A stretch of 30,420 nt of DNA from a virus, in the IMG/VR virus record IMGVR_UViG_3300022927_000082, positions 1 through 30,420 of that record; one strand, written 5' to 3'. Of this stretch, positions 1 to 30,420 are shown one piece after another. Numbering within the stretch: the first letter of the stretch is position 1; each line of letters opens with the position of its first letter. A program made the position numbers and the translations under genes. Below the pieces are notes generated by a model. It did not search any database. It was not told the DNA's origin and saw only the letters and a program-made list of their open reading frames with translations.

Positions 1-1935
1 AAGAGCAATGCCGTCAGCAAAATATCCAGTAGTTCCATTTACATTGCTAAGTGCATCGTCTTGTTCAGTATCAATAATACTAACTGGTGCCTTACTAGTA
101 ATTCCCATATTATAGAGATGCAAATTAGGTATAAATTCTATAATTGGTCGCTTTGCTCTAGCTGCGTCATCTATTTCAGTGATAAAATTATTATAACCTG
201 CTGTAGCTTCAATTACCTGCCTGTGGAACCATCTATTACCCCTGGCCCATGCGTTATTGTCAATTGAACTGCGGTTACTGACAATATAATCTTGATCAGT
301 AGGACTATTAGTTGCTCCATCATAGGGCTGGGCATCAAAAAGTTTAGTATCATAACCTTCGCCTAGGTTATTTGTATATGATTCTGGTGTAAGTAGACTG
401 GTTGTAGCAATTAGTGAAATGCCCCCGGGCTGGCCGACACCTTCTACATAGTACGTATTGTTCTGATATTCAGCTGGTGTACAACTAGTATCAAATTCTA
501 TTTTAAGACCGTTAGTGAAAGTTACACCATTAGGACTTATATATTGCTGTTTTCCAATAATATCATTGTCTACATTAATCTGAACACTGGCACCAATATC
601 TACTAGAATGATTCTACCAAATCTATTAGCATCTAGTCCATCCTGGTAGTATAACTCATTTGTTAAACTGCTAATCGGCGGAATAAGTTCTAATTTTTGA
701 TCAGTATTTTTCCAAAGCTCACGATTGCCGTAAATTTTTCCCTGCTTAATTCTTACCTTTTGTCCCTGAGGGATAGCAAGTGTTCTTAGCAGAGTAATCG
801 TAGGCGTACCGCCAATATCTGTTATTGTGATAGTATATACATCATATCTTTCACTTAACGGAATTCGTGTTGTGGTATCAAAACTTGTGTTATCTGCATC
901 ATATCCGTAACCATCAAAAGGAGAACCAGCGTCCCAGAGATTTTCATTTTCACTGTCGTTTAAAAATACTAGAGTTTTACCATCTAATTCTGTGAAATTA
1001 TCAATACCAGGATTATTATCCAGGAAGGCACTCAGTACCTGATTGTGTACTTGATTGTAAGATAGTGTTGAACAAAGATCAACGTTAGCGGCCAGTGACA
1101 TTTCAGTGTAGAATGTCTGGTCGTCAGCCTGGGGAACATTAAACGTAATTGTGCCCACATCTTCACCATTGTTGCTGACACCCAAAACTTCTCTTGTGCT
1201 TAAATTTTGCTGTGCAGCACTAATACCAGTTAATCCTACCTCTGTTTGAATCCAGAAAGGAATACCAGGCTGGTTGAGTGTAAAAGTATAATTTCCACCT
1301 CTAGCCAAATATATCGTCTCATTGCTTTGAGCAGTACTTTGGTTAAATCTATATACTGGGTTACCAGTAACTATCTCAACAGTTTCCTGATCCCAGCCAT
1401 ATTCGTCACTATCAAACCCAACTTCTTCAAATCCGACCTGTCTATAAGTTGTACCTTCACGATATACAACATAATCTTCTGAGGTATCAACCTGAGATCC
1501 AAACACATTTACACTGTCTGGTCCATTGGGCAACCAAAAATATTCACCATAATTAATAAGCTTGTCTAGATCAACGAAGCTACTCCAGTTGTAAAATTCT
1601 TGATTGAATAGCTTGTCTATATTGTCAGTCTGACCATTATTATACTTTACACTGTTTAAAAAGTCTACAAACGTACTGACAGTTTCTACATTGCCTGATA
1701 AATTTGTATAGGTAACTGCTGGTTCCAGCTGATAGTTTTGTCGTAACTTATTAATTTCACGAACATAACTGTCTTTAATTTGGAAGTTTGGAGAAAATCT
1801 TCTACCAATAAAATTATTAATTCTAACGTCATCTTTTTCGCTGATAAGCTGATCAACGCTAGCATTTAAGAACTTGTTATTAGCACTTGTTCTAAAAACT
1901 TCGGGTAATAAACCAACACTCTTACGTAATGCCAT
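1..1935 (-). CDS. Large virion structural protein in the gp7 position, C-terminus beyond the window
   Basis: An open leftward frame runs from an ATG at 1935 to the left edge (645 codons, no stop), so the C-terminus is missing. The start overlaps the gp6 stop as TAATG, which suggests translational coupling. The N-terminus reads MALRKSVGLLPEVFRTSANN, then ..NKFLNASVDQLI.., a beginning I associate with large structural proteins of marine T4-like phages. The rest is Asn/Thr/Ser/Gly-rich with short beta-type stretches and no membrane segment or catalytic motif. In T4 the gene after 6 is gene 7, a large baseplate wedge protein of about 1,030 aa; the position supports a wedge-associated role, but I see no motif that proves gp7 homology. 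A fibre or other tail-periphery protein is the alternative. The virion assignment is fairly sure, the exact identity is not. Confidence 0.7.
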   Translation of the reverse strand, partial: MALRKSVGLLPEVFRTSANNKFLNASVDQLISEKDDVRINNFIGRRFSPNFQIKDSYVREINKLRQNYQLEPAVTYTNLSGNVETVSTFVDFLNSVKYNNGQTDNIDKLFNQEFYNWSSFVDLDKLINYGEYFWLPNGPDSVNVFGSQVDTSEDYVVYREGTTYRQVGFEEVGFDSDEYGWDQETVEIVTGNPVYRFNQSTAQSNETIYLARGGNYTFTLNQPGIPFWIQTEVGLTGISAAQQNLSTREVLGVSNNGEDVGTITFNVPQADDQTFYTEMSLAANVDLCSTLSYNQVHNQVLSAFLDNNPGIDNFTELDGKTLVFLNDSENENLWDAGSPFDGYGYDADNTSFDTTTRIPLSERYDVYTITITDIGGTPTITLLRTLAIPQGQKVRIKQGKIYGNRELWKNTDQKLELIPPISSLTNELYYQDGLDANRFGRIILVDIGASVQINVDNDIIGKQQYISPNGVTFTNGLKIEFDTSCTPAEYQNNTYYVEGVGQPGGISLIATTSLLTPESYTNNLGEGYDTKLFDAQPYDGATNSPTDQDYIVSNRSSIDNNAWARGNRWFHRQVIEATAGYNNFITEIDDAARAKRPIIEFIPNLHLYNMGITSKAPVSIIDTEQDDALSNVNGTTGYFADGIAL

Positions 1936-4900
1936 TAGTAATCATATCCCGATAATGTAGTAGTACCACGTGTAATACTATTTGTTACTGTATTTACTGT
2001 AGTTGAAGAACCGGTTGCCGACGCACTAACGCTTTCTGTGACCAGCGTATTTGTTGTTTGATTGACAACAGTGCCACTGGCTCTAAGTGTTGTTGCTGTA
2101 ATAACATCAATGATCTCAATATCATTAACAGTTGCACTGCTAATAAAGATTTCATCTCGCTGACTTTGTATTTGGTATAAACTACCAAATGAACTTGATC
2201 CGCTCTTGGGAACAATGATCACGCTAAGAATATCCGGTGCTAAAACTGTATGTAGGTAACTGTCTAGTTCGCTAAAGTAGAATGTATCACCAAAATCCCA
2301 GTTAGCAATGTTAAAGTATTCATTAATAGCATTTACTACTCTAGCTTTAATCTCATTGTCTGTGACTAGGGTGCTTGTGTTTTTAACAATCTTAAATGTT
2401 GCTTGTAAATTAGCATCTGCCTTGTCACCAAACAGTGGTCTATAGTTTACGCTATGGAAAATAATAGCATCACTTACACTCTTATAACTTTCCAAACTGC
2501 CAAAACTATCACGTAATTCTGTAGTACTGGGTCTTGCAGGTTTAGATACTTTACCACTAACGTCAGTTATCCAGTTACGGAAATCAGTATCATACTGTGT
2601 TGTTAGCAGGAATAGGTCTATAATATTACTTGGGCTTGGATCAATACGTCTGTTATTTGGAGCATTGTGGGTATACTGGAACAACAGATTACTTCTACCT
2701 ATTTCCGTTGTATAGTCTGTAGTTTCTGTAACTATTTTTGTGCCACTGGTATTGATTGACAATACCCAAAACTGTTTAGAGCTACTAGTATAAAAAAGTT
2801 GCCCACTTTCATAAGCAGCAAGACTTGTACGTAGTTCTGCTACAGTAGAATAGTTTGTATCAATGCTTCCGTCTACAATTGGTTGATATCTAATAAACCC
2901 ACTGTTATCCAAATAGCTTTTATAAAAAACAACTTTTGTAGCACTGTTTACTGTAGGAGCAACAATTATGTCAAAAACTTCAGGATCGTCTACTACACCA
3001 TCTTTATCAGTGTCTGGGAAAGTAACTTTAACTTTTTCTGTAAGAGTATAACCATCTGTCTCAACTACACTATCGTCTACATTAAGTACATAATTTATTC
3101 CTAGATTGCTGCTGCTATCTGGTAACGTATTGCTTTTGAGAATGTTAATTCTATCCTGAACTGTTTTGCCAGTTACTGGGTCAAAAATAGTTAGATCAGG
3201 ATCAAAATAAAATCTTGTTTCCAGGACACTTTCAAAGTAGTAAGCTGTACTTCTATAGCTAACTGTATAGGTAGCACCATCATTTGTAAATTTCCAGAAC
3301 CAACTGTTGTCCCGTCCTGAACTAGAAGTATCACCAGCATTATCAAGACTAAAAGTATTTCTCTGATCTAGATCTAAAGCAGTAATTAACACCCATTGCT
3401 GCGTATCTCTATCGTATCTGATACCAAATGTTTTGTACTGAGTAATAGCAGTAATTAAACTAGATCTAAAATCGCTCAAAAATACATTATTCCAGGGTGC
3501 TATTACTCTGTCTAATATTGCGCCTGAGGGTATAACTTCGCTGAGAGTAACTGGGCCAGTACCATCATCTAAATCGCCTTCACCCTGGTTGGTACCGTCA
3601 GTAACAACCTGTGTTACGCTTGCCCACAAATAGTTTTTTGTGTTTTGTAATCCCAAACTGCTTAATACAAGAGCGTTGTTGTTACCAAATACATAACCAG
3701 CTGGCGGTAGAAATTTAATTAAACTGCCAATCTTAACATATTTCATATTACTGCTAGTGTAAGTACCAATAGTTTGTGGAGCATTAGAAATATTTTTGAA
3801 ATATCCATTACAACTTCCTGTACCCTGTATAGTTCTATTCCAGGTTACTGATAGATCAGAAACATCTATACTGCTGTAATTTTTATAATAAAAGTGAAGG
3901 CTTTCATTATTTTGATTTACTGGTTCAATCTGTCTGCTAATAACGTTTGCAATATCACTAGTAGTTGTAAATGTAAAATTAAATGTTTTAATGGGCTCTT
4001 CTCTATATAGAACACCATCTTCAGCTACAATGTTAGTACTGCTATATTTTCCGGTTGTGTCTCTAACATCCAGGTAACGGCTAATACCGCTAACTGTTCT
4101 GTTGACAGCCTTGGACTTAACAATGTTATTATAAGTTGTAAATGGGAAAATCTGATAATCTTCACCGGTTACCATACGATCCTGTGTATAGTATTGCTGT
4201 GGTGCTTTTACTTTAATTTCTGCAAGACTCTGCCTAGCAGTGCCATTGCTTACTGTCTGCTGAAGACTCAGTCTAAGTGTAATAGTTTCCAGCTGTCTTG
4301 TATGACTAACATAAGGCACTGCAATTTCAATGTCCTGCATATCTGCAGGTGCGATTTTGTAAGTTAAGCCAACGCCAGTACGGAAATAAACTCTGTAATC
4401 ACCCACTGGACTATCAGCAAAAATATCATCACCAAAAACTAGCTCAATCTGGTCATTTTCTCTGCCATTAACACTAAAGAGTGTTTTTACTTCCTTGCTC
4501 AAACTATTGTAAATGACATTAGTGCCGCTAATTGCAGGCAGCTTGGTCCACTGTTCGGTTTCTCTACCATTTGTGTCTAACTTGTAGAGCCACACATCAT
4601 TGTTATCAATGTTTGCTACATCTACTTGTACTACGCGATTGGGTAGTTTTTCACTGATTGCAAAATCAACCGTTTGTAATGATCCTTGTTTGAAGTATAC
4701 AAAGAATCCATTATTAACACTATTGTATCCTAAACCGTCGCGTCTGTAGATCAAACTCGTTGTAGAGCTGGGTTGGGGTGCTCGTTCATACAAGTAGCTT
4801 CTACCACTGTATGTTCCGGTTACTATCTCAAAACTAAAATCTCTGCCACCAACCGAGGAACTGAACTGATAAACAGGGACCGTATTTGGTGTGATGTTAA

Positions 4901-5465
4901 CATTATATTCTTCAGTTGTAGTCCCGCCGATGACTGTTCTTAGTGCAGGGTTACCATAACGCTGCTCGCTAACTAGCGCCGCATTAACAATTGTTGTAAA
5001 CTGTTCTAGGAAGTCTGGATTGTTTACGTCACCCCAAAAAATCTCTGTATCTTGTAGGTTATTTCCGTTACTATCAAACACTGGTTCAGTAGTAGATACG
5101 CTAGTAACTTTAAGTAATCCACGAGCAATCTGGTTGCGTTTGGGATGATAGTTAAGCATCTTAGCGAGGCGGAGAATACTGTCTCTACGCTCTGCTGTCT
5201 CAAGGAAATTTTCTCTAGCATTTAAATCAGTTCGGAAACTTAAACTCTGACCAAGATATGCTATAAGGTCAATGAGAGCAACATACTCACTACTTTCAAT
5301 AAAATCGTTAAAATCTTCAGGATAGAAAGTCTGAAGGTATTCAATCATACTTCTGCGAATTGTCTGGAAATCATAGCTCTGGAAGTCTATGTCTCTAAAG
5401 GTTTCGTATACCTTTGTCCAGTTTTCAGCAGCAAATAGATTGGATTCGCGAATAGTATTAGCCAT
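1935..5465 (-). CDS. gp6: Baseplate wedge subunit gp6
   Basis: 1,176 aa. T4 gp6 forms the inner ring of the baseplate wedge and belongs to the baseplate J family. The N-terminal part (..FQTIRRSMIEYLQTFYPEDF.., ..YVALIDLIAYLGQSLSFR.., ..RRDSILRLAKMLNYHPKRN..) is the conserved start of this family. Conserved J-like segments follow around residues 330-450 (..VFGDDIFADSPVGDYRVYFR.., ..TGEDYQIFPF..). The protein is much longer than T4 gp6 (about 660 aa), as is common in marine relatives; the extra length lies in the middle and carries an EF-hand-like loop (DTDKDGVVDDPE, residues 818-829). It starts at an ATG with AAGGG about 8 nt upstream, and a late-type promoter (AATAAATA) lies at 5486-5493. It is followed by gp25 upstream and the gp7-position gene downstream in the same leftward operon. 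Confidence 0.9.
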   Translation of the reverse strand: MANTIRESNLFAAENWTKVYETFRDIDFQSYDFQTIRRSMIEYLQTFYPEDFNDFIESSEYVALIDLIAYLGQSLSFRTDLNARENFLETAERRDSILRLAKMLNYHPKRNQIARGLLKVTSVSTTEPVFDSNGNNLQDTEIFWGDVNNPDFLEQFTTIVNAALVSEQRYGNPALRTVIGGTTTEEYNVNITPNTVPVYQFSSSVGGRDFSFEIVTGTYSGRSYLYERAPQPSSTTSLIYRRDGLGYNSVNNGFFVYFKQGSLQTVDFAISEKLPNRVVQVDVANIDNNDVWLYKLDTNGRETEQWTKLPAISGTNVIYNSLSKEVKTLFSVNGRENDQIELVFGDDIFADSPVGDYRVYFRTGVGLTYKIAPADMQDIEIAVPYVSHTRQLETITLRLSLQQTVSNGTARQSLAEIKVKAPQQYYTQDRMVTGEDYQIFPFTTYNNIVKSKAVNRTVSGISRYLDVRDTTGKYSSTNIVAEDGVLYREEPIKTFNFTFTTTSDIANVISRQIEPVNQNNESLHFYYKNYSSIDVSDLSVTWNRTIQGTGSCNGYFKNISNAPQTIGTYTSSNMKYVKIGSLIKFLPPAGYVFGNNNALVLSSLGLQNTKNYLWASVTQVVTDGTNQGEGDLDDGTGPVTLSEVIPSGAILDRVIAPWNNVFLSDFRSSLITAITQYKTFGIRYDRDTQQWVLITALDLDQRNTFSLDNAGDTSSSGRDNSWFWKFTNDGATYTVSYRSTAYYFESVLETRFYFDPDLTIFDPVTGKTVQDRINILKSNTLPDSSSNLGINYVLNVDDSVVETDGYTLTEKVKVTFPDTDKDGVVDDPEVFDIIVAPTVNSATKVVFYKSYLDNSGFIRYQPIVDGSIDTNYSTVAELRTSLAAYESGQLFYTSSSKQFWVLSINTSGTKIVTETTDYTTEIGRSNLLFQYTHNAPNNRRIDPSPSNIIDLFLLTTQYDTDFRNWITDVSGKVSKPARPSTTELRDSFGSLESYKSVSDAIIFHSVNYRPLFGDKADANLQATFKIVKNTSTLVTDNEIKARVVNAINEYFNIANWDFGDTFYFSELDSYLHTVLAPDILSVIIVPKSGSSSFGSLYQIQSQRDEIFISSATVNDIEIIDVITATTLRASGTVVNQTTNTLVTESVSASATGSSTTVNTVTNSITRGTTTLSGYDY

Positions 5466-5485
5466 TATATAACCCTTGTTTCAGT

Positions 5486-5493
5486 TATTTATT
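5486..5493 (-). promoter_or_regulatory. Putative late promoter for gp6
   Basis: The minus strand reads AATAAATA in the 62-nt gap between gp25 and gp6, one base from the T4 late consensus TATAAATA. It would start a transcript about 15 nt before the gp6 ATG and so reinforce expression inside the operon. It rests on motif and position only. Confidence 0.45.
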
Positions 5494-5527
5494 TAGGTTA
5501 TAAACTGGTAGTTTTATAAAGCTAGTA

Positions 5528-5908
5528 TTATTCAGTTTCTAGAACTGTTCCGTCTTGCCTATTAAATGCTATTCTTAAGCGTTCAGCAAGGTTTGCTGAT
5601 ATGAACAATAAGCTCATTTCGACCATAATGCCGTTTTCAAATTCATCAACTAAAATATTTTGAGGGCTAACTCTAGGATCATTATTAATTACAGCATTTA
5701 CTTCATCTAATATTAGATTTTTAACTTCGGGTGTAAGAGGTTCCATAACAAGATCTACAATACTGCTACCGAATTCAGGGTTTAATAGCTTTTCACCTTT
5801 ACGTATAGCAAAATGATTTAACAAGTCACGTTTGACTAATTCAACATCAGTCAATCTTGTTGGTCCAAACTCATTGCTTATAGTTGTATATCCAATATAT
5901 TGCGCCAT
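5528..5908 (-). CDS. gp25: Baseplate wedge subunit gp25
   Basis: 126 aa, close to T4 gp25 (132 aa). It belongs to the GPW/gp25 family, a small sheath-initiating wedge protein conserved in contractile tails and type VI secretion. Typical features are visible: an N-terminal region with DVELVKRDLLNHFAIRKGEK, followed by LNPEFGSSIVDLVMEPLTPE and a C-terminal half with DPRVSPQNI and NGIMVEMSLLF. The SD AAGGTG lies upstream of the ATG at 5908, and the gene sits 14 nt after the gp5-like gene, between it and gp6. In the contractile-tail core bundle gp25 joins gp6 and gp53, both of which are encoded in this operon. Confidence 0.93.
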   Translation of the reverse strand: MAQYIGYTTISNEFGPTRLTDVELVKRDLLNHFAIRKGEKLLNPEFGSSIVDLVMEPLTPEVKNLILDEVNAVINNDPRVSPQNILVDEFENGIMVEMSLLFISANLAERLRIAFNRQDGTVLETE

Positions 5909-5922
5909 ATCGTATTTACACC

Positions 5923-8172
5923 TTATAAATCTATAGTAGGTGTTCTAAGAACGGATGGCCTAGCTACTGTTTTTCCAGCAGTAATATTTTTATAAGTTCC
6001 CGATCTAGTAAATGCTACTGCACTTTTAGCTGCCTGGCTATCTTTAGTTAACTGAGCTCTTTGATCTTGTTCACTAACAATCTGTGTTGTGCCTTTGAGA
6101 GGTTTTGGTTCAATAAGGGCTCCAGTTCTAAACTTGACCGCTGTGGCTGGGTCTGATGTCATACCCATATACATCATTGATGCTGTAGTTTCCGCATCAT
6201 CGTCTCGTTGAATACCCCCTGACATTTTTAGATCGCTGTATATATTAATCATCTTGTTTTGAAACAGTTGTTCTTGTGCAAAGTCATTTTCCATGAAACC
6301 TTCCATGTCATCAAAACCATCTTTGCCTGTCCAGACTCTAGGGTTGTCGAGCTCGCCATTGAATTGGGTTTCAGCGTTAACATATCCATTATCAATCATG
6401 TCTGCTACAGTAAATCCATACTTTCCAAAAGCACCTGTTTCCTCATTAATGTAATCATACTCGCCATCACTACCAAATTCTTGTGCCATCATAGCAGACA
6501 TTGCCCTGGTCTGAGTAGCATCCAAGGCACCAACGCTAAGACCCGTATTGAGTTGTTTGACAAAGTTAACTGGATCTAGTTTTTGACTGTTGGGCAATGC
6601 ATCAGCAGCAACCAATCCTGCTTTTCCTGGCGGATTAAGCAAAACTGGCCAATCTTCATCATCGTCTTCAAAGGTCTGATCAACTGCTTGATATATTGTT
6701 GGTTGTGTTGTAACCAAATGTTTGTCATAAGGCTCGTGGGTAGGAGCTCTATCCACGCTTGTCTTTAGATCTTTAACAGCATTATAGAAGCCTTGTCCGT
6801 CAGTTTCAGTATCTTTTAGGGTTTTTATCTGTGCTGCCTGTTGTTTACCTGCTCCGGCGGCGCCGCTTTGGATTGCTGTACAAGAACCTGCTATACTAAT
6901 TGTACCGCCTGCTTTAACATTCACTCCTGAACTGCCATCTAGATTAGCAGAGCCGCCGCTCTTTAAATTTGCAACTTTGCCACCAAACACATACATAGCA
7001 CCATCACTATAAAGGTTAGTCATTTGCTGGCCCTCAAGATGCATATTATTCATACTAACCATCTGAATAGTTTGCCCAGCATGGAATTTTATTTGCTGGT
7101 CAGCATGGAAGTTTATATTGGCACTGCGAACGTTCACGTTTGTTTGGCTATACAGATCCAATTGCCCTTGCTTGTCCATCTGTATCCAAGCAGTGCCAGC
7201 AGCATTACTAATGTAGATAACATCCTCTGTATCGTGTAGTAGTAATTGATGTCCTTTAGCTGTACGGATACGAACAAGATTGTTGTTACCTTCGATGTCG
7301 CCATCGTCCATTACAATACTATGGCCTTTTGCTCTACTAACAGGTTTCATCAATACATCTTGTTGCTCGCCAGTAAGCTCACCGCCATCTTTTAGCTTGT
7401 TGAGAATGTCTTTTCTGTTTTTAATATCAGTGCCGTTTTTATCAAGCTTGCGGCCCTTGCTGGTAATCCCAATAACTTCGCTTGGAGTTTCACGCATTAA
7501 ACTACTGGTAGTTAGACCACGAATTTCATCTTTATCTAGACCTACTACTTTCAGATGCCCTGCTTCAGTAACGTCTAACGCACGTTTTGGCGTTAGAAAA
7601 TTCTTGAGTGTGCCAGTGTCATTTGCTTTATCATTAAACTCAAGAGCCGGCGCTTTGGAATGTCTTACCAGTGATTGTGTAGATGCATCTTTCGAGAAAT
7701 TGTCTGTCATACTTGCTGCTGGCAAACTTTGCATCATGTACAAGTCTGGCGCGCAAGCAAACCAGTAGCCTTCAGAGTTTCTACCTTCAGGGAAGAAGCA
7801 TAAAACTTTTGTTCCTATATCAGGCGCTGGATAAACAAAGCCGCCGGTATTTTTTACACTTATATTAGTTACATTAGGATCTAACGCTTCTGTTCTACTG
7901 TAAAACGGACTACACCATCTAACCTGACGCCACTGTGTTGGTTGATCTTCCAAACTCGCTGTTCGTGATCCGCTAGCCATTCCGCCTACTACTTCACCTG
8001 TTTGTTGGAATGTTGGCACAAACACACTAATAACACCCATGCGTGTGGGATGACTGTTAACTTTAACAATACCTACAACAATACTACGTTCTTCTCTGAC
8101 GCCTCTTGCTTGTGAGGTATCAAAATCTTTATCACCACCTCTACTCTGAATATTTCTACTGGCTCTTGGCAT
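5923..8172 (-). CDS. gp5: gp5-like baseplate hub/central spike protein
   Basis: 749 aa. Residues about 30-56 (..RSIVVGIVKVNSHPTRMG.., VISVFVPTF) look like the N-terminal OB-fold of gp5/VgrG-type hub proteins. Residues about 320-440 are a run of short alternating beta repeats (NVNVRSANINFHADQQIKFH, ..GGKVANLKSGGSANLDG..) as expected for the trimeric beta-helix needle. Near the C-terminus E565-FGSDGEYDYINEETGAFGK resembles the ESxxNY..GY.G.YQ.G motif of a transglycosylase-like lysozyme; the T4 lysozyme domain that sits inside T4 gp5 is not recognisable. The protein should form the cell-puncturing spike under the tail tube. AAGGA precedes the ATG, 10 nt after the upstream hub gene. The gp5/VgrG assignment is firm; enzymatic activity of the C-terminal domain is inferred. 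Confidence 0.85.
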   Translation of the reverse strand: MPRASRNIQSRGGDKDFDTSQARGVREERSIVVGIVKVNSHPTRMGVISVFVPTFQQTGEVVGGMASGSRTASLEDQPTQWRQVRWCSPFYSRTEALDPNVTNISVKNTGGFVYPAPDIGTKVLCFFPEGRNSEGYWFACAPDLYMMQSLPAASMTDNFSKDASTQSLVRHSKAPALEFNDKANDTGTLKNFLTPKRALDVTEAGHLKVVGLDKDEIRGLTTSSLMRETPSEVIGITSKGRKLDKNGTDIKNRKDILNKLKDGGELTGEQQDVLMKPVSRAKGHSIVMDDGDIEGNNNLVRIRTAKGHQLLLHDTEDVIYISNAAGTAWIQMDKQGQLDLYSQTNVNVRSANINFHADQQIKFHAGQTIQMVSMNNMHLEGQQMTNLYSDGAMYVFGGKVANLKSGGSANLDGSSGVNVKAGGTISIAGSCTAIQSGAAGAGKQQAAQIKTLKDTETDGQGFYNAVKDLKTSVDRAPTHEPYDKHLVTTQPTIYQAVDQTFEDDDEDWPVLLNPPGKAGLVAADALPNSQKLDPVNFVKQLNTGLSVGALDATQTRAMSAMMAQEFGSDGEYDYINEETGAFGKYGFTVADMIDNGYVNAETQFNGELDNPRVWTGKDGFDDMEGFMENDFAQEQLFQNKMINIYSDLKMSGGIQRDDDAETTASMMYMGMTSDPATAVKFRTGALIEPKPLKGTTQIVSEQDQRAQLTKDSQAAKSAVAFTRSGTYKNITAGKTVARPSVLRTPTIDL

Positions 8173-8182
8173 TAATTATTCC

Positions 8183-11100
8183 TTATGCTGCTGCATCATC
8201 TTCAACTACTAAACCACTAAAACTGGGCGGTGGCGGTGGCGGAACTTCTGATATCAGTGCCTGAGTTGGATTTATTGTTCTATTAGGCAATGTACCAAAT
8301 TCTCCAGTCTGTGTGTTACCGCCAGCCACAGAATTTGCAGTAGTTTTAGAAAAAGTTAATATTTCTTTACCGGTGGCAAACTCGCCTAGGGTATTGCCGC
8401 CGGCAACTTGATTAGCAACGCCAGAAGCAAATGTATTTACGCTACCATTTTTATTGGGTAATTTAGGCGCGGTTGTAGCTGATGTTGATATAGTCCTAGT
8501 TGGTTCAGTACTAGCCTTTGGTTCTGCTTGGTCAACACCATCTCTGCTTAAATCTCCAAGTTTATCAGGCTGCAAGTGTGTTCTAAATCCATTCAACTTT
8601 TGTTGGAATACACCCATACTAAAAGTACTTGTTATTTCAGTAACCTGATAAATTCCATTAAACTCACTACTACGATATTTTCCTTTGTTGGGAATAAGCA
8701 GTCCGCTCTGATCGTCATATTCAGTAGGAGTCTTCAAGTTAATCTGTATGTATGGTGGTGTGAGGTCATAGTCAATAGTACCATCTGGCAAGTATGGTTC
8801 TACATATCGCTGTCTATTCAATTCTTTGTCTTGCCAAAAACTGTCACCGGTAGGCAAAAATGCAGGATCTCCGCGAATAGATAGATTTAAGTTAATTAAA
8901 TCACTACCATCGTTCATTAAAGTACTAAACAAATCTTTTGCTCTTTTATTTTTTATTGTTCCATCATCTTTAATAGACTGTCCTGATGGACTTTGTGTTA
9001 CTACTTTAGTTTGAGGATTTCCTAAAGAACTATTTGGTGTTTTATCTGGTCTCGGATTTCCACTGGTTAATGCAACAGTCTGGTAATATGCATTATCCAT
9101 GGTAAGTTTAAAATCAATTACATCAGTGTTTAGTCCTGTAAAAATATAATCATAAACTTTATGAACGCCTAGTCCTTTGGGTTTTGCTTTTTTACTCCAA
9201 GCAAAATCACTATAATATTGTAAACTGGGAACAATATCATACCTAACCTTAAATTTATATTTTCCGCGTTTTTTATCCCAGCCAATAGTGTCTGTTAATT
9301 TAGGTTTAATTTTAAACCAGCGTATTGCTTCATTTGTTGATGGTTCATTTTCCTTAACAACAAATCTTTCGCCGCTAAATTCGTCAACCTCAGTAATAAT
9401 TTGATTGTCTTCGATAATATTTTGTTCAATATAATCACTACCCACAATTATATAGTTGATCAAATTTACTATACCAGTACCGCTGTTAATTTTAAATGTT
9501 CCAGTACTACTATCTAGATTAACACTGCCTTTTACTGCTGCGCCATAATTTTTAAAAAGCCTATTAGGATCATCATTGGGCGTATTCATAGCATCAAAGT
9601 TCTTCTGTACAAGTTTAGCTTTTGCCAATGAAGGTTCTATGTAAAAGCTAATTTGATCTGCTAATTCGTCTGTAGCTGGTGTTTCCTTCTTATCGTTCTC
9701 ACTTGCATTTTCTAATATCTTTTTTGGCTTTGTAGCATCTTTATAAAAATTATTAATAGCAGAGGCCAAACTTCCCGGGTCACCATAATACACGTCAGCA
9801 TCAGTTGCGTCTGGATCAGCATATTCCTCTTCAGCCTGAGCTTTAGCGAAAATATCCTCCACTGTCTTTGCTTTACACTGAATATTAATAGGAATACTTT
9901 GCTCAATGCTCTTCAGTAAGTCCTGATGAAATGGACATGCTTTAATTTTATAAACAGCGCCTGTTGATTCTACATCAAATTTAAACTCGATAAGTTTTAC
10001 GGGAATATACTTTGGATAAACAATTTCATTCACTGGCTTGCCCAACTCATCGTAGCCTTTGAATTTTATTTCTAATAGATAAGGTGTCTGAAAAAAATCT
10101 ACTTCATTTTGGAGCGCAGTTTTAGCTGTCTCACGTAAACGTTCAATAAAAGTAACACCGCGAGGTTCTGTAACTGTAAATGAAATGTCAATAGCATTAG
10201 TGTTGCCAGTACCTGTATTTGGACTGGATCCTATATTCTTAAGTTCTAAATCATCAATATAAAATTCTTCCTTAAATTCTGGTCCAGCATCACTGCCAAC
10301 ACCGCCGCTTCTGGCAATGAGAATTTTAGGAAATTCTGCAACGCTTCTGGGCTTTTGCATTAATTTTACATAGTTTTTAGGTGACATCATATACAGAGCA
10401 ATATTGTATGTGTAACTAGCAAAGTTATTAAGAATATTTGGCTGTGGATTAATTTCAATAGTAGGAGGTAACGCATCACTAGTAGCAGTTTTTGATGACG
10501 AAGTTTTTGTTACAGGCGCACCGGAACCAGGGTCATCTAGATACTCACTTGGACTACGTTGTTTAATCTGTTCATTACTTGCGTTCCCGTTAGCTTGCTT
10601 ACCTTGTTCTGCGGCATTCTGATTTGCTCTGGCGGTCGCATCCTGTTTTACTCGATTAGCATCTTCAGCTGATAGCGCATTTTTATTTGTAGTAGCATTT
10701 AATCTGTCGGGGTCGTTAGGTTTTGTATCTTTAGAAACTACACCAGCACCGGCATCTGGAACTCGTACTGGATCTTTAATACTATCCGAACCTAGGTTGT
10801 AATATTCAAATGCAGTTGTTCCATTAGCATCAGTTGTTGTGACCTGACCGTTGGCTAATTTTTTTGCCTGTCCAGGTCCTAACAAATGACTAGTAGCTAG
10901 TAATCCGCCTACTCGTGCAGGATCCTCGTTTCCGTTTAATACACCAATTCTTTTTAAAGTACTATAGTTAGCCTGTGTATAGTTTTGAAATGTAGCGTCC
11001 TGCAAGTTAGGATCGTTTAAAAATGCTTGTTGTCCGCCTGGAATAGTCCAGTTACGAGGATTTTCTAGAAATTCTTTCTGATTAAATCTGCCAGAACGTT

Positions 11101-11281
11101 GAGCCTGTAAGTAGGCATTAGTGTCGACCAATCCAGTATCTACTAGAGCTGCCGCTCCCATCTGATAAGCGCCACTATAGCCTAAACTATTAACAGCGCG
11201 ATAATTGCTACTGCTTTCGCGCCGTTTAATTGTCTCTTGATAGCTGGCAAATTCTTTATTACTTAGTGGACCCACACTCAT
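8183..11281 (-). CDS. Large baseplate hub protein with N-terminal lysozyme-like domain
   Basis: 1,032 aa. The first 170 residues look like a soluble transglycosylase/muramidase fold: E22 in RRESSSNY is the likely catalytic Glu, followed by GYSGAYQMGAAAL (34-46) and a helical region with GLLATSHLLGPGQAK. Residues about 170-270 are a polar, Ala/Asn/Lys/Ser-rich linker. From about 275 (..EINPQPNILNNFASYTYNIA.., ..YMMSPKNYVKLM..) begins a long beta-rich structural part that I associate with marine T4-like hub proteins. It ends in a polyproline stretch (EVPPPPPPSF). Its position between gp53 and the gp5-like gene suggests a hub role comparable to T4 gp27, with a wall-degrading domain added; homology to gp27 itself is inference. 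It starts 1 nt after the gp53 stop (TAACATG). Confidence 0.75.
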   Translation of the reverse strand: MSVGPLSNKEFASYQETIKRRESSSNYRAVNSLGYSGAYQMGAAALVDTGLVDTNAYLQAQRSGRFNQKEFLENPRNWTIPGGQQAFLNDPNLQDATFQNYTQANYSTLKRIGVLNGNEDPARVGGLLATSHLLGPGQAKKLANGQVTTTDANGTTAFEYYNLGSDSIKDPVRVPDAGAGVVSKDTKPNDPDRLNATTNKNALSAEDANRVKQDATARANQNAAEQGKQANGNASNEQIKQRSPSEYLDDPGSGAPVTKTSSSKTATSDALPPTIEINPQPNILNNFASYTYNIALYMMSPKNYVKLMQKPRSVAEFPKILIARSGGVGSDAGPEFKEEFYIDDLELKNIGSSPNTGTGNTNAIDISFTVTEPRGVTFIERLRETAKTALQNEVDFFQTPYLLEIKFKGYDELGKPVNEIVYPKYIPVKLIEFKFDVESTGAVYKIKACPFHQDLLKSIEQSIPINIQCKAKTVEDIFAKAQAEEEYADPDATDADVYYGDPGSLASAINNFYKDATKPKKILENASENDKKETPATDELADQISFYIEPSLAKAKLVQKNFDAMNTPNDDPNRLFKNYGAAVKGSVNLDSSTGTFKINSGTGIVNLINYIIVGSDYIEQNIIEDNQIITEVDEFSGERFVVKENEPSTNEAIRWFKIKPKLTDTIGWDKKRGKYKFKVRYDIVPSLQYYSDFAWSKKAKPKGLGVHKVYDYIFTGLNTDVIDFKLTMDNAYYQTVALTSGNPRPDKTPNSSLGNPQTKVVTQSPSGQSIKDDGTIKNKRAKDLFSTLMNDGSDLINLNLSIRGDPAFLPTGDSFWQDKELNRQRYVEPYLPDGTIDYDLTPPYIQINLKTPTEYDDQSGLLIPNKGKYRSSEFNGIYQVTEITSTFSMGVFQQKLNGFRTHLQPDKLGDLSRDGVDQAEPKASTEPTRTISTSATTAPKLPNKNGSVNTFASGVANQVAGGNTLGEFATGKEILTFSKTTANSVAGGNTQTGEFGTLPNRTINPTQALISEVPPPPPPSFSGLVVEDDAAA

Positions 11282-11282
11282 G

Positions 11283-11588
11283 TTATAGTCCTAGTACTGA
11301 TTGTATGGTTGTTTGTTTGGGCAAATAAAACTGTATTCCAGTTACAAAGTCAAATATAGGATCCTTAAACTGGTTGGGGTTTCTTACTGCAAACACCCAC
11401 CATAAATTGGAATTTTTATATAAGTCATGTGCTAGTAGGTCTGGCCTGTACTCATAGATATTTGTCAACGTGAACAATACGTCATCCTTCTTTGCTGGTA
11501 TATTTCTATATGTTAATATATCCAAATAATTTCCTGCGAACTGTGTGTTAGCATACAGACTATCTGGGCTATAAGTTACATCGGCCAT
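11283..11588 (-). CDS. gp53: Baseplate wedge subunit gp53
   Basis: 101 aa, shorter than T4 gp53 (196 aa). The characteristic core is present: DVLFTLTNIYEYRPDLLAHD, LYKNSNLWWVFAVRN, DPIFDFVTGIQFYLP. This LysM-like pattern (two aromatic-rich strands followed by a G.xI.xxP end) defines the gp53/T6SS TssE-neighbouring wedge component that clamps gp6 and gp25. Its start overlaps the gp48 stop as TAATG, and its stop is followed by TAACATG for the next gene, so it is translated as part of a coupled chain. Function: one of the wedge proteins that join the hub. Confidence 0.9.
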   Translation of the reverse strand: MADVTYSPDSLYANTQFAGNYLDILTYRNIPAKKDDVLFTLTNIYEYRPDLLAHDLYKNSNLWWVFAVRNPNQFKDPIFDFVTGIQFYLPKQTTIQSVLGL

Positions 11589-12406
11589 TATGGCATACCT
11601 CCTGCTCCATACTTGCTTCCAATTAGATCACCACGTGCATACGCTTCCAAACTAAATTGAGTTGTTTGTGTACGAGTAACAACTGGTATTAGACTCACGT
11701 TAACATTTAACAATGTTGGAACCATGGATGTGTCAGCTAAAAAGTCTCCCTGTTCATCAAAGTTAAGCACGCTAGCCTCCATGTAATCGTAAGCGTCAGT
11801 TAGATCTGAGTTGTAACTTGCTACAACCACTGGCACGCTGTTAAACATATAAGCACCATATGCACTAAATCTTAACACAGGCGGCGGCGTTCCTCTCAAG
11901 TTATCTTGGCCGTAAAACATTTTAGTACTTGCTCTTAGGAAGTTAATAACTGCTAGTACATATGCTGCTTCACTAGGAGTATTGCTCGTAAACTGTCCAA
12001 CTAAACTGATACTATCAATGCTGCTGTGACTGTAATTCTGCTGAGTATAGTTGGTGTGTGCTAGATTAGTACCAGTATAGTTTGCTGCATAGGTAACGTT
12101 TATTGTAGGGGTATATGGCCAAACAACACCATCTGTGGCTCGTAGTGGAGCAAGAAGTTGATTGCTGCTGTCTTTGTAAAACATGTTAGCTTGGCCTGGA
12201 CTTAGGCTTAATCTAGCTCTTAGATCCTGATCTTTAAACCTAGCCTGACCAATACTTGCATTTGGTGTTACATTTTGGGCGCCTGGATTTAACCCAGCAT
12301 TCTTAAGACGTGCGTCTGAGTTGTTAAGTATAGGGCCGGCCACCTTATTAAAAACATTTCCAATTATACCACTGCCGATATTGGGAAATTTAGGAATATC
12401 AACCAT
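11588..12406 (-). CDS. gp48: Baseplate tail-tube cap/initiator gp48-like
   Basis: 272 aa with ATG at 12406 (MVDIPKFPN). An upstream TTG at 12412 is in frame, but AAGGTGA (12414-12420) is correctly spaced for the ATG and only 1 nt from the TTG, so I choose the ATG. The N-terminal 90 residues are polar and extended; from about residue 100 comes a tail-tube-like beta domain (VVWPYTPTINVTYAANYTG, SIDSISLVGQFTSNTPSEAA, PPPVLRFSAYGAYMFNSVPV, VVASYNSDLTDAYDYM), as seen in gp48 and gp54, the proteins that close the hub and start tube polymerisation. T4 gp48 has 364 aa. It is first in the leftward operon, behind a perfect late promoter. gp54 is the alternative. Confidence 0.75.
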   Translation of the reverse strand: MVDIPKFPNIGSGIIGNVFNKVAGPILNNSDARLKNAGLNPGAQNVTPNASIGQARFKDQDLRARLSLSPGQANMFYKDSSNQLLAPLRATDGVVWPYTPTINVTYAANYTGTNLAHTNYTQQNYSHSSIDSISLVGQFTSNTPSEAAYVLAVINFLRASTKMFYGQDNLRGTPPPVLRFSAYGAYMFNSVPVVVASYNSDLTDAYDYMEASVLNFDEQGDFLADTSMVPTLLNVNVSLIPVVTRTQTTQFSLEAYARGDLIGSKYGAGGMP

Positions 12407-12424
12407 AAACAAGTCACCTTTTTA

Positions 12425-12453
12425 TTGCTTTCTATATTTATAGCATGTATAAT
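12425..12453 (+). promoter_or_regulatory. Putative sigma70-type promoter of gp55
   Basis: TTGCTT (12425-12430) and TATAAT (12448-12453) are separated by 17 nt and lie 23 nt before the gp55 ATG. The -35 is a partial match, the -10 is perfect. It overlaps the oppositely directed late promoter of the baseplate operon, which fits gp55 being made early by the unmodified host polymerase. Confidence 0.5.
12435..12442 (-). promoter_or_regulatory. Late promoter of the baseplate operon
   Basis: The minus strand carries TATAAATA, a perfect T4 late -10 element recognised by the gp55-RNA polymerase, 29 nt upstream of the gp48 ATG and its SD. Six genes and more than 12 kb lie downstream without a visible terminator. 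Confidence 0.75.
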
Positions 12454-12476
12454 ATGGGTATATTTAAGGAAATTTC

Positions 12477-13277
12477 ATGAAAGCTAGAAAATACCTAAAC
12501 AATAGAGACATCCTAAAAGAAATACATAAAAGCAAAAATAGTTATTGCAGCTTTGTTAATGAAGATGATAACCATTATGATTTAGTACTGCCCAACATTA
12601 GCAAAGTTAATATTAGAACTGTTGCACAGGCTAAGCGCAACAGGGCCGATCGACTAGCACGAGCCGCCTATGAAGCTGAATCAGAAGTTAATCCAAAGTG
12701 TAAATTAGCTGAGTTTACACTAGATTGGAAAAAAATTAACAAGCTTGACGTCGTATTTCGGATTATGACATATGATCATATACCATTGGAACCCGGAAGA
12801 AAGAAAAATCCAAAAACTACTAGTGATCATCATGTAGTGTGCAACTTCCCACCATTCCAGCATTACAAGTTTAATGATAATGATGAGTTAGTTTGTGTAG
12901 GAAAAAGTCATTGGGTTGGTGGCATGGAGAATGGTTATTTTAGTTGTGATCATGGAAAAATGACAAATACTCTAGCACGTATGTTCATGAAACTAGTTGA
13001 AAGATACGGCACTAGAAGTAATTGGCGAGGTTATACCTACAACGATGAAATGCAAAGTTCTGCGCTGCTACAATTAAGTCAAATTGGTCTAAAGTTTGAT
13101 GAAAGCAAAAGTCAAAATCCATTTGCATATTACACTGCCATTATCACTAATAGTTTTACTAGAGTTCTAAATTTAGAGAAGCGTGGCCAGAATATTCGAG
13201 ACGACATTCTAGAACAGAATGGTCTAAATCCAAGTTATACAAGACAGTTTTCCAACGCAGATCGTAAAACTTCTTAA
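12477..13277 (+). CDS. gp55: Late-transcription sigma factor gp55
   Basis: 266 aa; T4 gp55 has 185. The conserved part is C-terminal: LARMFMKLVERYGTRSNWRG, YTYNDEMQSSALLQLSQI, KSQNPFAYYTAIITNSFTRV, LNLEKRGQNIRDDILEQNG. This is the sigma region-2-like core that recognises the TATAAATA late promoter together with sliding clamp and co-activator. The N-terminal 150 residues (PPFQHYKFNDNDELVCVGKS, HWVGGMENGYFSC) are extra relative to T4 and I assign them no function. AAGGA lies 8 nt before the ATG. The gene diverges from the late baseplate operon and is followed 2 nt later by gp47, linking late transcription with recombination functions. Confidence 0.9.
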   Translation: MKARKYLNNRDILKEIHKSKNSYCSFVNEDDNHYDLVLPNISKVNIRTVAQAKRNRADRLARAAYEAESEVNPKCKLAEFTLDWKKINKLDVVFRIMTYDHIPLEPGRKKNPKTTSDHHVVCNFPPFQHYKFNDNDELVCVGKSHWVGGMENGYFSCDHGKMTNTLARMFMKLVERYGTRSNWRGYTYNDEMQSSALLQLSQIGLKFDESKSQNPFAYYTAIITNSFTRVLNLEKRGQNIRDDILEQNGLNPSYTRQFSNADRKTS

Positions 13278-13279
13278 TC

Positions 13280-14290
13280 ATGAATCTATTTAAAAAAGCG
13301 ATTTTCTTCACAGACATTCACTTTGGTCTAAAGTCCAACAGTAAGACGCACAATCAGGACTGTTTGGATTTTATTGACTTTGTTATTGAACAGGGCAAGG
13401 CCAACAACTGCGAAACCTGTGTGTTCTTGGGCGACTGGCACCACAATCGTGCCAGTCTAAACATCAGCACACTAAACTACAGTGTTCGTGCATTTGATAA
13501 GCTAAGTGATAGTTTTGCACAGGTGGTATTCCTTCCTGGCAATCATGATGAGCACTATCGTGATACACGAGAAATGAACAGTGTAGTGTGGGCTAAGAAG
13601 TGGGACAATGTTCGACTGTTTGATGACATCACAGAAGAAGGCGATGTCTGTGTTATGCCCTGGCTAGTGGGTAAAGAGTTTGCTCGAGTTCCTAAGATTG
13701 AAGCCAAGTATATGTTTGGTCATTTGGAACTGCCTAACTTCTACATGAACGCAATGGTGCGTATGCCTGACGTGGGTGAACTCAAGCGTGAAGACCTGCG
13801 TAGTGAAACCGTGTTTACTGGTCACTTCCACAAGCGACAGACGCACAAAAACATCACATACATTGGTAATGCGTTTCCTCATAACTATGCTGATGTAGGC
13901 GACGACGAGCGTGGCGTAATGATTTTAGAATGGGGCAAAGATCCGGAATATATTGCCTGGCCTGATGCTCCCAAGTACAGACGTTACATGCTAAGTGATA
14001 TTTTAGAAAACACAGACAAACTCCTAAAACCCAATATGTATTGTCGTGTTGAACTGGACATTGACATCAGCTACGAAGAAGCAAACTTTATCAAGGAGCA
14101 GTTTATCCCAGAGTTTAGTTTACGTGAACTTGCTCTTATACCTAGAGTTGGCGAAGAGGATCACGCACAAGAGTTTGAAGGCGAAGTCAACTTTGAAAGT
14201 GTGGACAGCATTGTAACGTCACACCTCACACAGTTGGATAGTCCACAGTATGACAAAACTCTTATGTTGGATATCTATCAAAATCTATAG
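13280..14290 (+). CDS. gp47: Recombination endonuclease subunit gp47 (SbcD/Mre11-like)
   Basis: 336 aa, as in T4 (339). Phosphoesterase metal ligands are visible in order: D12 and H14 (FFTDIHFG), D52 (FLGDWHHN), N88-H89 (FLPGNHDEHY), H148 (MFGHLE) and H182/H184 (FTGHFHKR). With gp46 it forms the SbcCD/Mre11-Rad50-type nuclease that resects DNA ends for recombination-dependent replication. It starts 2 nt after the gp55 stop without a clear SD, so coupling is likely. Normally gp46 follows directly; here 11 nt after the stop comes a broken copy of the gp46 start, then a homing endonuclease, then the intact gp46. Confidence 0.95.
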   Translation: MNLFKKAIFFTDIHFGLKSNSKTHNQDCLDFIDFVIEQGKANNCETCVFLGDWHHNRASLNISTLNYSVRAFDKLSDSFAQVVFLPGNHDEHYRDTREMNSVVWAKKWDNVRLFDDITEEGDVCVMPWLVGKEFARVPKIEAKYMFGHLELPNFYMNAMVRMPDVGELKREDLRSETVFTGHFHKRQTHKNITYIGNAFPHNYADVGDDERGVMILEWGKDPEYIAWPDAPKYRRYMLSDILENTDKLLKPNMYCRVELDIDISYEEANFIKEQFIPEFSLRELALIPRVGEEDHAQEFEGEVNFESVDSIVTSHLTQLDSPQYDKTLMLDIYQNL

Positions 14291-14301
14291 TATAATATAA
14301 T

Positions 14302-14403
14302 ATGTTTAAAATTAATACCCTTACAGTAAAGAACTTCATGAGCGTGGGTAACCAAACCCAGGCTATTGACTTTGACCGTAGAGACCTATTAGGAGGTGAT
14401 TAA
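14302..14403 (+). pseudogene. Remnant of the 5' end of gene 46
   Basis: A 33-codon frame starts at the place expected for gp46, 11 nt after gp47. Its first 29 residues (MFKINTLTVKNFMSVGNQTQ, then AIDFDRRDL) match the N-terminus of the intact gp46 at 15190 in 24 of 29 positions, but only 8 of 29 codons are identical. After that it reads LGGD and stops at TAA; the intact gene has about 11 further residues before its GGD, so the remnant also has an internal deletion or breakpoint. The longest identical block is 17 nt (14335-14351 against 15223-15239). A 14-nt palindrome TTAATATATATTAA (14400-14413) covers the stop. It has no Walker A motif and cannot encode a working ATPase. I read it as the original gene start displaced by a homing element. 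Confidence 0.85.
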
Positions 14404-14417
14404 TATATATTAAACGG

Positions 14418-15089
14418 TCATGCAAGTCTGCCCGGTTGAAATCCTTCTGGGCAGACTTTTCCTCTATAATTTATTTCTCCATTATTAAACCATTTTGTGC
14501 CTTTAATTGATTGACCATTATTTGGTCTTTTTTTGCCTTTGTTCCCTAACCCTATTTTAATTCTTGTCTCTAGAGACTTTGGACCAAGCCCCTTACCCTC
14601 GCGGCTATTACTAATTTTTTTCTTTGTCTCTATAGTCGGCGGTTTACGAGGAGATTTTTTATAACTGTCCTTCAATGAATCAGACCTTTTTTTGTTGGCC
14701 TCATCGGAATAAATTCCGGTTTTGCCTTTGTTCCACGGAACACGTTGACCAGATTCATACTGTCTTTTTTGTAAGTCACTTATTTTTTTCTTGGTTTTAT
14801 TTGTATGTTTTTTACCATACCCGCCGCCAGTTTCAGGAATCAAATTGGCCCACTGTGGATCTTCTACAATATTCCAGAGTTTACTGTAATATCTACCCCA
14901 ATGAGATAGTTCATCATGATCTTTACATTCCCTCAATATTTCAGTTGAAAAATCATAACCATGTGTATCTAGATGACTAAGCCAACGTTTTCCAGAACCT
15001 GTGTATTTTTGATAGTCCTTATTGGATGTTTTGCCTAGATACTTTACTCCAGTTTTGTTGTGAGTTTTAACGTACAAATAAATAGTCAT
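14418..15089 (-). CDS. GIY-YIG homing endonuclease with NUMOD3-type repeats
   Basis: 223 aa from ATG at 15089, preceded by GGGAG. A longer frame from 15227 would overlap the gp46 start in antisense and is less likely. The N-terminal nuclease shows the GIY-YIG pattern as YLY (4-6) ... YLG (17-19), followed by a likely catalytic Glu in HDELSHWGRYYSK. Then come several Lys-rich NUMOD3-like helices (..KHTNKTKKKISDLQKRQ.., ..PTIETKKKISNSREGKG.., ..KSLETRIKIGLGNKGKK..) and an end motif WFNNGEINYRG...CPEGFQPGR typical of phage homing enzymes; these bind DNA. It is free-standing, inverted relative to gp47/gp46, with its own TATAAATA late promoter. By position its target is gene 46. Family assignment is strong, target inferred. 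Confidence 0.88.
   Translation of the reverse strand: MTIYLYVKTHNKTGVKYLGKTSNKDYQKYTGSGKRWLSHLDTHGYDFSTEILRECKDHDELSHWGRYYSKLWNIVEDPQWANLIPETGGGYGKKHTNKTKKKISDLQKRQYESGQRVPWNKGKTGIYSDEANKKRSDSLKDSYKKSPRKPPTIETKKKISNSREGKGLGPKSLETRIKIGLGNKGKKRPNNGQSIKGTKWFNNGEINYRGKVCPEGFQPGRLA
14424..14458. repeat. Perfect 10-bp inverted repeat at the 3' end of the homing endonuclease gene
   Basis: AAGTCTGCCC (14424-14433) and GGGCAGACTT (14449-14458) flank a 15-nt loop. On the plus strand the stem is followed by TTTT-adjacent sequence, so it might weakly terminate transcripts arriving from gp47. On the minus strand it codes for the last residues of the endonuclease (CPEGFQPGRLA). Confidence 0.6.
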
Positions 15090-15114
15090 GCTGATGCTCC
15101 CGTTAAGCGTTAGA

Positions 15115-15143
15115 GTAGGTGGAAGTTCCAGTTCGCGACCTAC
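15115..15143. repeat. Hairpin in the leader of the homing endonuclease gene
   Basis: GTAGGT (15115-15120) pairs with ACCTAC (15138-15143), with a small palindrome TGGAAGTTCCA (15120-15130) just inside. The late transcript predicted from 15148-15155 would begin close to or inside the promoter-proximal arm, so readthrough and late transcripts may fold differently. Confidence 0.45.
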
Positions 15144-15147
15144 ATTA

Positions 15148-15155
15148 TATTTATA
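15148..15155 (-). promoter_or_regulatory. Late promoter of the homing endonuclease gene
   Basis: The minus strand reads TATAAATA, a perfect T4 late -10 element, 59 nt upstream of the endonuclease ATG. T4 homing endonucleases are often held to late expression in this way. Confidence 0.65.
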
Positions 15156-15189
15156 TTGATAGTTATTCAATTTTACAGTATTATAAAGT

Positions 15190-16947
15190 ATGTTCCAATT
15201 AAATACGTTAACCGTTAAAAATTTCATGAGCGTGGGTAATCAGACCCAAGCCGTAAACTTCAATAGACGTGATTTGACGCTCGTTCTTGGTGAAAACTTA
15301 GATCAAGGAGGTGATGATTCTGGCGCCAGAAATGGCACGGGTAAAACCACAATCATCAATGCACTGAGTTATGCTCTCTACGGTCAAGCTCTTACTAATA
15401 TCAAGCGTGACAACTTGATTAACAAGACCAACAGTAAAAATATGTTAGTTACTGTTGACTTTGAGCTAAACGGCGAACAGTATCATATTGAACGTGGGCG
15501 GAAGCCTAATGTATTAAAGTTTACAGTTGGAGAGATTGAGACAGAAGAACAGCAGGGTGAGAACCGTGAAACTCAGACTGAGATAGAACGCTTGTTGGGT
15601 ATGAGCCACGAGATGTTTAAACATCTTGTTGCTCTTAATACCTATACACAGCCGTTCCTTAGTTTGAGTGCTAATGATCAGCGCGCTATTATTGAGCAAA
15701 TGCTGGGCATCACATTACTAAGTGAAAAGGCAGAGAAACTAAAGGAACTAGGCAAGCAAACTAAGGATATGATTACTGAAGAAGAGTATCGTATCAAAGC
15801 AGTTGAGGATGCTAATAAACGCATTGCTGAACAGATTGACAGTCTTAAGAAACGTCAGCGACTCTGGCATGCAAAGCGTGATGAGGACGTAAAGAAACTA
15901 AAGTCTGGCATTGAGGATCTAGCACACATTGACATCGACAGTGAACTTGCTAATCATAAACTGTTAGAAGACTTTTACGTGCAAAAGAAACGGCGTGAAG
16001 AAGCAGAGCGTTGGATTAGTAGCATTGATAGTGACAATGACAAGCAGAATAAACTTATCGGTAAACTAGATAAAGAAATTAGTTTACTTGAAGAACACAA
16101 GTGTCATGCTTGTGGGCAGGATATTCATGATACTACGCAGGAAGAAATTCTAGCCAGCAAGCAGGAACAGAAGCAGGAAGCTGCAATGCAGATACTTGCT
16201 AACGAAACTCAACGTGCTGACCATATGGATGTATTGCAGGAAGGCGAACTTGGCGTTGCGCCGCAGGTGTTTTATGATACCATCGACGATGCTTACAACC
16301 ATCGTACTACAGTGGCTAGTTTGGAAAAGGAACTAACCAAACGTACAGAGGATGAAGATCCTTACGCAGAACAAATTGAAGAAATGGAAAGTCAGGGTAT
16401 CGAACAAGTAAGTTGGGACACTATCAATGAACTTGCTAAACTACGCGACCATCAGGACTTCTTACTCAAGCTACTTACCAACAAGGACAGTTTTATACGC
16501 AAACGTATTATAGATCAAAACCTACAGTTCTTAAACGCACGGCTAACATACTATCTTGGACGCATGGGCTTACCGCACACTGTTCGTTTTATGAACGATT
16601 TAGGCGTGGAAATACAGGAACTAGGCCGCGACTTGGACTTTGATAATCTCAGTAGAGGCGAACGAAATAGACTTATTTTAAGTCTAAGTTGGGCGTTCCG
16701 TGATGTATGGGAAAGCTTGTATCATCCTATCAATTTACTGTTTATTGACGAAGTTGTTGATAGTGGCATGGATGCTAGCGGTGTTGAAAGCGCACTAGCA
16801 GTCCTTAAGAAAATGAGCCGTGATCGTAACAAGAGTGTGTGGCTGGTTAGCCACAAGGACGAACTTGGTGGGCGTGTTAACAATATACTTAAAGTTGTTA
16901 AAGAGAATGGCTTTACAAGTTATGATACGGATGTAGAAGTTGTATAA
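15190..16947 (+). CDS. gp46: Recombination endonuclease subunit gp46 (SbcC/Rad50-like)
   Basis: 585 aa; T4 gp46 has 560. An ABC-type SMC ATPase: Walker A G45-ARNGTGKTT-54, long coiled-coil arms (about 175-300 and 315-430) around a zinc hook C305-HAC-308, signature LSRGERNR (487-494) and Walker B LLFIDE with D520/E521. It partners with gp47 in DNA-end resection. The ATG is preceded by TTATAAAGT and no SD. Its first 29 codons repeat, with different codon choice, the remnant at 14302, so the 5' end is probably foreign to this locus while the protein remains complete. Its stop overlaps the TTG start of the next gene by 8 nt. Confidence 0.94.
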   Translation: MFQLNTLTVKNFMSVGNQTQAVNFNRRDLTLVLGENLDQGGDDSGARNGTGKTTIINALSYALYGQALTNIKRDNLINKTNSKNMLVTVDFELNGEQYHIERGRKPNVLKFTVGEIETEEQQGENRETQTEIERLLGMSHEMFKHLVALNTYTQPFLSLSANDQRAIIEQMLGITLLSEKAEKLKELGKQTKDMITEEEYRIKAVEDANKRIAEQIDSLKKRQRLWHAKRDEDVKKLKSGIEDLAHIDIDSELANHKLLEDFYVQKKRREEAERWISSIDSDNDKQNKLIGKLDKEISLLEEHKCHACGQDIHDTTQEEILASKQEQKQEAAMQILANETQRADHMDVLQEGELGVAPQVFYDTIDDAYNHRTTVASLEKELTKRTEDEDPYAEQIEEMESQGIEQVSWDTINELAKLRDHQDFLLKLLTNKDSFIRKRIIDQNLQFLNARLTYYLGRMGLPHTVRFMNDLGVEIQELGRDLDFDNLSRGERNRLILSLSWAFRDVWESLYHPINLLFIDEVVDSGMDASGVESALAVLKKMSRDRNKSVWLVSHKDELGGRVNNILKVVKENGFTSYDTDVEVV

Positions 16948-17785
16948 GGTATTACATTTAGAATCAACAGATGTATGCCAGGCTGAGTGTCCGCTATGCA
17001 GTAGATCAACCAATCCTGCATTTACTGACTCGCATAGCCATCTATCAATAGAACAAATACAAGCGAAGTTTGGTACTGATATTATAAAGAGTTTGGATAA
17101 GATGTTTATGTGTGGTAACTACGGTGATCCAGCCGCTGGGCGCAACACATTGGAAATCTACAGATATTTTAGAAGTATCAACCACAACATCACACTAGGC
17201 ATGAATACTAACGGTGCTTTGCAGTCAGTTGAGTGGTGGAAGCAACTTGCTAAGATTTTTATGCTTCCTGCAGACTATGTGGTTTTTAGTATAGACGGAT
17301 TAGAAGATACAAATCACATCTATAGACGTAATGTTATCTGGAATAAGTTAATTGATAATTGTACAAGTTATATAAACGCTGGTGGAAATGCTCACTGGGA
17401 TATGCTAGTGTACAAACACAATCAGCACCAGGTTGATGAATGCATGGAATTAGCAAAAACGCTGGGATTTAAATGGTTTAGAGCAAAAGTTAGCAAACGA
17501 GCTTTTATAGATGGTTTAGAATTTCCCGTAGGTTATGAAAGCCCACGAATAGAACAGGGCAATATTAACTGTATGGCTTTGCAAGAATCCAGCGTGTATA
17601 TAAGTGCGACTGGAGATGTACATCCTTGCTGTTGGTTAGGCAATGATCTAAATAACACATTAAAAATGGCAGATGTGCAGGCAACATGGAATACTGATAC
17701 ACCCCATCCAACTTGCAAAAGAACATGTAGCACAATGCAAAATAGTTTTAAAAATCAATGGCAATGTGAGGTAGAATTGTGTTAG
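16940..17785 (+). CDS. Radical SAM enzyme with C-terminal Cys-rich (SPASM/twitch-like) domain, copy 1
   Basis: 281 aa from a TTG at 16940 overlapping the end of gp46; there is no better start, because the Fe-S motif begins at residue 13. C13-x3-C17-x2-C20 (VCQAECPLCS) is the [4Fe-4S] cluster motif of radical SAM enzymes. FMCGNYGDP (about 56-64) and FSIDGLEDTN (about 114-123) fit the following strands of the barrel. The C-terminus has further cysteines at 211, 230-231 (HPCCWLG), 259, 263, 276 and 281, as in SPASM/twitch domains that bind extra clusters and act on peptides or proteins. The substrate is unknown. It overlaps the next, related gene by 7 nt, so the pair should be made together. Not part of the T4 core. 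Confidence 0.82.
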   Translation: MYKVLHLESTDVCQAECPLCSRSTNPAFTDSHSHLSIEQIQAKFGTDIIKSLDKMFMCGNYGDPAAGRNTLEIYRYFRSINHNITLGMNTNGALQSVEWWKQLAKIFMLPADYVVFSIDGLEDTNHIYRRNVIWNKLIDNCTSYINAGGNAHWDMLVYKHNQHQVDECMELAKTLGFKWFRAKVSKRAFIDGLEFPVGYESPRIEQGNINCMALQESSVYISATGDVHPCCWLGNDLNNTLKMADVQATWNTDTPHPTCKRTCSTMQNSFKNQWQCEVELC

Positions 17786-18786
17786 CAGACTGGCATTTTC
17801 ATATAGAAATTAGCAGTAAGTGTACTCTGCGTTGTCCACGTTGTCCCAGGCAAGAAGTTCCTGATGGGCTAATAAACACTGAGCTAAACTTAGATTTTTT
17901 TAAACGCCACTTTACACCCGACTTTATAGAAACCCGTTTGGAAAAAATTACGTTTTGTGGAGATGATGGCGATCCTATATATGCTCATGATCTTATTCCT
18001 GTAATTGAATATATTAAAAGTATAAAACCAGTTGAGTTTGTATTAGTTACAAACGGCAGTTACAAAAGTAGAGAATGGTGGACACAATTAGGCAATGTGT
18101 TAGACAGTGGGGATACTGTTCATTTTAGTATAGACGGCTATGATAATGATTCCAATAATCTGTACAGGGTAAACTCTAATTGGGATAGTATTATGCAGGG
18201 TATGCAGACTCTAAGACAGAACAGCGAATGTCTGATTACCTGGGCCGCTATTGCATTTAGATTCAATCAAGATCATTTGGATCTAATGCAGGCTATTGCT
18301 AAAGACAATGGCGCAGATATTTTTCAGGTAACACTGAGCACAAAATTTGGTAGTGTGTATGAAAATTATGGAGCAGATGATCCACTAGAGCCCGGTGCTG
18401 AATATGTAAGTAGTACACAAAGATTTGAACGCCAGCATGTACATTTAACACCAAGAGCACGGTCAGAACGAGTACATCAAATTAATCAGGATCTATATGA
18501 CTCCACACAACAAGCAGATATTATTCCTTTGTGTGAAATAGGCAACAAGGGTTTGTATATCAATAGTCAAGGACTATTATATCCTTGTTGTTGGGTAGCA
18601 AATAGATATAATCACAACTCAGAATGGCATAAACTAGCAAAACAATTTGACTTAAACAAAAATTTATTGCAGAATATACTTAATGATAATTTTTGGCAGA
18701 CCGAATTCAGGCAGTTTAGATGGCAAGAATGTAAAACAAAATGCAACTGTAAAGTTGTAAATCAAGAATATGCAACCAGCTGGTAG
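17779..18786 (+). CDS. Radical SAM enzyme with C-terminal Cys-rich (SPASM/twitch-like) domain, copy 2
   Basis: 335 aa from GTG at 17779, inside the end of the preceding gene. C15-x3-C19-x2-C22 (KCTLRCPRCP) is the radical SAM cluster motif; ITFCGDDGDPIY and VHFSIDGYDND match equivalent parts of copy 1. The C-terminus has C252, C270-C271 (YPCCWVAN), C318, C322 and C324, again an auxiliary cluster domain. Shared order and the PCCW motif suggest the two are old paralogues acting in one pathway, perhaps as partners. No precursor peptide gene is evident next to them, though small proteins at 19228 and 20007 are near. Substrate unknown; peptide or protein modification is an inference from the SPASM-like tail. 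Confidence 0.82.
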   Translation: MLADWHFHIEISSKCTLRCPRCPRQEVPDGLINTELNLDFFKRHFTPDFIETRLEKITFCGDDGDPIYAHDLIPVIEYIKSIKPVEFVLVTNGSYKSREWWTQLGNVLDSGDTVHFSIDGYDNDSNNLYRVNSNWDSIMQGMQTLRQNSECLITWAAIAFRFNQDHLDLMQAIAKDNGADIFQVTLSTKFGSVYENYGADDPLEPGAEYVSSTQRFERQHVHLTPRARSERVHQINQDLYDSTQQADIIPLCEIGNKGLYINSQGLLYPCCWVANRYNHNSEWHKLAKQFDLNKNLLQNILNDNFWQTEFRQFRWQECKTKCNCKVVNQEYATSW

Positions 18787-18806
18787 CATCTTACTATATA
18801 ATAAAC

Positions 18807-19241
18807 ATGACATGGCTATACAATGATGAACCAGTTGAGGAAATACCCGAAGGTGTAGTAGGGTTTGTTTACTTGATTACAAATACTACTAATGGCAAAA
18901 AATACATAGGCAAAAAACTAGCTCAATTTAGGCGCACAAGGCCACCTCTCAAAGGCAGAAAAAATAAACGACGTTCAACAGTAGAATCAGACTGGCGCGA
19001 TTATTACGGCTCATCAGACAATTTAACGGCAGACATAGAACTACTAGGCAAAGAAAACTTCAAACGTGAAATACTCTTCTATTGTTACAGCAAGGGAGAG
19101 TGTAGTTACATTGAAGCAAGAGAACAGTTCAGGCACCGTGTACTAGAATCTGACGAATGGTACAATGGACATATCAGAGTCCGTGTACACAAGAGTCAAA
19201 AAGTCATCTCAGAATCAAACAAAAACTATGGCAAAAATTGA
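18807..19241 (+). CDS. GIY-YIG family nuclease-like protein
   Basis: 144 aa. FVY (20-22) ... YIG (33-35) in GFVYLITNTTNGKKYIGKK is the GIY-YIG signature; ESDWRDYYGSS (60-70) and a probable catalytic Glu E103 (YIEAREQF) complete the fold. There are no NUMOD repeats, so it is a minimal nuclease unlike the enzyme at 14418. Proteins of this form, with a basic segment RKNKRRS, are to my knowledge a recurrent conserved gene of marine T4-like phages rather than a recent insertion; role unknown (homing, repair or host DNA attack). A TATAAT at 18797-18802 lies only 4 nt before the ATG and there is no SD. It follows the second radical SAM gene by 20 nt. Confidence 0.75.
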   Translation: MTWLYNDEPVEEIPEGVVGFVYLITNTTNGKKYIGKKLAQFRRTRPPLKGRKNKRRSTVESDWRDYYGSSDNLTADIELLGKENFKREILFYCYSKGECSYIEAREQFRHRVLESDEWYNGHIRVRVHKSQKVISESNKNYGKN

Positions 19242-19479
19242 TTGGTCAAGACACAAACTCGTTAGTAAACTCGACAGAGATTATTTTAACGATCCTAAAA
19301 AAGGTTTTGACAGCAAATGGCATGAAAAAAGAAACTCTAAAAGACAAATCAAACTAGGCATCCACGAAAAACACAACTGGCAAGTAGTCAAACTAGAATC
19401 GGGACCACACACAGGCAAAATAATCTGTAACGATTGCGGAGGCAAATTTGTTACATGGTTACCTAAAGGCAGTATATAA
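19228..19479 (+). CDS. Small basic protein with a CxxC knuckle
   Basis: 83 aa from ATG at 19228 (MAKIDWSRHKLVSK), overlapping the end of the GIY-YIG gene by 14 nt. A longer frame from 19165 would lie wholly inside the GIY-YIG gene and has no RBS. It is Lys/Arg-rich and ends in ICNDCGGKFVTWLPKG, a single CxxC with a beta-like tail that could be half of a zinc ribbon and may bind metal as a dimer. I do not recognise the family. Its stop lies inside the first copy of a direct repeat, and it is the last gene before the 527-base gap. Confidence 0.6.
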   Translation: MAKIDWSRHKLVSKLDRDYFNDPKKGFDSKWHEKRNSKRQIKLGIHEKHNWQVVKLESGPHTGKIICNDCGGKFVTWLPKGSI

Positions 19480-19510
19480 CAGCACATAAAAGGCATATAA
19501 CAGCACATAA
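19474..19510 (+). repeat. Two direct copies of a 16-nt repeat
   Basis: ATATAACAGCACATAA occurs at 19474-19489 and again at 19495-19510, each preceded by an AAGGC-type block, so the similar unit is about 21-24 nt. It spans the stop of the CxxC protein and the start of the structured region. It could be a protein-binding site or slippage product. Confidence 0.7.
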
Positions 19511-19828
19511 GGTTGGCGGGCCAGTTTAGAAATACCGCTGTGGAAAAACTAGCGTAAGAAACTAGACACGTGACACGTTGAGCGAACGCCCTAAGGCTGT
19601 AGTTTGATGTAGATTGAATGCTGTCAATCGAAAAACTGCACATTACACATAAAAACTCTTTAGCAACAGGAACGAAGCGAGAGGTAGTTGGAAACAACGA
19701 TGTCGACGTAGGTTGGGAAAGGTCAGAGCCCATTGTGTAGCAGTATAATAAACACCTACTTCCAATGTCTATGGCTGGGATAACTCGTATGAAGATCGAG
19801 CCGACGGAACCCAAAAACAGGTTCCGTC
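19511..19828 (+). ncRNA. Candidate structured RNA region, family not recognised
   Basis: No credible gene is present. Several stems lie in series: GATTGA/TCAATC (19612-19617 with 19624-19629), GTTG-GAAA-CAAC with a GNRA loop (19687-19698), GTAGGT/ACCTAC (19708-19713 with 19754-19759) enclosing TGGG/CCCA (19714-19717 with 19729-19732), CTCG/CGAG near 19784-19800, and a 9-bp stem GACGGAACC/GGTTCCGTC (19803-19811 with 19820-19828). By hand count 19501-19800 is 44% G+C, high for an AT-rich phage spacer. It is not a tRNA and I could not match tmRNA, RNase P or a group I intron core. Strand, ends and function are uncertain; the remainder of the gap to 20006 holds a terminator and a promoter. Confidence 0.4.
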
Positions 19829-19858
19829 TGACTGAAATAATCTGTATGAATATCGATT

Positions 19859-19893
19859 AAAAAAAAACAAAACACGAACGTCAGTGAGTGTTT
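19859..19893 (-). terminator. Leftward terminator for the gp26 transcript
   Basis: On the minus strand AAACAC and GTGTTT (19888-19893 and 19870-19875) form a 6-bp stem with a 12-nt loop, followed by a run of T with one G (19859-19869). It would end leftward transcription from gp26 after passing antisense through the 20007 gene. The stem is short. Confidence 0.5.
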
Positions 19894-19920
19894 GGATGAT
19901 CGTAGATCATTCCATTACGG

Positions 19921-19948
19921 TTGATTGAATCACATAATATGTTATAAT
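19921..19948 (+). promoter_or_regulatory. Sigma70-type promoter for the 20007 gene
   Basis: TTGATT (19921-19926) and TATAAT (19943-19948) are separated by 16 nt. The predicted start is about 50 nt before the ATG at 20007. GGTGTAAATAG at 19963-19973 resembles a weak late element. Confidence 0.45.
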
Positions 19949-20006
19949 ATGTAATACACTAAGGTGTAAATAGTCTAGCTAGAAAAAGTTTGTATGAGAT
20001 ACACAC

Positions 20007-20231
20007 ATGGATAAACGCACACAAAGCGATGCAGAACATGCATTCATTGAATTTGTAGATAAAATTACAGAACTTGGCTTTAAGTTTGACATATATACTA
20101 AGATAGAGCTTACATATGTTAAAGGAGATGCAGCAGAATCTCCTCATAATATGGCTAACAAACTGAATCTAAGAGCTGAAGACTTTATAAAACAAGAAAA
20201 ATCATTGCTCAATGAAGACGATGATTCTTAG
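20007..20231 (+). CDS. Hypothetical small acidic protein
   Basis: 74 aa; not recognised. It starts MDKRTQSDAEHAFIEFVDKI, has a short predicted helix-strand pattern (TELGFKFDIYTKIELTYV) and an acidic end (LLNEDDDS). No Cys, membrane segment or known motif. It has its own sigma70-like promoter at 19921 but only a weak SD. The stop overlaps by 4 nt with the stop of the convergent 62-aa gene. Likely an early accessory gene. Confidence 0.6.
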   Translation: MDKRTQSDAEHAFIEFVDKITELGFKFDIYTKIELTYVKGDAAESPHNMANKLNLRAEDFIKQEKSLLNEDDDS

Positions 20232-20416
20232 TAAAAAGGCAACTTGGTTTTCTTAGTTGTTTCCAAGTTATCATCGATTATTTCTCTGATAATTTTACGT
20301 TCAGCAAGGCTTAGATAACTTGCTTCTTCATAACTCAAACCACCACGCATATACCAGCAGGACTGAAGAAGTTCCCTCTTCAGTGCTATGACCTCTTTTT
20401 CCATACCTTCCAGCAT
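20228..20416 (-). CDS. Small protein downstream of gp26, possible gp51-like hub assembly factor
   Basis: 62 aa. The motif SCWYMRGGLSYEEASYLSLA, then ERKIIREIIDDNLETTKKTK and LPFY, is one I associate with a short gene that accompanies gp26 in marine T4-like phages. In T4 gene 51, a catalyst of hub assembly, follows 26, so the position suggests gp51, but T4 gp51 is 249 aa and I see no clear sequence match. The ATG at 20416 is used; an internal ATG at residue 5 has GGAAGG close by and could be the true start. It is 26 nt after gp26 in the same leftward unit. Confidence 0.55.
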   Translation of the reverse strand: MLEGMEKEVIALKRELLQSCWYMRGGLSYEEASYLSLAERKIIREIIDDNLETTKKTKLPFY

Positions 20417-20442
20417 CTTAACAATCTGGTCATGAGATAGTG

Positions 20443-21339
20443 TTAAGAGCCGGATGCGAAAAAATTTGCGTTGTCAAACGTAAATGGAATATTGTATTGA
20501 TGACCGCAATCGCTACATTTTGCGTCTACGTCATTGCTAGATAGAATTTTTCCAATTTCCTCGATACTCTTTTGAATAAAATCAAAAGTTTTACGATCGC
20601 AGTTTCTCATAAACTCATCGATATATTGAGGATTGTCTACTTTTTGCCCTTCAGCAGTTGTAATACTAACAATACCGTTAGTAATAACACCCACAGTAAA
20701 ATCTGTCATCTTTTTAAAGATAACATTAGTTCTAGCTAGTTTCTCATCATCCTCTAAATTGTCATTTTCAGCAATTTGTATAAGACGCTGTGTATTGAAT
20801 GTTTCCATGCTGAGTTTATTAATAGTGCTGTAGTCTTGTGGTCTGAATTCAAATGTTAGGCCATTAAACGACCTAGGAGTATCATATACTGTAACATCAA
20901 CTGTTCTATCTAAGAATGTTCTAAGATCTACACCAAAACTGTTTTCTGCCGAACAAGCAGGACAATTACTATCAAAGTCCATAGTTTCGCCATAGCTAGC
21001 AATTCGTATAGCAATAAGAATTGAATCAATATCAGTGCTGGGAATTGCCCAAGCGTTTTTAATGGCTGGGATACAACTTTGTATAACATCTACTACTGCC
21101 TGACCGTTAAGTAATGCGTCGGGATTATTAAAGATCATTTCGTCTCTAGCAGTCATGGGAAACACACTGTATTCACCAGTAGGACTCTGATCTAAACTAC
21201 CCACTGGCCAAAATCTGCCTGCACTGGGTAATTTTACTTGTAATGCTGGTGATCTAAAATGCTTGCTCAGTGGGTTACCACCGGTAGACATGTTAGTTGT
21301 ATTAAATGTTGTTGCCATCATAGGTGGCTCTGTAGCCAT
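20443..21339 (-). CDS. gp26: Baseplate hub subunit gp26
   Basis: 298 aa; T4 gp26 has 208. The family pattern is visible: LPSAGRFWPVGSLDQSPTGE, SVFPMTARDEMIFNNPDALL, VVDVIQSCIPAIKNAW, ILIAIRIASYGETMDF. Two CxxC pairs, C126/C129 (NCPACS) and C275/C278 (KCSDCGHQY), may together hold a zinc ion. gp26 is needed for hub assembly in T4; some relatives resemble tail-tape chaperones. GGAG precedes the ATG by 7 nt, and a leftward late element GATAAATA lies at 21383-21390. It is divergent from the tape measure gene, an association that fits a shared tail-core function. Confidence 0.85.
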   Translation of the reverse strand: MATEPPMMATTFNTTNMSTGGNPLSKHFRSPALQVKLPSAGRFWPVGSLDQSPTGEYSVFPMTARDEMIFNNPDALLNGQAVVDVIQSCIPAIKNAWAIPSTDIDSILIAIRIASYGETMDFDSNCPACSAENSFGVDLRTFLDRTVDVTVYDTPRSFNGLTFEFRPQDYSTINKLSMETFNTQRLIQIAENDNLEDDEKLARTNVIFKKMTDFTVGVITNGIVSITTAEGQKVDNPQYIDEFMRNCDRKTFDFIQKSIEEIGKILSSNDVDAKCSDCGHQYNIPFTFDNANFFASGS

Positions 21340-21351
21340 GTGAAATCTCCA

Positions 21352-21359
21352 TATAAATA
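21352..21359 (+). promoter_or_regulatory. Late promoter of the tape measure gene
   Basis: TATAAATA, the perfect T4 late element, lies 59 nt upstream of the tape measure ATG in the gap shared with gp26. Confidence 0.7.
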
Positions 21360-21382
21360 ATATAAGTGTAGAATACTCTGGG

Positions 21383-21390
21383 TATTTATC
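21383..21390 (-). promoter_or_regulatory. Late promoter of gp26
   Basis: The minus strand reads GATAAATA followed by CC, 43 nt upstream of the gp26 ATG. It points toward the rightward late promoter at 21352, so the two transcripts would overlap at their 5' ends. Confidence 0.6.
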
Positions 21391-21418
21391 TGCGCATATA
21401 ATGCTGGATTTTTAATTT

Positions 21419-23932
21419 ATGGCTGAACAAGTTACAGGTAAAATAGGCGATCAGAACGTAGTATTAGAAAATGCTGCTAGTGAAGCTACCTTAGAGCGTA
21501 TTCTACAAGCAATGGGGGGCGGCGGCGCCGGCGCTGCCTCTAAAGTTGAGCAAACGCAAAAGAAATTAGCTGCCGCTACAGCTAAAGCAATACCCTCTAT
21601 TCAACAGTTAGATAGACAAGCGAGCGAAGCAGGCAAAACTTTAGGCGAAACTGTTACAAACATTGCTAATAAAGCTGGGCTTGTAAGTAAAACATTTACT
21701 GATTTAGCCAAAGGTGGTCAAGGAGCATCAGATTCTTTAAAAGGATTTACCAAGCAAGTTGGTGATGGTGCTAGCAAGTTCGGTGTTCTGGGCGGCGCTG
21801 TTGGTGGATTAATTACAGGTGTTGGTGCTGTATTAGCAGCAGGACTAGGCGCACTAGACAAAACTGACGCTATGTTTAATGACATAGTCAAGTCTGGCGC
21901 AGCCTTTGGTGGAAGCCTAACTAGATTTAGACAAGTAGCTACGAGTAGTGGTTATACCATGGAGCAGTTTGCTGGTGCTATTAAAGCAAATACTGCAGGA
22001 CTAGCAACTTTTGGTGGCAGTAGTACAGCAGGCGCCAATGCTCTTGCTGGCATTATGAAAGCTACTAGGAATACTGGACTAGCGCAAACGTTACAAAGCA
22101 TGGGCGTTAGCATGAAAGAGCAGCCAGAGTTTATGGCTGACTACATGAGTCAACTAGCAGCAACAGGTAGATCCTTAAAGGATTTTGGTGGTGATTTTAA
22201 CGCTGTAGCACTAGCTGCCGGCCGCTATAAGAGAGATTTAATAGAACTAGCAGAAATTACAGGCACTAGTGCTGCTGAACAGAAAAAGAACCTTGATGCA
22301 CAAAAACTTGATGCACAGTTCCAAGCACAGTTGGCTGGAATGAGCAAAGAGCAAGGAGACCAAGTTAGAGCTCTTATGGCAAGTATGAGTCCATTAGAGC
22401 AAGAAATGTTAAAACAACAACTTGCTTTTGGTGGATTACGTGGAGAAACGGCCGCTGCTGGTGCTATGTTCCCTGGTTTAGCAGGGCAAGTTGCTGATTT
22501 AGCTAATGGTGTAAAATCTGGAGAACAAGATTTAACAGGACTTTACAAACAATCAGGCAGGGCAAGACAAACTCAAATTGCTGGTGATCTTGATCGTAAC
22601 AGACAAATGATGGCCTTTGGTGCTGGAAATAAAGCAATGCAGGATGCTTACCTAGTATCAATGAAGAAACGGCAAATTGATTACAATAAAGCAGAAGCAA
22701 ACGGATCAGATCAGCGTAACAAATTAGACAGACAAGCTGCCGCTGCCAACGAAGCTAGAAACAATTTCTTAACATCACTAGAAAGAATTGGTAATGCTCT
22801 CATGAGCAATGACGGCTTTATTAAGTTCCTAGAGGTTATGACTACCGCAATCGAGGGTGTAGCAAATACTATTACTGGTTTGATAGGTTATCTAGGCCCA
22901 AACGGATTTGCTGGTGCAATTATTGCAGCAACCACTGCACTATTTGCTCTTAAAGCTAGTAGAGGCGCAGGCCTACTAGGCGGAGGCGGAGCCGCAGCTG
23001 GCAAAGGTGCTGGAGCAGGGATAGCTGGTATAGGCAGAGGCATGGGCGCAGGACTAAAAGGTATGGCAGTTGGTCTTAAAGCTCTTGCAAATCCAACGGC
23101 ACTTGTTGGATTGGCCGCTGTAACTCTTGCTGTTATGGGTTTAGCAAAAGCAGCCCAAATTGCTGCACCAGCATTTGAACCCTTGGGTAAAATGTTTAAA
23201 TCTGTATTTGAAGGACTAGCACCCCTTGTCACTAGTGTAATGGATGGCATTAGTAACTTTGTTTCCAGCGTAGGCGGGTCTATCAAAGGTGTAATAGAAG
23301 GTATTGGTAATAGTATTGCTACAGTTGTAGACAGTATTACAAATATGAAAACTGCTGGCGTAAATGCTACAACAGAGCAGATTGAAAGACTATCAAAAAT
23401 TCCAGCAGGTCAAATGTTTCTTGCGGCAGATGGAATCGAACGAATGAAAGCGGCATTAGAAGGATTTACTCCAGGGTTCTTTGGCGGATTAAGTCAGGGC
23501 CTGGGTAGTTTCTTTGGTGGTGATCAAGGTGATAAGATTGTTAAATTAGCTGAGGCAGGTGCTAAACTTAACACTGGTATTGCTACACTAGATATGAAAA
23601 AGTTTGATCTAACAGCTGGAATAGAAGACAGATATAAAGTATTTGCAAACGAGGTTGAGCGTGTAGCACGAGCAACCAATAGCATGGACCCCAGTGTTTT
23701 TGAAAACGGTCTAAACTTCCTCAGCAGCCTAAATCCATTTAGTAGTGCTCCTGCTCCTAACGCTGCTAGTGCTACAGCCGCACCAGCAACAGCAACTACA
23801 CCAGCAGCAGCCAGTATGAGTATAAACGATATACAGGCAAAACAACTTGAACTCTTACAGAGACTTGTTGAAATAACAGAAACCGGATTTGACGAAAACG
23901 AGTCATTATTAACTAGAATTTCTAGAAATTAA
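21419..23932 (+). CDS. Tail tape measure protein
   Basis: 837 aa, Ala/Gly-rich and helical, with the layout of a tape measure: coiled-coil N-terminus, hydrophobic segments at about 121-145 (GVLGGAVGGLITGVGAVLAA), 490-515 (GPNGFAGAIIAATTALFALK) and 560-580 (ALVGLAAVTLAVMGLAKAA), and a low-complexity Ala/Pro/Thr linker (about 775-800) before a short C-terminal helix (AKQLELLQRLVEITETGFDE). It sets tail length and is carried inside the tube; the T4 counterpart gp29 has 590 aa, and a longer protein predicts a longer tail, though not all residues need contribute. ATG at 21419 with a poor SD, behind a perfect late promoter. Confidence 0.85.
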   Translation: MAEQVTGKIGDQNVVLENAASEATLERILQAMGGGGAGAASKVEQTQKKLAAATAKAIPSIQQLDRQASEAGKTLGETVTNIANKAGLVSKTFTDLAKGGQGASDSLKGFTKQVGDGASKFGVLGGAVGGLITGVGAVLAAGLGALDKTDAMFNDIVKSGAAFGGSLTRFRQVATSSGYTMEQFAGAIKANTAGLATFGGSSTAGANALAGIMKATRNTGLAQTLQSMGVSMKEQPEFMADYMSQLAATGRSLKDFGGDFNAVALAAGRYKRDLIELAEITGTSAAEQKKNLDAQKLDAQFQAQLAGMSKEQGDQVRALMASMSPLEQEMLKQQLAFGGLRGETAAAGAMFPGLAGQVADLANGVKSGEQDLTGLYKQSGRARQTQIAGDLDRNRQMMAFGAGNKAMQDAYLVSMKKRQIDYNKAEANGSDQRNKLDRQAAAANEARNNFLTSLERIGNALMSNDGFIKFLEVMTTAIEGVANTITGLIGYLGPNGFAGAIIAATTALFALKASRGAGLLGGGGAAAGKGAGAGIAGIGRGMGAGLKGMAVGLKALANPTALVGLAAVTLAVMGLAKAAQIAAPAFEPLGKMFKSVFEGLAPLVTSVMDGISNFVSSVGGSIKGVIEGIGNSIATVVDSITNMKTAGVNATTEQIERLSKIPAGQMFLAADGIERMKAALEGFTPGFFGGLSQGLGSFFGGDQGDKIVKLAEAGAKLNTGIATLDMKKFDLTAGIEDRYKVFANEVERVARATNSMDPSVFENGLNFLSSLNPFSSAPAPNAASATAAPATATTPAAASMSINDIQAKQLELLQRLVEITETGFDENESLLTRISRN

Positions 23933-23944
23933 ATGTTATAATAG

Positions 23945-23952
23945 GGTAAATA
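23945..23952 (+). promoter_or_regulatory. Possible late promoter of gp20
   Basis: GGTAAATA followed by CT lies 20 nt before the portal ATG and differs from TATAAATA at two positions. The shared TAAATAC core and place argue for it. Confidence 0.35.
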
Positions 23953-23971
23953 CTCTATAAGGTGGTAATGA

Positions 23972-25663
23972 ATGTCCTGGAAAAAATATTTTAAAGTAGT
24001 TGACGCAAGTCCATTAACAAATGCTGGTGCGGCAAGTTCCACTGGTAGATCTGATGTTGCGTTTAGAAACTATGCTAGTAGTTTGCCAGATGTGTATATT
24101 GGCCACCCAAATCGTGTGGAACGATACAATCAATATGAGAACATGGATGTTGACAGTGAAGTTAATAGTGCGCTGGACATTCTAGCAGAATTCTGCACAC
24201 AGACAAATGTTGAAAATGGAACTGTATTTGACATTTACTGGAAAGAACCACCCAGTGATACAGAAGTTGATACGATTAAAAAACAACTTGTCAACTGGAA
24301 TAACTTAAACGAGTTTGACAAGCGAGCATTTAAAATGTTCCGCAATACTCTAAAGTATGGTGATCAGGTGTTTATTAGAGACCCTGAAACATTTGCCTGG
24401 TTTTACGTAGACATGAACAATGTTGTTAAAGTCATTGTTAATGAGAGCGAAGGCAAAGAGCCCGAGCAGTATGTTATTAAAAACATTAATCCTAACTTTG
24501 AAAATTTGACAGTGTCAGCAGTAACAGGCGCAGACGATTATCATAGACCAGGACAACAGCCGCAGGGTTATATTCAGCCTAGTAACGTATATGGTGGCGG
24601 CGGAAGTAATACTGGTAGATTTGATCAGGGACAGAATGGGTTTGCTATAGAAGCACAGCATGTCGTTCATCTAAGTCTAAACGAAGGACTTGATGATGTC
24701 TGGCCTTTTGGTAACAGTATTCTTGAAAATATCTTCAAAGTATTCAAACAAAAAGAGCTACTAGAAGACGCTATTATTATCTACCGTATTCAACGTGCTC
24801 CAGAGCGTCGTGTATTCTATGTGGATGTGGGTAACATGCCCAGTCACATGGCTATGGCATTCGTTGAGCGTGTTAAAAACGAAATCCATCAGCGTCGTAT
24901 CCCCAGTCAAACTGGCGGCGGTACAAATATTTTAGATACAACTTACAATCCACTTAGCATTAACGAAGATTACTTCTTCCCGCAGACAGCAGAAGGTCGT
25001 GGTAGTAAAGTTGAGACCTTGCCAGGCGGTACAAATTTGGGCGAGATTGACGATCTAAAATATTTTACAAATAAACTATTCCGTGGGTTGCGTATTCCCA
25101 GCAGTTATTTGCCCACTGGGCCAGACGAGGGTGAGAGATCCTTTGCTGATGGCAGAGTTGGCACAGCATTGATACAGGAATACAGATTTAACGAATATTG
25201 CAAGCGTTTACAACGTATGATTGTTCAGCCATTTGACTTAGACTTCAAGATGTTCCTAAAGTGGCGCGGACTTGAGATTGACAACAGCAGTTTTGAATTG
25301 CGCTTCAATGAGCCACAAAACTTTAGCAAATACAGAGAAACTGAGATTGATACTGCTCGTATTGGTACATTTACACAGTTAGAGCAGTATCCTTACATGG
25401 CTAAACGCTTCCTAATGCAGCGTTTCCTAGGATTATCTGAAGAGGAAATGGCAGATAACGAGCGTATGTGGGCTGAAGAAAACGGCGAAGTTGAAACTGG
25501 CAAGCCCAGTTTACGTAGCGTTGGTGTTACAGCCGGCGGTTTAGAAACTGATCTAGATACTTTTGAGCCAGCAGTCGAAGAGCCAGCTGGACCTGAGGCT
25601 GGTGAAGTAGCACCAGCACCTGAAGCAGGCGCTGAAGTACCACCTCCTCCACCGGTGGTTTAA
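23972..25663 (+). CDS. gp20: Portal vertex protein gp20
   Basis: 563 aa; T4 gp20 has 524. Typical portal segments are MSWKKYFKVVD at the start, NMDVDSEVNSALDILAEFCT, RAFKMFRNTLKYGDQVFIRD, EDAIIIYRIQRAPERRVFYV, DVGNMPSHMAMAFVERVKNE and LRIPSSYLPTGPDEGERSFA. The dodecamer forms the DNA gate at one capsid vertex, binds the terminase and starts prohead assembly. The C-terminus is an acidic Pro/Ala/Glu tail ending PPPPPVV, not conserved in function as far as I know. AAGGTGG lies 8 nt before the ATG. It heads the T4-order block portal, 67, 68, 21, 22, 23. Confidence 0.95.
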   Translation: MSWKKYFKVVDASPLTNAGAASSTGRSDVAFRNYASSLPDVYIGHPNRVERYNQYENMDVDSEVNSALDILAEFCTQTNVENGTVFDIYWKEPPSDTEVDTIKKQLVNWNNLNEFDKRAFKMFRNTLKYGDQVFIRDPETFAWFYVDMNNVVKVIVNESEGKEPEQYVIKNINPNFENLTVSAVTGADDYHRPGQQPQGYIQPSNVYGGGGSNTGRFDQGQNGFAIEAQHVVHLSLNEGLDDVWPFGNSILENIFKVFKQKELLEDAIIIYRIQRAPERRVFYVDVGNMPSHMAMAFVERVKNEIHQRRIPSQTGGGTNILDTTYNPLSINEDYFFPQTAEGRGSKVETLPGGTNLGEIDDLKYFTNKLFRGLRIPSSYLPTGPDEGERSFADGRVGTALIQEYRFNEYCKRLQRMIVQPFDLDFKMFLKWRGLEIDNSSFELRFNEPQNFSKYRETEIDTARIGTFTQLEQYPYMAKRFLMQRFLGLSEEEMADNERMWAEENGEVETGKPSLRSVGVTAGGLETDLDTFEPAVEEPAGPEAGEVAPAPEAGAEVPPPPPVV

Positions 25664-25669
25664 TAAATA
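25662..25669 (+). promoter_or_regulatory. Late promoter of the core protein genes
   Basis: AATAAATA followed by CC overlaps the gp20 stop codon, 16 nt before the GTG of the gp67-like gene. One base differs from TATAAATA. Confidence 0.5.
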
Positions 25670-25685
25670 CCTTAGGAGAACGTCA

Positions 25686-25910
25686 GTGTTTTTAAAGAGT
25701 TTAATTGAATCAGAACAAGAAAATTATGATGCTAAAGCAGACAATAGCGTTGCTAAAAAGTCTGATACTCGTAAAACACGACTTACACTTGAGCAAATCA
25801 ACAAGCTAAGACGCTTGAATGATTTAAAAATAACAGAATATAATAAAACTGTAGCACAAGTAAAAAAGCAATATGCAGCACCTAAGGAAGAGGCCGCACC
25901 TAGTTTTTAA
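25686..25910 (+). CDS. gp67: Small prohead core protein, gp67-like by position
   Basis: 74 aa from GTG at 25686, preceded by AGGAGA with good spacing. Lys-rich and helical (..LTLEQINKLRRLNDLKITEY.., ..NKTVAQVKKQYAAPKEEA..). T4 gp67 is 80 aa and sits at the same place between gp20 and gp68; it is a minor core protein that gp21 degrades to internal peptides. There is no diagnostic motif, so the identity rests on size and place. Confidence 0.65.
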   Translation: MFLKSLIESEQENYDAKADNSVAKKSDTRKTRLTLEQINKLRRLNDLKITEYNKTVAQVKKQYAAPKEEAAPSF

Positions 25911-25999
25911 TCAATAAAAAGTGAAAAATTTGGCTGAAATTTGTATATCTTTCGTTTTGAACCAAAAACACAGCATTTAACTCCATTTTTTCTATAAAG

Positions 26000-26007
26000 G
26001 CTAAATA
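26000..26007 (+). promoter_or_regulatory. Possible late promoter of the gp68-like gene
   Basis: GCTAAATA lies 34 nt before the ATG at 26042; the CTAAATA core resembles late elements reported for marine T4-like phages. It overlaps a small AAGGC/GCCTT inverted repeat (25997-26001, 26016-26020). Confidence 0.35.
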
Positions 26008-26041
26008 AATTAAATGCCTTATGAATAAAAGGAGCCTTTTT

Positions 26042-26779
26042 ATGTCAGATAAATTTAATCAGCTCATTGAGCTACTAATTGCAGAAGATCAGGAGAAAGC
26101 CCAAGAGCTTTTTCATGAGATCGTTGTTGAGCGCAGTCGCTCAATCTATGAGAGCCTAATTGACGATGAGACCGTCGAAGAGGCAGCAGAAGAAGAAGAA
26201 GTTGCAGAAGACGAGACAGTTGAAGAAGAAGCTGTTGAAGAGAGTGACTTTGATGAAGAACTAGGCGGTGACGCAGCAGACGATATGATTGCTGATATCG
26301 AAGCCGACGAAGAAGGTCTAGCAGTAGAAGCTGAGGAAGGTGACGAAGAACTAGAAGATCGCGTTGTTGACCTCGAGGACGCACTAGACGAGCTAAAAGC
26401 AGAATTTGATCGCTTAATGAGCGACGAAGCTGATGATGAAGAAGCAGAAGACGAGATGGACATGGACATGGACATGGACGATGCTGAAGAAGCAGAAGAC
26501 GAGATGGACATGGACATGGACATGGAAGAGCCAGAAGCTGAGGAAGAAATGGAATCAGCCGAAGACTTCGTTCGTGAGTATAAAGAGCAGGCACCAGCCC
26601 CAGTTACAGCAGAACAAGGTGACGGAAAAGCTGGCCCAGTTGCTAAGAAGAACGACATGGGTGGTAAAGCCACAATGAGCAAAGGCGAGGAAAAAAGCGC
26701 CAGTGCTCCTAAGGCTGCAAAGCAAACTGATGCTATGGACACACGTGAAGCTGGCAAGGCCGGTATGAAACAGGCATAA
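26042..26779 (+). CDS. gp68: Acidic prohead core protein, gp68-like by position
   Basis: 245 aa from ATG at 26042, preceded by AAAGGAG; an in-frame ATG at 26021 lies upstream of that SD and is rejected. A short helical start (MSDKFNQLIELLIAEDQEKA) is followed by about 150 residues of almost only Glu, Asp, Ala and Val, with EMDMDMDM twice because of a 48-bp tandem duplication, then a Lys/Ala-rich basic end. T4 gp68 (141 aa) is a core component between 67 and 21; the larger acidic form seems characteristic of marine relatives. The acidic body may mimic DNA or fill the prohead before proteolysis; this is inference. Confidence 0.65.
   Translation: MSDKFNQLIELLIAEDQEKAQELFHEIVVERSRSIYESLIDDETVEEAAEEEEVAEDETVEEEAVEESDFDEELGGDAADDMIADIEADEEGLAVEAEEGDEELEDRVVDLEDALDELKAEFDRLMSDEADDEEAEDEMDMDMDMDDAEEAEDEMDMDMDMEEPEAEEEMESAEDFVREYKEQAPAPVTAEQGDGKAGPVAKKNDMGGKATMSKGEEKSASAPKAAKQTDAMDTREAGKAGMKQA
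26438..26526 (+). repeat. 48-bp tandem duplication in the gp68-like gene
   Basis: A 41-nt identical block occurs at 26438-26478 and 26486-26526 (period 48 nt, 16 codons), each with a GACATG hexamer run coding for MDMDMDM. Likely made by slippage, in frame. Confidence 0.85.
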
Positions 26780-26791
26780 GGTAGGTACAAT

Positions 26792-27415
26792 ATGAACTAC
26801 CTTAGAGAACACCTTACTTTCGATCAAGCTAGAATCGTAACAGAGTCTGCCAACGAGGGCAAGGATCTCTATATGAAAGGCATTTGTATTCAGGGCGGGG
26901 TTAAAAACGCTAACCAGCGTGTTTACCCTGTCTCTGAAATTTCCAATGCCGTTATGCAGCTCAATGACCAAATCACATCAGGTAATAGTGTACTTGGTGA
27001 AGTTGATCACCCGGACGATCTAAAGATTAATTTAGATCGTGTCAGCCACATGATTACTGAAATGTGGATGGATGGCCCTAACGGCTATGGAAAACTAAAG
27101 ATTCTTCCCACTCCAATGGGTACTCTAGTAAAGACCATGTTGGAGAGTGGAGTAAAGTTAGGCGTTAGCAGTAGAGGTTCTGGCAATGTTCAAGAATCTT
27201 CCGGTAACGTTTCTGACTTCGAAATTGTCACAGTAGACGTTGTGGCACAACCCAGTGCTCCAAATGCATATCCTAAAGCAATCTATGAAGGATTGCTTAA
27301 TATGCGTAACGGGCACACAGTACTTGAAATTGCTAGAGAAGCAAACGGCAATACTAAAGTACAACAATACCTGAAGGATGAGGTAACTCGTCTTATCAGG
27401 GATCTAAAGATCTAG
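26792..27415 (+). CDS. gp21: Prohead core protease gp21
   Basis: 207 aa, as in T4 (212). Serine protease of the herpes assemblin-like fold: catalytic His H73 in LGEVDHPDD and Ser in GVSSRGSG (S126 or S127), with the conserved NQRVYP (41-46) and DFEIVTVDVVAQPSAP. It matures the prohead by cutting scaffold, core and capsid proteins after [LI]xE sites. AAGGTAGG precedes the ATG. It sits between core protein and scaffold genes exactly as in T4. Confidence 0.95.
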   Translation: MNYLREHLTFDQARIVTESANEGKDLYMKGICIQGGVKNANQRVYPVSEISNAVMQLNDQITSGNSVLGEVDHPDDLKINLDRVSHMITEMWMDGPNGYGKLKILPTPMGTLVKTMLESGVKLGVSSRGSGNVQESSGNVSDFEIVTVDVVAQPSAPNAYPKAIYEGLLNMRNGHTVLEIAREANGNTKVQQYLKDEVTRLIRDLKI

Positions 27416-27424
27416 GAGACTATA

Positions 27425-28525
27425 ATGCTAGATGCTATCAAACCACTTTTAGATAGCGACCTTGTCAACGAGGATACTAAGCGTGAAATCCAGGAAGCCT
27501 GGGATTCAAAGCTAGTTGAAGTTCGCACACAGGTTACGGCAGAACTCCGTGAGGAATTTGCTCGTCGCTATGAACACGACAAATCCGCAATGGTTGAAGC
27601 TTTAGATAAAATGGTTACTGAAACTCTATCAGAAGAGCTAGTACAGATTGCTGAAGAAAAGAAGAAGATTGCTGAAGACCGCGCAAAGTTTGTGGCAAAG
27701 ATGCAAGAAGCTTCAGGCAATTTTGACCAGTTCCTAGTACAGCAGCTAACAAACGAGATAAAAGAACTACGCGAAGACCGTGAAACACAGGCCTCGGTCG
27801 TAGCAAAGTTGGAAAATTTCGTTGTAAGTCAGCTAGCTGAAGAAATCAAAGAATTCCAGACAGATCGTCAGGACGTACACAATACAAAGGTTCGTCTAGT
27901 TAAAGAGGCTAGAGAACAATTCAATAATCTAAAGCAGACCTTTGTAGAGCGTTCTAGTCGTATTGTTGAGGAAGCAGTAGCTAAGAATCTTAAAGCAGAA
28001 TTAACTCAACTACGTGAGGATATCCAAGCAGCTAAAGATAATACTTTTGGCCGCAAGATCTTCGAAGCATTTGCAACAGAGTTTGGCGCAAGTTATCTAA
28101 ATGAGAATCAAGAGATTCGCAAGTTAGAAGCACAAGTTGAAGCAGTAAATGCTCAACTAGCTGAAGCTCAGGAAGCAGTTGCTGAGAAGGCAAAGATTAT
28201 TGAGAGCAAACAACAGGAAGTAAATGTTATTACTGAAAACTATAAACGTAACGACGTAATGGCTGGACTTCTTAAGCAACTCAATAAAGAAAAGGGCGCA
28301 GTAATGCGTGACCTATTAGAGAGCGTACAGACTGAAAAGTTACAAGCCGCTTTCGATCGTTATCTACCAGCAGTACTAGATGGTGCTGCACCTAAGAAGG
28401 AAAAAGCTGTAATTGCAGAAAGCCGTAAAGAGGTAACCGGAGATAAAGAAGCTAAAACACAACTTGTAGTAGAAGAAGACAGATCAAATATTGTTGAACT
28501 ACGCAAGTTGGCAGGCCTGAAGTAA
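27425..28525 (+). CDS. gp22: Prohead core scaffolding protein gp22
   Basis: 366 aa; T4 gp22 has 269. Almost wholly helical and charged, with long heptad stretches (EELVQIAEEKKKIAEDRAKF, QLTNEIKELREDRETQASVV, LEAQVEAVNAQLAEAQEAVA) and a conserved end NIVELRKLAGLK. It forms the core around which gp23 assembles and is then degraded by gp21; LxE/IxE sites such as QIAEE are present. AGGAGA lies before the ATG, 9 nt after gp21. Confidence 0.92.
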   Translation: MLDAIKPLLDSDLVNEDTKREIQEAWDSKLVEVRTQVTAELREEFARRYEHDKSAMVEALDKMVTETLSEELVQIAEEKKKIAEDRAKFVAKMQEASGNFDQFLVQQLTNEIKELREDRETQASVVAKLENFVVSQLAEEIKEFQTDRQDVHNTKVRLVKEAREQFNNLKQTFVERSSRIVEEAVAKNLKAELTQLREDIQAAKDNTFGRKIFEAFATEFGASYLNENQEIRKLEAQVEAVNAQLAEAQEAVAEKAKIIESKQQEVNVITENYKRNDVMAGLLKQLNKEKGAVMRDLLESVQTEKLQAAFDRYLPAVLDGAAPKKEKAVIAESRKEVTGDKEAKTQLVVEEDRSNIVELRKLAGLK

Positions 28526-28546
28526 GGTACCAAAGGAGACAATAAA

Positions 28547-29731
28547 ATGTCAGATGTACTATTAGAAAGCCGTTGGAGCGAAACAAAAGACGCCCTACTT
28601 GAGGGCCTTGAAGGTTCACGCCGCGGTGCAATGAGTGTTGTCCTAGAGAATACTAAAAAGTATCTCGCAGAGGCAGCATCAAACGGTGCAACAGCAAGCG
28701 GTAACGTAGCTACACTAAATCGTGTTATTCTACCAGTTATCCGCCGTGTTATGCCAACAGTTATCGCCAACGAAATCGTTGGTGTACAACCAATGCAGGG
28801 CCCAGTAGGCCAGATCCACACACTACGTGTTCGTTATGCAGAAGGTGCTAACTCAACAGCAGCAGCACCATTCGATACAGACGTAGCAGCTGGTGACGAA
28901 GCACTAAGCCCATTCAAAATTGCAACAGCATATTCCGGTAGTCTAACAACCGGTCGCGCTGATGTAACAGCAGCTAAAGAAGGTAATGGCGGCCGCACAA
29001 TCAGCATCCAGATCCTAAAGCAGCCTGTTGAAGCCAAGACACGCAAGCTACAAGCTCGCTGGACATTCGAGGCAGCACAGGATGCACAGAGCATGCATGG
29101 TATCGACGTAGAAGCCGAAATCATGGCCGCTCTAGCACAAGAAATTACCGCAGAAATTGACCAGGAAGTTCTAGGTTCACTTCGCTCACTAGCAGCAACA
29201 GAAGAGACCTTCAACCAGGCAGCAGTCAGCGGTACAGCAAGTTATGTTGGCGACGAGCACGCAGCTCTAGCAGTTCTAATCAACCGCACAGCTAACAAGA
29301 TTGCACAGCGTACACGTCGTGGTGCAGGTAACTGGGCAGTAGTAAGCCCACAAGCTCTAACAGTTCTACAGAGTGCAAGCACAAGTGCTTTTGCTCGTAC
29401 AACAGAGGGCACCTTCGAAGCACCAACCAATACAAAGTTTGTTGGTACACTAAACGGCGCAATGCGCGTATATGTCGACAGCTATGCTCAAGACGATACA
29501 GCAGTTCTAGTCGGTTACAAGGGTTCAAGCGAGACAGACGCAGCAGCATTCTACTGCCCATACGTCCCACTAATGAGCTCTGGTACAGTACTAGATCCAA
29601 CAACATTTGAGCCAGTTGTTAGCTTCATGACCAGGTATGGATATGTCGAGCTATCCAACACTGCAAGTTCACTAGGTAATGCTGGTGACTACGTTGGAGA
29701 GATTGCGATGTCAAATATTAGCTTCTCATAA
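28547..29731 (+). CDS. gp23: Major capsid protein gp23
   Basis: 394 aa; T4 gp23 is 521, and marine relatives are usually shorter. HK97-type capsid protein: N-terminal propeptide, RRVMPTVIANEIVGVQPMQG, then GRTISIQILKQPVEAKTRKL and QARWTFEAAQDAQSMHGIDV, hallmarks of T4-like gp23. The probable gp21 cut is after E42 in KYLAEAASNG, giving a mature protein of 352 residues. AAGGAGA precedes the ATG. Codons are more uniform (C-ending GCA/ACA-rich) than in the neighbours, as expected for the most expressed gene. A strong terminator follows. Confidence 0.97.
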   Translation: MSDVLLESRWSETKDALLEGLEGSRRGAMSVVLENTKKYLAEAASNGATASGNVATLNRVILPVIRRVMPTVIANEIVGVQPMQGPVGQIHTLRVRYAEGANSTAAAPFDTDVAAGDEALSPFKIATAYSGSLTTGRADVTAAKEGNGGRTISIQILKQPVEAKTRKLQARWTFEAAQDAQSMHGIDVEAEIMAALAQEITAEIDQEVLGSLRSLAATEETFNQAAVSGTASYVGDEHAALAVLINRTANKIAQRTRRGAGNWAVVSPQALTVLQSASTSAFARTTEGTFEAPTNTKFVGTLNGAMRVYVDSYAQDDTAVLVGYKGSSETDAAAFYCPYVPLMSSGTVLDPTTFEPVVSFMTRYGYVELSNTASSLGNAGDYVGEIAMSNISFS

Positions 29732-29779
29732 GCTAGTAAAGACATTGTAGTTTACCTAACCGTAAGCTCAAAACAGATT

Positions 29780-29806
29780 GGGGAAGCAGAAATGCTTCCC
29801 CTTTTT
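29780..29806 (+). terminator. Rho-independent terminator after gp23
   Basis: A perfect 9-bp stem GGGGAAGCA (29780-29788) and TGCTTCCCC (29793-29801) with a GAAA loop, followed by TTTTT. It ends the rightward head operon. Confidence 0.93.
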
Positions 29807-29868
29807 GTTGACTAAAAATGTAGCAGTCAACACCTATGCTCGCTGGCACGGAGATCGTTGCAAAAACC

Positions 29869-29876
29869 AATAAATA
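29869..29876 (+). promoter_or_regulatory. Late promoter of the last gene
   Basis: AATAAATA followed by CC, the same decamer as at 25662, lies 82 nt before the ATG at 29959 and just after the gp23 terminator. Confidence 0.6.
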
Positions 29877-29879
29877 CCC

Positions 29880-29931
29880 AGTCTATAAACTAGACTTATG
29901 CGGACACCACCGCGTACTTGGTAGAACCAAG
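29880..29931 (+). other. Three hairpins in the 5' leader of the last gene
   Basis: AGTCTA/TAGACT (29880-29885, 29891-29896), GCGG/CCGC (29900-29903, 29910-29913) and CTTGGT/ACCAAG (29917-29922, 29926-29931) follow each other between the late promoter and the SD. They would make a compact structured leader. A further 7-bp repeat GTTGACT/AGTCAAC (29807-29813, 29825-29831) lies before the promoter. Confidence 0.6.
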
Positions 29932-29958
29932 ATTGGACTTCTTGAAAGGAGAAAACAA

Positions 29959-30420
29959 ATGGGTAGACCACTAAGAAGAAGAGAAGACGTTGTAGCAAAC
30001 GTTAATGGATCTTCAACAACAATCAATAAAACTGGTGTAGTAGGAACTGATTCACTATCAGGCGAGCAGATCCGTATGAACGCTTATATTCCAACAGCAG
30101 ACGGCGGTTCCAGCGCAGTAGCAACAAGCGCAATCCTACAAAAAGGAACCAAGCGTTTCCGTTGTACAACAGCACAAGGCACAGGCACATGCACACTTCG
30201 TCCACTAGCCAGTGGCTCACTGGCTGCAGGCGAGTGCCAGCTAACAGCAACAGACAGTGCTGGCGGTACTTATTATGTAAGCCGCATTAGTCCTACATGG
30301 ATTGAGATTGGTGCTCTGGGCACAGGTTCACAGGTAGCAGTTGGTGATCGTGTACAGTGGGTAGATGATCAAACTAGTGCAGTTGCTATTAACACAGGAA
30401 CATGGGCTATTGGTGATGTA
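29959..30420 (+). CDS. Putative virion protein, C-terminus beyond the window
   Basis: 154 codons from ATG at 29959 run open to the right edge. The SD AAAGGAGA is strong. The protein begins MGRPLRRREDVVANVNGSST and continues with beta-rich sequence (ILQKGTKRFRCTTAQGTGTC, LRPLASGSLAAGECQLTATD). A basic MGRP start followed by a KGTKRF..G.C.L segment is one I recall from small structural proteins of marine myoviruses, so a capsid or tail decoration role is possible. An in-frame ATG at 29836 is rejected because it lies upstream of the late promoter. Codon choice resembles gp23, suggesting high expression. Function is not known. Confidence 0.65.
   Translation, partial: MGRPLRRREDVVANVNGSSTTINKTGVVGTDSLSGEQIRMNAYIPTADGGSSAVATSAILQKGTKRFRCTTAQGTGTCTLRPLASGSLAAGECQLTATDSAGGTYYVSRISPTWIEIGALGTGSQVAVGDRVQWVDDQTSAVAINTGTWAIGDV

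Follow-up and report, generated by a model that had tools for sequence, protein, structure and literature searches.

The interrupted gene 46 locus

The stretch of DNA analyzed here, referred to as the window, comprises the 30,420 bases of a virus record (IMG/VR IMGVR_UViG_3300022927_000082) that represents a genome fragment. Its T4-type genes include those for SbcC/D-like gp46/47, a late sigma factor, portal, head protease and major head protein. The earlier note on this DNA described gp47 followed by a gene 46 remnant, an inverted endonuclease gene and a complete gp46, and this order was confirmed by the open reading frame (ORF) coordinates. The features are listed below; L001 and L002, contigs of two other metagenome datasets, are relatives with an empty site, and L086 is a second carrier of the block.

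13280–14290, + strand: gp47, intact SbcD-like nuclease subunit (phrog_100, E 5.8e-64; Pfam Metallophos)
14268–14296, + strand: native gene 46 promoter-like site, TGGATA-17-TATAAT, from a consensus scan only; now precedes the remnant
14302–14403, + strand: remnant ORF of 33 codons (ORF list)
14302–14388, + strand: native gene 46 codons 1–29, the severed remnant; matches the gene 46 5′ end of L001/L002 up to 14388
14389–14403, + strand: left end of the cassette, TTA GGA GGT GAT TAA, its last codon a stop; same junction in L086
14418–15227, − strand: inverted endonuclease ORF, long form (ORF list)
14418–15089, − strand: free-standing homing endonuclease, 223 aa (NUMOD3 PF07460; phrog_314, E 9e-11)
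14424–14458, + strand: strong hairpin, then TTTTCC (−21.8 kcal/mol, z −4.8)
about 14811–15089, − strand: GIY-YIG domain, residues 1–93 (AlphaFold2 match to the I-TevI catalytic domain)
15156–15184, + strand: cassette promoter-like site, TTGATA-17-TATTAT (consensus scan)
15190–16947, + strand: complete gp46 (ORF list)
15190–15285, + strand: foreign (recoded) replacement for gene 46 codons 1–32; 31/96 nt differ from the empty allele
15244–15378, + strand: homogenised segment, codons 19–63, with a peak of synonymous-codon identity in the clade that is absent outside it
15286–16947, + strand: resident gene 46 body, SbcC-like ATPase (phrog_77, E 4e-101); no differences from L002

The native part of the remnant stops at codon 29, and the last four codons of its ORF (TTA GGA GGT GAT) belong to the element. 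The recoding of the second copy extends to 15285, the end of codon 32, and there the foreign start runs in frame into the resident body; the joined gene encodes a complete gp46. Over 29 codons the remnant and the complete gp46 share 24 amino acids but only eight identical codons, with 16 synonymous differences, which reproduces the earlier count exactly; five differences are nonsynonymous and 59/87 nt are identical. Compared with the empty allele, the differences in the recoded segment stand against none in the rest of gene 46 and none in more than 3.2 kb upstream, a divergence far beyond chance. They are denser near the junction (18/37 nt in positions 60–96 versus 13/59, Fisher p 0.013), a pattern compatible with, and no proof of, protection of a putative cut site. 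Tandem duplication was rejected: the two copies differ by 32%, yet the flanks match the empty allele. The proposal that the two gene 46 starts come from diverged lineages rather than from a recent duplication is supported.

ATG 15089 is the most likely start of the endonuclease, since homology to other GIY-YIG enzymes sets in at this codon; in the long form it is preceded by 46 residues whose coding sequence is antisense to the gene 46 start and the DNA in front of that start. The match to the phrog_314 homing endonuclease family was obtained with the longer ORF. In the Pfam search NUMOD3 scored above cut-off and the PF01541 profile had no match. The AlphaFold2 model of the N-terminal domain, with pLDDT mostly above 80 there and low confidence in the remainder, superimposes on the I-TevI catalytic domain (Z 9.0, rmsd 2.5 Å, 85 residues), which is its closest solved structure, and the enzyme is accordingly predicted to have the GIY-YIG catalytic fold. 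In an alignment of these enzymes Y6, Y17, G19 and N82 are invariant and E50 is nearly so; the initial G of GIY is not retained. R34, in KRW..H read against I-TevI, is presumably the catalytic arginine. Close relatives of the endonuclease were not found among viral contigs, phages and bacterial genomes, where matches were only 27–51% identical over parts, and none of these was shown beside a duplicated gene 46 start.

At the left end of the block, TTA GGA GGT GAT reads LGGD, the family consensus at gene 46 codons 39–42. This may perhaps be a relic of an older insertion or of how the cassette first formed, though the same letters also look like a Shine-Dalgarno sequence. Read on the opposite strand, the hairpin DNA codes for the C-terminal end of the endonuclease; the 29-nt hairpin core is identical in L086, and the hairpin could be a terminator for transcription of the dead remnant. 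The cassette and native promoter-like sites, from a scan that found 4 sites versus 3.3 expected, lie at equal distances from their start codons. The 38 nt upstream of the foreign start are identical to the native upstream sequence at 23/38 positions (shuffle p 0.002). A CNNNG motif of the I-TevI type at the right border (CTTGG) was discounted, as such motifs are too common to count.

Empty sites, a second carrier and phylogenetic conflict

Comparison of the junction with insert-free relatives, as suggested in the earlier note, gave a difference that is exactly the unit it had proposed. L002 matches the window without a mismatch over more than 3.2 kb upstream and on to 14388, and its gp47 is 100% identical. 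An 897-bp block (14389–15285) then replaces 9 bp of L002 (ACTCTTGTG, codons 30–32), after which there is again no mismatch from 15286 to 17764, past the end of gene 46. L001 carries the same native gene 46 start as L002, and clade members without the element, among them the close relative L195, likewise have a native start of the K type. Since relatives lacking the element keep this start, the empty site is, judged from these sequences, the ancestral state. Occupied alleles (window, L086) and empty alleles (L001, L002, L195 and others) thus coexist in related phages.

A search with a degenerate pattern of the foreign start (MFQLNTLTVKNFM) turned up L086 together with L085. The left junction of L086, GACCTA joined to TTAGGAGGTGATTA, is identical to that of the window, and its remnant piece (codons about 21–29) comes from a different native allele. 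The contig keeps 15 identical C-terminal endonuclease codons, including the hairpin; the endonuclease body is then deleted, and beyond the deletion lie the upstream part of the element and a foreign MFQLN-type start fused to the resident gene 46 body. The earlier note had held that relatives with both copies and no endonuclease would speak against its proposal. L086 is formally such a relative, but because both ends of the endonuclease segment are kept it is a deletion derivative and not an ancestor; it appears to show a state in which the enzyme decayed and the new gene 46 start was retained. The common left junction may mean that the two carriers stem from one original event rather than from repeated site-specific insertion. 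Gene 46 of L086 (158–1912) is a mosaic relative to that of the window, with blocks of 97–100% identity beside blocks of 68–80%.

L085 (a 108-kb contig) has the same foreign start right behind native-type upstream sequence and contains no endonuclease, and could be either a donor-type or a cured allele. L085 ends, and L173 from a different dataset starts, at gene 46 codon about 32, where the element has its right border, a hint that the two samples contain a mixture of alleles. In a set of more than 100 relatives that have gene 46, a second start of this gene was found only at endonuclease-associated loci, in the window and L086. These are the two carriers in all, with a single copy of the full-length endonuclease, and pattern searches with the left end and the hairpin returned only L086 beyond unrelated matches. 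A donor with the exact recoded sequence was not found; the nearest starts differ at 17/87 nt. L084, the sole match to the exact 30-nt recoded pattern, was rejected as donor, as its gene 46 is distant (about 53% aa) and the match was judged to be a coincidence of codons.

Separate trees of the gene start and the gene body revealed the conflict that the earlier note had anticipated. The tree built on the first 87 nt places the recoded copy with L085, L086 and L067 (support 98/93); over this length the remnant does not differ from L002. This tree is small, and its remaining forks are weakly supported. For the gene 46 body, the window and L002 have the same sequence and form a group with L195 and L086 (99/100).

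We also compared codon identity at synonymous positions among seven element-free clade members. Identity is about 45–55% along most of gene 46 and climbs to 65–86% over codons 19–63, straddling the insertion site. Codons 33–68 are at 78% versus 52% for all codons after 32 (0/10,000 permutations, a result that is descriptive only because per-site permutation ignores relatedness), and outside the clade they are at 40% versus 46%. The simplest reading would be a clade-limited conversion hotspot, and the peak is as might be expected from repeated gene conversion around a putative break site, although it lies about 20 codons to the right of the insertion point, which counts against that reading. 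The tract could also reflect general phage recombination or, alternatively, a clade-specific constraint on the DNA.

Origin of the block and comparison with known systems

The block consists of an inverted GIY-YIG/NUMOD3 endonuclease gene, a promoter-like site and foreign codons 1–32, all inside gene 46, and native codons 1–29 are left behind as a dead fragment. The element brings along a foreign copy of the gene piece that it cuts off, and gene 46 therefore still reads through. We consider it probable that this is an invasive homing-endonuclease cassette that rebuilds the severed 5′ end of gene 46. We infer that the enzyme would cut unoccupied gene 46 at or beside codons 29–32. The left broken end would pair with the remnant in an occupied donor phage and the right end with the gene body, and two-sided repair would copy the whole cassette. 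The cassette would supply a promoter-like site, a start codon and codons 1–32 without a match to the cleavage site, so that donor-lineage codons would keep gp46 functional and the recoding would abolish cutting, leaving an immune product. The endonuclease could later decay, as in L086, or be lost, leaving the swapped gene start alone, possibly as in L085.

Other origins were weighed against this one. Ordinary recombination between co-infecting phages could have joined a diverged gene 46 start and adjacent DNA to the resident gene, with the endonuclease as a non-causal passenger. These phages do recombine freely, as the mosaic gene 46 of L086 and the window indicates, and the 47–46 interval is a hotspot for cargo without endonucleases; we nevertheless regard this origin as unlikely, given that ordinary homologous exchange leaves no truncated copy, that the element borders are common to both carriers and that second starts are confined to endonuclease-associated loci. 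The possibility that the window is an assembly chimera of two co-occurring strains gains something from the L085 and L173 ends at about codon 32, a site that evidently confuses assemblers. It is extremely improbable, as the left junction offers no homology that an assembler could misuse and recurs with the same block in the independent contig L086, by which we therefore take an assembly artefact to be excluded.

A one-sided event is a variant of the cassette explanation. Here a diverged donor would have carried the enzyme gene in its 47–46 interval, in the manner of T4 seg genes, and the enzyme would have cut the recipient gene 46; the right end would have been repaired by homology through the donor start and enzyme gene, and the left end joined illegitimately, leaving the remnant. 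Free-standing T4 enzymes do lie between genes and cut the neighbouring gene (PMC2988022), and the sequence before the foreign start resembles the native 47–46 junction, as described above. We nonetheless judge this route very unlikely for the window: in L086 this left junction adjoins another remnant allele, for which two-sided homing of a formed cassette is the simpler explanation, and a donor whose enzyme gene separates intact genes 47 and 46 did not turn up. It may be how the cassette first formed.

The closest parallel to the cassette is the gene-end replacement by mobile ORFs (mORFs) of fungal mitochondria, in Allomyces atp6 and in atp6, atp9, cox2 and nad3 of Glomus sp. (PMC3630166). As there, a free-standing endonuclease ORF is accompanied by a foreign copy of the severed gene end and a native remnant, the hybrid gene is in frame, inserted and native gene ends conflict phylogenetically, and the gene-end copies are similar in protein and far apart in DNA; the native and foreign ends of Glomus atp6 are 91% alike in amino acids and 63.5% in nucleotides, and one fungal case also has a GIY-YIG enzyme (PMC3630166). 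Unlike the fungal elements, which replace the 3′ end, the element in the window replaces the 5′ end and must therefore also supply a start codon and promoter. It further differs in its tailed-phage host, its inverted enzyme gene and its flank-identical empty-site twin. Transcription of the hybrid gene beside a silent remnant also characterises the fungal type.

The locus also resembles intronless homing in T-even phages (SegA, SegE, SegF, SegG; PMC2988022), in that a free-standing phage GIY-YIG enzyme lies beside its presumed target gene, an adjacent diverged allele would be inherited with the enzyme gene, and related phages have occupied and empty alleles. The T4 enzymes, however, are encoded between intact genes and have cut sites at a distance of hundreds of bp or more, and the flanks are co-converted (PMC2988022), whereas the block in the window interrupts gene 46 itself, from codon 29 to codon 33; a truncated remnant stays behind, and the adjoining flanks show no co-conversion. 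With group I introns (td/I-TevI) it shares insertion inside a coding gene at a presumed cleavage site. There is no splicing, unlike in those introns: no group I intron was detected in the window by Rfam at the gathering threshold, and gene 46 is complete without splicing, repaired by the replacement segment. The locus in the window combines features of the fungal and T-even types, a phage enzyme inside a gene with 5′-end replacement.

In the open-access literature we found no phage precedent for gene-end replacement by an endonuclease, and our best reading of the locus is as a phage counterpart of the fungal mORF systems. With some reserve, we lean towards a class of homing elements in bacterial viruses that replace the 5′ end of the essential gene they cut, bring their own promoter, start codon and cut-resistant codons, and drive continual turnover of gene ends. 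The stages of such turnover would be invasion (window), endonuclease loss (L086), a cured swapped start (L085) and homogenised flanks in element-free relatives. If this holds, gene-end replacement known from fungal mitochondria would also exist in phages, and a selfish endonuclease could therefore insert within an essential gene with no need of an intron or intein; recoded gene starts would have a route by which to spread between phages. The natural pair of empty and occupied alleles is available for direct study of cutting, immunity and inheritance.

Other features around the junction

The 47–46 interval of relatives is a hotspot for co-directional accessory genes and is 0 to 3.8 kb long. Its cargo includes radical SAM, sulfotransferase-like, SDR-like and other types (for example L085 5939–7574, L195 750–1757 on the reverse complement, L055 and L057). 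These intervals lack a second gene 46 start, and as co-directional accessory genes they were rejected as instances of the same phenomenon. Downstream of gene 46, the window has a small conserved GIY-YIG gene (18807–19241, + strand), and many relatives carry related genes downstream of their own gene 46; the families are phrog_447, whose label is 'NAD synthetase', and several of homing endonucleases. Further along the window, an Rfam freshwater-2 RNA (RF02980, 73.5 bits) was identified at 29880–29961 (+ strand), between the major head protein gene and an ORF with its ATG near 29959.
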